DNA of 64,000 nt, from contig NZ_CP017279.1 in the NCBI RefSeq assembly GCF_001750725.1, positions 4,402,001-4,466,000 of the forward strand. The letters are read 5' to 3'. Under the pieces are notes generated by a model. It was not told where the DNA came from. It worked only from the letters and a program-made list of their open reading frames with translations, and searched no databases. This DNA comes from Enterobacter ludwigii. GTDB taxonomy: Bacteria; Pseudomonadota; Gammaproteobacteria; Enterobacterales; Enterobacteriaceae. Position 1 is the stretch's first letter; every line of letters starts with the position of its first letter. A program made the translations under genes and the position numbers. This document shows positions 1 through 64,000 of the stretch, piece by piece.

Positions 1-754
1 AAAATCCCACCTGCGCGGCAATCTCACGCACGCTGGCATCACTGTGCAGCAAGTACTCGCAGGCTTTTCGCAGCCGTAGTGTATTCAGATAGTCGTGGAT
101 CTTCTCGCCTGTTTCCGCATGGAATTTTCGCGATACATAGCTGCGTGATTTTCCCAGCTCAGCCGCCAGCGCATCCAGGCGAAATTTCTCCCGATAGTGC
201 TCATCCAGCCAGAACATCACCTGACTTGCTACTCCCTGACTGCTCCCCGGGGCACCGTCGTTATCATCCGGCAGCATGGCAAACAGGCTAATCAACAGCC
301 CGGCAATGTTTTCGCTGTTCAGCGGCGGCTGATAACAGCCAAGAAGATAATCGATATGCTTCTGGCAATGCGCCAGGTCAGCGACCCAGGCCTCGCCGCC
401 ACGACGAGACAGCTTCTGCAGACGCTGCTGAGCCTGCGGAAAATCACGCAGGGTTTTCAGTACGGCATGCTGGTCGAGATGAATAATGGTGCGCCTGTAA
501 AGGGCTTCTGCCTTCTCGTCCACCATCACCTTATGCAGGGTAAACGGTGGGAAGAAAAACAGCCGCCCGGGGCGCATGGTGTAATGACGGTTATCGACAA
601 TCGCCACGCCAAAGCCTTCTTCCACATAGAGAATTTCCAGACACTGATGCCAGTGGTGATAGCGCACCGTATTGGCGAACAGGCGGCTAAACGACACCAC
701 GGTGTCATTTAAGGTAATCAGCTCCAGATGATCGGATGTTGGCGTGTCGCGCAT
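1..754 (-). CDS. AraC-family transcriptional regulator (3' end outside window)
   Basis: Reading the reverse strand from the ATG at 754 gives an open frame to the window edge, so about 251 residues are visible and the C-terminus is missing. The N-terminal half looks like a cupin ligand-binding domain (HHWHQCLEILYVEEGFG, then MRPGRLFFFPPFTLH). The C-terminal part is an AraC helix-turn-helix (FRLDALAAELGKSRSYVSRKF, DYLNTLRLRKACEYLL). It is divergent from the DUF2264-symporter-GH88 operon, separated by 166 bp, so it is probably the local regulator responding to an imported sugar or sugar acid. The effector cannot be read from sequence. Confidence 0.85.
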   Translation of the reverse strand, partial: MRDTPTSDHLELITLNDTVVSFSRLFANTVRYHHWHQCLEILYVEEGFGVAIVDNRHYTMRPGRLFFFPPFTLHKVMVDEKAEALYRRTIIHLDQHAVLKTLRDFPQAQQRLQKLSRRGGEAWVADLAHCQKHIDYLLGCYQPPLNSENIAGLLISLFAMLPDDNDGAPGSSQGVASQVMFWLDEHYREKFRLDALAAELGKSRSYVSRKFHAETGEKIHDYLNTLRLRKACEYLLHSDASVREIAAQVGF

Positions 755-844
755 AGTGCAATAAAACTCAACTTTTTCCCGTCAGAATCTCTTTATAAAC
801 CACCTTTTTAAATTTTCTTAACTGCGGGTTTATTCATCGCTCTT

Positions 845-866
845 AGCTGTGACATGGCTAACATTT
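845..866 (+). promoter_or_regulatory. Candidate CRP site upstream of the DUF2264 operon
   Basis: TGTGA at 848-852, a 6-bp spacer, and TAACA at 859-863 followed by TTT fit the CRP consensus TGTGA-N6-TCACA with one mismatch. The centre (855.5) would suit a class II promoter starting near 897, and a weak -10-like TATGCT lies at 886-891. This placement is inference. It fits a catabolic operon subject to glucose repression. Confidence 0.45.
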
Positions 867-920
867 CTGCCCCGTGCGGATTCACTATGCTTTGCCGCAG
901 TTGATTACGAGGGTGAGCGT

Positions 921-2735
921 ATGTGGGCGGCAAACAAAGAAAAATCAAATCCGTTGTCTTCACGCCAGGATATCGTGGCGTCACTGAATACTCTGTTGAG
1001 TGCGCTGGATAAGGCGTTTGCGCCGGACAGTTCACGATTTTCGCTGGGCGAAACCTGTGCGCATTACAGCACGGATATCGCGCAGATGGAGGGACTCTCA
1101 CGTGCGCTATGGGGGCTGTTTCCGCTGCTGGCATCCGGCGATGCCAGCCCCTTTTGCGAAAAATACCTTACCGCGATCAAACTCGGCACCGATCCGCACA
1201 GTGACGGTTACTGGGGCGAAACCGGCCCCTACGATCAGCGTCTGGTCGAAATGGCGGCCTACGGTCTGGGGCTTGCCCTGCTGGGGGATAAACTCACCGC
1301 GCACTTCACCGGGCGCGAGGTCATGAACCTGCACGCATGGCTCAACCAGAGCGCCCATGCGCAAATGCCGGACAGCAACTGGAACTACTTTGCCATTATG
1401 GTGCAGCTCGGTTTTAAGCGCGCCGGGCTGCCGTATGACCAGACGGCGATTGACCGACGGTTTGCGATGATGGAGGCCTATTATCTGGGCGATGGCTGGT
1501 ATTCCGACGGGCCGGGGCGGCCGAAAGATTATTACATCTCGATGGCATTCCATTTCTACGGCCTGATTTACGCCACCCTGAGCGGTGACGAGGAGAGGGC
1601 GCAGGTGCTGCGAGCACGTTCGCGCCTGTTCGCCGAAGACTTTATCTACTGGTCAGCCGCCGACGGTGCCTCGGTACCGTTTGGTCGCAGTCTGACCTAT
1701 CGCTTTGCAATGGTCGCCTTCTGGAGTGCCGTCGCCTTTTCCGGTCTGGAGGTGTTCACGCCGGGGATTGTGAAGGGCGTCGTGCTGCGCCATCTTCGCT
1801 GGTGGCAGCAACAGCCCATCACCGATCGGGACGGCATTCTGACCCTCGGTTTTGCTTACCCGAACCTGGCGATGTGTGAGGACTATAACGCCCCCGGCTC
1901 GCCATACTGGGCGCTGAAAACTTACCTGATTCTGGCGATGCCGGAGGACCATCCGTTCTGGCAGGCTGAAGAGCAGCCGCTGCCCGCGCTTGCGGAAAAA
2001 CGCGTCATCCCGCACGCGCAGCAGATCCTGATGCATGCCGGTCAGTCGCAGCACATCACCCTGCTTACCGCCGGGCAGCTTGAGCTGAATAACTACGTGA
2101 ATACGGAAGCCAAATACACCAAATTTGCCTACTCCAGCCGCTTTGGTTTCACGATTGAGCGCGGACGGTTTGGCCTGAAACATGCCGCCTGCGACTCCAT
2201 GCTGCTGCTGGCAGACGGGGATAACTATTTCCGCGGTCGCCGCGAATGTGAAGCGGTGCGGGTCACTGAAGATTATCTCTACTCACGCTGGTCTCCGTGG
2301 CATGACGTCCATATCGAGACCTGGCAAGTGCCGTTTGGTGAGTGGCACCTGCGACTGCACCGTATCAACAGCGCCCGTCGACTGAATACGGCGGAGGGCG
2401 GTTTTGCGGTGATGAACACTGAACCGCAGATCCGTGAGAACGGATGCTGGCTTGTCGCCGGTAACGGCACCAGCGTGCTGGTCGATCTCTCTCCGGTGGT
2501 TAACCGTGAACCGGACAGCATCGTCACACCGCCGAACAGCAGCATTATGTTCCCGGAATGCGCTGCCATTCCGCTGTTGAAAACCACGCTTGCGCAGGGG
2601 GAGAGCTGGCTCTGTTGTGCCGCCGTCGCCGGCGAAAGCCAGCCGGTTATGGCAGTCCCACAACTGAATATCAGCGAGAACCGGGTTGTTATCCGCGAGC
2701 CCGGCAGTGAGCGACAGCTGTCGTTCTCATTATAA
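921..2735 (+). CDS. DUF2264 domain-containing protein
   Basis: The product is about 604 residues with DUF2264-type sequence over most of its length (for example GYWGETGPYDQRLVEMAAYG and WYSDGPGRPKDYYISMAFHFY). There is no signal peptide or membrane segment, so it should be cytoplasmic. I chose the ATG at 921 because GAGGGTGAG lies 4-12 bases before it; an in-frame ATG at 849 has no such site and overlaps the candidate CRP site. The family has no function I can state firmly. The alpha-helical barrel look, plus the GH88 hydrolase and symporter next to it, suggest a role on oligosaccharides, possibly a lyase or glycoside hydrolase. First gene of a three-gene operon. Confidence 0.85.
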   Translation: MWAANKEKSNPLSSRQDIVASLNTLLSALDKAFAPDSSRFSLGETCAHYSTDIAQMEGLSRALWGLFPLLASGDASPFCEKYLTAIKLGTDPHSDGYWGETGPYDQRLVEMAAYGLGLALLGDKLTAHFTGREVMNLHAWLNQSAHAQMPDSNWNYFAIMVQLGFKRAGLPYDQTAIDRRFAMMEAYYLGDGWYSDGPGRPKDYYISMAFHFYGLIYATLSGDEERAQVLRARSRLFAEDFIYWSAADGASVPFGRSLTYRFAMVAFWSAVAFSGLEVFTPGIVKGVVLRHLRWWQQQPITDRDGILTLGFAYPNLAMCEDYNAPGSPYWALKTYLILAMPEDHPFWQAEEQPLPALAEKRVIPHAQQILMHAGQSQHITLLTAGQLELNNYVNTEAKYTKFAYSSRFGFTIERGRFGLKHAACDSMLLLADGDNYFRGRRECEAVRVTEDYLYSRWSPWHDVHIETWQVPFGEWHLRLHRINSARRLNTAEGGFAVMNTEPQIRENGCWLVAGNGTSVLVDLSPVVNREPDSIVTPPNSSIMFPECAAIPLLKTTLAQGESWLCCAAVAGESQPVMAVPQLNISENRVVIREPGSERQLSFSL

Positions 2736-2767
2736 AAACTCTGACCCTACACGTCGGCGAGGATGAT

Positions 2768-4033
2768 ATGAAAAAGACCGCTACAACAAACAGAACTGAA
2801 TATTACAAAATCAGCAGTTTTATATTTCTCTATTTCTTTACCTGGTCTGCCAGTATTGGCCTGCTGGCTATCTGGTTAGGCCAGAAAGCGAACCTCAGTG
2901 GTTCGGTGATTGGTACCGTATTTGCGGTGAACGGGATTTTCTCCGTCATTCTGAAGCCCATCTATGGCTATATTCTCGATAAGATCGGCATGAGCAAATA
3001 CCTGCTCTATTTTGTAGTGGCAATGTCTGCCCTGATGGCGCCGTTCTTTATTTATGTCTATCAGCCGCTGTTAATGTCCAACACGCTGTTGGGGATTATT
3101 ATTGGCGCACTCTATTTAAGCTTTGCCTGGTATGCGGGCGTGGCGGCGTGCGAATCCTATTCTGACCGTTTTAGCCGTTTAAACGGCATGGAGTTTGGTC
3201 AGATCCGGATGTGGGGCTCCCTTGGCTGGGCAGTGGCGTCCTCCTTCTCCGGCCTGCTCTTTAATCTCTCGCCAGCGTATAACTTTATTATGGGCAGCGT
3301 GGCATCGGTGGTGATGCTGATTGTCCTGTTGAGCCTGAAAGTGAACACTAACTCCGCACATGCCGGCGAAGTGCTGACGAAAGAGAAAATTGCCCCGTCA
3401 GACGTTTACGCGCTGCTGCGTAACCGTAAATTCTGGGCCTTCTGTCTGTACGTAGCCGGTGTGGCGTGGATGATGTTTATCGCCGAGCAGCAGTTTTCGC
3501 GTTATTTCGTGACCTTCTTTGATGATATTCACCAGGGCAATGCGGTGTTTGGTTATCTGGGGACCGTGCAGTCGGGAATGGAGTTTGTCATGTATATGGT
3601 GATCCCGCTGCTGGTGAACGCTATTGGCGCCAAACGTGGGCTGTTAATTGTCGGGCTGGTGGTCGGTGCGCGTCTGATTATTTCCGGTCTGTGTGATTCA
3701 CATCTGTTAATTTCCATTCTTAAGCCGCTGTACGGTCTGGAAATTTGTCTGCTGCTGGTCTCCGTCTTTAAATATATTGCCGAACATTTCGATAAGCGCG
3801 TTAACGCCACCATGTATTTGCTGGGATATCAGGCGATGCTGTACGTCGGCAATGTCGTGGTCTCGTCGCCTGCCGGCTATATGTATGACCGCATCGGTTT
3901 CGAGAACACCTATATCATCATGGGCGCCACGGCGCTGATCTTCACGTTTATTTCTGCCTTTACGTTATCGGCCTGCCAGAGTAAATGGCGCGGCCCACGC
4001 TCGCTGAACGTAGCAGAACCCTCATCACGATAA
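2768..4033 (+). CDS. Oligosaccharide:H+ symporter, LacY/RafB family (MFS)
   Basis: A 421-residue protein with about 12 hydrophobic segments. It carries LacY-like signatures: the YAGVAACESYSDR stretch aligns with the LacY helix-4 region containing the substrate-binding Glu, and GQIRMWGSLGWA aligns with the helix-5 region containing the substrate-binding Arg. It should import an oligosaccharide with protons across the inner membrane. It starts 32 bp after the DUF2264 stop, with GGCGAGGATGAT before the ATG, and is followed after 27 bp by the GH88 gene. The context suggests the substrate is an unsaturated di- or oligosaccharide with a terminal uronic acid, unlike lactose. Confidence 0.88.
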   Translation: MKKTATTNRTEYYKISSFIFLYFFTWSASIGLLAIWLGQKANLSGSVIGTVFAVNGIFSVILKPIYGYILDKIGMSKYLLYFVVAMSALMAPFFIYVYQPLLMSNTLLGIIIGALYLSFAWYAGVAACESYSDRFSRLNGMEFGQIRMWGSLGWAVASSFSGLLFNLSPAYNFIMGSVASVVMLIVLLSLKVNTNSAHAGEVLTKEKIAPSDVYALLRNRKFWAFCLYVAGVAWMMFIAEQQFSRYFVTFFDDIHQGNAVFGYLGTVQSGMEFVMYMVIPLLVNAIGAKRGLLIVGLVVGARLIISGLCDSHLLISILKPLYGLEICLLLVSVFKYIAEHFDKRVNATMYLLGYQAMLYVGNVVVSSPAGYMYDRIGFENTYIIMGATALIFTFISAFTLSACQSKWRGPRSLNVAEPSSR

Positions 4034-4060
4034 TTAAGCCGTCAAAGAAGGAACCGAAAT

Positions 4061-5248
4061 ATGTTAAGTCGTATCGCAGAGGAACGCCTGCCCGCTATCC
4101 CCGTGCCCGTTGATTCGCGCGTATTCCGCGATGAACTGAGTTCAGCACGCGACCATGTCCTTGCGCTGATTAGCCGCCATTTAACGGCGTTTGGTGAGCA
4201 GTTCCCGGCGGAAACCTGCCAGCAGGGTTTTTATCCGCTGACCGACAACGTGGAGTGGACCACCAGCTTCTGGACCGGGCAGCTGTGGCTGGCGTGGGAG
4301 ATGAGCGGCGAAGCGAAATTCCGCGCGATGGCGGAAAAACATGTGCGCTCGTTTGGCCTGCGTATCGCCGGGCGCCACGACACTAACACCCACGATCTGG
4401 GCTTTTTGTATACGCTCTCCTGCGTGGCGGCCTGGCGACTGACCGGTAACCGTGAGGCGCGTGGCTTCTCGCTGCTGGCGGCAGAGGCGCTGCTGGAGCG
4501 CTTCCACGAGAAGGCAAAAATTATTCAGGCGTGGGGCGATCTGGCTGACCCGGAACAGGCCGGGCGGATGATTATCGACTGCAATATGAACCTGCCGCTG
4601 CTCTACTGGGCGAGCGAACAGACGGGCGATCCGCGCTTTGCCGATGCTGCTAAAGCACACGTGATGCAGGCAGCGAGGTACCTTATCCGTGAAGATGCCT
4701 CAACGTTCCACACCTACTATATGGATGTGCACACCGGCGCGCCGCGCTACGGCAATACTCAGCAAGGCTATGCCGATGACTCCTGCTGGTCACGCGGGCA
4801 GGCGTGGGGAATTTACGGCTTCCTGTTGAGCTACATCTATACCGGTGATGCGACGATGATTGCCCTGTCGAAACGGCTGGCGAACTACTTCCTCAACCGT
4901 CTGCCGGAAGATTACGTCTGCCACTGGGATCTGGCGCTGGTCGGCACGGATGCGCTACGCGACGCGTCCTCGGCGGCGATTGCGGTATGTGGCCTGCTGG
5001 AGCTGGTGAAGCATCTGCCGGTGACCGACCCGGATCGCGAGCGGTATTCTGAATGGGCAAAAGGAATGATGTCGTCACTGACGAAACACTACCTGATGGG
5101 CAAAGACGAGAAGGGCACAGGGCTGCTGAAGCACTCCGTTTATCATCTGGCAAGCAATAAAGGCGTGGACGAGTGCGCGAGCTGGGGGGACTACTTCTAC
5201 GTGGAGGCGCTGGTCAGGTTTACCCAAAGCTGGAAGTTGTACTGGTAA
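4061..5248 (+). CDS. Glycoside hydrolase family 88, unsaturated glycuronyl hydrolase
   Basis: A 395-residue GH88-type protein. These enzymes hydrate the double bond of the 4,5-unsaturated uronic acid that polysaccharide lyases leave at the non-reducing end, releasing the sugar. Two catalytic-type Asp residues are visible, D112 in THDLGF and D173 in MIIDCNMNL, matching the pair used by characterised unsaturated glucuronyl hydrolases. The end GVDECASWGDYFYVEAL is also typical. No signal peptide, so it acts in the cytoplasm on imported material. The start has AAGAAGGA in front. It is last in the operon and followed by a GC-rich palindrome. Whether the substrate comes from hyaluronan/chondroitin or pectin cannot be told. 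Confidence 0.88.
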   Translation: MLSRIAEERLPAIPVPVDSRVFRDELSSARDHVLALISRHLTAFGEQFPAETCQQGFYPLTDNVEWTTSFWTGQLWLAWEMSGEAKFRAMAEKHVRSFGLRIAGRHDTNTHDLGFLYTLSCVAAWRLTGNREARGFSLLAAEALLERFHEKAKIIQAWGDLADPEQAGRMIIDCNMNLPLLYWASEQTGDPRFADAAKAHVMQAARYLIREDASTFHTYYMDVHTGAPRYGNTQQGYADDSCWSRGQAWGIYGFLLSYIYTGDATMIALSKRLANYFLNRLPEDYVCHWDLALVGTDALRDASSAAIAVCGLLELVKHLPVTDPDRERYSEWAKGMMSSLTKHYLMGKDEKGTGLLKHSVYHLASNKGVDECASWGDYFYVEALVRFTQSWKLYW

Positions 5249-5256
5249 TATGCCTC

Positions 5257-5286
5257 CCTGACCCTCTCCCGAAAGGGGGAGGGCAG
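5257..5286. repeat. CCCTCTCCC-type intergenic palindrome, copy 1
   Basis: CCTGACCCTCTCCC, a GAAA loop, then GGGGGAGGGCAGG, placed between the ends of the converging GH88 and ygiN genes. It is one of at least six related elements in this window, all at gene 3' ends. It may act as a terminator or mRNA 3' stabiliser. Confidence 0.7.
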
Positions 5287-5306
5287 GAATCAGGAACAGG
5301 GTAAAC

Positions 5307-5621
5307 TTACACCCCTTGCTCCAGAATGCGGATATGCGTTTCCAGCACATCGCCCTTCACCGCGTCGCTCCACGCTTTCATGTGCGCGGTCTGCAGATGG
5401 GCTTCAAGATGGGCCACGGTTTCCCACTGCTCAATCATAATGATCGAGTCTGGGGCAGTAGCCTGGAAGCTGGCGGTGGTGGTGGCGTCGACCATCGGCG
5501 CGTAGCCGTGGCAGCCTTCTTCCTTCAGTACAGTGGGGATAATTTTCACGAACTCATCCAGCACCGCCTGGCGGTGATGTTGGCCTGGACGAGTACGGAT
5601 TTCAGCAATAACAGTAAGCAT
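5307..5621 (-). CDS. ygiN: Quinol monooxygenase YgiN
   Basis: A 104-residue protein of the antibiotic-biosynthesis-monooxygenase (ABM) fold, close to E. coli YgiN (MLTVIAEIRTRPG at the start, IIMIEQWETVAHLEAHLQT in the middle). YgiN oxidises reduced quinols and is thought to form a redox cycle with the quinone reductase MdaB. An AAGGAG ribosome site sits before the ATG. It follows mdaB by 30 bp on the same strand, matching the E. coli mdaB-ygiN operon. Confidence 0.93.
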   Translation of the reverse strand: MLTVIAEIRTRPGQHHRQAVLDEFVKIIPTVLKEEGCHGYAPMVDATTTASFQATAPDSIIMIEQWETVAHLEAHLQTAHMKAWSDAVKGDVLETHIRILEQGV

Positions 5622-5651
5622 GGTTAACTCCTTCTAATTCCAGGTTACCAG

Positions 5652-6233
5652 TTAAGCAAAAATTTCCGCGAGATGCTTGCGATATTCTGCGATATAGCGC
5701 GGGACGTCAGGCATTTTGATGACGTCGTTAACGATAAAGGTTGGCAGCGGCGTCATTCCGAGGAACTGGTTAGCTTTGTGGAACGGCAGATACGCGCCGT
5801 CAACGCCCACCCCTTCAAAGAACTGATCTTTCTCGGTGAACGCTTCCAGCGGTGCGTTCCAGGTCAGGGACAGCATATATTTTTTGCCCTGAATCAGGCC
5901 GCCAGAACCGTATTTTTTGGATGCGTCGGAGCGGGTGCGACCGTCGCTGGCGTACAGTGCGCCATGGCCTTCGGTGAAGACATCATCCATGTATTTTTTC
6001 ACGGTCCAGGGGGCGCCCATCCACCAGCCAGGCATCTGCCAGATAATCACGTCAGCCCACAGGAAGTTCTGCACTTCCGCGTTGACATCGTAATCGCTGT
6101 CCGCGCGCACGACCTTAACATCATGCCCGGCGTCGCGCAGAAAACCGTCCGCGACCTCGGTCAGGGTGTCATTCAGTTGGCCTTTAGAGTGCGCAAATTC
6201 TTTTGCACCGTTGATAATCAGAATGTTGCTCAT
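5652..6233 (-). CDS. mdaB: NADPH:quinone reductase MdaB
   Basis: A 193-residue flavodoxin-fold protein, full length compared with E. coli MdaB. It reduces quinones with NADPH and FAD by two electrons, avoiding semiquinone radicals. Typical stretches are MSNILIINGAKEFAHSKGQL, IIWQMPGWWMGAPWTVKKY and KKYMLSLTWNAP. It is the first gene of the mdaB-ygiN pair. In E. coli an additional small gene, ygiZ, lies between qseC and mdaB; here mdaB is separated from the end of the convergent-position qseC only by about 105 bp. Confidence 0.95.
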   Translation of the reverse strand: MSNILIINGAKEFAHSKGQLNDTLTEVADGFLRDAGHDVKVVRADSDYDVNAEVQNFLWADVIIWQMPGWWMGAPWTVKKYMDDVFTEGHGALYASDGRTRSDASKKYGSGGLIQGKKYMLSLTWNAPLEAFTEKDQFFEGVGVDGAYLPFHKANQFLGMTPLPTFIVNDVIKMPDVPRYIAEYRKHLAEIFA

Positions 6234-6338
6234 GAGGTGTCCTCGAAGATGAAAGTATGGCGAGGATTTTACGCGCGCGAGCGATGCGGTTAAATGAGCA
6301 AAATGTGCAAAGTCTTTTGCATTAAACGCAATAATCCC

Positions 6339-7688
6339 TTACCAGCTGACCTTCACTTCGAAGCCGCCTTCTGCCGCATTGCCCAGCGCGACGCGCATAC
6401 CATGCAGGGCGGCAATGCGCCTGACGATAGATAACCCCAGGCCGCTACCCGTTGCATCCTGTCCCGGTGGGCGATAAAAACGCTCGCCAATACGCGCCAG
6501 CGCATCGGTGGAAACGCCGGGGCCGGTGTCACGCACGGTAAAACGCCGGGTGTCCAGCGTGACGTCCACCACGCTGCCATGCGGGCTATAACGCACGGCG
6601 TTGTCCAGCAGGTTACGCACCAGCAGGCTCAGCAGCAGCGGCTGGCCCTGACGTGTGACCTGCGGGGCATGAATGTTCAGGCGAATATCAATCCCGGCCT
6701 GCTGTGCCGGATGCCAGATATCCAGCACCGCCGACTGCAGGAGATCGGCCATCACGATCGGTTCGATATCGTCGAGGTTATCCAGCGAGTCCAGACGCGA
6801 CAGCGTAAGGAGCTGATCCACCAGCCGGGATGCGCGATCGATACCCGCATGCAGCTGCGCCAGCGCTTTTTGCTGCGCCTGCGGATCGTCCTGATACAGT
6901 TGCGCCACGTCGGTTTGCACCTTCAGGGCCGCGAGAGGGCTGCGTAGCTCGTGCGCGGCATCTGAGGTAAAACGACGCTCGCGGGTCATCATCTCCTGGG
7001 TTCGCGTGAACAGATGGTTCAGCGAGTCGAGCAGCGGGCGCACCTCAGTGGGAACCCCCTGAGTCGGGAGCGCGTCGGTGGCATCCGGTGAGCGGGAGCG
7101 CAGGGTCTGCGCCAGTTTTTTTAACGGTTTCAGTTCCCGGCTCAGCAGAACGATCAGCAACAACAGCATCAGGGGCAGCGCCACCAGCCACGGGGTCAAC
7201 TGGGAGCTGACCACATCTACCGCCATCTCCTGGCGATACTCCCACTCCTGGCCGACCACCACGCGGTACTTCCCGTCGGGTGAGGTGAGCCATAGAAAAC
7301 GCCACTCGTCGTTGTCGCCCTGTAGCCGTCCATTATCAAACCCGTCACGGCGATAGTGGTACGGAATGTCCCGCCCGTTTTCGCCGTCATTTAACATCAT
7401 CTTGCCGTCGGTGGCGTAGATGGCGAAGGCCAGCGCGTCGTCATCCAGACGACCATGTTTCGCTTTTTTGGGGATCTCACGCATCCGTTCGGGGGCCCGG
7501 ATCTCATCCAGATCCATGGTCAACAGCCGTTTGGCAAACAGCATCTGCTGCGTATCGAACAGCTTATCCAGCGTGTGGGTGGTCTGCTGCCAGGCGACCA
7601 GGCTTGCGGCAAACCACGCCGTCAGCGATAGCACTAAAAAGAGGAGCGTCAGGCGCAGCTTCAGGCTCAGGCGTTGAGTCAGTTTCAT
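6339..7688 (-). CDS. qseC: Two-component sensor histidine kinase QseC
   Basis: A 449-residue inner-membrane kinase. There is a transmembrane segment near residues 10-30, a periplasmic sensor region, a second transmembrane segment ([17 protein letters not shown]), the H-box [17 protein letters not shown], the N-box [11 protein letters not shown] and the ATP-binding motifs DTGPGVS and GSGLGLSIV. The family senses adrenergic signals and autoinducer-3 and phosphorylates QseB. Its ATG overlaps the qseB stop by 4 bp, so the two are translationally coupled. Confidence 0.95.
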
Positions 7689-8344
7689 GCGTCACCCAGG
7701 GTATAGCCGATACCGTGCACGGTGCGGATAAATTCGCTGCCCAGTTTACGACGAAGATGGTGGACGTGGACTTCAACGGCGTTGCTGGAGACGTCGTCGT
7801 CCCAGGTGTAGAGCTTTTCCTCGATCAGCTTGCGCGGCAGCACGCGGCCCGCGTTACGCATCAGCAGCTCCAGCAGGGCGAACTCTTTCGGCTTGAGCGT
7901 CAGCGTTTCGCCGTCCAGCGTGGCCACGAGACTGGTGGGATCGAGCGTGACCTTTCCATGGTGCAACTCGCTGCGGGTCTGGCCGTGGCTTCGGCGCACC
8001 AGCGCCTCAAGGCGGGCAGCCACTTCGATCAGTGCAAAGGGCTTGCACAGGTAATCATCCGCCCCCAGACGCAGCCCTTCGACACGCTGGTTCAACGCAT
8101 CCCGCGCCGTCAGAATCAATACCGGCTCGCGGCGTCCGCTTTCGCGCCAGGCGCGCAGAATCTCCAGTCCGTCGATTTCCGGCAGCGTCAGATCCAGCAC
8201 TACGGCATCATACGGTGCAGAATGAAGCGCGGTCTGGCCGGTTTTTCCGTCGGTGAACCAGTCCACGCTAAAGCCCATTTTGCTTAAACCCGCCTTGATG
8301 CCATCGCCGATCAACTTGTCGTCTTCAACCAGTAAAATGCGCAT
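7685..8344 (-). CDS. qseB: Two-component response regulator QseB
   Basis: A 219-residue OmpR/PhoB-class regulator. The receiver domain has the acidic pocket E7-D8-D9 and phospho-acceptor D51 in [12 protein letters not shown]. The C-terminal winged helix is typical ([29 protein letters not shown]). An AAGGAGGGA ribosome site precedes the ATG. It is divergent from ygiW across 138 bp that hold a PmrA/QseB-like box. Confidence 0.95.
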
Positions 8345-8416
8345 GTTCCCTCCTTGATAACGTCAGTAAACCCTCTGCATCAGCCTGCTGTACAGTAATA
8401 ATAAATAAATTTTTCC

Positions 8417-8433
8417 CTTAAGAAGTTGTTAAG
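8417..8433. promoter_or_regulatory. PmrA/QseB-type operator between qseB and ygiW
   Basis: CTTAAG at 8417-8422, a 5-bp spacer, then GTTAAG at 8428-8433. This is very close to the direct-repeat box bound by PmrA (YTTAAK-N5-YTTAAK). QseB and PmrA are known to cross-regulate qseBC in uropathogenic E. coli. The position between the divergent qseBC and ygiW genes fits control of both. Confidence 0.6.
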
Positions 8434-8482
8434 GTTTACCCTGTTAAATGGACTGCGAAACCACATTAAAGGGAGAGTTAAT

Positions 8483-8884
8483 ATGAAAAAATTCGCTGCG
8501 ATTGCCGCCATCATGATGATGACCACTGCCCCTGTTTTTGCTGCACAGGGCGGATTTAACGGCCCCTCTGCCGCACAAACCCAGGCCCAGACGCAGGCGG
8601 GCGGTTTTGTCGATAATGACGCGAACCTCACCACCGCGGTGAAAGTGAAGGACATGAAGGACGACAGCTGGGTGAAGCTGCGCGGGAACATCACTCAGCG
8701 CCTGTCTGATGACCGCTACACCTTCCGCGATGAGACCGGTACGGTTAACGTGGAGATTGACCACAAGCGCTGGAACGGCGTGACCGTAACCCCGCAGGAT
8801 AAGGTGGAAATTCAGGGTAAAGTCGATAAAGAGTGGAACGATTTTGAAATCGACGTGAAGCAGGTTATCAAACTGAACAAATAA
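8483..8884 (+). CDS. ygiW: YgiW/VisP, periplasmic OB-fold stress protein
   Basis: A 133-residue exported protein of the bacterial OB-fold (BOF) family. The signal peptide is MKKFAAIAAIMMMTTAPVFA, followed by mature AAQGG. The fold region contains VKDMKDDSWVKLRGNI and YTFRDETGTVNVEIDHKRW. The ATG at 8483 has GGGAGAG in front; an in-frame ATG upstream would destroy the signal peptide. Known relatives are stress-induced, and Salmonella VisP supports virulence and stress resistance. Transcribed away from qseBC, as in E. coli. Confidence 0.92.
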   Translation: MKKFAAIAAIMMMTTAPVFAAQGGFNGPSAAQTQAQTQAGGFVDNDANLTTAVKVKDMKDDSWVKLRGNITQRLSDDRYTFRDETGTVNVEIDHKRWNGVTVTPQDKVEIQGKVDKEWNDFEIDVKQVIKLNK

Positions 8885-8888
8885 CCCC

Positions 8889-8916
8889 GAAAGGGCCGCG
8901 GATGCGGCCCTTTTTC
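8889..8916 (+). terminator. Rho-independent terminator after ygiW
   Basis: GAAAGGGCCGC, loop GGAT, GCGGCCC and a run of T begin five bases after the ygiW stop codon. Confidence 0.85.
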
Positions 8917-9002
8917 TTTGTGACTCAACACGCCAGATAAGGTAGTATCTGCGGCAATATTGCCTGAAACCTTTCGGTTTCTGAGTTGAGGAATCACACA
9001 TA

Positions 9003-11261
9003 ATGAGCGATATGGCAGAGCGCCTCGCGCTACATGAATTCACGGAAAACGCCTACCTGAACTACTCCATGTACGTCATTATGGACAGGGCGTTGCCGTT
9101 TATCGGGGATGGCCTGAAGCCCGTTCAGCGCCGCATCGTCTATGCGATGTCCGAGCTGGGGCTGAATGCGACCGCCAAGTTCAAAAAATCCGCCCGTACC
9201 GTCGGTGACGTACTGGGTAAATACCATCCGCACGGCGACAGCGCCTGTTATGAAGCGATGGTGCTGATGGCACAGCCGTTCTCTTACCGTTATCCGCTGG
9301 TGGATGGTCAGGGGAACTGGGGGGCGCCGGACGATCCGAAATCCTTCGCAGCGATGCGTTATACCGAATCCCGTCTCTCCCGCTACGCTGAAGTGCTGCT
9401 GGGCGAGCTGGGTCAGGGAACTGTGGACTGGGTGCCAAACTTCGACGGTACGATGCAGGAGCCGAAAATGCTGCCTGCGCGTCTGCCGAACATCCTGCTG
9501 AACGGCACTACCGGTATCGCGGTGGGTATGGCGACGGACATTCCGCCGCACAACCTGCGTGAAGTGGCGAAAGCCGCCATCACCCTGATTGAACAGCCGA
9601 AAACCACGCTGGACGATCTGCTGGATATCGTGCAGGGGCCGGACTACCCGACCGAGGCCGAAATCATCACCTCGCGCGCGGAAATCCGCAAAATCTACCA
9701 GAACGGCCGCGGCTCCGTGCGCATGCGTGCGGTGTGGACCAAAGAGGACGGCGCAGTGGTCATCACCGCGCTGCCGCACCAGGTCTCCGGCGCGAAAGTG
9801 CTGGAACAGATTGCCTCCCAGATGCGCAATAAAAAGCTGCCGATGGTGGATGACCTGCGCGACGAATCCGACCACGAAAACCCGACGCGTCTGGTGATCG
9901 TGCCGCGTTCCAACCGCGTGGATATGGAGCAGGTGATGAACCACCTGTTTGCCACCACCGATCTGGAAAAAAGCTACCGCATCAACCTGAACATGATCGG
10001 CCTCGACGGTCGTCCTGCAGTGAAAAACCTGCTGGAGATCCTGAGCGAATGGCTGACGTTCCGCCGCGATACCGTTCGCCGCCGTCTGAACTATCGACTG
10101 GAAAAAGTGCTTAAACGCCTGCACATCCTTGAAGGTTTGCTGGTGGCGTTCCTCAATATCGACGAAGTTATTGAGATAATCCGTTCCGAGGACGAGCCGA
10201 AGCCGGCGCTGATGTCGCGCTTTGACATCAGTGAAACCCAGGCCGAAGCGATCCTTGAGCTGAAACTGCGTCATCTCGCCAAACTCGAAGAGATGAAGAT
10301 CCGCGGTGAGCAGAACGAACTTGAAAAAGAGCGCGATCAGCTGCAGGCGATCCTCGCGTCCGAACGCAAGATGAACAACCTGCTCAAGAAAGAGCTGCAG
10401 GCTGACGCCGATGCATTCGGTGACGACCGTCGTTCTCCGCTGCATGAGCGCGAAGAAGCGAAGGCGATGAATGAGCACGACATGCAGCCATCTGAGCCGG
10501 TCACCATTGTGCTGTCTCAGAGCGGCTGGGTGCGCAGTGCTAAAGGTCACGATATCGACGCGCCAGGGTTGAGCTACAAGGCGGGCGATAGCTTTAAAGC
10601 GGCCGTGAAAGGTAAGAGCAACCAGCCGGTCGCCTTTATCGACTCGACGGGGCGCAGCTACGCCATTGACCCGATCACGCTGCCTTCTGCCCGCGGACAG
10701 GGCGAACCGCTTACCGGTAAGCTGACGCTGCCGCCGGGTGCGACGGTTGACCATATGCTGATGGAAGCCGATGACCAGAAACTGCTGCTGGCGTCTGACG
10801 CGGGGTACGGCTTTATCTGTACCTTTAACGATCTTGTTTCCCGCAACCGTGCCGGTAAGGCGCTGATCAGCCTGCCTGACAACGCGCATGTGATGCCGCC
10901 GCTGGTGGTGGAAAACGACAGCGATATGCTGCTGGCGATCACTGCCGCCGGACGTATGCTGATGTTCCCGGTCAGCGACCTGCCGGAATTGTCAAAAGGC
11001 AAGGGCAACAAGATCATCAGCATCCCGTCAGCGGAAGCGGCGAAAGGGGTAGATGGTCTGGCGCACCTCTTTATTCTGCCGCCGCAGAGCACGCTGACCA
11101 TTCATGTCGGCAAACGTAAAATCAAGCTTCGTCCGGAAGAGTTGCAGAAAGTGGTGGGCGAGCGCGGTCGACGCGGCTCGCTGATGCGCGGCCTGCAGCG
11201 TATTGACCGCGTGGAGATTGACTCTCCTGCGCGCAGTACCGCGGGCGACAGCGAAGAGTAA
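9003..11261 (+). CDS. parC: DNA topoisomerase IV subunit A
   Basis: A 752-residue ParC, the same length as in E. coli. With ParE it decatenates daughter chromosomes. The catalytic tyrosine is Y120 in AAMRYTE. The quinolone-resistance region reads [12 protein letters not shown] with S80 and E84, the wild-type residues, so no target-site fluoroquinolone resistance is seen here. The C-terminal beta-pinwheel follows after about residue 490. In E. coli ygiV lies between ygiW and parC; it is absent here. Confidence 0.97.
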
Positions 11262-11271
11262 CGCCGTTATC

Positions 11272-11300
11272 TCCCCCTCTGTTCCGGAGGGGGAATTTCA
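11272..11300 (+). terminator. Possible terminator after parC
   Basis: TCCCCCTC, a 7-base loop, GAGGGGGA, then AT-rich sequence with a weak T-run. It lies just after the parC stop. Confidence 0.5.
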
Positions 11301-11425
11301 ATAAAATTTCCCGTAAAATCGTTGTTAATTCGTGCGTTGCGATTAACAATACGCGCTCGTAATAAAGTCCTTACCTGGCCACAGGTGAAGTATAATTGTC
11401 AGCTGTCAGGGCTTCAGAGGTCGCT

Positions 11426-12163
11426 ATGCTATTCATTGTTCGTTTAATTCTTACCATTATTTACTGCATTCTGGTCTGTATTTTCGGCTCTATTTATTGC
11501 CTGTTCAGTCCGCGCAATCCGAAACATGTCGCCACCTTCGGCCATATGTTCGGCCGCCTTGCGCCGCTGTTTGGCCTGAAGGTTGAAAAACGCCTGCCGG
11601 AAGGGGCTGAGAACTTCGGTAACGCCATCTTTATCGCTAACCATCAGAACAACTACGATATGGTGACGGCCTCCAACATTGTTCTGCCACCGACCGTGAC
11701 CGTGGGCAAAAAGAGCCTGCTGTGGATCCCTTTTTTCGGCCAGCTGTACTGGCTGACCGGTAACCTGCTGATTGACCGTAACAACCGCGCGAAAGCGCAC
11801 AGCACTATTGCTGAAGTGGTTAATCACTTCAAAAAGCGCAGGATCTCAATCTGGATGTTCCCGGAAGGGACGCGCAGCCGTGGTCGTGGCCTGCTGCCGT
11901 TCAAAACCGGTGCGTTTCATGCTGCAATTGCGGCAGGTGTTCCAATTATTCCTGTGTGTGTTTCCAATACTTCTAATAAGATTAATCTTAACCGCCTGAA
12001 TAACGGGCTGGTGATTGTCGAAATGCTGCCGCCGGTGGATACCAGCAAATACGGTAAAGATCAGGTTCGCGAGCTGGCAGCACACTGCCGTGAACTGATG
12101 GCTCAGCATATTGCGCTGCTCGACAAAGAAGTCGCAGAGAGAGAAGCCGCCGGTAAGAAGTAA
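11426..12163 (+). CDS. plsC: 1-acyl-sn-glycerol-3-phosphate acyltransferase PlsC
   Basis: A 245-residue inner-membrane enzyme that adds the second acyl chain to lysophosphatidic acid, giving phosphatidic acid for all membrane phospholipids. It contains the catalytic HX4D motif (NHQNNYD), the substrate-binding FPEGTRS motif and an N-terminal membrane helix (MLFIVRLILTIIYCILVCIF). I chose the ATG at 11426 because it gives the E. coli length. It sits in the conserved parC-plsC-ftsP order, 59 bp before ftsP. Confidence 0.96.
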   Translation: MLFIVRLILTIIYCILVCIFGSIYCLFSPRNPKHVATFGHMFGRLAPLFGLKVEKRLPEGAENFGNAIFIANHQNNYDMVTASNIVLPPTVTVGKKSLLWIPFFGQLYWLTGNLLIDRNNRAKAHSTIAEVVNHFKKRRISIWMFPEGTRSRGRGLLPFKTGAFHAAIAAGVPIIPVCVSNTSNKINLNRLNNGLVIVEMLPPVDTSKYGKDQVRELAAHCRELMAQHIALLDKEVAEREAAGKK

Positions 12164-12222
12164 GCCGGCGTTAAAAGGGAAAACGAATTCCCGCGTTGTT
12201 AGTCGTTTCAGATGGAGCTTAT

Positions 12223-13635
12223 ATGTCATTCAGTCGGCGTCAGTTTATTCAGGCTTCCGGGATCGCCCTTTGTGCGGGTGCGCTGCCGCTGACAGCCAAC
12301 GCCGCCGGGCAGCAACAGCCGCTGCCCATTCCGCCGTTAATAGAATCCCGTCGCGGGCAGCCGCTTTTCCTGACGCTACAGCGCAGCCACTGGTCCTTTA
12401 CCCAGGGCACGCGTGCGCCGGTGTGGGGCATTAACGGGCGTTACCTTGGGCCGACCATACGCGTGTGGAATGGCGATGACGTTAAGCTGATCTACAGTAA
12501 CCGTACGACAGAAAATGTCGCCATGACCATCAGTGGTTTACAGGTGCCTGGCCCGCTGCTTGGCGGCGCGGCGCGCATGATGTCGCCTAACGCTGACTGG
12601 GCGCCCGTTCTGCCGATTCGTCAGAGCGCGGCGACGCTCTGGTATCATGCCAATACCCCTAACCGCACGGCCCAGCAGGTGTATAACGGCCTGGCCGGCA
12701 TGTGGCTGGTGGAAGATGAAATCAGTAAATCCCTGCCAATCCCGAACCACTATGGCGTGGATGATTTTCCGGTCATTATTCAGGACAAACGGCTGGATAA
12801 TTTCGGCACGCCGGAATACAGCGAGCCGGGCAGCGGTGGCTTCGTTGGCGATACGCTGCTGGTTAACGGCGCGCAAAGTCCGTATGTTGAAGTGTCGCGC
12901 GGATGGGTACGTCTGCGTCTGCTGAACGCCTCTAACTCGCGCCGCTACCAGCTGCAAATGAGCGATGGCCGCGCGCTACACGTCATCTCCGGCGACCAGG
13001 GCTTTTTACCGGCCCCGGTTTCCGTGAAGCAGCTGGCGCTGTCGCCAGGCGAACGCCGCGAAATCCTTATTGATATGACCAACGGTGATGAGGTGTCGAT
13101 CACCTGTGGCGAAGCGGCCAGCATTGTGGACCGCATTCGCGGTTTCTTTGAGCCGTCGAGTATCCTGGTCTCCACCCTGGTGCTGACCCTGCGTCCTACC
13201 GGCCTGCTGCCGCTGGTGACCGACAGCCTGCCGATGCGCCTGCTACCGCAGGAGATCATGAGCGGTTCGCCGGTGCGCAGCCGCGATATCAACCTGGGCG
13301 ACGACCCGGGGATCAACGGCACGCTGTGGGACGTTAACCGTATCGATATTACCGCGCAGCAGGGTACCTGGGAGCGTTGGACGGTTCGCTCGGACATGCC
13401 GCAGTCGTTCCATATCGAAGGGGTGAGTTTCCTGATCCGCAACGTCAATGGCGCGATGCCGTTCCCCGAAGACAGGGGCTGGAAGGATACCGTCTGGGTG
13501 GATGGGCAGGTCGAACTGCTGGTCTACTACGGACAGCCTTCGTGGCCGCACTTCCCGTTCCTGTTCCACAGCCAGACGCTGGAGATGATGGACAGGGGTT
13601 CCGTCGGCCAGATGCTGGTCAACCCGGCACCCTAA
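12223..13635 (+). CDS. ftsP: Cell division protein FtsP (SufI)
   Basis: A 470-residue protein with a twin-arginine signal peptide (MSFSRRQFIQASG, then ALPLTANAAG), so it is exported folded by the Tat system. It is a cupredoxin-fold multicopper-oxidase relative that, as known for E. coli SufI/FtsP, lacks copper and protects the divisome under stress. It is followed by a hairpin at 13647-13670 and converges with trkG. Confidence 0.95.
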   Translation: MSFSRRQFIQASGIALCAGALPLTANAAGQQQPLPIPPLIESRRGQPLFLTLQRSHWSFTQGTRAPVWGINGRYLGPTIRVWNGDDVKLIYSNRTTENVAMTISGLQVPGPLLGGAARMMSPNADWAPVLPIRQSAATLWYHANTPNRTAQQVYNGLAGMWLVEDEISKSLPIPNHYGVDDFPVIIQDKRLDNFGTPEYSEPGSGGFVGDTLLVNGAQSPYVEVSRGWVRLRLLNASNSRRYQLQMSDGRALHVISGDQGFLPAPVSVKQLALSPGERREILIDMTNGDEVSITCGEAASIVDRIRGFFEPSSILVSTLVLTLRPTGLLPLVTDSLPMRLLPQEIMSGSPVRSRDINLGDDPGINGTLWDVNRIDITAQQGTWERWTVRSDMPQSFHIEGVSFLIRNVNGAMPFPEDRGWKDTVWVDGQVELLVYYGQPSWPHFPFLFHSQTLEMMDRGSVGQMLVNPAP

Positions 13636-13646
13636 ACCACGATACG

Positions 13647-13670
13647 ATTCCCGGTTCGCCGGGAATGTTT
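13647..13670. terminator. Shared terminator between ftsP and trkG
   Basis: ATTCCCGG, loop TTCG, CCGGGAAT then GTTT. This stable tetraloop hairpin lies between the converging stop codons. Confidence 0.6.
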
Positions 13671-15144
13671 ATGCCCGCCAGAAAAAGCGTGAGCACAGGA
13701 TCAGCACCGGATAAATTTCCAGACGTCCCATAATCATCGCCGCACACATCAACAGCTTGGCCTCGTCTTTTAACGTCCCGAAGGTCGATGCCGTTTCGCC
13801 GAACCCCAGCCCCATATTGTTAATGCAGGCCGCAACGGTGGCAAATGACGTGAACAGATCGTATCCCAGCAGGTTCAGCGCCCAGACGAAAAAGCCCGTT
13901 ATCATCACGTAGAGAAAAAAGAAGCTCCACACCGAGCGCAGAACGCGTTCATTCACGACGCTTTTGCCGACCTTAATACTCAGCAGCGCGCGCGGATGCG
14001 CGAGTTGATTCATCTCCTGAATACACTGTTTAAACATGATGAGAAAACGCAGCGCTTTGATCCCGCCGCAGGTAGAGCCGACGCAGCCGCCAAAAAAGCT
14101 GGCGCTCAACAGCAGGAAAATGGTGTGGGGAGGCCAGTGAGCGTAATCGGCCGTCGAAAGACCGTTGTCGGTCATCATGGAGCTGGCCAGAAAGAAGGCA
14201 TGTACCAGGCTGTCGGTGCCGTTGTACATCCCCGCGTGCCACACCTGCCAGGCGGTGATGGCGATAATGACGGTGGCGGCACCGAGAAAGAATTTCACCT
14301 CCGGGCTGCGCCGAATCGGTTTCAGCGTGCGGCGCGCGATGACGACATACCAGAGGGTAAAGTTAAACGCGGAAAGCAGTGAAAAAGCCCCGGCGACAAG
14401 CTCAATCGCGTGGCTGTCGTAAAACCCGATGCTCTCACTTCGGGTTGAAAACCCACCCAATGAGACGGTGGAAAGCCCGTGACAGACGGCGTCAAAAAAG
14501 GGCATGCCCGCCAGCCAGTACGCCAGCGTGCAGACCAGTCCCAGCGCCAGATAGGTTACCCACAGCGTACGCGCGGTATCGGCGAGTCGGGGCGTCAGGC
14601 GCTCCTCCTTGAACGGCCCAGGCATTTCCGACTGATACAGCTTCATGCCACCGATACCGAGCAGCGGCAGGACCGCGACGGCCAGTACGATGACCCCTAA
14701 TCCGCCAATGAAATTGAGCTGAGCGCGGTAATAAAGGTACGACTTCGGCAGGGCACTGACGTCTCCAATCACCGTCGCCCCGGTGGTGGTGATCCCTGAG
14801 ACCCCTTCAAAGAGCGCATCGGAAAAGGAGAGTTGCAGACCGTCATCCATCCATAACGGCATGGCGCTAATCAATGAAAACAGCAGCCAGAACAGAACGA
14901 TAATCACGAAACCGTCACGGGTGCGCAGCTGTATACCGGAATGACGTGTTGCCCGCCAGGTGAGTCCGCCAAGGGTAAAAAAGGTCAAAAAGGTGGTTAA
15001 AAAAGCAAAGTAGGTTCGCTCTTTATTCAGCAGGGCGATAACCATCGGCGGCAGCATGGACAGGCTGTACAGAAGAACCAGAAAACCGCAGAGGTGAAGC
15101 ACAACCCGCAGCTGGGACACATGTAACGAATCGTTGAACTTCAC
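13669..15144 (-). CDS. trkG: Trk-type potassium uptake protein TrkG
   Basis: A 491-residue membrane protein of the TrkH/KtrB family, which forms the K+ channel subunit of the Trk system with TrkA in the cytoplasm. Four pore-loop motifs are visible: GITTTGATV, STVSLGGFSTRS, SMMTDNGLST and CINNMGLGFG. The N-terminus (LRVVLHLCGFLVLLYSLSMLPP) resembles my recollection of E. coli TrkG more than TrkH. In E. coli K-12 trkG is carried by the Rac prophage; here it sits between ftsP and ygiQ with no phage gene nearby. Confidence 0.85.
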   Translation of the reverse strand: MKFNDSLHVSQLRVVLHLCGFLVLLYSLSMLPPMVIALLNKERTYFAFLTTFLTFFTLGGLTWRATRHSGIQLRTRDGFVIIVLFWLLFSLISAMPLWMDDGLQLSFSDALFEGVSGITTTGATVIGDVSALPKSYLYYRAQLNFIGGLGVIVLAVAVLPLLGIGGMKLYQSEMPGPFKEERLTPRLADTARTLWVTYLALGLVCTLAYWLAGMPFFDAVCHGLSTVSLGGFSTRSESIGFYDSHAIELVAGAFSLLSAFNFTLWYVVIARRTLKPIRRSPEVKFFLGAATVIIAITAWQVWHAGMYNGTDSLVHAFFLASSMMTDNGLSTADYAHWPPHTIFLLLSASFFGGCVGSTCGGIKALRFLIMFKQCIQEMNQLAHPRALLSIKVGKSVVNERVLRSVWSFFFLYVMITGFFVWALNLLGYDLFTSFATVAACINNMGLGFGETASTFGTLKDEAKLLMCAAMIMGRLEIYPVLILCSRFFWRA

Positions 15145-15344
15145 AAAGAAACTCCGTGCCAGAATGCATCCCGGTAACTGATTACCGCAAGATATAGTGG
15201 ATATTATGATCCAAAATTAACAGTGCGCTGTATTTTAACGGCTTCCAGGATTTTCTGTTTACTTCTTGCATCCTTTTCTTCAAATCCGGCAGACTAACAG
15301 CGTATAATCCCGCTCCTTTTGTCTATTTTTTCTTCGGAAGCACT

Positions 15345-17516
15345 ATGAGCGCAATTTCCCTGATCCAGCCGGATCGTGACCTCTTCTCCTGGCCCCAGTA
15401 CTGGGCGGCCTGCTTTGGACCGGCACCGTTCCTGCCGATGTCCCGGGAAGAGATGGACCAACTGGGCTGGGACAGCTGCGATATCATTCTGGTGACGGGC
15501 GATGCCTATGTCGACCACCCGAGCTTTGGCATGGCTATCTGTGGCCGTATGCTTGAAGCGCAGGGCTTCCGTGTGGGGATCATCGCCCAGCCTGACTGGA
15601 ACAGCAAAGACGACTTTATGCGTCTGGGGAAACCCAACCTGTTCTTCGGCGTGACCGCAGGCAACATGGACTCGATGATCAACCGCTATACCGCCGACCG
15701 TAAGCTGCGTCATGACGATGCCTACACGCCGGATAACGTCGCGGGTAAACGTCCTGACCGTGCGACGCTGGTCTACACCCAACGCTGCAAAGAAGCCTGG
15801 AAAGACGTGCCGGTTATCCTGGGCGGCATCGAGGCGAGTCTGCGCCGTACCGCGCACTACGACTACTGGTCAGACACCGTGCGCCGTTCGGTGCTGGTGG
15901 ATTCCAAAGCCGATATGCTGATTTACGGTAACGGTGAACGTCCGCTGGTGGAAGTGGCGCACCGTCTCTCACAGGGTGAGCCGGTGAGCAGCATCCGCGA
16001 CGTGCGCAACACCGCGATCATGGTGAAAGAGGCGCTGCCGGGCTGGAGCGGGGTGGATTCCCGTATCATTGATATGCCGGGTAAAATCGACCCGATCCCG
16101 CACCCGTACGGCGACGATCTGCCGTGTGCGGATAACAAACCGGTAGAGCCAAAGAAAGCCGAAACGAAAGCTATCGTTGTTCAGCCGCCGCGCCCGAAAC
16201 CGTGGGAAAAAACCTACGTGCTGCTGCCTTCCTTTGAGAAGGTCAAAGCCGATAAAGTGCTCTACGCGCATGCGTCCCGTATTCTGCACCACGAAACCAA
16301 CCCGGGCTGCGCGCGTGCGCTGATGCAAAAGCACGGCGAGCGCTTTATCTGGATCAACCCGCCGGCAATCCCGCTTTCCACCGAAGAGATGGACAGCGTC
16401 TTCGCGCTGCCGTACAAACGCGTGCCGCATCCGGCATACGGCGAGCGCCGAATCCCGGCGTATGAGATGATCCGTTTCTCAATAAACATCATGCGCGGCT
16501 GCTTCGGCGGCTGCTCCTTCTGCTCCATTACCGAGCACGAAGGGCGCATTATTCAGAGTCGCTCCGAAGATTCGATCATCAATGAGATCGAAGCCATTCG
16601 CGATACCGTGCCTGGCTTCACCGGGGTGATCTCCGATCTGGGCGGTCCGACTGCCAACATGTACATGCTGCGCTGTAAGTCACCGCGCGCGGAACAGACC
16701 TGCCGTCGTCTGTCGTGTGTGTATCCGGATATCTGTCAGCACATGGATACCAACCATGAACCGACGATCAACCTTTATCGTCGTGCGCGTGACCTGAAAG
16801 GGATCAAGAAGATCCTGATCGCCTCCGGGGTACGTTACGATATCGCCGTGGAAGATCCGCGCTACATCAAAGAGCTGGCGACGCATCACGTGGGTGGCTA
16901 CCTGAAGATTGCCCCTGAGCATACCGAAGAAGGCCCGCTGTCCAAGATGATGAAGCCGGGTATGGGCAGCTACGATCGCTTTAAAGAGCTGTTTGACACC
17001 TACTCGAAGCAGGCGGGTAAAGAGCAGTATCTGATCCCATACTTCATCTCCGCGCACCCCGGCACGCGCGATGAGGACATGGTGAACCTGGCGCTGTGGC
17101 TGAAACAGCGTCGCTTCCGTCTGGATCAGGTGCAGAACTTCTATCCATCACCGCTCGCAAACTCAACGACCATGTATTACACCGGCAAGAACCCGCTGGG
17201 TAAAATTGGCTATAAGAGTGAAGATGTGGTGGTGCCGAAAGGGGATAAACAGCGCCGTCTGCATAAAGCACTGCTGCGCTACCACGATCCGGCTAACTGG
17301 CCGCTGATCCGTCAGGCGCTGGAAGATATGGGTAAAAAGCATCTGATCGGCTCGCGCCGCGACTGCCTGGTGCCTGCGCCTACGCTTGATGAGATGCGTG
17401 AAGCGCGCCGCCAGAACCGCCATACGCGCCCGGCATTGACCAAGCACACGCCGATTGTGCATCAGCGTTCAAACGGTAACGTCAGTGCGAAGAAACCCGT
17501 GAAACGTAAAGCGTAA
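15345..17516 (+). CDS. ygiQ: Radical SAM protein YgiQ
   Basis: A 723-residue UPF0313-family protein. The radical-SAM cluster motif is C386-X3-C390-X2-C393 in [12 protein letters not shown], which would hold a [4Fe-4S] cluster and use S-adenosylmethionine. An N-terminal B12-binding-like region precedes it. The basic C-terminal tail is typical of the family. The biological substrate is not established. The start at 15345 matches the E. coli N-terminus. Confidence 0.93.
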
Positions 17517-17521
17517 AAAAT

Positions 17522-17549
17522 AAAAACCCCGGCGAGCCGGGGTTTTTTT
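17522..17549. terminator. Bidirectional terminator between ygiQ and dkgA
   Basis: AAAAACCCCGGC, GA, GCCGGGGTTTTTTT. It has an A-run on one side and a T-run on the other and lies between the two converging genes. Confidence 0.9.
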
Positions 17550-17551
17550 AT

Positions 17552-18379
17552 TCACCCGCCAAACTGATCGGGATCCGGGCCTAAACGCTTGCCCTTGTCC
17601 AGCTTCGCAATTTCACTCAGTTCATCTTTATCCAGGCGGAAATCCCAGACGTCGAAATTCTCAGCGATACGCGATGGCGTGACCGATTTCGGGATCACCA
17701 CCAGGCCGTTATCCAGATGCCAGCGAATAACGATTTGCGCCGGCGTCTTGCCGTATTTATCCGCGAGATCGCGAATAATTTTCTGGTCGAACACCCCTTC
17801 ACCGCCCTGTGCCAGCGGGCTCCAGGACTCGGTCTGGATCTTGTGCGTGGCGTTCCAGGCGTGAAGCTGACGCTGCTGCATCAGCGGGTGCAGCTCAATC
17901 TGGTTGATAACCGGCGCGACACCCGTCTCGTCAATCAGGCGCTGCAGGTGGTGAACCTGGAAATTACACACGCCGATGCTTTTTACCAGCCCTGCCTGCT
18001 GCAGCTCAATCATCCCTTTCCAGGCGTCAACATAGTGATCGATAGCCGGGACTGGCCAGTGCATCAGATAGAGATCGACGAAATCGAGCTGGAGTTTGTC
18101 CAGACTCTCCTGCAAGGCTTCGCGGGGGCGTTTTTGATCGTCGTTCCACAGTTTGGTGGTAATGAAAAGATCGTCGCGGGGCATGCCAGCGCTGGCCAGT
18201 GCCTTACCCACGCCGTCCTCATTTTTGTACGCGGCGGCGGTATCAATCGACCGATAGCCGACTTCCAGTGCTTTATGAATGGCGGAGACGACCTCGTCGT
18301 TACCGGCTTTCCATACACCTAGCCCCAGTTGGGGCATCACGTTGCCATCCTGCAGCTTGATTACGGTTTGGTTTGCCAT
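17552..18379 (-). CDS. dkgA: 2,5-diketo-D-gluconate reductase A (methylglyoxal reductase)
   Basis: A 275-residue aldo-keto reductase. The catalytic residues are visible: D46 and Y51 in RSIDTAAAYKNE, K76 in TTKLWN and the His of LMHWP. The NADPH-binding C-terminal loop is IPKSVTPSRIAEN. It reduces 2,5-diketogluconate and also methylglyoxal and other aldehydes. It lies 105 bp downstream of yqhD on the same strand, matching the E. coli yqhD-dkgA operon controlled by YqhC. Confidence 0.95.
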   Translation of the reverse strand: MANQTVIKLQDGNVMPQLGLGVWKAGNDEVVSAIHKALEVGYRSIDTAAAYKNEDGVGKALASAGMPRDDLFITTKLWNDDQKRPREALQESLDKLQLDFVDLYLMHWPVPAIDHYVDAWKGMIELQQAGLVKSIGVCNFQVHHLQRLIDETGVAPVINQIELHPLMQQRQLHAWNATHKIQTESWSPLAQGGEGVFDQKIIRDLADKYGKTPAQIVIRWHLDNGLVVIPKSVTPSRIAENFDVWDFRLDKDELSEIAKLDKGKRLGPDPDQFGG

Positions 18380-18484
18380 TTTTCCTCCTTCAGGTGCTCA
18401 TCGTCGGAGGGAACCCCCGACGATGTGATGTGCATTAAGTCTGGACGAAATGTCAAAAAACGAAAGGCGGGATGTCAAAAACGC

Positions 18485-19648
18485 TTAGCGTGCCGCTTCG
18501 TAGATACGACGGCTCACTTCCAGCGTAATGTCGCCGTGCTCGCCCAACTGGGTCATACCGTGTTCTTCAAGTTTCGCCAGCAGGGCAGGGATGGAGCTGC
18601 CATCCAGGCCATAGCCGGACAGACGCGTTGGCACGCCCAGACCTTCAAAGAAGCTGCGGGTTGCTTCGATAGCCGCGTCGATACGCGCATCGTCAGAACC
18701 TTCGGTGATGTTCCACACGCGCTCAGCGTATTGCAGCAATTTAGCGCGTTTGGTATCACGTTTTTCGTTCCACAGTGCAGGCAGGACGACGGCCAGCGTT
18801 TGTGCGTGATCCAGACCGTGCATGGCCGTCAGTTCGTGGCCCAGCATATGGGTTGCCCAGTCCTGCGGCACGCCGGCACCGATCAGACCGTTCAGCGCCT
18901 GGGTTGCCGCCCACATCACGTTGGCGCGCACATCGTAGTTTTCCGGCTCTTTCAGCGCTGTCGGACCGTCTTCAATCAGCGTCAGCAGAATGCCTTCCGC
19001 GAAGCGATCCTGAATTTTGGCATCTACCGGGTAGGTAACGTACTGCTCAACGGTGTGCACAAACGCATCGACCACACCGTTCGCGACCTGACGTGCAGGC
19101 AGGGTGTAGGTGTAAACCGGATCGAGGATGGCGAATACAGGCTGAACGTGATCGTTCATAAAGGCCTGCTTATCACCCGTGGTTTTACGGGAGATAACGG
19201 CACCTTTGTTGGATTCAGAACCGGTCGCAGGCAGGGTCAGCACGGAACCCATTGGGATCGCGCTTTTGATATCGCTGCCGCGGGTTTCCAGAATGTGCCA
19301 CGGGTCAATACCGTCCGCGTAGTGCGCCGCAGCGGCGATGAATTTGGTGCCATCCAGAACGGAGCCGCCGCCGACTGCCAGCAGGAAGGTGACTTTTTCA
19401 TCACGGGCGATCTTGACCGCGTTCATCAGTGTTTCATAAGACGGGTTAGGCTCGATACCGCCGAACTCACGCACGTCCAGACCTTCCAGCGCGCTGTAAA
19501 CCTGATCCAGTACGCCGGTTTTTTTCACGCTGCCGCCACCGTAGGTGATCAGTACGCGGGCGTCAGCGGGGATCTGTGCGCGCAGGTCGGCGATAGCGCC
19601 TTTACCAAACAGAATGCGGGTTGGGGTGTGGAGATTAAAATTATTCAT
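18485..19648 (-). CDS. yqhD: NADPH-dependent aldehyde reductase YqhD
   Basis: A 387-residue iron-type (group III) alcohol dehydrogenase, exactly the E. coli length when started at MNNFNLHTPTRILFG. Metal ligands are D194 and H198 (DAFVHTVEQY), H267 (THML) and H281 (LDHAQ). The NADPH-binding motifs are GGGSVKKTG and GGGSVLDGTKF. It detoxifies short-chain aldehydes such as methylglyoxal, glyoxal and acrolein. Divergent from its activator yqhC. Confidence 0.96.
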   Translation of the reverse strand: MNNFNLHTPTRILFGKGAIADLRAQIPADARVLITYGGGSVKKTGVLDQVYSALEGLDVREFGGIEPNPSYETLMNAVKIARDEKVTFLLAVGGGSVLDGTKFIAAAAHYADGIDPWHILETRGSDIKSAIPMGSVLTLPATGSESNKGAVISRKTTGDKQAFMNDHVQPVFAILDPVYTYTLPARQVANGVVDAFVHTVEQYVTYPVDAKIQDRFAEGILLTLIEDGPTALKEPENYDVRANVMWAATQALNGLIGAGVPQDWATHMLGHELTAMHGLDHAQTLAVVLPALWNEKRDTKRAKLLQYAERVWNITEGSDDARIDAAIEATRSFFEGLGVPTRLSGYGLDGSSIPALLAKLEEHGMTQLGEHGDITLEVSRRIYEAAR

Positions 19649-19843
19649 TGCTCGTTCCCTTATGTGGGTGAAAAACCGTGGTGGCGCTGAAGGCGACCTG
19701 ATGCTGCACATTGTGGCCGTCCGGGGCTATCCTCTCAATGCACATTCCTGCCGATGTCTTGCCCATTTCTACAGAACGCTGGAGAAAACACGGTAAACTG
19801 CGCACACTGTTAACGTCGGAAACCGTAGCCGGAGTAACGTAAA

Positions 19844-20743
19844 ATGAACCGTGAAGCGATCTGCCTTCAGCTTACTGCGCAGATTAAAAGACTGATTGAT
19901 AAAGAAAATGGCGTCGGTGAAATGTTGCCTGACATTCGTCTTCTGTATGGGACGCAGCCAGGGACACGCACACCGGTCATGTACCAGCCGGGCATCGTTT
20001 TTCTCTTTTCAGGCCATAAAATTGGCTATATCAATGAGCGCGTGTTCCGGTATGACACCAATGAATATCTTCTGCTCACAGTACCTTTACCCTTTGAATG
20101 TGAAACTTTCGCGACAGAAGCGGTACCGCTGGCGGGCATTCGTTTAAATGTTGATCTCCTTCAGCTGCAGGAGCTGCTGATGGAGATTGGCGAGGACGCA
20201 TTGTTCCGCCCGTCGATGCCCGCGAGCGGGATTAACTCCGCGACGTTATCCGAGGAGATCCTCTGCGCCATTGAGCGTCTGCTCGACGTTATGGAACGGC
20301 CGCTGGATGCACGCATCCTGGGCAAACAGATTATCCGCGAAATTCTTTACCATGTGCTGCTGGGGCCGGGCGGTGGGGCATTACTCGCGCTGGTCAGCCG
20401 CCAGACGCACTTCAGCCTGATTAGCCGCGTGCTCAAGCGAATCGAAAGCCAGTACACGGAAAACCTGAGCGTTGACCAGCTGGCGGCGGAAGCAAACATG
20501 AGCGTCTCGGCGTTTCATCATAATTTTAAGTCGGTGACCAGCACCTCGCCGCTGCAGTATCTTAAAACCTATCGGCTGCATAAGGCTCGTATGCTGATGA
20601 TCCACGACGGCATGAAGGCCAGCGCGGCGGCGATGCGGGTGGGCTATGAAAGTGCGTCGCAGTTTAGCCGGGAGTTTAAGCGTTACTTCGGCGTCACACC
20701 GGGGGAAGATGCGTCGCGCATCAGAATGATGCAGGGGACCTGA
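19844..20743 (+). CDS. yqhC: AraC-family activator YqhC
   Basis: A 299-residue regulator with an AraC-type N-terminal domain ([21 protein letters not shown]) and a C-terminal double helix-turn-helix ([41 protein letters not shown]). E. coli YqhC senses reactive aldehydes and activates yqhD-dkgA. Here it is divergent from yqhD across 195 bp, so the operator should lie in 19649-19843. GGAG precedes the ATG. Confidence 0.92.
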
Positions 20744-20754
20744 GGAGAGAGTCC

Positions 20755-20787
20755 AGCCGGGTAAGCGTAACGTCACCCGGCTTTTTT
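20755..20787. terminator. Terminator between yqhC and yghB
   Basis: AGCCGGGT at 20755-20762 and ACCCGGCT at 20775-20782 form an 8-bp stem followed by TTTTT. It ends yqhC and may also serve yghB, which converges. Confidence 0.85.
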
Positions 20788-20790
20788 ATA

Positions 20791-21450
20791 TCACGCGCTG
20801 CAGTATTTCTTCTTAATCACGACCGCAATCGTCCCGAGCAGTCCCGCGACCAGCAGGAAAAGCGGGAGGATCATCAGGAAGGTCATTACCTGGTCTTCGT
20901 GGTGTTTCACAAAGGGGATCATATTCAGCGCGTAGCCAAGCGTGGTCACCACGCCTACCCACAGCAGGGCGCTCAACCAGTTAAAGAACTGGAAGCGGCG
21001 GTTTGACAGCCCGGAAATGCCTGCCATGGTCGGCAGCAGCGTGCGAACAAACGCCAGAAAACGCCCGGCCAGCAGCGCCAGCAGACCGTGGCGGTCAAAC
21101 ATGCAGGTCGCACGTTGATGATATTTATGCGGTAACTGAGCCAGCCAGCCTTTCACGACGCGCGTATTGCCGAGCCAGCGGCCCTGCAGATAGCTCAGCC
21201 AGCAACCGAGGCTGGCAGCGGAGGTGAGTATGACCATCGTCGGCGTGAAGTCCATGACGCCTTTACCGATTAACGCCCCGGCCAGTAAAAGCAGGCTGTC
21301 ACCGGGTAAAAATGAGGCTGGCAGTAATCCATTTTCCAGAAACAGGGTTGCGAACATCACGAAATAGACGATACCTACAACGTGAGGGTCCGCCAGCGCG
21401 GCAAAATCGTGTTGCCAGAGTGCCGCAATAATATCTTGAATAACAGCCAT
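20791..21450 (-). CDS. yghB: DedA-family inner-membrane protein YghB
   Basis: A 219-residue multi-pass protein of the DedA/SNARE-associated family. The signature [18 protein letters not shown] and the conserved [19 protein letters not shown] are present. E. coli YghB and YqjA are needed for normal division, proton motive force homeostasis and Tat export at high temperature. GGAAAG precedes the ATG. It lies between yqhC and metC, as in E. coli. Confidence 0.94.
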
Positions 21451-21599
21451 GGACTTTCCTGTGGAACAGCAGATGCAGATATAGCGCTATTGTACTCCCT
21501 AATTCGCCCGTGGGGTTTGATCGCGGGCGCAACTAATGCAGACTTTTCTGGTGGCAGTGTTCACAAAAGCGTCCAGGGAGTACATTTTCAGCATGCACT

Positions 21600-22787
21600 C
21601 TACACGATACGTTCAAACCCTGCCGCTAAATCCGCAATTAAATCGTCAACATCTTCTAAACCAATATGCAGTCGGATCAGCGTGCCGCTGAAATCCACTT
21701 CTCCACCGGGGCGCAGGGCCGCAATTTGCTCCGGCTGGTTAGGCAGGATCAGGGATTCAAACCCGCCCCAGGAGTAAGCCATGCTGAAAAGGGTAAAATG
21801 ATCCAGGTAGTTCGCCAGTTCGTCGTTACTGAGCCGTTTTTTAAGAACAAATGAGAACAACCCGCTACTGCCCGTAAAGTCACGTTGCCAGAATTCATGG
21901 CCTTTGCTGCCCGGAAGCGCCGGATGGTTAACGCGCTCGACCTGCGGGTGCCGGGCCAGCCATTCGGCCACCTTCAGACTGCTTTCATGGTGCTGACGCA
22001 GGCGCACCCCCAGCGTACGGATACCGCGGCTGGTCATGTAGGCCGTATCCGCATCCACCATCTGGCCCATCAGGTAGGCATTCTCCCGAAGTTGATCCCA
22101 GCAGCGCGCGTTGGATACCGCAGTACCGATCATGCCATCAGAGTGGCCAATCAGATATTTGGTCGCGGCTTGAATAGAGATATCAATGTCGAATTCCAGC
22201 GCCCTGAACAGCACGCCCGCCGCCCAGGTGTTGTCGATCATAATGATTGCCTCGGGGGCTTTGCTGCGCACTGCTTTCACAATAGCCGGGACGTCGTGCA
22301 CTTCCATGGTGATAGAGCCTGGGGATTCCAGAAATACAATGCGCGTGTTCGGCTGAATAAGTTCAGCGATACCTTCGCCAATCAGCGGATCGAACCAGCC
22401 GGTGGTCACGCCGAGCTTGCTGAGGATTTTGGTGCAAAAATCCTGGCTTGGTTCATAAGCGGTATTGGTCATCAGGATATGGTCGCCCTGTTCCACAAAC
22501 GCCAGAATGGTATTGGCGACTGCCGCCGCACCACAGGGGAACAGGGCGCAGCCCACGCCGCCTTCCAGTTCGCACATGGCTTCCTGAAGTGAAAAATGGG
22601 TTAGCGTGCCACGACGGCCATAGAACAGCCCGCCTTTGGCGCGGTTGCGCGTGGCGATTTTTTTATCCTCGACGGTATCAAATACCAGCGAGGAGGCGCG
22701 TTGAATCACGCTGTTGACCGATCCCTGAGTATATTTTTTGCTGCGTCCTGCCTGTACCAGCGTGGTATCAAGATGCTTCTTTGTCAT
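21600..22787 (-). CDS. metC: Cystathionine beta-lyase
   Basis: A 395-residue PLP enzyme of the Cys/Met metabolism family, E. coli length when started at [15 protein letters not shown]. The PLP lysine lies in [13 protein letters not shown]. It splits cystathionine to homocysteine, pyruvate and ammonia in methionine synthesis. Three tandem MetJ boxes sit 20 bp upstream of the ATG, so methionine repression is expected. An in-frame extension upstream to 22922 reads through the operator and is not real. Confidence 0.95.
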
Positions 22788-22806
22788 GTTCGCTAACCCT
22801 GTTTTT

Positions 22807-22830
22807 ATACGTCTGGACGTCCAGACTACC
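22807..22830 (-). promoter_or_regulatory. Tandem met boxes (MetJ operator) upstream of metC
   Basis: ATACGTCT, GGACGTCC and AGACTACC are three contiguous octamers matching the MetJ consensus AGACGTCT at 6, 6 and 5 positions. Tandem octamers are the normal MetJ operator form. Confidence 0.8.
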
Positions 22831-22959
22831 ACGATTGTAAAAATCTGCACCCGGGGGCTTATCGAATAAGCAGAAAATATTAGCAAAAATACGCATAAGA
22901 AATTTTTACTGCGTAAGCGCAAGGAAAGTGAACGAAAATTACGGCAGTATGTAAATACT

Positions 22960-22978
22960 AATGAGAACTACTATCAAT
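22960..22978. promoter_or_regulatory. Candidate Fur box upstream of exbB
   Basis: TGAGAAC, T, ACTATCA at 22962-22976 fits the 7-1-7 Fur motif (TGATAAT-N-ATTATCA) with few mismatches. It lies 60-80 bp before the exbB start. exbBD is iron-repressed by Fur in E. coli. Confidence 0.65.
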
Positions 22979-23038
22979 TCGACGACGTTTTGATATTATT
23001 ACGGTCAGATTTTGTGATTTGCGTCCTGGAGATACAGA

Positions 23039-23770
23039 GTGGGTAATAATTTGATGCAGACGGATCTCTCCGTCTGGGGCATGTATCATCATGCTGACAT
23101 CGTGGTTAAGATTGTGATGATCGGCCTGGTTCTGGCGTCCGTGATCACCTGGGCTATCTTCTTCAGTAAGAGCGTCGAACTGCTGTCGCAGAAGCGTCGC
23201 CTCAAGCGGGAACAACAGCAACTGGCTGAAGCCCGCTCCCTGGATCAGGCCTTAGACATGACCTCATCCTTCCATGGAAAAAGCCTGACCACCCTGTTAG
23301 TCAACGAAGCACAGAACGAGCTGGAACTCTCCGCAGGCAGTGAAGATAACGAAGGCATTAAAGAACGTACCGGCTTCCGCCTGGAGCGTCGCGTTGCTGC
23401 CGTTGGCCGCCATATGGGCCGCGGTAACGGTTATCTGGCCACTATCGGGGCGATCTCACCGTTTATCGGTCTGTTCGGTACGGTCTGGGGCATCATGAAC
23501 AGCTTTATCGGCATTGCGCAGACGCAGACCACCAACCTGGCGGTGGTTGCGCCAGGGATTGCCGAAGCGTTGCTGGCGACCGCAATCGGTCTGGTCGCGG
23601 CCATTCCTGCGGTCGTCATCTATAACATCTTCGCGCGTATGATTGGCAACTATAAAGCCACGCTCGGTGACGTCGCCGCGCAGGTGCTGTTGCTGCAAAG
23701 CCGCGATCTTGACCTCAATGCCAGCTCCGTTAAACCGGTGCATGCGGCGTCTAAACTGCGCGTAGGTTGA
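23039..23770 (+). CDS. exbB: TonB-system energy transducer ExbB
   Basis: A 243-residue inner-membrane protein starting with GTG, as in E. coli (MGNNLMQTDLSVWGMY). It has three membrane segments and the conserved GYLATIGAISPFIGLFGTVW and LLATAIGLVAAIPAVVIYN. With ExbD it forms the proton-driven motor that powers TonB-dependent transport of siderophores and vitamin B12. CTGGAG lies before the start. exbD begins 4 bp after the stop. Confidence 0.96.
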   Translation: MGNNLMQTDLSVWGMYHHADIVVKIVMIGLVLASVITWAIFFSKSVELLSQKRRLKREQQQLAEARSLDQALDMTSSFHGKSLTTLLVNEAQNELELSAGSEDNEGIKERTGFRLERRVAAVGRHMGRGNGYLATIGAISPFIGLFGTVWGIMNSFIGIAQTQTTNLAVVAPGIAEALLATAIGLVAAIPAVVIYNIFARMIGNYKATLGDVAAQVLLLQSRDLDLNASSVKPVHAASKLRVG

Positions 23771-23774
23771 TTGT

Positions 23775-24200
23775 ATGGCGATGCGTCTTAACGAAAATCT
23801 GGACGATAACGGTGAAATGCATGAAATCAACGTGACGCCGTTTATCGACGTCATGCTGGTTCTGCTGATTATCTTCATGGTGGCTGCGCCGCTGGCGACG
23901 GTCGACGTGAAGGTGAATCTGCCTGCCTCTTCCAGCCAGCCGCAGCCGCGTCCTGAGAAACCTGTCTATTTGTCGGTGAAAGCGGATAAATCGATGTTCC
24001 TCGGCAATGACCCGGTGACGGAGCAGTCTGTTATCCCGGCGCTGGATCAGCTCACCGGCGGCAAGAAAGACACCACGGTTTTCTTCCGCGCGGATAAAAC
24101 CGTCGATTACGAAACCATGATGAAGGTAATGGACACGCTGCATCAGGCGGGTTATCTCAAGATTGGGCTGGTCGGCGAAGAGAAAGCGGCCGCGAAATAA
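23775..24200 (+). CDS. exbD: TonB-system energy transducer ExbD
   Basis: A 141-residue protein with one membrane helix (VMLVLLIIFMVAAPL) preceded by the essential proton-carrying D25 in NVTPFIDVML, and a periplasmic C-terminal domain. It is coupled to exbB and followed by a terminator hairpin. Confidence 0.96.
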   Translation: MAMRLNENLDDNGEMHEINVTPFIDVMLVLLIIFMVAAPLATVDVKVNLPASSSQPQPRPEKPVYLSVKADKSMFLGNDPVTEQSVIPALDQLTGGKKDTTVFFRADKTVDYETMMKVMDTLHQAGYLKIGLVGEEKAAAK

Positions 24201-24204
24201 CAAA

Positions 24205-24231
24205 GAAGCTGGCGAAAGCCGGCTTTTTTTA
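24205..24231 (+). terminator. Terminator after exbD
   Basis: AAGCTGGC, GAAA, GCCGGCTT then a T-run, starting 5 bases after the exbD stop. Confidence 0.85.
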
Positions 24232-24245
24232 TGCGTGTCGGGCGA

Positions 24246-24698
24246 TCAGTTTTTTGTCTCAGTGGACGCAGGCGCAGGCGCGTGGGACGCCAGCGCGTCT
24301 TCATCAAGCGCAACGCAGGTGACGTTTGACGTGCGGTACTCGCCGTCGGACAGTTTGCGCGTCAGGCGCAGGGTGGCCACTTCTCTGGCGAGCAGATACT
24401 GATAATGGGCCTCCAGACGCCCGAGAAGCTTCTCTTTCAGCTCAGGCCGCTGTTCGATGAGGATATTCATCACCGCGCCGTATATCTCTTCCTTCACCTG
24501 CAAAGGATAAATCTCGCGGCGATTATGCCATTTCAGGCGTACCAGCGTCGCCGGGATCGATACCAGGTCCTGAGTTATTCGCGTCATCTCGGCATTTTTT
24601 GTGTTTCGCAGTGCATCGAGATTTTGCTTTAAGATAAATTCATCACTTTTTTTGTTATCTAAAGCCAAATAAACGTCGTTATCTTTAATTTCTTTCAC
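24246..24698 (-). CDS. Uncharacterised protein, second gene of an orphan pair
   Basis: About 150 residues, not recognised. I chose the GTG at 24698, two bases after the stop of the upstream gene, because GGGGAAGAG precedes it at good spacing; an in-frame ATG at 24743 lies inside the upstream gene. The product is charged and helical (LEAHYQYLLAREVATLRLTR), with no signal peptide or membrane segment and an Ala/Pro-rich tail. The tight coupling with 24700-25104 suggests the two proteins work together. Low confidence in any function; possibilities include an accessory immunity or antiphage pair, which is speculation. Confidence 0.65.
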   Translation of the reverse strand: MKEIKDNDVYLALDNKKSDEFILKQNLDALRNTKNAEMTRITQDLVSIPATLVRLKWHNRREIYPLQVKEEIYGAVMNILIEQRPELKEKLLGRLEAHYQYLLAREVATLRLTRKLSDGEYRTSNVTCVALDEDALASHAPAPASTETKN

Positions 24699-24699
24699 G

Positions 24700-25104
24700 T
24701 TACTCTTCCCCCAGCTTATAAAAAATAGGGTTGTTGGTTTCACGCGTAATTAGATTAAGCCAAATTTCATTGCCGGCTTCGTTTATTTCTTTGGTTTTTT
24801 CCGCGATTATTTGACTTAGTTTCTGGGCATCTATTTCACCTTCGGCCTGCAGGTCATTCAGCAGGTGGACAAAGGCTTCTATTTTAACGGCGCGAAATAA
24901 CCGGTCCTTTATATGACGGTCGTGCTCTTCCAGTAACATATTACGGGATTTACCGGTGCGAGAAACGCCTATTAATATGTCAGACTCGTAATCAGAGAGC
25001 TTTCTTTTCCCCTGAGTGAAATTAGCCTCTTTTTCTGCTTCCGTCGTTTGCTGTTCCACAGGCGCAATGTGGTACTTAGCCGGGACGAGGTAGTCGGGCA
25101 GCAT
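24700..25104 (-). CDS. Uncharacterised protein, first gene of an orphan pair
   Basis: 134 residues, not recognised. AAGGAA lies before the ATG. The sequence is hydrophilic and helical, rich in Glu and Lys (KTKEINEAGNEIWLNLI, EEHDRHIKDRLFRAVK), with no signal peptide. It is transcribed leftward, divergent from the membrane-anchored gene at 25207 across about 100 bp, and convergent with exbD. The coding sequence is clearly more AT-rich than exbD or yqhA around it, consistent with acquisition from elsewhere. Confidence 0.7.
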   Translation of the reverse strand: MLPDYLVPAKYHIAPVEQQTTEAEKEANFTQGKRKLSDYESDILIGVSRTGKSRNMLLEEHDRHIKDRLFRAVKIEAFVHLLNDLQAEGEIDAQKLSQIIAEKTKEINEAGNEIWLNLITRETNNPIFYKLGEE

Positions 25105-25206
25105 TTTAATTTCCTTTAATTACAACAGGGTGGGGTTGGTAAAGGCGTGAGATTCGTTGACAATATCATGAGGCAATTTTAAAATCAAAAAAAATGGAGC
25201 CTACCC

Positions 25207-25710
25207 ATGAACAGCATTTTTTTTACGGTCATCACATTACTATTACTGACCGCTGGTGTTCTTTTATTGATGCAGGAGTTCAATAAAACGCAAGTGTCGA
25301 AAGACGCCAGTGAACCTCCGCTACCTGAACTGATGACAAAAGAGGAAGGTGAAGACCACTTCTCCGTATTGATGAACTCGGTTACACCGGTTTGGTACTG
25401 GCGGGTGAACCATGAATATATCGACTTTTTGCACGCGACAATTAAGCGAATGAAAATGTCGGAAATTAATGACACGCCTGGGTTGTTTGAAGCGCAGCGC
25501 CGCTGCAGCGACCTGAATTCCGCGGTGTATAAATATTATGACAATATCAAAAAGCGTTGCCTTAACGGTGAGAAGGTCTCCTGTTCCGATCTGGACGTAT
25601 TAAACCTGCGCCAGTGTTTTCGTGAGTTCAGCCTGGAGGCGTATCCGGAACTGGTGGTGCTGGTCTGGCCGGAGTATGCGCGCCCGGACGTCAATCCTGA
25701 CAATGTCTGA
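25207..25710 (+). CDS. Uncharacterised membrane-anchored protein
   Basis: 167 residues, not recognised. An N-terminal hydrophobic stretch (SIFFTVITLLLLTAGVLLLM, residues 3-22) should anchor it in the inner membrane, with the rest likely in the periplasm. Four cysteines at RRCSD, KRCLN, SCSD and RQCF could form two disulfides. GGAG precedes the ATG. It is divergent from the orphan pair and ends 81 bp before yqhA. In E. coli none of these three genes is present between exbD and the yghZ/yqhA region. Confidence 0.75.
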   Translation: MNSIFFTVITLLLLTAGVLLLMQEFNKTQVSKDASEPPLPELMTKEEGEDHFSVLMNSVTPVWYWRVNHEYIDFLHATIKRMKMSEINDTPGLFEAQRRCSDLNSAVYKYYDNIKKRCLNGEKVSCSDLDVLNLRQCFREFSLEAYPELVVLVWPEYARPDVNPDNV

Positions 25711-25752
25711 ACGTACAACGAGTGAGTTGTTGCAAACAGTCAGCGCCGTTGA

Positions 25753-26280
<528 letters not shown>

Positions 26281-26283
26281 TTT

Positions 26284-26313
26284 TCCCCCCCTCTTCCCAA
26301 GGGAGAGGGGGAG
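26284..26313. repeat. CCCTCTCCC-type intergenic palindrome, copy 2
   Basis: CCCCCCTCTTCCC, AA, GGGAGAGGGGGAG between the converging yqhA and gpr genes. Member of the dispersed family seen at six places here. Confidence 0.65.
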
Positions 26314-26333
26314 CGTGAGCGCGACAGACCGCG

Positions 26334-27374
26334 CTATTTATCCGACGATGCCTGCCACAAATTCAATTCCCCATCCGCAACATGCTGGTCAATCCTTTTC
26401 AGCTCATCGTCGCTAAAGTGCAGGTTATTCAGGGCCTGCACGTTCTCTTCGATCTGCTCCGGACGGCTCGCACCAATCAGTACGGATGTCACGCGTTCAT
26501 CCTTCAGCAGCCAGCTCAGCGCCATTTGCGCCATCGTCTGACCACGGGCCTGTGCCATCTCATTCAGTAAACGCAGGCTGTTCAGGTTGGCTTCAGTCAG
26601 CATGTTTTCCGTCAGACCGCGCACCTTCTTGCCTTCACGCTGCATACGAGAATCTTCAGGAATACCGTTCAGGTATTTTCCGGTCAGCAGACCCTGCGCC
26701 AGCGGCGTAAACGCAATGCAACCCGCCCCGTTTTTCTCAAGCGTATCCAGCAGGCCGGTGTGATCGACCCAGCGGTTGAGCAGGTTGTAAGATGGCTGGT
26801 GGATAAGCAGCGGGATCTTCCACTCACGTAACAGGTCCGCCATTTTCTGGGTGCGCTCTGTGGAGTAGGAGGAGATACCAACATACAGCGCTTTACCGCT
26901 CTGCACGGCCTGGGCCAGCGCAGCGGCGGTCTCTTCCATCGGCGTATTTTCATCCACGCGGTGAGAATAGAAAATATCCACATACTCCAGCCCCATGCGC
27001 TTGAGGCTCTGATCGAGGCTGGCGAGCAGGTATTTGCGCGACCCGCCCGACCCATACGGCCCCGGCCACATGTCATAGCCTGCTTTGGTTGAGATGATCA
27101 GTTCATCGCGATACGCGGCAAAATCTTCCCGCAGCAGACGACCCATGTTTTCTTCCGCGCTTCCCGCCGGCGGGCCGTAGTTGTTGGCAAGATCGAAATG
27201 GGTAATGCCGAGGTCGAAGGCTTTATGCAACAGCGCCCGCTGAGAGTCGAGAGGCTGTACGTGGCCGAAACTATGCCACAGACCAAGCGACAGCGCCGGC
27301 AGGCGCAGGCCGCTTTTTCCGCAGTAGCGGTACTGCATATTTTCGTAGCGGGCGGGGTAAGGGTGCCAGGACAT
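26334..27374 (-). CDS. gpr: L-glyceraldehyde 3-phosphate reductase (YghZ)
   Basis: A 346-residue aldo-keto reductase, E. coli length when started at MSWHPYPARYENMQYRYCG, where AAAGGAG precedes the ATG. The catalytic Asp and Tyr are in THFDLANNYGPP, the Lys in IISTKAGYDMWPG and the His in YSHRVDENTP. It reduces L-glyceraldehyde 3-phosphate and methylglyoxal. A longer frame to 27419 lacks family similarity. Confidence 0.94.
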   Translation of the reverse strand: MSWHPYPARYENMQYRYCGKSGLRLPALSLGLWHSFGHVQPLDSQRALLHKAFDLGITHFDLANNYGPPAGSAEENMGRLLREDFAAYRDELIISTKAGYDMWPGPYGSGGSRKYLLASLDQSLKRMGLEYVDIFYSHRVDENTPMEETAAALAQAVQSGKALYVGISSYSTERTQKMADLLREWKIPLLIHQPSYNLLNRWVDHTGLLDTLEKNGAGCIAFTPLAQGLLTGKYLNGIPEDSRMQREGKKVRGLTENMLTEANLNSLRLLNEMAQARGQTMAQMALSWLLKDERVTSVLIGASRPEQIEENVQALNNLHFSDDELKRIDQHVADGELNLWQASSDK

Positions 27375-27483
27375 GATGTCTCCTTTCTTGTCGATGAATT
27401 TTCGAAACAACGTTTTCATTCTGTGCTTATCAAATCACAAATCCTGTTGATAAGCGATGACATACCTGACCACCCTGAATGAT

Positions 27484-27513
27484 TAAAGCCCGGCAGCATC
27501 AGACTGACCGGGC
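27484..27513 (-). terminator. Terminator after the autotransporter gene
   Basis: Read on the reverse strand: GCCCGG, a 14-base loop, CCGGGC then TTTAAT, starting ten bases after the stop of the autotransporter. Confidence 0.6.
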
Positions 27514-27522
27514 GTTCACTCG

Positions 27523-30114
27523 TCAGAAGCTGTAACTCATCCCCGCCTGCACGCTGGCATCGTTGTCCACGTCACCGGTGCCGACATACACCCCGGTATT
27601 GAGCGTGAAGTTATGCGCGATGGTTGCATTGATGCCTGCTCCGAAGATCCCCATCGTGTTGTTATGGCCGGAGGTGGTGTGGTAATCCGCCGCCTGAATA
27701 TCAGTATCGTCGCTGAACTCTTTCTGGAAGCGTGCGTCGATCCACGGCATCATCTGCACGTTCTTGCTCAGATCGCGAAGCGTTGTGGTGAGTCTCAACC
27801 CGACCCCACTGTTCCAGGAAGAGACCTGACTGTCGGCGAAGGACACTTCACTGTCGGAGAAGCCGTTTGCTTTGGTTTGATCCCAGCCTAAGGTGGCGTA
27901 AGGTTGCAGCAGGGTTTCACCTGGCAGCAACACGTTCACACCGGTACGCGCCTGCGCCATATACAGGGTGCCATCCGTCGAACCGTGCAGTGCTTCGGTC
28001 ATGCCGCTGGTATTCCCCGTCACGTTATTCGCAGACAGGGTGTACCGCATATCGCCATAGCTGAAGCTACCGTCGGCAAACATACCCCATGTTCTGCCGT
28101 TAAGCGCCTGCTGCCAGCCACCGTACAGGCTGTAGTAATTACCGTAGACGCTGTCATTAAAGCTATCAGCGCCGTCATGGGTATCCTGCACGCGGCTGCG
28201 TGTCCATGCCAGTGCAATACCGCCAGTGACGCTATCACCGTTGTCCAGATGCGCCGTCCAGTCCACGCCACCCTGAGCGCCCTGGGTGATGCTCTTATAG
28301 TCAACATCATTGCTGAAGTTGCCATTCTGATAGAGGAAATCACCCCAGACCTGCGCACCTTCCTCCTGCCTGCCGAGCAGGTTAGCCAGATGCACCTGAT
28401 TCATATGGTTGCTGATATCATCAGCCACCTGATGTCCGGCCTGCTCGGCAGCGTCCAGACCGGCAACAAGGCCCTGAACGTCGCTCGCGAGGCTGCCCTT
28501 CTGGCTGTTAAATTCGATATTCCACGACTGCGTATTATCGGCGGTAAGGCGTGTCTGCGGCGCGGTATCTGCGGCCACAATATTCAGGCTGTTGTCATAG
28601 TTATAAGCGCCGCTACGGTTTTCAACATTCTGTTGGCCATTTGTGAAGGTGGCCGCCGCATAATTTTGCGGGGTGCTGGTGCCTGAAGTGGTGAACGTAC
28701 CCAGAATCACGTTCTGCTGATTTTGTGCCGAAGGAGTAATGCTGTTGACGACAACGGCATTATTAACCCCGGTGATATTGCCGAAATCAACAAAGCTGTC
28801 GGTGCTCATATTTACCATCGCATTACTGCCGGTGGTAGTAGCGACAAGCGTTGAGCCATTTTGCAAACTCCAGCTGGTGGCATCGTTAATTTTATCAATG
28901 GCGATGCTGTTATTGCTGGTCGTGTTCACCGTCTCGAACTGACTAATTTCACCAGAAACAGAACTGCCGTCATCCATTGACAGCGTGTCGCTACCGTCAC
29001 CGCCATCAACATTGCCGTTAACATGAGAATTATTGGTCAGCACGACCGTATCATCGCCCGCACCGGTTGTAATATCACCATTTACAGTGGCATCGTTTTG
29101 CAGCGTGATGGTGGTATTGCCGCTGTTTTGACCGGTATTTACCGCACCATTAATGGTGCTGTTATCCACCAGAACAGAATTCGCTGAACTGCCGTTCAGG
29201 GTAATATTGCCATTCACGACGCTCTTATTAGTAAACGTAAGTGATGTCGACCCCTTTTCATTAATAACGCCAATATCGCCAGTGACGGTACTGTTATTCA
29301 GGGCCAGGGAATCGGCCTGGGTGCCGTACATGGCGATAGCAAGATCGCCCACGCCATCCAGGTTGATGTCACTGAACGGCTTATACTCGCTGAGTTTTTC
29401 GGCCAAATGATCCATGTTCTGCGCGATTTCACTCTGCGAGGCATCGACGGTGGCTCCGGTCAGCGTAATGCGGGTATTTGATTGATCGCTCCCTGCATAA
29501 ATACCGCCCTTATCCATTGTACTGTTGCTGAGGGTAATATCCTGTTCGCCAGCACCGGCGCTTACAATGCTGCCGTGCAGCACGCTCCCATTCTCAATAT
29601 TGACGGTGTGGTAGCCTTTATCCAGTGGATCGAGATAAATCGCTGAGCCCATCATATAGGTTTTATCACGCTGGTAATTGCCTGTGCTGTTTTCACCGTT
29701 CAGCGTCGCGCCATCAACCGTCACGGTGGTATTGGTGGTCGCGCCTCCGCTACCGACTTCAATCATATCGGCCGTAGCGCCGTTATTCAGGGTGATATTC
29801 GCGGTACCGCCGTTGCTTCCCTGGATATAGTGGCCTGACATATCCGTTCCGGATACCGTTAATGACTGCGTGTCGCCATCCCCTCGATGACCATCCATGA
29901 AAATATTATTCGCCGTGGCGTCGGCCATAACCGCATTTGTCACACCGGGATTTTGATAAAAGCTGTCATCGGTATATTTCGTTAATCCACAGGTTTGCGT
30001 CGTCACGCCATCCTCACACGGTGTCGCTGTCGTCATTGCTGCCTGGGTACCGAAAGAGGTTAAAGCCATTAAGACACACTGCGAAAGCAATGTGCGGTTC
30101 ATAAATTTACGCAT
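27523..30114 (-). CDS. Autotransporter adhesin-like outer-membrane protein
   Basis: 863 residues. A signal peptide (MRKFMNRTLLSQCVLMALTS, cleaved near FGTQAA) is followed by a passenger of about 550 residues rich in Asn, Thr, Gly and Ser with repeated short beta-strand units (TVNGDI, VVNGNITLNGS, STINGAVNTG), as in pectin-lyase-like beta-helices. The last 280 or so residues form an autotransporter beta-barrel ending in MSYSF with the usual terminal Phe. Two RTX-like nonapeptides occur at residues 350-358 (TGAGDDTVV) and 371-379 (GGDGSDTLS). GGAG precedes the ATG at good spacing. Probably a surface adhesin or biofilm factor; the target is unknown. Confidence 0.88.
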   Translation of the reverse strand: MRKFMNRTLLSQCVLMALTSFGTQAAMTTATPCEDGVTTQTCGLTKYTDDSFYQNPGVTNAVMADATANNIFMDGHRGDGDTQSLTVSGTDMSGHYIQGSNGGTANITLNNGATADMIEVGSGGATTNTTVTVDGATLNGENSTGNYQRDKTYMMGSAIYLDPLDKGYHTVNIENGSVLHGSIVSAGAGEQDITLSNSTMDKGGIYAGSDQSNTRITLTGATVDASQSEIAQNMDHLAEKLSEYKPFSDINLDGVGDLAIAMYGTQADSLALNNSTVTGDIGVINEKGSTSLTFTNKSVVNGNITLNGSSANSVLVDNSTINGAVNTGQNSGNTTITLQNDATVNGDITTGAGDDTVVLTNNSHVNGNVDGGDGSDTLSMDDGSSVSGEISQFETVNTTSNNSIAIDKINDATSWSLQNGSTLVATTTGSNAMVNMSTDSFVDFGNITGVNNAVVVNSITPSAQNQQNVILGTFTTSGTSTPQNYAAATFTNGQQNVENRSGAYNYDNSLNIVAADTAPQTRLTADNTQSWNIEFNSQKGSLASDVQGLVAGLDAAEQAGHQVADDISNHMNQVHLANLLGRQEEGAQVWGDFLYQNGNFSNDVDYKSITQGAQGGVDWTAHLDNGDSVTGGIALAWTRSRVQDTHDGADSFNDSVYGNYYSLYGGWQQALNGRTWGMFADGSFSYGDMRYTLSANNVTGNTSGMTEALHGSTDGTLYMAQARTGVNVLLPGETLLQPYATLGWDQTKANGFSDSEVSFADSQVSSWNSGVGLRLTTTLRDLSKNVQMMPWIDARFQKEFSDDTDIQAADYHTTSGHNNTMGIFGAGINATIAHNFTLNTGVYVGTGDVDNDASVQAGMSYSF

Positions 30115-30621
30115 CTGAAACTCCGTTAATAAAAAATCGTCGACATCCTTGTAAAGGAATTTATTTAATTTAAGGAATTTCTCATAAGTAAAGGATGTAA
30201 TGAAATTTAAAAGATAAGGAGTAAGTTATTGGGGTATTTAAATCATGAAATCTGATAATAAGGTGTTAATATATTTGTGTCATAAATAGAACTGAATAGT
30301 TACCCTGCAAATTAAGCGGGTTTTCGCGAAAGGGTAGCGCTATTGATTGACGCAACCTGTTGATGATGTACTCCTCAGGAGGTATGGCCGTTAATTTAAT
30401 GCGCTGCAGTTTTACATTTATTTATCCACTGACAAAGTAAAACACATTCTTAGCAGGGTAATTTTCCCCTTCGAAAGTGTCTCTTTTTTCTGAATGAACG
30501 CAGGAGCAGTAAAAATTTTAATAAAAATAATGCGTGAAAGGTGATGAATTTGCTCATTCCTGCCGATAACGAGGGTAAGACTCGCCTCTGGGCGAATTCA
30601 CCCTCACGGCAAGGAAGACTT
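30115..30621. other. 507-bp AT-rich intergenic region between autotransporter and chemoreceptor
   Basis: Both neighbouring genes are transcribed outward, so the region holds their promoters. It contains a perfect flagellar -10 element (described separately). An 18-codon frame at 30384-30440 follows AGGAGG but with only one base of spacing, so I do not call it a gene. I see no RNA gene or mobile element. Confidence 0.6.
30543..30569 (+). promoter_or_regulatory. Candidate FliA (sigma-28) promoter of the chemoreceptor
   Basis: GCCGATAA at 30562-30569 is a perfect match to the FliA -10 consensus. It lies 53 bp before the chemoreceptor ATG. The -35 region is poor (GATGAATT against TAAAGTTT). Chemoreceptors are usually class III flagellar genes, so the biology fits. 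Confidence 0.5.
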
Positions 30622-32169
30622 ATGAATATGTTGCGTAATTTCACGATCCGTTTCGTCATGCTGACGATTCTCGGGATCTTTTGTTTAATGTGGGCGGGCG
30701 TGGGGCTTTACAGCACCTGGTCTCTGTCACGGGTATCAGAGGGCAATGAGGTGGATCGCCAGCTGGTCAAACAGATGACCATACTCAGTCAGGGTAACGA
30801 TCAGTATTTTCGCTTTGTGACCCGGTTGAGTCGCGCGATGGAAGTGAAAGCCGCGGGCGGCACACCGGACCTGGCCCCTGCCCAGCAGGCGCTGGACAAT
30901 ATGGGGAGGAAACTGGCTGAGATGAAGGCAATCTCACCAGGACCGATGGATGAGCAAGTTTCAGCTCAGGTGATCGGTAGCTGGCAGGCTTTGCTTGAGC
31001 AGGGCGTAACGCCGCAAATGCAGCAGGCGAAGCAGTCCTCTCTGGAGGGCTACCGTCAGCAGGCGAATAACATCACCCCTCCGCTGAGTCGTGCGTTTGG
31101 TGCTGCTGCGGAGAACTTTAACAACGCGGCCGCCCGGGCACTCGACAGCACCCGAGTCGTCGTAGACAGCCTGACCAGCATGACCCGCACGGTGATTATC
31201 ACCGCCACGATTATTGGCCTGTTAATCCTGCTCTTCACCGACCGTTACCTGGTGGCGATGCTGGTAAAACCGCTGGCTCGCATTCGCCAGCAGTTCCGCC
31301 AGATTGCCCAGGGCGATCTCAGTCAGCCGATTGAACCGTTCGGTCGCAACTGCGTGGGTCAACTGGTTCCTCTGCTGAGCGCGATGCAGGATAGCCTGCG
31401 AGAAGCGGTGAGCTCTATTCGCTCCGGCAGCGAGAATATCTGGCGCGGCGCGACGGAGATCTCCAGCGGTAATAACGATCTCTCGTCCCGTACCGAAGAG
31501 CAGGCCGCCGCACTTGAAGAGACGGCGGCCAGCATGGAACAGCTGACCGCCACCGTGAAGCTGAACGCGGAAAGCGCGCGTCAGGCCAGCCAACTGGCGG
31601 ATGTGGCGTCAACAACGGCCAGCCGCGGCGGCTCGCTGGTGGAAGAGGTGGTGACCACCATGAGCGGTATTTCTGAGAGCTCGAAGAAGATTGCTGAAAT
31701 CACCAATGTGATCAACAGCATTGCCTTCCAGACCAATATCCTGGCGCTCAACGCTGCCGTGGAAGCGGCACGTGCGGGCGAGCAGGGACGTGGGTTTGCC
31801 GTCGTGGCCGGCGAGGTGCGTAACCTGGCAAGCCGCAGCGCCAACGCGGCAAAAGAAATTGAGGGATTGATTACCGATTCCGTTTCCCGCGTAGAGCAGG
31901 GCGCAAAGCTGGTGGGCGACACGGGCACCACCATGGATGCCATTTTGCGTGATGTGACGGAAGTGACGACCATCATGAAGCAAATCGCGTCTGCGTCTGA
32001 GGAGCAAAGTAAGGGGATTTCGCAGGTGGGTATTGCTATCACGCAAATGGATGGCGTGACACAGCAAAACGCCTCGCTTGTGGAAGAGGTCTCGGCAGCG
32101 GCCTCCGCGCTTGAACGTCAGACCGAAGAGCTCCAGCGGTCGGTGCAGAAATTCCGCCTCTCGGCTTAA
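30622..32169 (+). CDS. Methyl-accepting chemotaxis protein
   Basis: 515 residues. A membrane helix near residues 10-30 and a second near 188-208 ([17 protein letters not shown]) enclose a four-helix-bundle ligand domain; then come a HAMP domain ([20 protein letters not shown]) and a signalling domain whose hairpin tip is at about 360-400 ([20 protein letters not shown]). The start at 30622 has AAGGAAG before it. The protein ends QKFRLSA, so it has no NWETF-type tail for binding CheR/CheB and may depend on a more abundant receptor for adaptation. The ligand cannot be read from sequence. Confidence 0.93.
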
Positions 32170-32177
32170 TCACTGTT

Positions 32178-32205
32178 AAAAGGCCGCCGTGTGCGGCCTT
32201 TTTTT
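32178..32205 (+). terminator. Terminator after the chemoreceptor gene
   Basis: AAAAGGCCGC, CGTGT, GCGGCCTT and a T-run, ten bases after the stop. Confidence 0.9.
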
Positions 32206-32249
32206 CGGTTAAATGCAGGCGAACCAAACGGAGCGCCGCCTGCCGCTTA

Positions 32250-32582
32250 TCAGTGGGTGGCTTCACCAATCAGTGCGCCAGAGCCGGCACCGACGGCGGC
32301 CCCTTTCAGTACGCTGTTGCCTGTTACCGCTGCAGCACCTGCGCCCACCACGGCACCCACCGCGCCGCCTTTACGCGCAGCTTTACCTTTGTCGCCGTTT
32401 TTGAACATCGCACCGGTACCCGCGCCAACGACCGCACCGCCTACCGTGGATTTCAAATCTTTGCCCGTGGCTGCGCCAATTGCCGCACCGGCCACTGCAC
32501 CGGCGGCGGTTTTATCTATCGCCATACCAGAAGTGGAAAAGATCAGGGTGCTGATAATCAGCGCTGTTTTCATCAATTTCAT
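32250..32582 (-). CDS. Glycine-zipper domain protein
   Basis: 110 residues. A signal peptide (MKLMKTALIISTLIFSTSGMA) is followed by glycine-zipper repeats (GAVAGAAIGAATG, GGAVVGAGTGAMF, AVGAVVGAGAAAV) that form membrane-inserting or self-associating helices. There is no lipobox. AAAGGA precedes the chosen ATG; the next in-frame ATG is three codons later. The molecular function is unknown; relatives are envelope stress or structural proteins. Confidence 0.8.
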   Translation of the reverse strand: MKLMKTALIISTLIFSTSGMAIDKTAAGAVAGAAIGAATGKDLKSTVGGAVVGAGTGAMFKNGDKGKAARKGGAVGAVVGAGAAAVTGNSVLKGAAVGAGSGALIGEATH

Positions 32583-32714
32583 AACAAATCCTTTGTGACT
32601 GCTGTCGGTTGAGTCCGCTTTTCTCGTCATCTGACCTGAGAAAAACGTCCGCATAGTGCCAGTAATACCGGCTCAACCCTTAAGCAAATCATGCCCCTGG
32701 CAGGGATCCCTGTT

Positions 32715-32736
32715 GCCGGGCGGTGGTCCGCCCGGC
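32715..32736. repeat. REP-like palindrome downstream of yghU
   Basis: GCCGGGCGG, TGGT, CCGCCCGGC: a perfect 9-bp stem seven bases beyond the yghU stop. There is no T-run on the yghU strand, so it is more like an extragenic palindrome than an intrinsic terminator. Confidence 0.6.
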
Positions 32737-32742
32737 AGAGCA

Positions 32743-33612
32743 TTACGCCTGACGCTTGTCTTCCGTATTGGTCTCGAAGTCGCTCGCCGCGTGGCGTTCG
32801 TGGAGCTGCTCGTTGAGCTCGCCGCTGGTGCGGTTAACGATACGCCCGCGCTTCACGGCATGGCGGTGTGCCACATCTTTCGCCCAGCGCTGAACGTTGG
32901 TGTACTTCTCAGCGTCGAGGAACTCTGCGGCGTTATACACGCTACCCAGTGCCACGCAGCCGAACCACGGCCAGACCGCCATATCGGCGATGGTGTACTC
33001 TTCACCGGCCACGTAGCGGCTACGCGCCAGCTGTTTATCCAGCACGTCGAACAGGCGTTTGGCTTCCATCGTGAAGCGGTCAATCGCGTACTCAATCTTC
33101 ACCGGTGCGTAGTTATAGAAGTGGCCGAAACCGCCGCCGAGGAACGGGGCCGCGCCCTGCAGCCAGAACAGCCAGTTCAGGGTTTCCGTACGTCCCGCCG
33201 GATCTTTTGGCAGGAAATGGCCGAACTTCTCTGCCAGATAGAGCAGGATGCTGCCGGATTCAAATACGCGCGTGGGCGGTGTCGTGGAGTGGTCACGCAG
33301 CGCCGGAATTTTCGAGTTCGGATTCACTTCAACAAAGCCGCTGGAGAACTGGTCGCCTTCACCAATGCGAATCAACCATGCATCGTACTCGGCACCCGTC
33401 ACGCCAAGCGCCAGAAGCTCTTCCAGCATGATGGTCACTTTCTGCCCGTTTGGTGTGCCCAGAGAATAGAGCTGCAGCGGATGCGAACCCACGGGTAACT
33501 CTTTCTCATGCGTCGCACCGGAGATCGGACGGTTAATATTGGCGAACGCGCCGCCACCGTTCTTTTTCCATTCCCACACTTTGGGTGGCTGATAGGTATT
33601 TTCGTCTGACAT
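32743..33612 (-). CDS. yghU: Glutathione S-transferase-like disulfide reductase YghU
   Basis: A 289-residue Nu-class glutathione transferase. The start MSDENTYQPPKVWEWKKNGG gives the E. coli YghU size. The thioredoxin-like domain (QLYSLGTPNGQKVTIMLEEL) holds two glutathiones in the family, and the enzyme has disulfide-bond reductase activity. Its partner gss, on glutathionylspermidine metabolism, is divergent 213 bp away, as in E. coli, which suggests a common thiol-redox role. Confidence 0.94.
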   Translation of the reverse strand: MSDENTYQPPKVWEWKKNGGGAFANINRPISGATHEKELPVGSHPLQLYSLGTPNGQKVTIMLEELLALGVTGAEYDAWLIRIGEGDQFSSGFVEVNPNSKIPALRDHSTTPPTRVFESGSILLYLAEKFGHFLPKDPAGRTETLNWLFWLQGAAPFLGGGFGHFYNYAPVKIEYAIDRFTMEAKRLFDVLDKQLARSRYVAGEEYTIADMAVWPWFGCVALGSVYNAAEFLDAEKYTNVQRWAKDVAHRHAVKRGRIVNRTSGELNEQLHERHAASDFETNTEDKRQA

Positions 33613-33825
33613 GTTGGCCTGCCTTTTTTGTGATGTGTTGAGGGAGTGTAGCAGGAGTTCATGGGAGGGTTTAGCGAACTGAGCGCAATACATTTCCCCT
33701 TCGCGCCACACTACACAGACAGCGGAACGGGTGTATGATAAATCACACCTCTGTCAGGTTAATTACAACGTGCAGACGACGACAACCCTTTCAACATTGC
33801 CGCCTGCCCGTCTTAGGTTGGATAC

Positions 33826-35679
33826 ATGCGTAAAGGAAAGTTAAGCAGTGACGCGCCATTCGGGACGTTATTAGGTTATGCGCCGGGTGGCGTGGCGATT
33901 TACTCTTCAAACTACGGCAGTCTCGATCCGCGTCGTTATCCGGAAGACGCGGATTTTCGCAGCTATATTGGCAATGAATACATGGGCCACAAGTGGCAGT
34001 GTGTTGAGTTCGCCCGCCGTTTTCTGTTCCTCAATTATGGATGTGTTTTCACCGACGTCGGTATGGCGTGGGAGATCTTCTCTCTGCGCTTTTTGCGCCA
34101 GGTCGTGAACGATAACATCCTGCCGCTTCAGGCCTTTGCCAATGGTTCGAAACGCGCGCCGCAGGCCGGGGCGTTGCTTATCTGGCAAAAGGGCGGGGAG
34201 TTTCATGAGACCGGCCACGTTGCCGTGATCACGCAACTGTTGGACGATAAGGTGCGCATTGCCGAGCAGAACGTTATTCACTCTCCGCTCCCGCTCGGGC
34301 AGCAGTGGACGCGCGAGCTGCGAATGACCGTTGAGAACGGTACTTACACGCTGCATGACACCTTTAACGATACCGAAATTCTCGGCTGGATGATCCAGAC
34401 GGACGACATGGAGCACAGCATCCCGCAGCCGGAACTCGACGGTGAACTGCTGAAAATCAGCGGTGCGCGGCTGAAGAATAAACGTCAGTTTGACGGGAAA
34501 TGGCTCAACGAAAACGACGCCCTGCAGCAGGCGTATGTCCGCGCAAACGGCCACTTTATCAATAAAGATCCCTGCCAGTATTTTACCATTACCGAAAGTG
34601 CCGAGCAGGAGCTGATCAAAGCGACCAATGAACTGCACCTGATGTACCTGCACGCGACCGACAAAGTGCTGAAGGACGATAACTTACTGGCGCTTTTTGA
34701 CATCCCTAAAATCCTCTGGCCGCGTCTGCGCCTCTCATGGCAGTGGCGTCGCCACCATATGATCACCGGTCGTATGGATTTCTGTATGGATGAGCGTGGC
34801 ATCAAGGTTTACGAGTACAACGCCGATTCCGCCTCCTGCCACACGGAAGGGGGATTAATCCTCGAAGAGTGGGTGAAGAACGGTTATCGCGGTAACGGCC
34901 ACAATCCGGCGGAAGGTTTGCTGGAAGAACTTACCGGCGCGTGGAAGCACAGCCATGCGCGTCCGTTCGTGCACATCATGCAGGACAATGACGTCGAAGA
35001 GGATTATCACGCGCTCTTTATTCAGCGCTCTCTGCTGCAGGCCGGGTTTGAAACCAAAATTCTGCATGGGCTTAACGCTCTCAGCTGGGATGCGGCCGGG
35101 CAACTGATTGACGATGAAGGCCGTCACGTTAACTGCGTGTGGAAAACCTGGGCGTGGGAGACGGCGATAGAGCAGATCCGCGAGGTGAGCGAAACCGAAT
35201 ACGCCGCCGTGCCGATCCGCACCGGGCATCCGGCAGGTGACGTACGGCTGATTGACGTCCTGCTGCGTCCGGAAGTGCTGGTGTTCGAACCGCTGTGGAC
35301 GGTTATTCCCGGCAACAAGGCGATCCTCCCGGTGCTCTGGCAGCTGTTCCCGAATCACCGTTATCTGCTCGATACCGATTTCGAGGTTAACGACCTGCTG
35401 AAACAGACCGGTTACGCCATCAAACCGATTGCCGGACGCTGCGGCAGCAATATCGATCTGATTAGCGCCGGGGATGAAGTGCTGGACAAGTCGAGCGGCA
35501 AGTTTGTCGATCGCAAAAATATCTACCAGCAGCTGTGGTGCCTGCCGAAGGTGGATGGCAAGCATATCCAGGTCTGTACGTTTACCGTGGGCGGTAACTA
35601 CGGCGGCACCTGCCTGCGCGGGGATGATTCGCTGGTGGTGAAGAAAGAGAGCGACATCGAACCGTTGATTGTGGTGTAA
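33826..35679 (+). CDS. gss: Bifunctional glutathionylspermidine synthetase/amidase
   Basis: A 617-residue protein. The N-terminal amidase is a CHAP-type cysteine peptidase with nucleophile C59 (HKWQCVEFARR) and the His in ETGHVAVITQ. The C-terminal ATP-grasp synthetase joins glutathione and spermidine (RMDFCMDERGIKVYEYNADS, CGSNIDLISAG). It both makes and breaks glutathionylspermidine in the cytoplasm, protecting protein thiols. A strong terminator follows. Confidence 0.96.
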   Translation: MRKGKLSSDAPFGTLLGYAPGGVAIYSSNYGSLDPRRYPEDADFRSYIGNEYMGHKWQCVEFARRFLFLNYGCVFTDVGMAWEIFSLRFLRQVVNDNILPLQAFANGSKRAPQAGALLIWQKGGEFHETGHVAVITQLLDDKVRIAEQNVIHSPLPLGQQWTRELRMTVENGTYTLHDTFNDTEILGWMIQTDDMEHSIPQPELDGELLKISGARLKNKRQFDGKWLNENDALQQAYVRANGHFINKDPCQYFTITESAEQELIKATNELHLMYLHATDKVLKDDNLLALFDIPKILWPRLRLSWQWRRHHMITGRMDFCMDERGIKVYEYNADSASCHTEGGLILEEWVKNGYRGNGHNPAEGLLEELTGAWKHSHARPFVHIMQDNDVEEDYHALFIQRSLLQAGFETKILHGLNALSWDAAGQLIDDEGRHVNCVWKTWAWETAIEQIREVSETEYAAVPIRTGHPAGDVRLIDVLLRPEVLVFEPLWTVIPGNKAILPVLWQLFPNHRYLLDTDFEVNDLLKQTGYAIKPIAGRCGSNIDLISAGDEVLDKSSGKFVDRKNIYQQLWCLPKVDGKHIQVCTFTVGGNYGGTCLRGDDSLVVKKESDIEPLIVV

Positions 35680-35705
35680 GACAAGTAAGCCGTTCCGGCT
35701 GTCAA

Positions 35706-35740
35706 CACACACCCGCAAGTGTTCCTTGCGGGTGTTTTTC
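35706..35740 (+). terminator. Terminator after gss
   Basis: ACACCCGCAAG, TGTT, CCTTGCGGGTGT then a T-run. It lies between gss and the converging pga operon. Confidence 0.9.
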
Positions 35741-35753
35741 GTTTTCTGGCGGC

Positions 35754-36185
35754 TCAGGGATGCTCGTCGTGCTGCTGACTTATCTTCAGGTCAATGATGC
35801 GGCCGATCTGGTCATGATAGACCGTCAGCAAATTGTACTGACTCATCTCTGAAATGATTTGCGGGGGGACGTTAAAGCTTCTCGCCAGCTCATCGTGACG
35901 CCAGGCATCGGGACGCCGCCGCCTTACCTGAGCGCGACGGCGATTGTACTGATACCACAGAATGAGCAACCAGCCGTTAAGCGCGGCGATCAGCAAAAAG
36001 ATCAGCACCGTATTAAACGAGGCAATAATAATGCCCCAGCGGTAGTTGCTCTCCTCGGTTACCTGCATCCACAGATTGGCATAGAGGAAAAACAGAAAAC
36101 CTCCCCATGCCAGCAGCGTCAGCACCGCATCAAAAAGACGGGGCAATAGCCGATGTTCAGTCAGAATTAGCGTATTTTCGTTCAT
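35754..36185 (-). CDS. pgaD: Biofilm PGA synthesis accessory protein PgaD
   Basis: 143 residues with two membrane helices ([17 protein letters not shown] and [20 protein letters not shown]) and a charged cytoplasmic tail. PgaD binds PgaC and, in E. coli, stabilises it when cyclic-di-GMP is bound. Its ATG overlaps the pgaC stop by 4 bp. Last gene of pgaABCD. Confidence 0.92.
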
Positions 36186-37513
36186 TGAATGCTTCCTTTT
36201 CCCCGGTCCGGACTGATCCAGCGCGCACGTGCACGCTGGCGTTTAAGCATGACTTTTGGAAAGGCGACGAGGGTGGTGAACAGACCAATCATCCAGTACA
36301 CCATCGGGAACCAGATCACCCAGAAAAGCGAACTCGCCACGTTTCTTTCATAGCGTCGCTCGATATACAAACTGACGAGGAATTGCATCAGACACATGAC
36401 CCCCAGAAGCAACCCGGTAAATTCAGGAGGAAACAGACTCTCGACGGTCAGGTTTGTGGGTAACGTAATGATATGGCTGACAATGAACAGCAACACGGTC
36501 ACCGCATAGGCGAATGCCCACAGCGTTGACAACGCGTACTCTAAAAACAGCGGCCACATGCGATGATGTTCCCAGCGCACGATCTTGCGAAGGTTAACCA
36601 GAAAGACCTCCGCACCGCCCTGAGCCCAGCGTAAACGCTGTTTCCACAGACCTTTTAACGTCTCTGGCATCAGGATCCAGCACAGCGCCCGCGGCTCAAA
36701 AAAGATATCCCAGTGTCGAAGCTGAAGCTTCCAGCTGATGTCGATATCTTCGGTGATCATATCCGGGCTCCAGTACCCCACATCTGCCAGCGCCTGCCGG
36801 CGAAAGGCCGCAATAACCCCGGAGACGGTAAAGACCCTGCCGTAGATCCGCTGTGTCCGTTTGATGAGACCAATAATCGATGAGAACTCGCCTACCTGAA
36901 TACGGCCAATCAGCGTTGATCGTGTGCGAATACGCGGATTCCCGGTGACGGCCCCGACGTGGGGATACTTAATCAGCGGCTCTACCAGATAGGCTGCGGT
37001 ATCACGATCGAGCAGGGCGTCGCCATCAATACAGACCAGCAGATCGCCGCGCGCCGCCGCCGCGCCGGCCTTAAGCGCCACCGCCTTACCCTGGTTTTCT
37101 GCGAGGTGAATGACGCGCAGGCGCGGCTGTTCCTGCGCCAGCTGCTGCAGCACCTCTGCGGTGTTGTCAGAAGAACCATCGTTGATCGCGATAACTTCGA
37201 TATGGGGGTAGCGCTGATCCAGCGCGGCGCTAATGGTCTCCCGGGCATTTCTTTCCTCGTTGAAACACGGGATCAGGATTGAAATTAACGGATCGCCGTC
37301 TAACGTGGGAGCGGGCGTCTGCTTATCCCATGACCAGTGCCGTTCAAGCTGAAACCAGAAATAGAGCCCTCCGGTTATCCAGAGCACGGACATGAACAGT
37401 GGCCAGAAGAAGACAAAATCCAGAATCAGTTCTCCGGTAAAGAGGGCAGCCACGCCCAGAGGCAACCCGAATACCAGGCATAAAATAGAGAATGCGATAA
37501 TGCGATCAGTCAT
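36182..37513 (-). CDS. pgaC: Poly-beta-1,6-N-acetylglucosamine synthase PgaC
   Basis: 443 residues, a family 2 processive glycosyltransferase in the inner membrane. The motifs are present: CIDGDALLD (DXD), ITEDIDIS (catalytic Asp) and [10 protein letters not shown] (QXXRW). Membrane helices lie at both ends. It polymerises UDP-GlcNAc into poly-GlcNAc, a biofilm matrix polysaccharide. The start [16 protein letters not shown] gives the E. coli size and overlaps the pgaB end by 8 bp; the longer in-frame start at 37600 lies inside pgaB. Confidence 0.94.
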
Positions 37514-39515
37514 TGTCAGGGTACCAGTACGAAGAGAATTCAGGCCTGATGCGTGAAATATCAGGTTGGTTGTTGATGAAATCGTCGGGGTAGTAACCAT
37601 AATTTTTGATGCCGTTCAGCTGGAGAACGCGCATCCACTGCGCCAGACGCGTGTCGGGCACGGCACGTTGAGGTTTCTGCTCCCAGTCCCGGGCCTGTAG
37701 CTCGAAAATGGTTTTATTGAGCGCACCGGGCCGTGCGGCAACGGCGGCGATCAACCGCGTGAGCCAGGCATCGCTTTCCTCGGCCGGAACGGATTCCATC
37801 AGCGGCATAGCCATCGGAACCGTCCAGTCGTAGGTCATCAGAAAATCATCCAGATTTTGTGCAAACCACGCTTCGCTCTCGGGCTGCAGGATGGGCAGGG
37901 CGAACATATTCCGCGCGGTTTTAATCTGCGGGCCGCGTATGTTTTTCACCGCCTGGCTAAGGCTGCGGGTAAAGCCGATGAGCGTCTGACTTTTAAAGCG
38001 ACTCCAGGCATGAAGGGCGGCCGGATCGTGTTGCATCGCGGCGATGCTGCGGTTATTCCAGGCGCGCAGGGCATCCGGGCCGGCATCTTCAAAGTCTGTT
38101 AGTACCGCATCGTCGTGAAATAAGATCCCATTGAAGCTGGCATAGCGGGCAAGATCTTCATAGATTTCCGTGACCTGCTGACGAACCTCGGGGTTCCACG
38201 GGGAGAGGCGGATGTAGGGGTCGGTAGCCTCGTGCAATTGGCCCGTTTGACGATCCCAGCGCTGTACCCGCGGGAGTGCGGGTGAGAGATCGAAAGAGAG
38301 CACCGGCATCCATGCATAGACTTTTACGCCTGCACGGGTTTGCAGCTGCCAGGCGACAAAATTAAACAGATCGGCGCGCACCGGAAGCCGGCTGTTAGGG
38401 AAGTAGAGCGCTTTGATCGTGCCATCGCCCAGTGGATCGGAAAACGCCTGCAGGAAAACATGACTGATTTTCATGTCGTAAACCCGCTGGACAAGTTTGT
38501 TGATGTTGTTGGTTTGCTGGGCCGGATCGGGATCGTAAACATAATCGAGATCGACATGCATGACGCGCACGGGATCGGCCTCCTGAATCTGGCTGACCGT
38601 GCTGGCAAAGGATTTGAGCGAGGGATTTCCGGAAATCAAAAGACGCGGAATATTGCCGAGATCGCGCACATCCGCCAGCCCATCCTCAAGGGTAAAAGCC
38701 AACTGATAACCCTGCTTTCTGGCGATGGCGAGCGATGTGCCGTTCGCGGCGCCATAGGGCCAGACCCAGGCGCGGGGCGCTTTTCCCGTCACCCGGGTAA
38801 TTTTGTCGGTAACTTTGCGCACGTCATCAGCGATCCGCTGGTTGAACTGCCGATCGGTTTCATAACGCCCCGTCGCTTTATCGTAAAAGCGGTTGGCGAT
38901 GGCGGGTTCACGGCTTCCCTGTGGGTTAGCCGGTATGCCGTAATGCGAAGCCCAGGTATGCGAGCCAATCTCAACCAGCGGAGACTGGCTTAGCTCCCGC
39001 ACCATATCCCAGGTTGCAAAGCGCTCGCGGGGCGTCATCAGTCCGCCGAAATTGACCTGCTGATTCGCTGGCGTATCTACCCAACTGCCCACCGGTGCCC
39101 ACAGCGCAGGGACGTTCCAGGCCTGAAGAAGTGGCCAGACGCGGGTGTAGAAACTGCTGTAGCCATCATCAAAACTGAGTAAATAGGCTCTGGGCGGCAG
39201 CGTTTTTTTGCCCTCATGCGCATCCAGAATATCCTGCACGCTAATGGCGTGATAACCGTGATGCACAAGCCAGCCGATCTGCTCGTTTAGGGCGCTGGTA
39301 CGAACGGACAGGTAGCGCTGATCGGCTGCATCATCTTCAACGTCATGGTAGGCCAGAACCAGAAAATGGTTCTTTGGCCAGGGTTTACTCGCCTCAGGCT
39401 GTGGCCGTTCCTGGGGGGACATAAACGAGAGGGCCTGAGCGCAAACGCTCGCGCTGAGGCATAACCAGCCGATAATTATCAGGCTCACAGAAAAACGTTT
39501 GTTCAGCATATTCAT
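37506..39515 (-). CDS. pgaB: Poly-GlcNAc N-deacetylase PgaB
   Basis: 669 residues. The N-terminal deacetylase (NodB fold) shows the metal site in [12 protein letters not shown] and [12 protein letters not shown]. The C-terminal domain is the glycoside-hydrolase-like half ([17 protein letters not shown]). It partially deacetylates the polymer in the periplasm before export by PgaA. E. coli PgaB is a lipoprotein with LTAC. Here the signal sequence reads [16 protein letters not shown], with no [AGS]-Cys lipobox, so signal peptidase I cleavage after CAQA is more likely. Confidence 0.93.
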
Positions 39516-39517
39516 CC

Positions 39518-41998
39518 TTAAAAGCGTAAATTCGCATCAAACGTGACGGAGAGATTGCTTTCTCGTTTACCGTCGAAAGGGCGCTTGTCCCAGTTCAGCA
39601 TCACGCCGCTATCAATGACGTTGTTCCATTGAATGCGCTGCCCGTAACCCAGCAGGGCGATGGCGCCAGCGGGCTGATTTTTCTGCCAGTATTCCCCACC
39701 TCCGAGAACGACCTGCTGGCTCCAGAGCGTGTCGTAATGGCGGTACATCTGGTGATCGACGGACAGGGCCGCCGTTACGGACAGATCCCGCTCCGGGTTG
39801 TAATAGAGCGTGTCCCGCAGGGTGTTGGTACTCGCTGATATACCCGGTTCGAGATCCAGCGTCAGGGTGGGTGTCTGCCACAGCCGCTCTTTACCCGTAA
39901 GGGCGAACTCCTGGCGGCGGTTATGGTCGGAAAAGTGGCTGGCAGAGGCGTTAAACTGGTACTCACGGCGTTCGTTTTGATACCAGCGGACCCAGCCTTC
40001 TCCCCGGTTTGCGCTGACGCCATTACGCAGTGCCCGTAAAGGCGTCGTGCGTGAAAGACGTTCGAGGTTTCCACCCACCTGCCAGCTATCGTTCAGGCTG
40101 TACGCCGCCGAGAGGCGAGCACCGGGCTTGTTTGCACCGTGATAATGGTTGCCGGAGAGTTCAGCTTCGACCAGAAGGTCGCGAGGCCGCCATTCGACGC
40201 CGGCAAACAGGTGGCGGCTGCTGCCTTTGCCTTCGTCGAAATTGCCTTGCGCAAATCGGGTTCCACCAAACAGCCGCCAGTTATCCGCGACGGGCGGACC
40301 GTAGAGCGTGGCATCCCAGCTCAGATCGTGTGTGCCGCTGACGGGGTTATCAGAGTGCAGTCCTTTGCCCGCGTTCAAACGCAGTTCGGACAGATGATGG
40401 ACGTCTCTGAGCCTGTCCAGACGTCGGGCGCTCCCGTCGACAGGCGCGCGGGCGATAACGTCATCGGCCAGTAAATCCATCTGTCGCCACTCCTGCAGAT
40501 CCATTGCGACGTAGGCCTGCTGCCGTTCCAGCTCGATATTGGATGGCTCCAGCGTCTCGGCCATTTTGAGCTTTTTCTCCGCCGCCCGCGGCAGACCCCG
40601 CGCCTGAAGTAAGGTGGCGTAATCAATCTGTAATCCCTGATTTCCCGGCGCTGACGCAGCCAGACGTTGCGCCAGCTTTTCGGCTTGCGGAAGGGCATTC
40701 GTCATCAGCAAATAGTTAAAGGTGAGCGACTGCCCGATGAGCCATTGATCGTTGGGTTGCGGGGTTGGCGAACCGAAATCGTAGCGGGTCCAGGGCGTGT
40801 TACGGGTTATCTTCTCAACATACTGGAGAGCGGCCTGATACTGCCCGGTATCCAGCCAGGCGTAGAAAAGCGCATGATCGTCGTCCTGCGGATCCGGCGC
40901 ATAGTCTGGATACCGTTTGAGAAGCGAGAGGGCGGCATCGGCGTTTTTCTCCTCCAGATACGCGGAGATAACCCAGCCAATTGCCCAGGTCGGCACGGGA
41001 TGCTGAGCCGACGTTAACGCCTGATATTCCCTGATGACCTGTTGATAATTACCGTGGGCGTGAAGCGCGCCAAGCCGATCGACACGGGCCCGGATAACGT
41101 CCTCCGCTGCCTGAGGTTCGTTTTGCCAGCGGGACAGCAGTTCGTCATAGCGGTTCAGCGCCGCTTGCGCGAGCTGCAAACGCTCTGTTTCAGTACGGGC
41201 AGGTACATCGGCAAGGCGTACCATTTCGGCGGCGGCGTTGAGTGCCAGGCGGCGACGTTGCGCGGGGGGCAGCGTCACCGTTTGTGAAAGCCGCAGGGCA
41301 GGCGTGTCGGCCCGGTTGTCTGTTAACGCATCAATCAACTCAGTACGAAGGGCGTCATCCGCTGGCGCACTATTCAACGCGCGGATGTCTGCTAAAAGCC
41401 GCTCCTGGTTTTTCCCCTGACGTGAATAGACATAAGAGAGCGTCTGGAGGTGAGCCAGAGAGGGCTTTTCCGCCACCCGTTGCCGGGCTTCCTGCAGAGC
41501 CAGTGTATCCATGCGGGCGTCGGCGAGGGTTTTGATGTAGCCGATGCGATAATCGTCGTTATCCGGTGCAAGGTTACACGCCTCCTTCCAGAGCATTAAC
41601 GCAGGTTGCCACGCCTTTTGGTTTCGCCTTGCCTGAGCAGCAGCAGCCACGCCACGGGCAGGAAGAGGCATATAGACCTTATAACGCAGCCAGACATGAA
41701 TAACGTCGTCATCACGACCCGCCCAGGACGCCACCTGCAACCAGTCCGCAACCTGCTCAGGCGTCAGGGCATGTTGCTGCTGATAACGCTGAAGATATTG
41801 CAGAAAAGGTGCGTAATTACCGTTACGCGCCTGCTGAATCTGTTGTTCATATACTGATTCTGCTGCCTGAACCAGAAAGGGGAAAAGTAATAACAGAAAC
41901 AATAAAGCGGGAGTGCGGTAAAAGAATAACGTATTGAAGCGAAGTGATCTTTCCATATCTATTTGCCATTTGTTTATCATAAATCCATTGCATAACAC
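39518..41998 (-). CDS. pgaA: Poly-GlcNAc outer-membrane export porin PgaA
   Basis: Up to 826 residues. The N-terminal half is tetratricopeptide repeats in the periplasm and the C-terminal half an outer-membrane beta-barrel ending in TFDANLRF. It exports the partly deacetylated polymer. Three in-frame starts exist: ATG at 41998 has AAGGCGG before it; 41980 and 41956 have only weak sites, yet the shorter forms give a more normal signal peptide (RSLRFNTLFFYR, then ALLFLLLLFPFLVQA). I give the longest frame and leave the start open. First gene of the pga operon. Confidence 0.9.
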   Translation of the reverse strand: MLCNGFMINKWQIDMERSLRFNTLFFYRTPALLFLLLLFPFLVQAAESVYEQQIQQARNGNYAPFLQYLQRYQQQHALTPEQVADWLQVASWAGRDDDVIHVWLRYKVYMPLPARGVAAAAQARRNQKAWQPALMLWKEACNLAPDNDDYRIGYIKTLADARMDTLALQEARQRVAEKPSLAHLQTLSYVYSRQGKNQERLLADIRALNSAPADDALRTELIDALTDNRADTPALRLSQTVTLPPAQRRRLALNAAAEMVRLADVPARTETERLQLAQAALNRYDELLSRWQNEPQAAEDVIRARVDRLGALHAHGNYQQVIREYQALTSAQHPVPTWAIGWVISAYLEEKNADAALSLLKRYPDYAPDPQDDDHALFYAWLDTGQYQAALQYVEKITRNTPWTRYDFGSPTPQPNDQWLIGQSLTFNYLLMTNALPQAEKLAQRLAASAPGNQGLQIDYATLLQARGLPRAAEKKLKMAETLEPSNIELERQQAYVAMDLQEWRQMDLLADDVIARAPVDGSARRLDRLRDVHHLSELRLNAGKGLHSDNPVSGTHDLSWDATLYGPPVADNWRLFGGTRFAQGNFDEGKGSSRHLFAGVEWRPRDLLVEAELSGNHYHGANKPGARLSAAYSLNDSWQVGGNLERLSRTTPLRALRNGVSANRGEGWVRWYQNERREYQFNASASHFSDHNRRQEFALTGKERLWQTPTLTLDLEPGISASTNTLRDTLYYNPERDLSVTAALSVDHQMYRHYDTLWSQQVVLGGGEYWQKNQPAGAIALLGYGQRIQWNNVIDSGVMLNWDKRPFDGKRESNLSVTFDANLRF

Positions 41999-42576
41999 GG
42001 CCGCCTTTAAGCACGGGGTTAAAGGCCATAAATGAGAACGTTTAATCTGAATGCAGTTACGTTATGGGGTACTTACTTAAAGGTAATTATGGGTCCTTAT
42101 GGTCAGGGCTAAGTGGCTGGTAATGTACACCCGATATGTTGGCAGATAAATATGTTGAAAAGCAGGGTGGTTGTTTTGAGATAATTCTGTAATGAGCTGT
42201 CCTAAACGATTATTTTGAAATGAGTTTATATTTGTAATTTTATGATTTTATTGGTTTTTATTTATATTGTGACAAATTTGTTTATATTTTTAATGTGCCT
42301 TATTGGTGTGAATTAAAGTACTTTCCGGTGCATGTTTGGGAAGTTTCATGACAAAAATTCTTAATATCCATAAAAGTGACTTTTCTGAGATTGTTTTTTA
42401 CTTATAATTAATGGCAGCCATTGAATGATAGTCTATGGGAAGGCGTATCAATGAATGTGCGAATTGAGGGTCAATCAAAGCCAGAATACATTTATCGTTA
42501 ATATAAAAGCGCTATAAAACGAAGGCGGACTTCTTTCCGAAGGGTCGTTCTTGCTTTAATCTAAAAGGGATGGTTA
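41999..42576. other. 578-bp AT-rich region between pgaA and the LuxR-type gene
   Basis: Divergent promoters of the pga operon and the LuxR-type regulator must lie here. It is very AT-rich in 42180-42480. It contains a 16-codon frame at 42451-42501 with a good ribosome site. One AAGGA motif on the pga strand (42094-42098) resembles a CsrA site, and two more ANGGA motifs lie at the alternative pgaA starts. I see no RNA gene. Confidence 0.6.
42451..42501 (+). CDS. Possible 16-residue leader peptide
   Basis: ATG at 42451 follows GGGAAGG with 7 bases between. The frame reads MNVRIEGQSKPEYIYR and stops 75 bases before the LuxR-type gene. A good ribosome site is the only evidence; a chance frame is quite possible. 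Confidence 0.3.
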   Translation: MNVRIEGQSKPEYIYR

Positions 42577-43155
42577 GTGGCAACTTCAATAGTGTTAGTG
42601 ACACAGGATCGCTACCTTGTCAGGGGGATGAGGATATTTTTTCCGGATATAATCCTGCTGGACTCCATTGACAGAAAGATATTTGATAACGGCGCAGATG
42701 AATATTCTGTATTGATTGATAGCCGTGCACCGCTGCGTTTATATGATTACCTGATACGCCATCCGGCCAGAACGAAAAAAACAATCTGCTGCGTTATGCT
42801 CGATATGCGGCATCGCGAGGAGAATCTGCTCAGCATGAAGTTGTTTATGAACACGTCGCTCACGGCACCCGATATGGCGTCGTTATTCAACCTGGTGCTC
42901 AACATGAAGGGCAAACGTCTGACAACAAAGTGGCTGCTGAACTTACGGCTGAGCACGCATGAAGCCATTATGCTGCGGTTGCTCAGGGCTGGCATGGCGA
43001 TGGAAGAGGTGGCACAGGAACTGAATACGTCGATTAAAAGCCTCTACCGTAAACGGACCGCGCTCTCAGAACGGCTGGGGGCAGAGAACTTCAACGAGGC
43101 TTGTTTGTTTATCTTTAAAAATAAACTGCTGGATTCGGATGGGAACGATCCCTAG
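42577..43155 (+). CDS. LuxR-type helix-turn-helix regulator
   Basis: 192 residues, GTG start with AAGGGA before it. The C-terminal region is a LuxR-type helix-turn-helix (LSTHEAIMLRLLRAGMAMEE, VAQELNTSIKSLYRKRTALS). The N-terminal part is a degenerate receiver-like domain: VLIDSR puts D48 where a phospho-acceptor would lie, but the usual acidic pair at the start is missing (SIVLVTQDR). This resembles FimW, BglJ and CsgD-like orphan regulators. It is divergent from pgaABCD, so control of biofilm matrix is likely but not proven. Confidence 0.82.
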   Translation: MATSIVLVTQDRYLVRGMRIFFPDIILLDSIDRKIFDNGADEYSVLIDSRAPLRLYDYLIRHPARTKKTICCVMLDMRHREENLLSMKLFMNTSLTAPDMASLFNLVLNMKGKRLTTKWLLNLRLSTHEAIMLRLLRAGMAMEEVAQELNTSIKSLYRKRTALSERLGAENFNEACLFIFKNKLLDSDGNDP

Positions 43156-43175
43156 CTTTGCTTTACCCCAAAAGC

Positions 43176-43203
43176 AAAAACCCGCCACGAGGGCGGGTTT
43201 TCT
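43176..43203. terminator. Bidirectional terminator between the LuxR-type gene and tRNA-Phe
   Basis: AAAAACCCGCC, ACGA, GGGCGGGTTTT. A-run and T-run flank a GC stem, suiting both the rightward regulator gene and the leftward tRNA. Confidence 0.85.
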
Positions 43204-43209
43204 GAAGAG

Positions 43210-43285
43210 TGGTGCCCGGACTCGGAATCGAACCAAGGACACGGGGATTTTCAATCCCCTGCTCTACCGACTGAGCTATCCGGGC
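43210..43285 (-). tRNA. pheV: tRNA-Phe (anticodon GAA)
   Basis: 76 bases including an encoded CCA end. The reverse strand starts GCCCGGATAGCTCAGTCGG, has anticodon loop TTGAAAA and the T-arm GGTTCGATTCC. All four stems pair. In E. coli this gene lies beside yqgA and speC, and its 3' end is a frequent island integration site; here the genes beyond its 3' end are the LuxR-type regulator and the pga operon. Confidence 0.97.
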
Positions 43286-43380
43286 AACGGGGCGCATTAA
43301 ACCTGATATGCCCTCTGCCGTCAACGAAATTTGTTGTTTTCGTAACGGACTGCACACTCTCTCACCAGTTCGCCGTAAAC

Positions 43381-44094
43381 TTAAGCAAAAAAGTGCGTCC
43401 AGAGCGCGGATAGCGGCATTGCAATCAACAACGCGGGCAGCATATTCACCACCGCAAACATCTTTATTCCGCATATCCGCAGCCCTGTCGCCAGCAGCAG
43501 CAGGCCACCGACGGCGGTGAAGTCGGCCATCATCGCCGGCGTGGTGAGAGGAAGGATCAGTGTGGCGCAGGTAGCGAGGGCCAGCTGGATAAGCAGCATG
43601 GGCACGCAAATCGCGGCGACGGCGATGCCGAGGGTCGTGGCGAAAATGGTGGCCGTGAAGAAATCAAGAAACGCCTTCGCAATCAATATGCTGGGGTCGC
43701 CAGTCATGCCTTCCTGCATTGAACCGAAAATGCCTGTGCCGCTGGCGCAAAAAAGAATAATTATCGCGACGTAGTTCTGAATAAACGACTCGTGAGTGCC
43801 GTTTTTCGCCTTGCCCGGGTGGGCAATCAGGTTTTTGGCTTTGCTGACCGCACTGTTAATACCCTTTTCCAGATAGCAGAACTCGCCAATGAGCGCGCCG
43901 AGCAGGGTAGCAAGCACCATCACCGGCAGGTTGGCGCACTTGATCACCAGCAAAATGCCGATACCTAACGAGGCCAGGCCGAATATTGAGGGCATGGAAG
44001 AGCGAATACGCTCCGGCAACCGCTGACTTAATACGGCGCCAAGTACGCCGCCCAGCAATACGGCACCGGCATTGATAAAGGGTCCGATAACCAC
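43381..44094 (-). CDS. yqgA: DUF554 inner-membrane protein YqgA
   Basis: 237 residues, starting with GTG preceded by AGGAG at 6-base spacing (MVIGPFINAGAVLLGGVLGA). Six or seven membrane segments with conserved GIGILLVIKCANLP and GGLLLLATGLRICGIKMFAVVN. The function is not established. It is divergent from speC and lies 95 bp from tRNA-Phe, as in E. coli. Confidence 0.93.
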   Translation of the reverse strand: MVIGPFINAGAVLLGGVLGAVLSQRLPERIRSSMPSIFGLASLGIGILLVIKCANLPVMVLATLLGALIGEFCYLEKGINSAVSKAKNLIAHPGKAKNGTHESFIQNYVAIIILFCASGTGIFGSMQEGMTGDPSILIAKAFLDFFTATIFATTLGIAVAAICVPMLLIQLALATCATLILPLTTPAMMADFTAVGGLLLLATGLRICGIKMFAVVNMLPALLIAMPLSALWTHFFA

Positions 44095-44260
44095 CGTGAA
44101 CTCCTGTTAGTTAATCATGGGTATTGCAGGATTATGACACGCCAGGGGCCTGTTAAGCTTAGGTTTAGGCGGGTTAACGCATACTGATTGCTTCTTGCAC
44201 CTCAAAATAAAAGGTGACATGATTGCGCGAAATTTCTCCTTCCTGTGTACGGAGCCGCCA

Positions 44261-44335
44261 ATGATGATGTTGTCTGTCGCTGCGCGAACGCTCACCCGTA
44301 TCGATATTATCTACTCCTGTCTCACCGTTCGGTGA
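44261..44335 (+). CDS. Candidate 24-residue upstream ORF of speC
   Basis: Three ATG codons in a row start at 44261, with GGAG six bases before the first. The frame encodes MMMLSVAARTLTRIDIIYSC then LTVR, and its TGA (44333-44335) lies inside the 3' arm of a hairpin, 14 bases before the speC ATG. The position and the strong ribosome site suggest translational coupling or attenuation of speC. There is no homology evidence in this window. Confidence 0.45.
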   Translation: MMMLSVAARTLTRIDIIYSCLTVR

Positions 44336-44336
44336 G
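44321..44336 (+). promoter_or_regulatory. Hairpin overlapping the speC ribosome-binding region
   Basis: CTCACC, GTTC, GGTGAG form a 6-bp stem ending just before GGGTAACTGCACTT-ATG. The only purine-rich Shine-Dalgarno-like stretch of speC (GGTGAGGG) is partly in the 3' arm, so folding would limit initiation. Confidence 0.5.
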
Positions 44337-44349
44337 GGTAACTGCACTT

Positions 44350-46485
44350 ATGAAAACCATGAAAATCGCCGTCAGCCGCGAGCTGGTCTCTACTGTGTCT
44401 ACGCACCGCGAAAAGGTGACGCTGGATAACACTGATTTTACGGATGTGGCGGCAGTCGTCATTACCCCCGCGGAAAGTTGCAGCGGCATTCTGGCATTGC
44501 TTAAACGCACGGGCTTTCAGCTTCCGGTGTTTATTTACTCGCAAGAGCCGTCTGACGTTCCTGATGGCGCAACGGCAGTGATATCAGGTAAAGCTCAGGA
44601 GTTTCTGGAACTGGAGACGGCGGCCAGCCGGTATGAAGAGAATCTGTTGCCGCCATTTTTTGACACCCTGAGCCAGTACGTGGCGATGGGCAACAGTACT
44701 TTTGCCTGTCCGGGACACCAGCACGGTGCATTTTTTAAAAAACACCCTGCGGGACGGCAGTTCTATGAATTCTTCGGTGAGAACGTATTTCGCGCCGATA
44801 TGTGCAATGCCGATGTGAAACTGGGCGATCTGCTGATCCACGAAGGCTCCGCCAAGCATGCCCAGAAGTTCGCGGCAAAAGTCTTTAATGCTGATAAAAC
44901 CTACTTCGTACTGAACGGCACCTCCGCTGCAAATAAGGTGGTCACCAATGCGCTGCTGACCCGCGGCGACCTGGTGCTGTTCGATCGCAACAACCATAAG
45001 TCCAACCACCACGGTGCGCTGATCCAGGCGGGAGCCACGCCGGTTTATCTCGAAGCGGCGCGTAACCCGTTTGGTTTTATTGGCGGGATTGACGCGCAGT
45101 GCTTTGACGACGCGTACCTGCGAAATCAGATCCGTGAAGTTGCGCCGGAAAAGGCCATGGAGAAACGCCCGTTTCGTCTGGCGATCATTCAGCTTGGTAC
45201 CTACGATGGCACGATCTACAACGCCCGTCAGGTGATCGACAAGATCGGCCATCTTTGTGACTACATCCTGTTTGATTCGGCCTGGGTGGGCTACGAGCAG
45301 TTTATTCCGATGATGGCGGAAACCTCTCCGCTGTTACTGGATCTGAACGAGAACGATCCGGGCATTTTCGTGACGCAGTCGGTGCATAAACAGCAGGCCG
45401 GGTTCTCGCAGACTTCGCAGATCCATAAAAAAGATAATCACATTCGCGGCCAGGCGCGTTTCTGTCCGCACAAGCGCCTCAACAATGCGTTTATGCTCCA
45501 TGCCTCGACCAGTCCGTTCTATCCGCTGTTCGCGGCTCTTGATGTGAACGCGAAAATCCATGAAGGGGAGAGCGGGCGCCGGCTTTGGGCGGAGTGTGTT
45601 GAGCTGGGCATTGAGGCCCGCAAGGCGATCATTGCCAACTGCCATATGATCAAACCGTTTATTCCGCCGATGGTGGCCGGGCGTCCGTGGCAGGATCATC
45701 CCACTCACGCCATCGCCAGCGAGCGCCGCTTCTTCAGCTTTGAGCCGGGGGCTAAATGGCACGGGTTTGAAGGCTATGCCAGCGAGCAGTATTTCGTCGA
45801 TCCGTGCAAGCTGCTGCTGACCACGCCGGGTATTGATGCGGAAACCGGGGAATATACCGAGTTCGGCATTCCGGCGACCATTCTTGCGCACTACCTGCGT
45901 GAAAACGGCATTGTGCCGGAGAAATGCGATCTCAACTCGATCCTCTTCCTGCTGACGCCTGCCGAAAGCAGTGAGAAGCTGGCGCAGCTGGTGGCGATGC
46001 TGGGTCAGTTTGAACAGCATATTGAAGACGATACGCCGCTTGCTGACGTCCTGCCGACCATCTACCAGAAATACCCGGTACGGTATCGCGATTACACCCT
46101 TCGCCAGCTCTGCCAGGAGATGCACGATCTCTACGTGAGCTTTGACGTGAAAGATCTGCAGAAGGCAATGTTCCGTAAAGAGAGTTTGCCAGAACGGGCG
46201 ATGAATCCGCAGGATGCGAATCAGGCGTATATTCGCGGGAACGTGGAGCTGGTGCGCATTCGTGATGCCGGCGGACGCATTGCCGCCGAGGGCGCGCTGC
46301 CGTATCCCCCTGGCGTACTGTGCGTGGTGCCGGGTGAAATCTGGGGTGGGTCGGTACAGCGTTACTTCCTGGCGCTGGAGGAGGGCATCAACCTGCTGCC
46401 AGGCTTCTCGCCGGAGCTGCAGGGCGTTTACAGCGAAAAGGATCCCGATGGGATTAAGCGACTGTACGGGTATGTTTTGTCATAG
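44350..46485 (+). CDS. speC: Constitutive ornithine decarboxylase
   Basis: 711 residues, exactly the E. coli SpeC length when started at MKTMKIAVSRELVS. An N-terminal wing domain precedes a PLP domain; the PLP lysine is in SVHKQQAGFSQ. It converts ornithine to putrescine, the first polyamine. The larger frame to 44245 only reads through the leader and is not expected to be translated. No terminator with a T-run follows; a CCCTCTCCC-type palindrome lies between it and citB. Confidence 0.96.
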   Translation: MKTMKIAVSRELVSTVSTHREKVTLDNTDFTDVAAVVITPAESCSGILALLKRTGFQLPVFIYSQEPSDVPDGATAVISGKAQEFLELETAASRYEENLLPPFFDTLSQYVAMGNSTFACPGHQHGAFFKKHPAGRQFYEFFGENVFRADMCNADVKLGDLLIHEGSAKHAQKFAAKVFNADKTYFVLNGTSAANKVVTNALLTRGDLVLFDRNNHKSNHHGALIQAGATPVYLEAARNPFGFIGGIDAQCFDDAYLRNQIREVAPEKAMEKRPFRLAIIQLGTYDGTIYNARQVIDKIGHLCDYILFDSAWVGYEQFIPMMAETSPLLLDLNENDPGIFVTQSVHKQQAGFSQTSQIHKKDNHIRGQARFCPHKRLNNAFMLHASTSPFYPLFAALDVNAKIHEGESGRRLWAECVELGIEARKAIIANCHMIKPFIPPMVAGRPWQDHPTHAIASERRFFSFEPGAKWHGFEGYASEQYFVDPCKLLLTTPGIDAETGEYTEFGIPATILAHYLRENGIVPEKCDLNSILFLLTPAESSEKLAQLVAMLGQFEQHIEDDTPLADVLPTIYQKYPVRYRDYTLRQLCQEMHDLYVSFDVKDLQKAMFRKESLPERAMNPQDANQAYIRGNVELVRIRDAGGRIAAEGALPYPPGVLCVVPGEIWGGSVQRYFLALEEGINLLPGFSPELQGVYSEKDPDGIKRLYGYVLS

Positions 46486-46504
46486 CCGCCGTCATCCGTA
46501 ATCC

Positions 46505-46532
46505 CGGCCCTCTCCCAAAAGAGAGGGTCAGG
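46505..46532. repeat. CCCTCTCCC-type intergenic palindrome, copy 3
   Basis: GGCCCTCTCCC, AAAA, GAGAGGGTCAGGGC at the junction between speC and the citrate cluster. Confidence 0.65.
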
Positions 46533-46534
46533 GC

Positions 46535-47227
46535 TCACACCGCACTTCTCTTATACATCCTCCGTGGATGCCCAATCTTCCCGTACAACATCTCTACGCT
46601 CAGAAACCCCGCCTCCACGCAGTGCTCCAGATAGCGTCGGGTGGTGGTTTTACTTAATCCTGTCTCCTGCACGACCTCGTCGACGGAAAAACAGTGTGTC
46701 GCCTTGTCGTTAAACAACGCCTGCACCCGTGCCAGCGTATTCTCCTCAATGCCTTTGCTGCCGTTATCCAGACGGTAGTTTTTCGCCTGCAGCTGGTAGA
46801 GCGAGTCGACGTTCTGCTGGTCGACAATCTTCCAGACCCGCTGTTGTTCGGCAAACTGCACAAAGCGTTCAAGCGACTGGCTGAGGCGTTTCCAGGAGAC
46901 CGGCTTCAGGATGTAATCAAAGGCGCCATTTCGGATGGCCTGGCTGCAGGTGTCCATGTCGCTGGCAGCAGTAATGAAAATTACCGAACAGTTGGCGCGG
47001 GTGAGCATGGGGTCATTGATCAGTGTGATCCCTTTACCGTCCGGCAGATAGTTATCCAGCAGCATAAGCTGCGGCTGCTTGCTTTCAAGCTGGACCTGGG
47101 CGGCAGCGAGAGACGAGGCGATCCCTACCAGCCTCAGGCGCGGATGTTTACCGATAAGTTCCGCGTGCAGTTGCGCCAGTTCGTTCTCGTCTTCAACAAT
47201 CAATACGTCGATAAGTTCATGTTGCAT
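46535..47227 (-). CDS. citB: Citrate-responsive response regulator CitB
   Basis: 230 residues. A CheY-like receiver (VLIVEDENELAQLHAEL, phospho-acceptor in LMLLDNYLPDGKG) precedes a C-terminal helix-turn-helix (FSVDEVVQETGLSKTTTRRYL) of the CitB/DcuR class. The start MQHELIDV overlaps the end of citA by 11 bp; a longer frame lies inside citA. It should activate the divergent citS operon. In E. coli the equivalent pair is called DpiA/DpiB. Confidence 0.93.
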   Translation of the reverse strand: MQHELIDVLIVEDENELAQLHAELIGKHPRLRLVGIASSLAAAQVQLESKQPQLMLLDNYLPDGKGITLINDPMLTRANCSVIFITAASDMDTCSQAIRNGAFDYILKPVSWKRLSQSLERFVQFAEQQRVWKIVDQQNVDSLYQLQAKNYRLDNGSKGIEENTLARVQALFNDKATHCFSVDEVVQETGLSKTTTRRYLEHCVEAGFLSVEMLYGKIGHPRRMYKRSAV

Positions 47228-48842
47228 AGTCGGTATCTTCCAGTTGCTGGGCGGGACGCCGGGCGGGAATAAACAGTGAGAAAATGGCGCCGCGCGGGGT
47301 GTTATCGGCAATTTCTATCGCGCCGCCAGCCTGCGTAACATAGCTTTCGATCAGATACAGGCCAATCCCGTGATCGCCGCGTGTTTTGGTGGTGATGCCG
47401 CGTTCAAATATCCTGTCACGGATCTCCGGTTTGATGCCAACGCCCTGGTCGGCCACTTCGATAATCAGCTCCTGCTCGCTCAGTTTGATCAGCACTTCGA
47501 CCGGTGCATGGGGGAGCGGTGAGCGCTGCGTTGCTTCGATGGCGTTATCCAGCAGGTTGCCGATGATTGAGATCAGCTCTTCTTCAGCCAGCGACGGGAA
47601 CGGCCTGTCCAGCCGGCAGGCCGGGTCAAAACTGAGCTCGACCCCTTTCTCCCGCGCGCGGGCGGCTTTACCCAGCAGCAGGCCACACAGGGTCGGGGAG
47701 CTGAAGCGGGAAGAGATAAAGTCCAGCAGCTCCTGAGCGTGTTCCGACTGCGCCTGAATATAGCCAATCGCCTCTTCATAGCGGCCCATGTGCAGCAGGC
47801 CGGATAGAGTGGTCATGCGGTTCAACTGCTCATGACGCATGATGCGCAGGTTATCGACATAGCGTTTAACCTGGCTGAGCTGGGCGCTAAGCGAGTCAAT
47901 TTCATTCCGATCGCGGAAGGTGATCACCCAGCCCTGCAGCGAATCCTCAAGCATGATGCGCACCCGGCTGGCAATCACCGTGAGGGTGTTAAAACGGCAA
48001 ATTTCATCATGGGTATCTTTTGCCAGCATCGTCTGCGTCGAGAAGAACGGGACAGGGTCGATAACCTGGCTAATCAGCTGCCCGCGCAGTTCACGGGCTG
48101 GCTGGCTCAGGCCAAGCAACTTGCGCGCCGCCTGGTTGATCACCTCAATGCGCAGCTCATCATCGATGGCGATCACCCCTTCATAGATAGACTCCATCAT
48201 CGCCTTTTGCTGGCGCACCAGCAGGCCGATTTCCCGTGGCTCCAGGGAGAAGATCTGCTTCTTAATACTGCGGGTAAAGAACCAGGAGAAGATAAAGAGC
48301 GCAATCAACAGCAGCACGGCGGCCAGCAGGATATTGACCACTTTGCTGACGGTAATGGTATCAAGGTAGCTGGTGAGATAACCCACCGAGACAATCCCCA
48401 CCACTTGCCCCGCATCGTTGAAGATGGGCGCTTTGCTGCGCAGCGAAATACCCAACCCCCCTTTGCGGATGGTGGTGGTGCTTTTTCCCTGCAGGACTTC
48501 CTCATTGTCTCCACCGATAAGCGTCTTGCCCACTCTGTCGGCAAAGACCGAATGAAAAAGATGCAGACCTTTATTATCTCCAATCACAATAAAGCTGGCA
48601 TCACTGTGAGCGGCAATTTTCTGCATAAAATCATGGATGGCTTTGATATCTTTTTGTTCAACCTCATCACGTAATGAGGGAATAAGTGCGATCTCTTCCG
48701 CCTGTATTTTGGCACGTGCGCTCATTTCCTGATAAAGCTGCTTGCCGACATCGACGTAATAATATCCGCCCAGTAACGCAAAAAGTACTGAGAAAAAGGC
48801 GACCAGCGAAATAAACAGCTTAATCTGAAACGATACTTTCAT
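47217..48842 (-). CDS. citA: Citrate sensor histidine kinase CitA
   Basis: 541 residues from MKVSFQIKLFISLVAFF. Two membrane helices enclose a periplasmic PAS-like citrate-binding domain (DADRVGK-type region with FADRVGKTLIGGD, then TTTIRKGGLGISLRSKAPI, the basic residues that bind citrate in Klebsiella CitA). A cytoplasmic PAS domain, the DHp His in LRIMRHEQLNRM and the ATPase motifs LLDNAIEA, DQGVGI and GDHGIGLYL follow. The start at 48884 has no ribosome site. Phosphorylates CitB. Confidence 0.93.
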   Translation of the reverse strand: MKVSFQIKLFISLVAFFSVLFALLGGYYYVDVGKQLYQEMSARAKIQAEEIALIPSLRDEVEQKDIKAIHDFMQKIAAHSDASFIVIGDNKGLHLFHSVFADRVGKTLIGGDNEEVLQGKSTTTIRKGGLGISLRSKAPIFNDAGQVVGIVSVGYLTSYLDTITVSKVVNILLAAVLLLIALFIFSWFFTRSIKKQIFSLEPREIGLLVRQQKAMMESIYEGVIAIDDELRIEVINQAARKLLGLSQPARELRGQLISQVIDPVPFFSTQTMLAKDTHDEICRFNTLTVIASRVRIMLEDSLQGWVITFRDRNEIDSLSAQLSQVKRYVDNLRIMRHEQLNRMTTLSGLLHMGRYEEAIGYIQAQSEHAQELLDFISSRFSSPTLCGLLLGKAARAREKGVELSFDPACRLDRPFPSLAEEELISIIGNLLDNAIEATQRSPLPHAPVEVLIKLSEQELIIEVADQGVGIKPEIRDRIFERGITTKTRGDHGIGLYLIESYVTQAGGAIEIADNTPRGAIFSLFIPARRPAQQLEDTDYAT

Positions 48843-49187
48843 AACTATCACGCGAGGTAGCAGCAAAGATTGCCAATATATCATCTTTTTTCGCGCCGAT
48901 GCCCGGTTTGCCGAAAACTTGTGATCCCTTGCACAGCAGGCCCTGTAAAAGAATTTTCCGAATAGCCTATGCGCCTGAAGCCGTCTGGAGAAATGTTATT
49001 TGATTGTTCGTTTTAGAAAAGAAACCATAAAAACCACGGCAATAAATAAGGCGTAAATCACATTAAATAAAAGAAACCATTAAAACCATAGCTGCCATAA
49101 AAACTTCGCTTTTAATATGCCATCCCTCACATAAAGTAAGCCTTTGTGACTCTAAGCTGAACGCACAAAATAACTAAGGGGCTTATT
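48843..49187. other. 345-bp control region between citA and citS
   Basis: Divergent promoter region, AT-rich from 49000 to 49130. It contains the 20-bp direct repeat described separately. AAGGGG before the citS ATG is the citS ribosome site. Confidence 0.6.
49017..49088 (+). repeat. Phased 20-bp direct repeat, candidate CitB operator
   Basis: AAAAGAAACCAT(A/T)AAAACCA occurs at 49017-49036 and 49069-49088, 52 bp apart or about five helical turns. Each copy contains two AAACCA half-sites 9 bp apart. It lies 100-170 bp before citS. The layout suits a dimeric response regulator bound at two sites on one face. Confidence 0.55.
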
Positions 49188-50549
49188 ATGAGCACAACTG
49201 ACGATTCTTTCTCTGTTACCCACGACCCGATTGATATTCAGCGACCATCACTCAAAGAGCGCTGGTGGCATATTATGGATACGTGGAAAATCGGAATTAT
49301 CCCTCTGCCACTGTTTGTCCTGGCCGGCGCGCTGATTGCCATTGATTGCCTCGGCGGCAAACTGCCCAGCGATATCGTGGTGATGGTCGCCACGCTCGCG
49401 TTCTTCGGTTTTGCCTGCGGTGAGTTTGGCAAGCGCCTGCCGATTGTCGGTAAACTCGGCGCGGCGGCGATTTGTGCCACTTTTATTCCTTCGGCACTGG
49501 TCTATTACGGTCTGCTGCCGGATGTGGTGGTGGAGTCCACCACGAAGTTCTACAAATCCACCAACATTCTGTATCTCTACATCTGCTGCATCATTGTCGG
49601 CAGCATCATGAGCATGAACCGCACCGTGCTGATTCAGGGCTTCCTGCGCATCTTCTTCCCGATGCTCTGCGGCGAAATTGTCGGCATGATTGTTGGCATG
49701 GGCGTAGGGATAGCGCTGGGCCTTGAGCCATTCCAGATCTTCTTCTTTATCATTCTGCCGATCATGGCGGGCGGTGTTGGGGAAGGGGCGATCCCGCTCT
49801 CCATCGGCTATGCCACCCTGCTGCATATGGACCAGGGCGTGGCGCTCGGTCGCGTTCTGCCTATGGTTATGCTCGGCGGTCTGACGGCAATCATCATCTC
49901 CGGCTGCCTCAATCAGCTCGGTAAACGTTACCCGCACCTGACCGGCGAAGGCCAGCTGATGCCTAACCGTGCGAATACCGATGGAACCACCGCACAGCCT
50001 GCGTTCTCCGGTAAAGCAGACGTCACCACGATCGCTTCTGGCGCACTGCTGGCCGTTCTGCTCTACATGCTGGGGATGCTCGGCCACAAGCTGATTGGCC
50101 TGCCTGCGCCGGTTGGCATGCTGTTTATGGCGGTGCTGGTCAAGCTTTGCAATGGTGCTTCTCCGCGTCTGCTGGAAGGCTCTCAGGTGGTGTATAAATT
50201 CTTCCAGACGTCAGTAACTTACCCCATTCTCTTCGCTGTGGGCGTGGCCATTACCCCCTGGCATGAACTGGTCGCCGCATTCACGCTGACCAACCTGCTG
50301 GTGATTGTCAGCACCGTCTCCGCGCTGGTGGCGACCGGTTTCTTCGTGGGCAAAAAGATTGGCATGCACCCGATTGATGTCGCCATCGTCTCCTGCTGCC
50401 AGAGCGGCCAGGGCGGTACCGGTGACGTGGCGATTCTGACCGCAGGCAACCGTATGAGTCTGATGCCCTTCGCCCAGATTGCTACCCGTATTGGCGGCGC
50501 GATTAACGTCTCCATCTCTCTGCTGATACTGGGCAACTTCCTCGTTTAA
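49188..50549 (+). CDS. citS: Na+/citrate symporter CitS
   Basis: 453 residues of the 2-hydroxycarboxylate transporter family. Both signature reentrant-loop motifs occur: GGVGEG in IMAGGVGEGAIPLS and GQGGTGD in CQSGQGGTGDVA. It imports citrate with Na+ for anaerobic fermentation. AAGGGG precedes the ATG. It heads the operon citS-FAH-citCDEFXG, with 17 bp to the next gene. Confidence 0.93.
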   Translation: MSTTDDSFSVTHDPIDIQRPSLKERWWHIMDTWKIGIIPLPLFVLAGALIAIDCLGGKLPSDIVVMVATLAFFGFACGEFGKRLPIVGKLGAAAICATFIPSALVYYGLLPDVVVESTTKFYKSTNILYLYICCIIVGSIMSMNRTVLIQGFLRIFFPMLCGEIVGMIVGMGVGIALGLEPFQIFFFIILPIMAGGVGEGAIPLSIGYATLLHMDQGVALGRVLPMVMLGGLTAIIISGCLNQLGKRYPHLTGEGQLMPNRANTDGTTAQPAFSGKADVTTIASGALLAVLLYMLGMLGHKLIGLPAPVGMLFMAVLVKLCNGASPRLLEGSQVVYKFFQTSVTYPILFAVGVAITPWHELVAAFTLTNLLVIVSTVSALVATGFFVGKKIGMHPIDVAIVSCCQSGQGGTGDVAILTAGNRMSLMPFAQIATRIGGAINVSISLLILGNFLV

Positions 50550-50566
50550 GTTTTCAGGAAAGAACA

Positions 50567-51430
50567 ATGAAACTCGCAAGCTTTTTATACCAGGGAACAC
50601 GCAGCTACGGCATCGTTCAGGCCGAAGGTGTGATTGATTTAGGTCGCCGTCTCGGCGACCGCTACAGCGACCTCAAAGCGCTGCTGCAGGGCAACGGGCT
50701 GGCTGAGGCCACCCGTTATCTCAACGACGCCGTGGATGTCCCTCTGAATGCCATCACCTTCTTACCGGTGATTGAGCAGCCGGAAAAAATCCTCTGCGTG
50801 GGCATGAACTACGCCGACAAACGCAAAGAGTTTGACCAGCACAACCCGGCGCCGACGCTGTTTGTCCGCTTCCCGGATTCGCAGACCGGCCACAACGAAC
50901 CGGTGCTGAAGCCGCGTCACTCCAGTGAATTCGACTACGAAGGAGAGCTGGCGGTCATCATCGGCAAAGCCGGAGAGAACATCAGCCGTGATGAGGCGCT
51001 GCGCCATGTGGCAGGTTACAGCTGCTATATGGACGGCTCCGCCCGCGACTGGCAGCACACCTGGTTTACGGCAGGCAAGAACTGGCGTCAGACCGGAGCG
51101 TTTGGCCCGTGGATGGCGACGGCTGATGAGATCCCGGACCCGCACCAGCTGGCGATCCGCACCTGGCTTAACGGCCGTATGGTGCAGGAAGACAACACCA
51201 GCAGCATGATCCACAAGGTCGCGGAGCTTATCGAATACATCAGCACCTTTACCCGCCTCAGCCCGGGCGATGTGATCATCACCGGCTCCCCTGGCGGCGT
51301 GGGCAAAAAGCGCAACCCGCCGCTGTTCATGAAAGAGGGCGATCGCATTGAGGTGGAGATCGAGCATATCGGTCATCTGAGCAATGTGATCATGGAAGCG
51401 CCCGCCACCGGGCTTGCGGCAGCACACTGA
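50567..51430 (+). CDS. FAH-family protein, candidate soluble oxaloacetate decarboxylase
   Basis: 287 residues of the fumarylacetoacetate hydrolase family. The metal ligands are E125 and E127 in DYEGELAVIIG and D156 in YMDGSARDWQ; the C-terminal GSPGGVGKKRNPP loop is typical. Family members FAHD1 and Corynebacterium Cg1458 decarboxylate oxaloacetate. It lies inside the citrate operon, between citS and citC, with no oadGAB genes present, so oxaloacetate to pyruvate is the likely reaction. Ring or acylpyruvate hydrolase activity is an alternative. AGGAAAG precedes the ATG. Confidence 0.85.
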   Translation: MKLASFLYQGTRSYGIVQAEGVIDLGRRLGDRYSDLKALLQGNGLAEATRYLNDAVDVPLNAITFLPVIEQPEKILCVGMNYADKRKEFDQHNPAPTLFVRFPDSQTGHNEPVLKPRHSSEFDYEGELAVIIGKAGENISRDEALRHVAGYSCYMDGSARDWQHTWFTAGKNWRQTGAFGPWMATADEIPDPHQLAIRTWLNGRMVQEDNTSSMIHKVAELIEYISTFTRLSPGDVIITGSPGGVGKKRNPPLFMKEGDRIEVEIEHIGHLSNVIMEAPATGLAAAH

Positions 51431-51440
51431 GTAAAACGGC

Positions 51441-52466
51441 ATGAACAGTCAACCCACTATTGATTTTCGCCACACCCTTGTGGCGAAACACCCGGAACGC
51501 TTAAGCCAGATCCGTTACCTGCTGGCAGACAGCGGCCTTGGCCTGGACAACGACATCACGCTGTTTGTCGAAGCCTGGTCCGGCACGCAGCTGGTGGGTT
51601 GTGCCGGGCTTGCCGCTAACGTCATCAAGTGCGTGGCGGTAAACGAGCAGCTTCGTGGGGAGAACCTCAGCGCACGGTTGCTGGCAGAGGTGGAAAATGC
51701 GGCGCTGGAGCGCGGCCATTTTCACCTCTTCCTCTGCACCCGTCCGTGCAACAAGGAGCGCTTTGGCCGCAGCGGCTTCTGGCCGATTGCCCAGAGCGGG
51801 AACAACGCGGTGCTGATGGAGAACACCCCGCAGGGGATCCAGCGCTACTGCCGCGCGCTCAAGTGCCAGCGCAAGGCCGGGAAGAAGATTGGCGCGATCG
51901 TGATGAATGCGAATCCGTTTACCCTCGGCCACCGGCATCTGGTCGAGCAGGCCGCGGGGCAGTGCGATGCGCTGCATCTGTTTGTGGTGCGCGAGGATGC
52001 CTCGTTCTTCCCGTTCAGCGCCCGGCTAGAGATGGTACGGGCGGGCGTGGCGCATCTGCCGAACGTGATTGTGCATGAAGGATCGCAGTACATCATCTCC
52101 CGCGCCACGTTCCCGGCCTACTTCCTGAAAGAGACCGGCAAAGTACAGCAGGCGTGGAGCGAAATCGATGTGCTGATCTTCCGGGACTTCATCGCTCCGG
52201 CGCTGGGTATTACGCATCGCTTTATCGGTTCGGAGCCGTTTTGCGATATCACCCGTCAGTACAACCAGACGCTGCACGACCTGCTGGCCTCGCAGATTGA
52301 CGTGGTGGAAATGCCGCGCATCAAGGTCACCGGCAACGCTATTTCCGCGTCGGAAGTCCGCCGCTTGCTGAAGACACAGCAGTTTTCCCGGATCCGGGAG
52401 ATTGTCCCGGACTCCACCTTCGCGCACCTCGAAACGCATTACCGTGCGAGTGCGGAAGTCGCATAA
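51441..52466 (+). CDS. citC: [Citrate (pro-3S)-lyase] ligase CitC
   Basis: 341 residues. An N-terminal GNAT-like domain precedes a nucleotidyltransferase domain with the HXGH-type motif NANPFTLGHRHLV and a later ISASEVRRLL. It acetylates the thiol of the citrate lyase prosthetic group with ATP and acetate, switching the lyase on. The ribosome site is weak, suggesting coupling to the gene 10 bp upstream. Confidence 0.95.
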   Translation: MNSQPTIDFRHTLVAKHPERLSQIRYLLADSGLGLDNDITLFVEAWSGTQLVGCAGLAANVIKCVAVNEQLRGENLSARLLAEVENAALERGHFHLFLCTRPCNKERFGRSGFWPIAQSGNNAVLMENTPQGIQRYCRALKCQRKAGKKIGAIVMNANPFTLGHRHLVEQAAGQCDALHLFVVREDASFFPFSARLEMVRAGVAHLPNVIVHEGSQYIISRATFPAYFLKETGKVQQAWSEIDVLIFRDFIAPALGITHRFIGSEPFCDITRQYNQTLHDLLASQIDVVEMPRIKVTGNAISASEVRRLLKTQQFSRIREIVPDSTFAHLETHYRASAEVA

Positions 52467-52482
52467 CTATCAGGAATTTATC

Positions 52483-52776
52483 ATGAAAATTGTTAGGGAG
52501 GCGCTGGCCGGTACACAGGAGTCCAGCGACCTGATGGTAAAAATTGCCCCCGCTCAGGGTGAGCTGGAAATTATCATCCACAGTGAAGTGATTAAGCAGT
52601 TTGGCGAACATATTCGCCAGGTCGTTAACGACACATTGCGCGCCATGAACGTGCACCAGGGATTAATTATTGTTGAAGACAAAGGGGCGCTGGACTGTGT
52701 GATCCGCGCCCGCCTGCAAAGTGCGCTCCTGCGCGCAGCCGTTGAGCCGACACTCAACTGGGGGGCGCTGAAATGA
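52483..52776 (+). CDS. citD: Citrate lyase acyl carrier protein (gamma subunit)
   Basis: 97 residues, the normal size. The attachment serine for 2'-(5''-phosphoribosyl)-3'-dephospho-CoA is S14 in [18 protein letters not shown] precedes the ATG. Its stop overlaps the citE start by 4 bp. Confidence 0.95.
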
Positions 52777-53648
52777 GCAAACTCCGCCGCAGTATGCTGT
52801 TCCTGCCGGGCGCAAACGCCGCCATGCTCTCTACGGCATTTATCTACCGCCCGGACTCCATCATGTTTGACCTTGAAGACGCCGTCGCCCTGCGCGAGAA
52901 GGATACCGCGCGCATGCTGGTGTTTCATGCCCTGCAGCACCCGATGTATCAGGATATCGAAACCGTGGTGCGCATTAACCCGCTGAGCACGCCGTTTGGC
53001 TTGCTGGATCTGGAAGCCGCCGTGCGGGCAGGGGTGGACGTGATTCGATTGCCGAAAACCGACACCCCAGAGGATATCGATGAGCTGGAAGGGCATCTGG
53101 CGCGTATTGAGCGTGAATGCGGGCGCGAGCCGGGCTCGACCCGCGTCATGGCGGCTATTGAATCGGCGATTGGGGTGATTAACGCCGTGGCCATTGCCCG
53201 CAGTTCTCCGCGCTTAATCGGGATCGCGCTGGCCGCCTTTGATTATGTGATGGACATGCAGACGGAACGCGGGGATGGCACTGAGCTGTTTTATGCCCGC
53301 TGTGCCGTGCTGCACGCCGCCCGCGCCGCGGGTATCGACGCTTTCGACGTGGTGTGGTCGGACGTTAACGATGAAGCCGGCTTCCTGCGCGAGGTCGATT
53401 TGATCCGCAAGATGGGCTTTAACGGTAAATCGCTGATTAACCCACGTCAGATTGACCTGTTACATAACGCCTATGCCCCAACCCAGCAGGAAGTGGATCA
53501 CGCGAAACGGGTGATTGAAGCGGCAGAAGAGGGGGAGCGTAACGGCCTGGGCGTCGTGTCGCTCAACGGCAAAATGGTCGATGCCCCTATTATTAACCAC
53601 GCGCAGATGGTGCTGGAACGCGCGGCGGCCTCCGGCGTGCGTCGTTAA
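52773..53648 (+). CDS. citE: Citrate lyase beta subunit (citryl-ACP lyase)
   Basis: 291 residues of the HpcH/HpaI aldolase family. The Mg2+ site residues are in MFDLEDAVA and [14 protein letters not shown]; the N-terminus [18 protein letters not shown] is typical. It cleaves citryl-ACP to acetyl-ACP and oxaloacetate. It overlaps citD by 4 bp and precedes citF by 10 bp. Confidence 0.96.
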
Positions 53649-53658
53649 GGATTACACA

Positions 53659-55176
53659 ATGAATCAGATAGAACTTCTCCATGTGAATTTCCCCCATCTG
53701 CGGGACTTAAAACCGTTTGATGCCGCCCACAGCGCAACGCCATGGCTGAACAGCCCTGACGAAAAACACACCCGTAAGCTCTGTGCTTCGGTCGAAGAGG
53801 CGGTGTTACGCAGCGGGTTACAGGACGGGATGACCGTCTCCTTCCACCACGCGTTTCGCGAAGGCGACCGGGTGATCAATACCGTCGTGGCGCTGCTTGC
53901 GCGTATGGGCTTTAAAAACCTGACGCTGGCTTCCAGCTCGCTGATGACCTGTAACGACGCGCTGATCGAACACATCGAAAGCGGCGTTATCACCCGGATT
54001 TACACCTCCGGTATGCGTGGCAAGCTGGCGGACGCTATCTCACACGGGTTGATGGCCGAGCCGGTACAAATTCACTCCCACGGCGGGCGCGTGAAGCTGT
54101 TGCAGGACGGCGAGCTGAATATCGACGTGGCGTTTCTTGGCGTGCCGTGCAGCGATGAATTTGGCAACGCCAACGGCACGCACGGGAAATCGTGCTGCGG
54201 CTCGCTTGGCTATGCAATGGTGGATGCGCATTTTGCCCGCAAGGTGGTGCTGCTGACCGAAGAACTGGTGCCGTTCCCGAATATGCCCGCCAGCCTGGTG
54301 CAGGATCAGGTGGATTACATTGTGCAGGTGGAGAGCGTGGGTGACCCGGCGAAAATCAGCGTCGGTGCAGCTCGCGTGACCAGTAATCCGCGTGAGCTGA
54401 TGATTGCCCGCTACGCGGCGGATGTGATTGAACATTCAGGCTATTTCAAACCCGGTTTTTCCATGCAGACCGGCTCCGGTGCGGCGGCTACCGCCTGTAC
54501 CCGCTTTATGGAGGAGAAAATGGAGCGCAGCGGCGTGAAGGCGCGCTTCGCGCTCGGGGGCATTACCGGCAGCCTGGTGGATCTGCACGAGAAAGGCCTG
54601 ATCGAAAAGCTGCTCGATACCCAGTGTTTCGATGGCCAGGCCGCGGCCTCGCTGGCACGAAATCCGAATCATGTGGAGATCTCCACCAACGTTTATGCCA
54701 ACCCCGGCAGCAAGGCAGCAAGCTGCGACCAGCTTGATGTGGTGATCCTGAGCGCCCTGGAAATTGACGTCGATTTTAACGTCAATGTTATTACCGGCTC
54801 TGACGGCGTAATGCGTGGGGCATCCGGCGGACATTGTGATGTGGCCGCGGCGGCGAACCTGACCATCGTGGTCGCCCCCCTGCTGCGTAGCCGTATTCCA
54901 ACCGTCGTGAAGCGGGTGACCACCCGGCTGACGCCCGGGGAGAGTATCGACGTGCTGGTCACCGATCACGGCATCGCGGTTAACCCGGCACGCCCGGAAA
55001 TCCGCGAACGACTGCTTGCCGCAGGCCTCAACGTTGTCGATATCAATGCGCTTTTCGAGCGGGCGATATCACTGACCGGCGTACCAAAACCCATTGAGTT
55101 TACCGACAAAATCGTCGGTGTGATCCGCTACCGCGACGGCAGCGTTATCGACACCGTTCGACAGGTGAAGGAGTAA
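53659..55176 (+). CDS. citF: Citrate lyase alpha subunit (citrate-ACP transferase)
   Basis: 505 residues, close to the E. coli length. It swaps the acetyl group on the acyl carrier for citrate. Conserved stretches include GVPCSDEFGNANGTHGKSCC and GGHCDVAAAANLTIVV. The start MNQIELLHVNFPHL is right after the citE stop; a longer in-frame start lies inside citE. Its stop overlaps the citX start by one base. Confidence 0.96.
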   Translation: MNQIELLHVNFPHLRDLKPFDAAHSATPWLNSPDEKHTRKLCASVEEAVLRSGLQDGMTVSFHHAFREGDRVINTVVALLARMGFKNLTLASSSLMTCNDALIEHIESGVITRIYTSGMRGKLADAISHGLMAEPVQIHSHGGRVKLLQDGELNIDVAFLGVPCSDEFGNANGTHGKSCCGSLGYAMVDAHFARKVVLLTEELVPFPNMPASLVQDQVDYIVQVESVGDPAKISVGAARVTSNPRELMIARYAADVIEHSGYFKPGFSMQTGSGAAATACTRFMEEKMERSGVKARFALGGITGSLVDLHEKGLIEKLLDTQCFDGQAAASLARNPNHVEISTNVYANPGSKAASCDQLDVVILSALEIDVDFNVNVITGSDGVMRGASGGHCDVAAAANLTIVVAPLLRSRIPTVVKRVTTRLTPGESIDVLVTDHGIAVNPARPEIRERLLAAGLNVVDINALFERAISLTGVPKPIEFTDKIVGVIRYRDGSVIDTVRQVKE

Positions 55177-55718
55177 TGATGACTGTAGCGACACCCGTGC
55201 GGGCGGGTGTCAGCCTGGAGGAGCTGCTGGCGGCGAAAGAGCGCCGTGCAGCACGCCAGACTGACTGGCTCACGCACTATCAACAACCGGTGATTTCTCT
55301 CACGCTCGTCACCCCCGGGGAGATCAAAGACAGCCTGCGCTATCGCAATACGATGGGCGTGGCATTGCAGATGTGCGACCAGCTGCTGTGGGAAAACCGC
55401 TGGCAGGTGCTGGACCGCCAGGTGCTGTGGCTGCCCACCGGGCCAGAAGCAATCTGGTGCGTGGCGCATCCGGCGGCGGAAATCAAAGCGCACTGTACGG
55501 ATCTGGAGCAGACTCACCCACTCGGCAGGCTGTGGGATTTGGATGTGATCTGCCCGGTACAGGGGCATGTGGGGCGCCAGTCTTTAGGGACACATCTCCG
55601 GCGCTGTCTGGTATGTGATGAGCCTGCCCACGCCTGTTCTCGTTCGCGTAAGCATCCTGTAGAGCAGGTGGTGGCTCGCGTGGAGAAGATGATCGATGAC
55701 TGGTTTGCTCGCGACTAA
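55176..55718 (+). CDS. citX: Apo-citrate lyase phosphoribosyl-dephospho-CoA transferase CitX
   Basis: 180 residues. The motif GRLWDLDVICP carries the conserved acidic residues of the transferase. It moves the prosthetic group onto CitD. Two ATG codons in a row (55176, 55179) are both possible. It overlaps citG by 23 bp in another frame. Confidence 0.94.
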   Translation: MMTVATPVRAGVSLEELLAAKERRAARQTDWLTHYQQPVISLTLVTPGEIKDSLRYRNTMGVALQMCDQLLWENRWQVLDRQVLWLPTGPEAIWCVAHPAAEIKAHCTDLEQTHPLGRLWDLDVICPVQGHVGRQSLGTHLRRCLVCDEPAHACSRSRKHPVEQVVARVEKMIDDWFARD

Positions 55719-56505
55719 CCCGCAGCCATGCGATGTGCCAGGGCTTGCCGAAGAGGCGTTATGGCAGGAGCTGGCGTTGACGCCAAAGCCGGGTCTGGTG
55801 GATAAGCTCAACAACGGTGCACACCGCGATATGGACCATGCGCTGTTTGCCCGCAGTATTGCGGCTATCACCCCGTGGTTTGCGCGCTTTGCAGAGCTGG
55901 GTCATACCCATGCGGATAAACCCGCGGCGGAACAAATACGGATCATTCGCCCGATGGGCATTGCCTGTGAACAGGCAATGTACGCTGCAACATGCGGGGT
56001 GAACACGCATAAAGGCGGCATTTTTGCCCTCGGTTTGCTGTGCTTTGCCGCCGGACGTGTGAAACACGCCACGGCTGAGAGCCTCTGTAGTGAGGTGAGT
56101 CACCTCTGTCGCGGGCTGGTAGCGCGTGAGCTGGCAGCACGCAGTGGACAGGCGACGGCAGGGGAGCGGCAGTTTCAGCAGTATGGGTTAACCGGCGCAC
56201 GGGGCGAAGCGGAAAGCGGTTTTGCTACGGTGCGTGCAGCGCTGGCGCAATGGAACGGGCACGCGCTGCATGACCTGCTGCTGCGCCTGATGGCGATGAA
56301 TCAGGACAGTAACCTGGTGTCGCGCGGCGGTATGGAAGGGCTGCGTTATGTGCAGGGGTATGCGCGGGCATTACTGACGCGTGGCTGGGATCGTGATGCA
56401 TTAATACAGATGGACAATGCGCTCATTGAACGGAATTTAAGCCCGGGCGGCAGTGCGGATTTATTGTCGGTAGGATGGGTGCTGGCGAAATTACCCCTCT
56501 CCTGA
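55696..56505 (+). CDS. citG: Triphosphoribosyl-dephospho-CoA synthase CitG
   Basis: 269 residues. Conserved stretches LTPKPGLVDKLNNGAHRDMD, GVNTHKGGIFALGLL and QDSNLVSRGGMEG. It makes the prosthetic-group precursor from dephospho-CoA and ATP. Separate citX and citG genes match E. coli; Leuconostoc fuses them. The last codons (LPLS and stop) lie inside a CCCTCTCC-type palindrome. Last gene of the operon. Confidence 0.94.
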   Translation: MTGLLATNPQPCDVPGLAEEALWQELALTPKPGLVDKLNNGAHRDMDHALFARSIAAITPWFARFAELGHTHADKPAAEQIRIIRPMGIACEQAMYAATCGVNTHKGGIFALGLLCFAAGRVKHATAESLCSEVSHLCRGLVARELAARSGQATAGERQFQQYGLTGARGEAESGFATVRAALAQWNGHALHDLLLRLMAMNQDSNLVSRGGMEGLRYVQGYARALLTRGWDRDALIQMDNALIERNLSPGGSADLLSVGWVLAKLPLS

Positions 56506-56516
56506 AAGGAGAGGGG
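56494..56516. repeat. CCCTCTCC-type palindrome, copy 4, overlapping the citG end
   Basis: CCCCTCTCCT, GAA, AGGAGAGGGG: a nearly perfect 10-bp stem. The TGA of citG is in the loop. It lies between the convergent citG and nupG and may be their terminator. Confidence 0.75.
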
Positions 56517-56523
56517 ATAATCA

Positions 56524-57780
56524 TTAATGCGCGATAGGCTGCGCAGCGTGCGGTTCGCGTACGTGCTTGTACTTGAACAGTGCGATAAACGCGAAGAACA
56601 GTACCAATGAGTACGCGGCGAAGATAAGCCACACGGGCTGCCAGTTGGTGATGCCGTTAGTGGTGTACATCTCAACCACTTTACCGCTCACCACACCGCC
56701 CAGAATACAGCCGAAGCCGTTGGTCATCATCAGGAACATACCCTGAGCACTGGCGCGAATTTCAGGTTTCACCTCTTTTTCCACAAACACCGAACCAGAG
56801 ATGTTGAAGAAGTCGAAGGCGCAGCCGTAAACAATCATCGACAGAACCAGCAGCACGGTACCGAACGGGCTTGGGTCGCCGTAGGCAAACAGACCGAAGC
56901 GCAACATCCATGCAGCGATACTGATCAGCATGACGTTCTTGATGCCGTAGCGGCTCAGGAAGAACGGGATGGTCAGGATGAACAGCGTCTCAGAGATCTG
57001 AGAGATGGACATCATCACTGACGCATGTTCAACGATAAAGCTGCCAGAGAACAGCGGGTTATTGTCGAAGCTGTGCAGGAAGGTGTTGCCGAACATGTTG
57101 GTGATCTGCAGTTCCGCACCCAGCAGCATGGAGAAGATAAAGAAGATCGCCATGCGTTTGTTTTTAAACAGCGCAAAGGCGTCCAGACCGAGCATGGTGC
57201 TCCAGCTCTGGTTTTTCTGCTGGTTAGACACCGGAATATGCGGCAGGGTCAGGGTGAACAGCGCCAGCACCACGGAGAGTGCCGCCCCGATGTAGAGCTG
57301 CATATGGCTCAGTTCGAAGCCTGCGAAGCTCACGCCCCACATTGCCATGATAAAGCCGATGGTGCCCCAGATACGGATTGGTGGGAAATCGGTGACGATT
57401 TCCATACCGGCAGATTTCAGGCGGTAGTAGGAGATGGTGTTGATCAGGCCAAGCGTTGGCATGTAGGCCAGCGAGTTAAACAGGATCACCATGAACATCG
57501 CCCCCGGCGTGGTGACCTGGGCTGCCATAAACAGCGTCCCCGCACCCACCAGATGGCAAAGCATGTACAGCCATTTCGCACTTAACCATTTATCCGCCAC
57601 GATCCCCAGCAGCGTTGGCATAAAGACAGCCGCAATGCCGAGCGAGCTGTAGACGGCACCGATAGACGCACCATCGAACTTGAGCGTCACAAACATATAG
57701 GAGCCGAGTGTAGTCAGCCAGCTACCCCACAGGCAGAACTGCAGAAACGACAATATTTTAAGCTGCAGCTTAAGGTTCAT
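56524..57780 (-). CDS. nupG: Nucleoside:H+ symporter NupG
   Basis: 418 residues, the E. coli length from MNLKLQLKILSFLQFCLWGS. Twelve hydrophobic segments of the NHS family of the MFS, with DFPPIRIWGTIGFIMAMW after helix 4. It imports purine and pyrimidine nucleosides. The upstream region has CytR-like and CRP-like motifs, in line with control by CytR, DeoR and CRP in E. coli. Confidence 0.95.
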   Translation of the reverse strand: MNLKLQLKILSFLQFCLWGSWLTTLGSYMFVTLKFDGASIGAVYSSLGIAAVFMPTLLGIVADKWLSAKWLYMLCHLVGAGTLFMAAQVTTPGAMFMVILFNSLAYMPTLGLINTISYYRLKSAGMEIVTDFPPIRIWGTIGFIMAMWGVSFAGFELSHMQLYIGAALSVVLALFTLTLPHIPVSNQQKNQSWSTMLGLDAFALFKNKRMAIFFIFSMLLGAELQITNMFGNTFLHSFDNNPLFSGSFIVEHASVMMSISQISETLFILTIPFFLSRYGIKNVMLISIAAWMLRFGLFAYGDPSPFGTVLLVLSMIVYGCAFDFFNISGSVFVEKEVKPEIRASAQGMFLMMTNGFGCILGGVVSGKVVEMYTTNGITNWQPVWLIFAAYSLVLFFAFIALFKYKHVREPHAAQPIAH

Positions 57781-57843
57781 GTTACTTTCCTCACAAGTGA
57801 GCGGGAGATATGTTGTTATAGGAACATTCAGGGTTGTTATTTG

Positions 57844-57940
57844 ATGCAATTCTATCAGCAGGCGAGGTTATGTTTTGTTACCTCCCGCAAAAAAATGCAA
57901 TCCACATTAATTTGCAGTTTGGATTGTGATGCAAATAACA
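57844..57940 (-). promoter_or_regulatory. Candidate CytR/CRP control region of nupG
   Basis: ATGCAA occurs at 57844-57849, 57895-57900 and 57929-57934; the CytR half-site is GTTGCATT, whose complement contains ATGCAA. A CRP-like site is TGTGA (57925-57929), six bases, TAACA (57936-57940). Distances to the unknown start are not checked. Confidence 0.45.
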
Positions 57941-57977
57941 TTTTCGTATGGGTGGGAGCGGGGAAGGTGCGGTCTGA

Positions 57978-58018
57978 TGCCCTCACCCTGGCCCTCTCCC
58001 ACAGGAAGAGGGCAGGGT
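57978..58018. repeat. CCCTCTCCC-type intergenic palindrome, copy 5
   Basis: CCCTCACCCTGGCCCTCTCCC, CACAGGA, AGAGGGCAGGGT between nupG upstream DNA and the mltC end. The longest copy, matching the fuller arm order of the family. Confidence 0.65.
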
Positions 58019-58025
58019 AAAGGGT

Positions 58026-59431
<1,406 letters not shown>

Positions 59432-59457
59432 ACTCATTCCTCTGTTGGTGGCTGATG

Positions 59458-60510
59458 CTAAACCATTGCACCGGCACGTAATTGCTGTAACAGGCGCTCC
59501 ACGGGAGCCGCCAGCCCGACTGATGGCGGTTGCGCTAAGTTATACCAGAGAGCCGTTCCTTCATCCATGCAGGCGGTGATTGAGGACACGGGAAGCCACA
59601 TCGGTACAATATCCAGATGGAAATGGCTAAAGGTATGACGAAACGCGGTCAGCTGCGTCAGGTTATCGGCAGCGATGCCGCGCTGTTTAAGCCATTCCCG
59701 TAACAATTCTTCATCTTCAAACTGTGGGAAGCAGTATAGACCACCCCACAGGCCGCTCGGCGGCCGCTGCGCCAGAAAGACGCCTTCGCCATGCTGCATC
59801 AACAGCATGTAGCCGGTGCGCTCTGGCAGCGTCTGCTTTGGCTTTTTGCCCGGATACTGCGCCCATGCGTGGTTCGCATAAGCCACGCAGAGATTATTGA
59901 CCGGGCAAAGTTCGCATTTCGGTTTTGATCGCGTGCAGACCATGGCCCCCAGGTCCATCATCGCCTGGTTAAAGCGCTCCACGCCTTTTGCCGGGGTAAC
60001 CGCTTCGCTGATCTCCCACAGCCGTTTTTCGACCTCTTTTTTTCCCGGCCAGCCGTCAACGGCATAGCATCGTGCGAGGACGCGCTTCACGTTGCCGTCG
60101 AGGATCGGGAAATGTTTACCTAAAGACAGGGAGAGGATTGCGCCAGCGGTTGAACGTCCGACGCCGGGCAAATCGGCCACTTCATCGAAGGTTTCCGGAA
60201 ATGTGCCGTGGTGTCGGGTCGCCACCTGCTGCGCGGCTTTATGCAAATTGCGCGCACGGGCGTAGTAACCGAGACCGGTCCACAGGTGCAGCACCTCGTC
60301 TAATGGCGCATTGGCCAGGTCGGTCACCGTTGGGAAACGTGCCATAAAGCGCTCGAAGTAAGGAATCACCGTAGCGACCTGCGTTTGTTGCAACATCACT
60401 TCGGAGAGCCATACTTTGTAAGGCGTTTTTTCAATTTGCCAGGGCAGGGTTTTACGCCCGTATTTGTCGTACCAGTCCAGCACCTGGGCTGAAAATTGAG
60501 AGGCTTGCAT
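59458..60510 (-). CDS. mutY: Adenine DNA glycosylase MutY
   Basis: 350 residues from MQASQFSAQ, as in E. coli. Catalytic E37 ([10 protein letters not shown]) and D138-region Asp ([10 protein letters not shown]) are present, with a helix-hairpin-helix ([14 protein letters not shown]) and the [4Fe-4S] ligands C-X6-C-X2-C-X5-C ([17 protein letters not shown]). The C-terminal Nudix-like domain recognises 8-oxoG. It removes A opposite 8-oxoG. Two ATGs (60516, 60510) are in frame; no clear ribosome site. Confidence 0.96.
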
Positions 60511-60654
60511 GGTCATCGATTCGCATAATCAGGGACGCCGATTGCAGCACAGCGTCAATCTGCTGTAAACCGGATCTTTCCCATGCTTGCATAGAAGCCT
60601 TAACTTTGGATAATGCCCGTTTCCCGAACATTCTCACAAGCAGACAACTCTTTT

Positions 60655-61374
60655 ATGAAAAACGACGTCATTTCACCGGAATTTGATGAAAACGGTCGCC
60701 CGCTGCGCCGTATTCGCAGCTTTGTCCGCCGTCAGGGTCGCCTGACCAAAGGGCAGCAACATGCGCTGGACAACTACTGGCCGGTGATGGGCGTTGAGTT
60801 CAGCGAGCAGCCTCTGGACTTTACCGAGCTGTTTGGCCGCGACGCGCCGGTAACACTGGAGATTGGCTTCGGTATGGGGTCTTCACTGGTTACCATGGCC
60901 CACGCGCGCCCGGAGCAAAATTTCCTCGGCATTGAGGTGCACTCACCAGGCGTAGGCGCATGTCTGGCAACGGCTCATGAAGAGGGCGTTGAGAACCTGC
61001 GCGTTATGTGTCACGACGCGGTTGAAGTGCTGCACAAAATGATTCCTGACAATTCTTTGACCATGGTTCAGCTCTTTTTCCCTGACCCGTGGCACAAAGC
61101 ACGGCATAATAAACGCCGTATCGTTCAGGCGCCGTTTGCTGAGCTGGTAAAAAGTAAGCTGAAACTGGGCGGTGTCTTCCATATGGCGACCGACTGGGAA
61201 CCTTATGCGGAACATATGCTGGAAGTCATGTCGTCTCTGGACGGGTATAAAAACCAGTCTGCAAGCAACGACTATGTACCGCGTCCGGATTCACGTCCGG
61301 TGACAAAATTTGAACAGCGTGGCCATCGTCTTGGTCACGGCGTATGGGACTTAATGTTCGAGAGGGTGAAATAA
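60655..61374 (+). CDS. trmB: tRNA (guanine(46)-N7)-methyltransferase TrmB
   Basis: 239 residues, the E. coli size. The SAM site is [12 protein letters not shown], and the family motif is [15 protein letters not shown]. It makes m7G46 in tRNA variable loops. Divergent from mutY; its stop TAA overlaps the yggL ATG by one base. Confidence 0.95.
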
Positions 61375-61700
61375 TGGCAAAGAATCGTAGCCGTCGTCTG
61401 CGTAAAAAAATGCACATCGAAGAATTCCAGGAAGTGGGCTTCTCCGTTGCGTGGCGTTTCCCGGAAGGCACCAGTGTAGACCAGATCGATCAGGACGTAG
61501 ATGCGTTCATTAATGAAGTGATCGAGCCAAACAAGCTGGCCTTTGATGGTAGCGGTTACCTGGCATGGGAAGGTCTGATCTGCACCCAGGAAGTCGGTAA
61601 ATGCACCGAAGAACATCAGGCGCTTGTGCGCAAATGGCTTGAAGACCACAAACTGGAAGATGTCCGCGTCAGCGAACTTTTTGACGTTTGGTGGGACTAA
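61374..61700 (+). CDS. yggL: DUF469/YggL family 50S-associated protein
   Basis: 108 residues ([20 protein letters not shown] to ELFDVWWD). The basic N-terminus and the compact fold fit a ribosome-associated protein; the YggL family binds the 50S subunit. Translationally coupled to trmB by the overlap TAATG. Confidence 0.92.
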   Translation: MAKNRSRRLRKKMHIEEFQEVGFSVAWRFPEGTSVDQIDQDVDAFINEVIEPNKLAFDGSGYLAWEGLICTQEVGKCTEEHQALVRKWLEDHKLEDVRVSELFDVWWD

Positions 61701-61756
61701 TTAAGCAGTAAGGGGCCAGCATTAGCTGGCCCATTTTGTCTGAGGGAGTGTTTAAG

Positions 61757-62473
61757 ATGCGCAAAACGTTGCTGGCTGTTGCCTTAATGGCAACCGGATT
61801 CACCGCTCATGCGGAGTATAAATGTAGCGTCACCCCGCGTGATGACGTGGTGTTAAGCCCGCAAACCGTGCAGGTCAAAGGCGAGAACGGCCATCTGGTG
61901 ATTACGCCGGACGGGAACGTCACATTTAACGGTAAACAGTACAACCTGACCCCCGCTCAGCGTGAGCAGGCGAAAGACTACCAGGCCGATTTGCGTACCG
62001 CGCTGCCGTGGATTGATGAAGGTGCCCTGACGCGCGTAGAGAAGAGCCGCGTCGCGCTGGATAAGATCATCACCAAAGAGGTGGGAGAGAGCAGTAACAT
62101 GCGCACCCGCCTGACGAAGCTCGACAAACAGCTGAAAGAGCAGATGAACCGCATTATTGAGCATCGCGCCGACGGCCTGACGTTCCATTACAAGGCAATC
62201 GATCAGGTTCGTGCCGACGGTCAGCAGCTGGTGAACCAGGCAATGGGTGGCATCCTGCAGGACAGCATTAACGAGATGGGGGCTAAAGCGGTGCTGAAAG
62301 GCGGCGGTAACCCACTGCAGGGCGTGCTCGGTAGCCTGGGCGGTCTGCAGACCTCGATTCAGAACGAGTGGAAGAACCAGGAAGACGATTTCCAGCAGTT
62401 CGGCAAAGACGTCTGTAAGCGCGTAGTGTCGCTGGAAGATAGCCGCAAGGCGCTGGTGGGAACGCTGAAGTAA
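61757..62473 (+). CDS. yggN: DUF2884 periplasmic protein YggN
   Basis: 238 residues with a signal peptide (MRKTLLAVALMATGFTAHA). The mature part is charged and helical and ends KALVGTLK. The function is not established. The ATG at 61757 gives a normal signal peptide and the E. coli length; GAGGGAG lies just upstream. Last gene of trmB-yggL-yggN. Confidence 0.92.
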   Translation: MRKTLLAVALMATGFTAHAEYKCSVTPRDDVVLSPQTVQVKGENGHLVITPDGNVTFNGKQYNLTPAQREQAKDYQADLRTALPWIDEGALTRVEKSRVALDKIITKEVGESSNMRTRLTKLDKQLKEQMNRIIEHRADGLTFHYKAIDQVRADGQQLVNQAMGGILQDSINEMGAKAVLKGGGNPLQGVLGSLGGLQTSIQNEWKNQEDDFQQFGKDVCKRVVSLEDSRKALVGTLK

Positions 62474-62475
62474 TT

Positions 62476-62560
62476 TCCCCTCACCCTAAACCTCTCCCCA
62501 AAGGGGCGAGGGGATGGTTTGCGCCCTTTCCCTTTTAGAGAGAAGGCCGGGGTGAGGGTT
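62476..62560. repeat. CCCTCTCCC-type intergenic repeats, copy 6 (double)
   Basis: CCCCTCACCC, then CCTCTCCCC, AAA, GGGGCGAGGGG, followed by CCCTTTCCC, TTTTAGA, GAGAAGGCCGGGGTGAGGG. It looks like two abutting or one degenerate long member of the family. It lies at the yggN end and the end of the convergent DUF559 gene. Confidence 0.65.
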
Positions 62561-62897
62561 GCAGCATTTGCAGTGTTTCAAGGATCTTTTCTAACACCGC
62601 TTCTTCGTTATTCCAGAGTTCGTTGTTCCAAAATCGAATGACATACCAGCCTTTCTCGTTAAGCCAGCACGTTCTTTGACGATCGTATTCCTGCTTTTCA
62701 TCATGTTGCCCGCCATCCAGTTCAATAGCCAGATGAGCCGCGCAGCAGGCGAAATCCAGAATGTAGTAATCTACAGGATGTTGTCGACGAAATTTATAAT
62801 TTTCGAAACGGCGGCTGCGCAGTAGATACCAAAGCCGTCTTTCTTCTTTTGTCAGCTCCCGTCTGAGCTGTTTTGCATAAGTTCGAGTAATATCCAT
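62535..62897 (-). CDS. DUF559 endonuclease-fold protein
   Basis: About 120 residues. The PD-(D/E)XK-type core is visible: KFRRQHPVDYYILDF, AIELDGGQHDEKQEYDRQR and a C-terminal WYVIRFWNNELWNN. This is the DUF559 family, related to very-short-patch repair endonucleases, whose role is unknown. ATG at 62897 or GTG at 62903 are both possible. The coding end overlaps the double palindrome. In E. coli ansB and yggM, not this gene, sit between yggN and hemW. Confidence 0.8.
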   Translation of the reverse strand: MDITRTYAKQLRRELTKEERRLWYLLRSRRFENYKFRRQHPVDYYILDFACCAAHLAIELDGGQHDEKQEYDRQRTCWLNEKGWYVIRFWNNELWNNEEAVLEKILETLQMLQPSPRPSL

Positions 62898-62960
62898 CCC
62901 CACACTCTGCCAGCCTTTCCCTCAGCCGGCAGAATGGGGTGCAAAATCCTGAATCAGCCT

Positions 62961-64000
62961 TCAGGAATCTTCTGCGAGGAACAACTCAAGCAGGGAGTTT
63001 AAAAACAGTTTGCCGTGCTCGGTGATCTGCCAGTAATCCTCACACTCGGTGAGATATCCCTGCGCCAGCGCCTCGTCAATCTGCGGACGAATCGTGGCTT
63101 CCGGCAATCCGGTATAACGCGCAAACTCCGCACGTGGTGCGGGTTCCAGCAAGCGGAAGCGGTTCATAAAGAACTCAAACGGTTTATCCGCCGCCTCAAC
63201 ATCATGCTGACGTTCAAGGTAGCGGCCTTCCATGTAACCACGCGGATGACGCGTTTTGGCGGTACGCAGGATGCGCCCGTCAGGGAAGGTTACTTTACCG
63301 TGTGCGCCACAGCCAATCCCCAGATAATCACCAAAGCGCCAGTAGTTCAGGTTGTGCTGACACTGGTAACCCGGCTTCGCGTATGCGGAGGTTTCGTATT
63401 GCTGATAACCTGCCGCGGTCAAAAGCTGATGACCTTGCTCAAAGATATCCCACAGGGCGTCATCATCCGGCAGCACCGGCGGACGGGAACCAAACAGCGT
63501 GTTTGGCTCAATAGTCAGCTGATACCATGAGAGATGCGGTGGGTTAAGCGCGATCGCCTGACGCAGATCGTCCAGCGCTTCCTCCAGCGACTGGTCCGGC
63601 AGGCCGTGCATCAAATCCAGGTTAAAGCTGCGCAGGCCTAAGCCAGTGGCCAGGTTTGCCGCGCGCTTTGCCTCTTCCGGGCCGTGAATGCGTCCCAGAC
63701 GTTTCAGCTTCGGCTCGCTAAAGCTCTGGACACCGATCGAGATGCGGTTTACGCCTGCACGTTGATAATCGACAAAACGGTCGGCTTCAACGGTGCCGGG
63801 GTTGGCTTCCATTGTTATTTCAGCATCCGCGGCCAGGTTCAGGCGCGCACGCACGCCGTCCAGCAGCGTTTGCATCGCCGGGCCAGAAAGCAGGCTCGGC
63901 GTACCGCCACCAATGAAAATGGTCTTAACTTCACGTCCCTGTGCGTAAGGTACATCGGCATCGAGGTCGGCCAGCAGATGCGCAACGTAGTCATCATGCG
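62961..64000 (-). CDS. hemW: Heme chaperone HemW (5' end outside window)
   Basis: About 346 residues are visible; the frame continues past the window edge, where the radical-SAM Cys motif would be. Visible stretches are IFIGGGTPSLLSG, ITMEANPGTVEADRF, GVQSFSEPKLKRLGRIH and FNLDLMHGLPDQSLE. HemW is related to coproporphyrinogen oxidase HemN but binds heme and inserts it into respiratory proteins. A HemN paralog is possible but the stretch FGDYLGIGCGAHGK favours HemW. Confidence 0.9.
   Translation of the reverse strand, partial: HDDYVAHLLADLDADVPYAQGREVKTIFIGGGTPSLLSGPAMQTLLDGVRARLNLAADAEITMEANPGTVEADRFVDYQRAGVNRISIGVQSFSEPKLKRLGRIHGPEEAKRAANLATGLGLRSFNLDLMHGLPDQSLEEALDDLRQAIALNPPHLSWYQLTIEPNTLFGSRPPVLPDDDALWDIFEQGHQLLTAAGYQQYETSAYAKPGYQCQHNLNYWRFGDYLGIGCGAHGKVTFPDGRILRTAKTRHPRGYMEGRYLERQHDVEAADKPFEFFMNRFRLLEPAPRAEFARYTGLPEATIRPQIDEALAQGYLTECEDYWQITEHGKLFLNSLLELFLAEDS

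Follow-up and report, generated by a model that had tools for sequence, protein, structure and literature searches.

Textbook accounts of citrate fermentation in enteric bacteria rest on the sodium pump OadGAB. The window analyzed here (the whole stretch of 64,000 nucleotides of Enterobacter ludwigii DNA) contains a citrate operon in which a single FAH-family gene lies between a carrier gene and citC, raising the question of how oxaloacetate is consumed in this pathway. A preliminary description had proposed that this gene encodes a soluble oxaloacetate decarboxylase in the place of oadGAB and had read the preceding carrier as the Na+-dependent CitS.

Organization of the Citrate Operon

The operon and its divergent regulators comprise the following genes.

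46535..47227, minus strand: CitB/CitZ-like response regulator (start chosen at an inner ATG)
47217..48842, minus strand: CitA/CitY-like sensor kinase, divergent (start chosen at an inner ATG)
49188..50549, plus strand: 2HCT (2-hydroxycarboxylate) carrier, assigned to the CitW type (84% identity to a K. pneumoniae carrier)
50567..51430, plus strand: FAH-family gene, putative soluble oxaloacetate decarboxylase (287 aa, PF01557)
51441..52466, plus strand: citC, citrate lyase ligase (TIGR00124, 393 bits, cut-off 262)
52483..52776, plus strand: citD, acyl carrier subunit (start chosen at an inner ATG of ORF 52402-52776)
52773..53648, plus strand: citE, beta subunit (TIGR01588, 472 bits, cut-off 443)
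53659..55176, plus strand: citF, alpha subunit (TIGR01584, 759 bits, cut-off 501; start chosen at an inner ATG of ORF 53515-55176)
55176..55718, plus strand: citX, prosthetic group transfer (Pfam and NCBIfam)
55696..56505, plus strand: citG, triphosphoribosyl-dephospho-CoA synthase (Pfam and NCBIfam)

All six cit genes matched citrate lyase models of Pfam and NCBIfam, confirming the previously described order of carrier, FAH gene, and citC, D, E, F, X, and G. The FAH gene begins 17 bases after the carrier gene and ends 10 bases before citC. No sigma-70-like site was found in 48700-51600 and no terminator-like site between the carrier and FAH genes; overall, 3 terminator-like sites were found against 3.1 expected, which is the chance level. 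This lack of internal promoter and terminator sites is weakly consistent with a single operon. Within 44245-57849, the operon is flanked by what we take to be ornithine decarboxylase-like and NupG-like transporter genes, whose counterparts are presumably neighbors in E. coli. At two other loci (L106 and L107), similar neighbors recur at both ends, next to the regulators and downstream of citG.

As the preliminary description had noted, the cluster contains no oad genes, and for OadA and OadB this absence extends to the rest of the genome. A search of the whole source genome for the OadB and OadA domains returned no matches to OAD_beta (PF03977) and none to PYC_OADA (PF02436), placing it outside the set of oadGAB genomes by these two domains. 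Among 14 control genomes, PF03977 matched in two and PF02436 in seven.

The Carrier Is of the CitW Type

The carrier scores below the cut-offs of both the NCBIfam CitS equivalog (219.7 bits, cut-off 600) and the ccs subfamily model (409.5 bits, cut-off 549). Compared with carriers from three genomes of the sample whose citrate cluster has the Klebsiella/Salmonella citS layout (one of which, G096, has its oad genes in a gap), it is 29–30% identical; it is 84% identical to the carrier of K. pneumoniae ATCC 13883 (L174) and 85% identical to that of K. michiganensis. The ATCC 13883 gene adjoins citX and divergent CitA/CitB-like genes, with no citrate lyase genes in the 21 kb covered, matching the citWX-citYZ arrangement described for K. 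pneumoniae (excerpt of PMC2735749). K. pneumoniae CitW has been reported to exchange citrate for acetate (excerpt of PMC2453333). Judged by its sequence, the window carrier is of the CitW type and by orthology, drawn through the L174 carrier rather than a published citW sequence, would perform the same exchange.

Substrate-site residues agree with this assignment. The side-chain ligands of CitS given in an excerpt of PMC4718727 are N401, S427, and D407 at the Na2 site and N186, S405, R402, R428, and Y348 for citrate. At these places the window carrier has G401, T427, and D407 and V186, T405, Q402, R428, and I348, respectively, and the same residues occur in all 81 CitW-type rows (80 loci plus L198); D407 and R428 are kept. 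Given the sub-cut-off scores, the low identity, and the loss of N401, R402, N186, and Y348, we rejected the CitS label. The earlier argument about the energetics of an Na+-dependent CitS loses its premise, and the question of a Na+ carrier without a pump falls away in that form.

Sequence Features of the FAH Protein

The 287-aa product of ORF 50567-51430(+) has a single PF01557 (FAA_hydrolase) domain (211.8 bits, cut-off 23.9, 1.2e-62). The metal ligands E125, E127, and D156, already pointed out in the preliminary description, are invariant in 116/116 aligned rows, as are Q163 and K171; this comparison consists of the window protein and 115 fetched rows, which include the window gene again and a few genes twice. 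Differences from the E. hormaechei gene (L118) fall 6/7/71 by codon position, a mark of purifying selection that, together with the presence of the gene across many genera, shows it to be conserved beyond chance.

Q163 corresponds to FAHD1 Q109, and K171 may correspond to K123. YcgM has the same glutamine; the match of K171 to K123 was made through an alignment with YisK, and a MAFFT alignment with YcgM shifts the place of K171. At the position of the FAHD1 dyad H30/E33, the window protein has K85/E88, whereas all seven solved relatives displayed there have histidine at the K85 place. These alignments would put K85 in the active site. Among the solved relatives are the HpaG isomerase/decarboxylase, the acylpyruvase FAHD1, and chain 4dbf (111.5 bits), which we take to be Cg1458. 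The source genome encodes three other FAH domains, two in one frame (which we infer to be HpaG-like from its two-domain frame) and one in a YcgM orthologue (L003:1495-2154). Against the YcgM equivalog model NF007967, the window protein scores 101.6 bits, under the cut-off of 201.

The lysine marks a clade. When 52 FAH proteins were placed in a tree, the window's bacterial family contributed 44 rows, of which 41 grouped together (99/94) and three (L094-L096) fell outside; within this group, 24 FAHs of citrate and aconitate clusters (with CitW or isomerase/MFS neighbors) form a subgroup (96/92) without L074. Lysine occupies the dyad-histidine place in all 41 clade rows; of the 11 rows outside, eight carry histidine there and three arginine. 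The dyad partner Glu is conserved in 38/41 clade rows and R160 in 40/41, and the metal ligands, Q163, and K171 are conserved in every one. The best 120 of the 6668 matches of a homologue search were all close relatives and were kept out of the lysine count. For FAHD1, K123 and Q109 have been proposed to act on oxaloacetate, with the dyad holding water (excerpt of PMC8398924). The loss of the dyad histidine would argue against a hydrolase. The residues that are kept do not separate a decarboxylase from a tautomerase, as tautomerases share most of them.

Two sets of FAH relatives depart further from this pattern. At L088, L091, and L093, where the neighbors, identified by family searches on L088, encode a DHDPS-family protein, a carrier of the DcuA/DcuB type, and a LacI regulator, the dyad partner glutamate is lost as well. 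L224-L226 have Glu for the third ligand D156, Arg for K85, and Val for Q163 and probably have another activity.

FAH, OadGAB, and CitT-Family Carriers in Citrate and Tartrate Clusters

A family sample of 119 genomes, one per genus, contains 49 intact citF places; 43 genomes have any match, and G028 has fragments only. FAH lies directly before citC at 25 of the 49 places, in 22 genomes. Nineteen of these 25 clusters have a CitW-type carrier (in two frames at L011), five have an isomerase (a 4-oxalomesaconate tautomerase by NCBIfam), an MFS carrier, and aconitase AcnB, and one has a PF03547 carrier. At the other 24 citF places, a CitT-family carrier is found at 18 and oadGAB at three (L097, L098, and L080, with FAH downstream too in L080). 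The remaining three are L103, a scaffold gap whose edge encodes an OadB tail, L211 at a contig end, and L203, where no outlet was seen. CitT-family calls were made by tblastn against one carrier matching PF00939, many of them at 35–37%; family membership suggests that these carriers exchange succinate.

Where a cluster has oad genes or a CitT-family carrier, FAH is present in 3/23 cases, versus 23/24 where it has neither (Fisher p = 3.6e-9), a count that leaves out L103 (gap) and L211 (cut) and in which shared ancestry makes p overstate independence. Two FAH clusters, L072 and L073, also have a CitT-family carrier. For CitT-family genes, 15 of the 19 CitW-type clusters of the sample were read over ~4 kb, and none was found in the best 80 loci described below, mostly ~20 kb each. 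Of the 22 sample genomes in which FAH directly precedes citC, 21 lack OAD_beta; in the exception, G009, it belongs to a tartrate operon.

L(+)-Tartrate dehydratase also yields oxaloacetate, and tartrate operons divide in much the same way among a CitT-family carrier, the sodium pump, and FAH. ttdA occurs in 11 genomes. Six have a CitT-family carrier (33–35%) and no FAH in the stretch, and G009 has oadGAB. In G067 and G097, FAH lies right behind ttdB, the carrier is of the MFS type, and the genome lacks OAD_beta; G028 has a decayed copy of this MFS/FAH kind with FAH pieces, and G096 combines FAH with an OadB tail bordering a scaffold gap. In citrate and tartrate clusters alike, FAH, oadGAB, and CitT-family carriers are for the most part alternatives to one another. 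A strict one-for-one replacement of oadGAB by FAH was rejected: L080 has both, and the apparent replacement at L079 (G096) is the scaffold gap with the OadB tail at its edge, which we counted as an oad case. ORFs of 863 and 460 aa at the scaffold-gap loci (L079/L103) are artifacts of runs of N.

Several other features of these clusters were observed. L105 and L219 of G028 are citrate-FAH and tartrate-FAH clusters decayed into many frames; this genome is 49% complete and is either decaying or poorly sequenced. A weakly CitG-like gene (~210–235 aa) follows oadGAB in L099 (11411-12115), L079 (9387-10082), and L080 (7422-8051), in both citrate and tartrate operons. The combination of isomerase, MFS carrier, FAH, citCDEFXG, and AcnB (L071 7524-18597, L072, L073, L083, and L085) possibly represents a pathway for trans-aconitate fermentation.

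With all contexts considered, FAH matches at E <= 1e-60 number 46 across 33 genomes of the family sample. Contexts were read by eye, and 32 matches lie in or by oxaloacetate-producing clusters: the 25 before citC, the decayed G028 citrate cluster, L080, L079, L084, L089, and two that share a region with a 4-carboxy-4-hydroxy-2-oxoadipate aldolase. The aldolase of such gallate-like clusters carries an oxaloacetate decarboxylase annotation of its own, and a second decarboxylase there would be redundant. The other 14 matches have no clear oxaloacetate source; some clade members, for example, lie beside DHDPS-family, LeuCD-like, or other genes.

Distribution across Relatives

A contig scan for the carrier gave 209 relatives, and the best 80 of 209 loci were kept. 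In 68 of these best 80 CitW-type loci, the FAH gene is found between carrier gene and citC, with median match-to-match gaps of 25 and 18 bases; 78 of the 80 have a CitA match on the other strand. Represented genera are, among others, Enterobacter, Lelliottia, Kluyvera, Raoultella, Kosakonia, Phytobacter, Pantoea, Pectobacterium, Rahnella, and Aeromonas (L164 and L170). citF is also missing from 11 of the 12 FAH-less loci; the twelfth, L149 from a MAG, has citDEFXG without FAH and citC. Locus L143, which has FAH, breaks off ahead of citF. Another of the loci, L169, is filed under Chryseobacterium sp. 18061 and has an enterobacterial citAB-citW-citXG much like that of Citrobacter sp. 18056 (L166), probably through contamination of the assembly.

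OAD_beta was searched for in the genomes behind 49 of the best 80 loci. Among the 37 reached through FAH-bearing loci, one had a match above the cut-off (L140), and L135 fell below it. Among the 12 with FAH-less loci, three have OAD_beta, namely those of K. pneumoniae, K. michiganensis, and Raoultella sp. BIGb0138, and nine likewise lack it; the BIGb0138 genome has a FAH-bearing locus (L137) as well.

Within Enterobacter, the FAH gene is present in 43/61 genomes at an identity of at least 91%, with a second copy (69–71%) in seven of the 43. A sample of the class gave FAH matches in 8/274 genomes including the source, at 41–53% identity outside the family. Only one other citF was found in this sample beyond the family, and it is hence little informative.

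Proposed Function and Alternatives

Sequence and context together lead us to regard the window FAH as probably a soluble, cytosolic oxaloacetate decarboxylase for citrate fermentation. In this scheme, the CitW-type carrier would import citrate against acetate, and citrate lyase (CitDEF, matured by CitC, CitX, and CitG) would cleave it to acetate and oxaloacetate. The divalent-metal-dependent FAH enzyme would convert oxaloacetate to pyruvate and CO2, and pyruvate would then yield acetate. Energy may be saved through the charge-moving exchange and the proton used in decarboxylation, with no sodium pump, much as lactic acid bacteria would do with CitP and soluble CitM. The chemistry could resemble that of FAHD1 and Cg1458, with bidentate oxaloacetate on the metal, a glutamine-held rotation, loss of CO2, and protonation of the pyruvate enolate. 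Reaction, rate, and energy coupling are all predicted.

The fixed place of the gene, the mutual replacement described above, and the near absence of OAD_beta from genomes with FAH before citC speak for decarboxylation, and so do three further observations. The residues assigned an oxaloacetate role in FAHD1 are kept (the metal ligands, R160, Q163, and K171), the gene accompanies oxaloacetate producers (citrate/AcnB sets, the aldolase region, and tartrate operons), and it is missing where citF is missing in the 11 FAH-less loci. Other observations weigh against it. FAH and oad genes coexist in L080 and L079, so that FAH is not only a substitute; L072 and L073 combine it with a CitT-family carrier, and L149 and L203 have citrate lyase without it. 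Few FAH-less loci come with OAD_beta, the neighboring aldolase carries its own decarboxylase annotation, and 14/46 matches are without an oxaloacetate source. The decarboxylase proposal of the preliminary description is supported by context, namely mutual replacement and a genome without OadA/OadB domains, and stays short of proof because the tested FAHD enzymes mainly tautomerize oxaloacetate (excerpt of PMC10825186). We found no report of an FAH gene in a bacterial citrate operon in the open-licence literature, which does not imply its absence from print.

The main alternative, itself unlikely though worth weighing, is an oxaloacetate tautomerase of the OAT1/YcgM kind, which would supply malate dehydrogenase or a housekeeping malic enzyme with the keto form and would decarboxylate too slowly to matter. 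Tartrate dehydration would give enol-oxaloacetate first, as would suit such an enzyme, and the FAH genes alongside oad genes in L080 and L079 are placed as a helper would be. Citrate lyase, however, should release keto-oxaloacetate. A tautomerase would also be as useful in CitT-family and oad clusters, and FAH is absent from 18/20 of the former and 2/3 of the latter. Furthermore, the genome already has its YcgM orthologue, the window protein scores below the YcgM equivalog cut-off, and the dyad histidine is a lysine in 41/41 clade rows. Biochemical data also speak for this reading: every unmutated FAHD enzyme that Zmuda et al. assayed was a strong tautomerase with trace decarboxylase activity (0.003–0.299 µmol/min/mg for decarboxylation versus 1.7–717 for tautomerization; excerpt of PMC10825186). 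These decarboxylase values are low for a fermentation step. A review of FAHD1 disputes that decarboxylation is minor (excerpt of PMC12176266).

Quite improbable is a clean-up hydrolase or lyase acting on some other 2-oxo acid or acylpyruvate that arises as a by-product of citrate or oxaloacetate. The FAH family acts on a wide range of acylpyruvates and related acids, the solved relatives include the HpaG isomerase/decarboxylase and the acylpyruvase FAHD1, and DHDPS-family and LeuCD-like genes neighbor some clade members. Such an enzyme would not be expected to alternate with oadGAB and CitT-family carriers, and the histidine of the proposed water-holding dyad of FAHD1 is missing. That the gene is a dispensable passenger, with oxaloacetate going to pyruvate by the malate dehydrogenase and malic enzyme that enteric bacteria have as housekeeping enzymes, or to succinate, is scarcely credible given its fixed place in 68 of the best 80 loci and 25/49 sample clusters, its purifying selection, and its loss along with citF in 11/12 FAH-less loci.

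Comparison with Known Systems

The window operon resembles the Klebsiella/Salmonella system (citS-oadGAB-citAB plus citCDEFG) in its citrate lyase, CitA/CitB-type regulators, and oxaloacetate intermediate and differs in having a CitW-type carrier, no OadA/OadB, and one FAH gene before citC. With the E. coli-type citCDEFXGT clusters it has the citrate lyase genes and CitAB-type regulators in common; there, CitT swaps citrate for succinate (excerpt of PMC2735749), so no decarboxylase is needed.

The citM/CitP system of lactic acid bacteria likewise places a soluble decarboxylase gene in this position and uses a citrate exchanger, but CitM is of the malic enzyme family, whereas the window enzyme has an FAH domain. 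An excerpt of PMC10798043 places the citM gene just before citCDEF in Weissella, with citI between in Lactococcus, and describes decarboxylation as using a proton and citrate transport as making membrane potential. According to the same source, citM and oad genes occur together in E. faecalis, which sets a precedent for L080 and L079.

FAHD1, YcgM, and YisK are oxaloacetate tautomerases with weak decarboxylase activity. The window protein has the same domain and metal ligands as these enzymes, as well as Q163 and further residues of the oxaloacetate site; it differs from them in its dyad lysine and pathway-specific operon and has a longer N-terminus than YcgM and FAHD1. Cg1458, a soluble FAH-type oxaloacetate decarboxylase of Corynebacterium, has the same domain and the reaction proposed here and is not known from a citrate operon. 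Its equivalent glutamine is reported to be nearly essential (excerpt of PMC8398924).

Klebsiella citYZ-citWX shares the carrier (84%/85%) and the divergent regulator pair with the window, and the K. pneumoniae CitX is 77% identical (L174, L193); FAH, citCDEF, and citG are absent. This locus may be a shortened version of the window operon, and removal of FAH-citCDEF would explain the lone citX of K. pneumoniae. Regulators, carrier, and citX only are found at L174, L171, L188, L190, L193, L195, and L197 (Klebsiella/Raoultella-type), and, judged by record titles, both forms coexist in Raoultella ornithinolytica (L138, L171), Raoultella sp. BIGb0138 (L137, L188), and Enterobacter sp. 10-1 (L148, L190).

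A broader proposal, to which we give even chances, is that the lysine clade is a plug-in decarboxylase for citrate, aconitate, and tartrate fermentation in Enterobacterales and Aeromonas where neither oadGAB nor a succinate antiporter is present, that FAH with CitW forms a sodium-free energy scheme like that of lactic acid bacteria, and that citWX-citYZ is a remnant left after takeover by oadGAB. If the decarboxylase function holds, a large share of the group (43/61 genomes of the window's own genus carry the gene) would process oxaloacetate without sodium, with one gene in place of three and no biotin, and a widespread, vaguely annotated FAH clade would gain a function. The decarboxylase activity of FAH enzymes, disputed against tautomerase activity (excerpts of PMC10825186 and PMC12176266), would have a physiological home, and there would be a reason why K. 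pneumoniae has citX and citW away from its citrate lyase genes.
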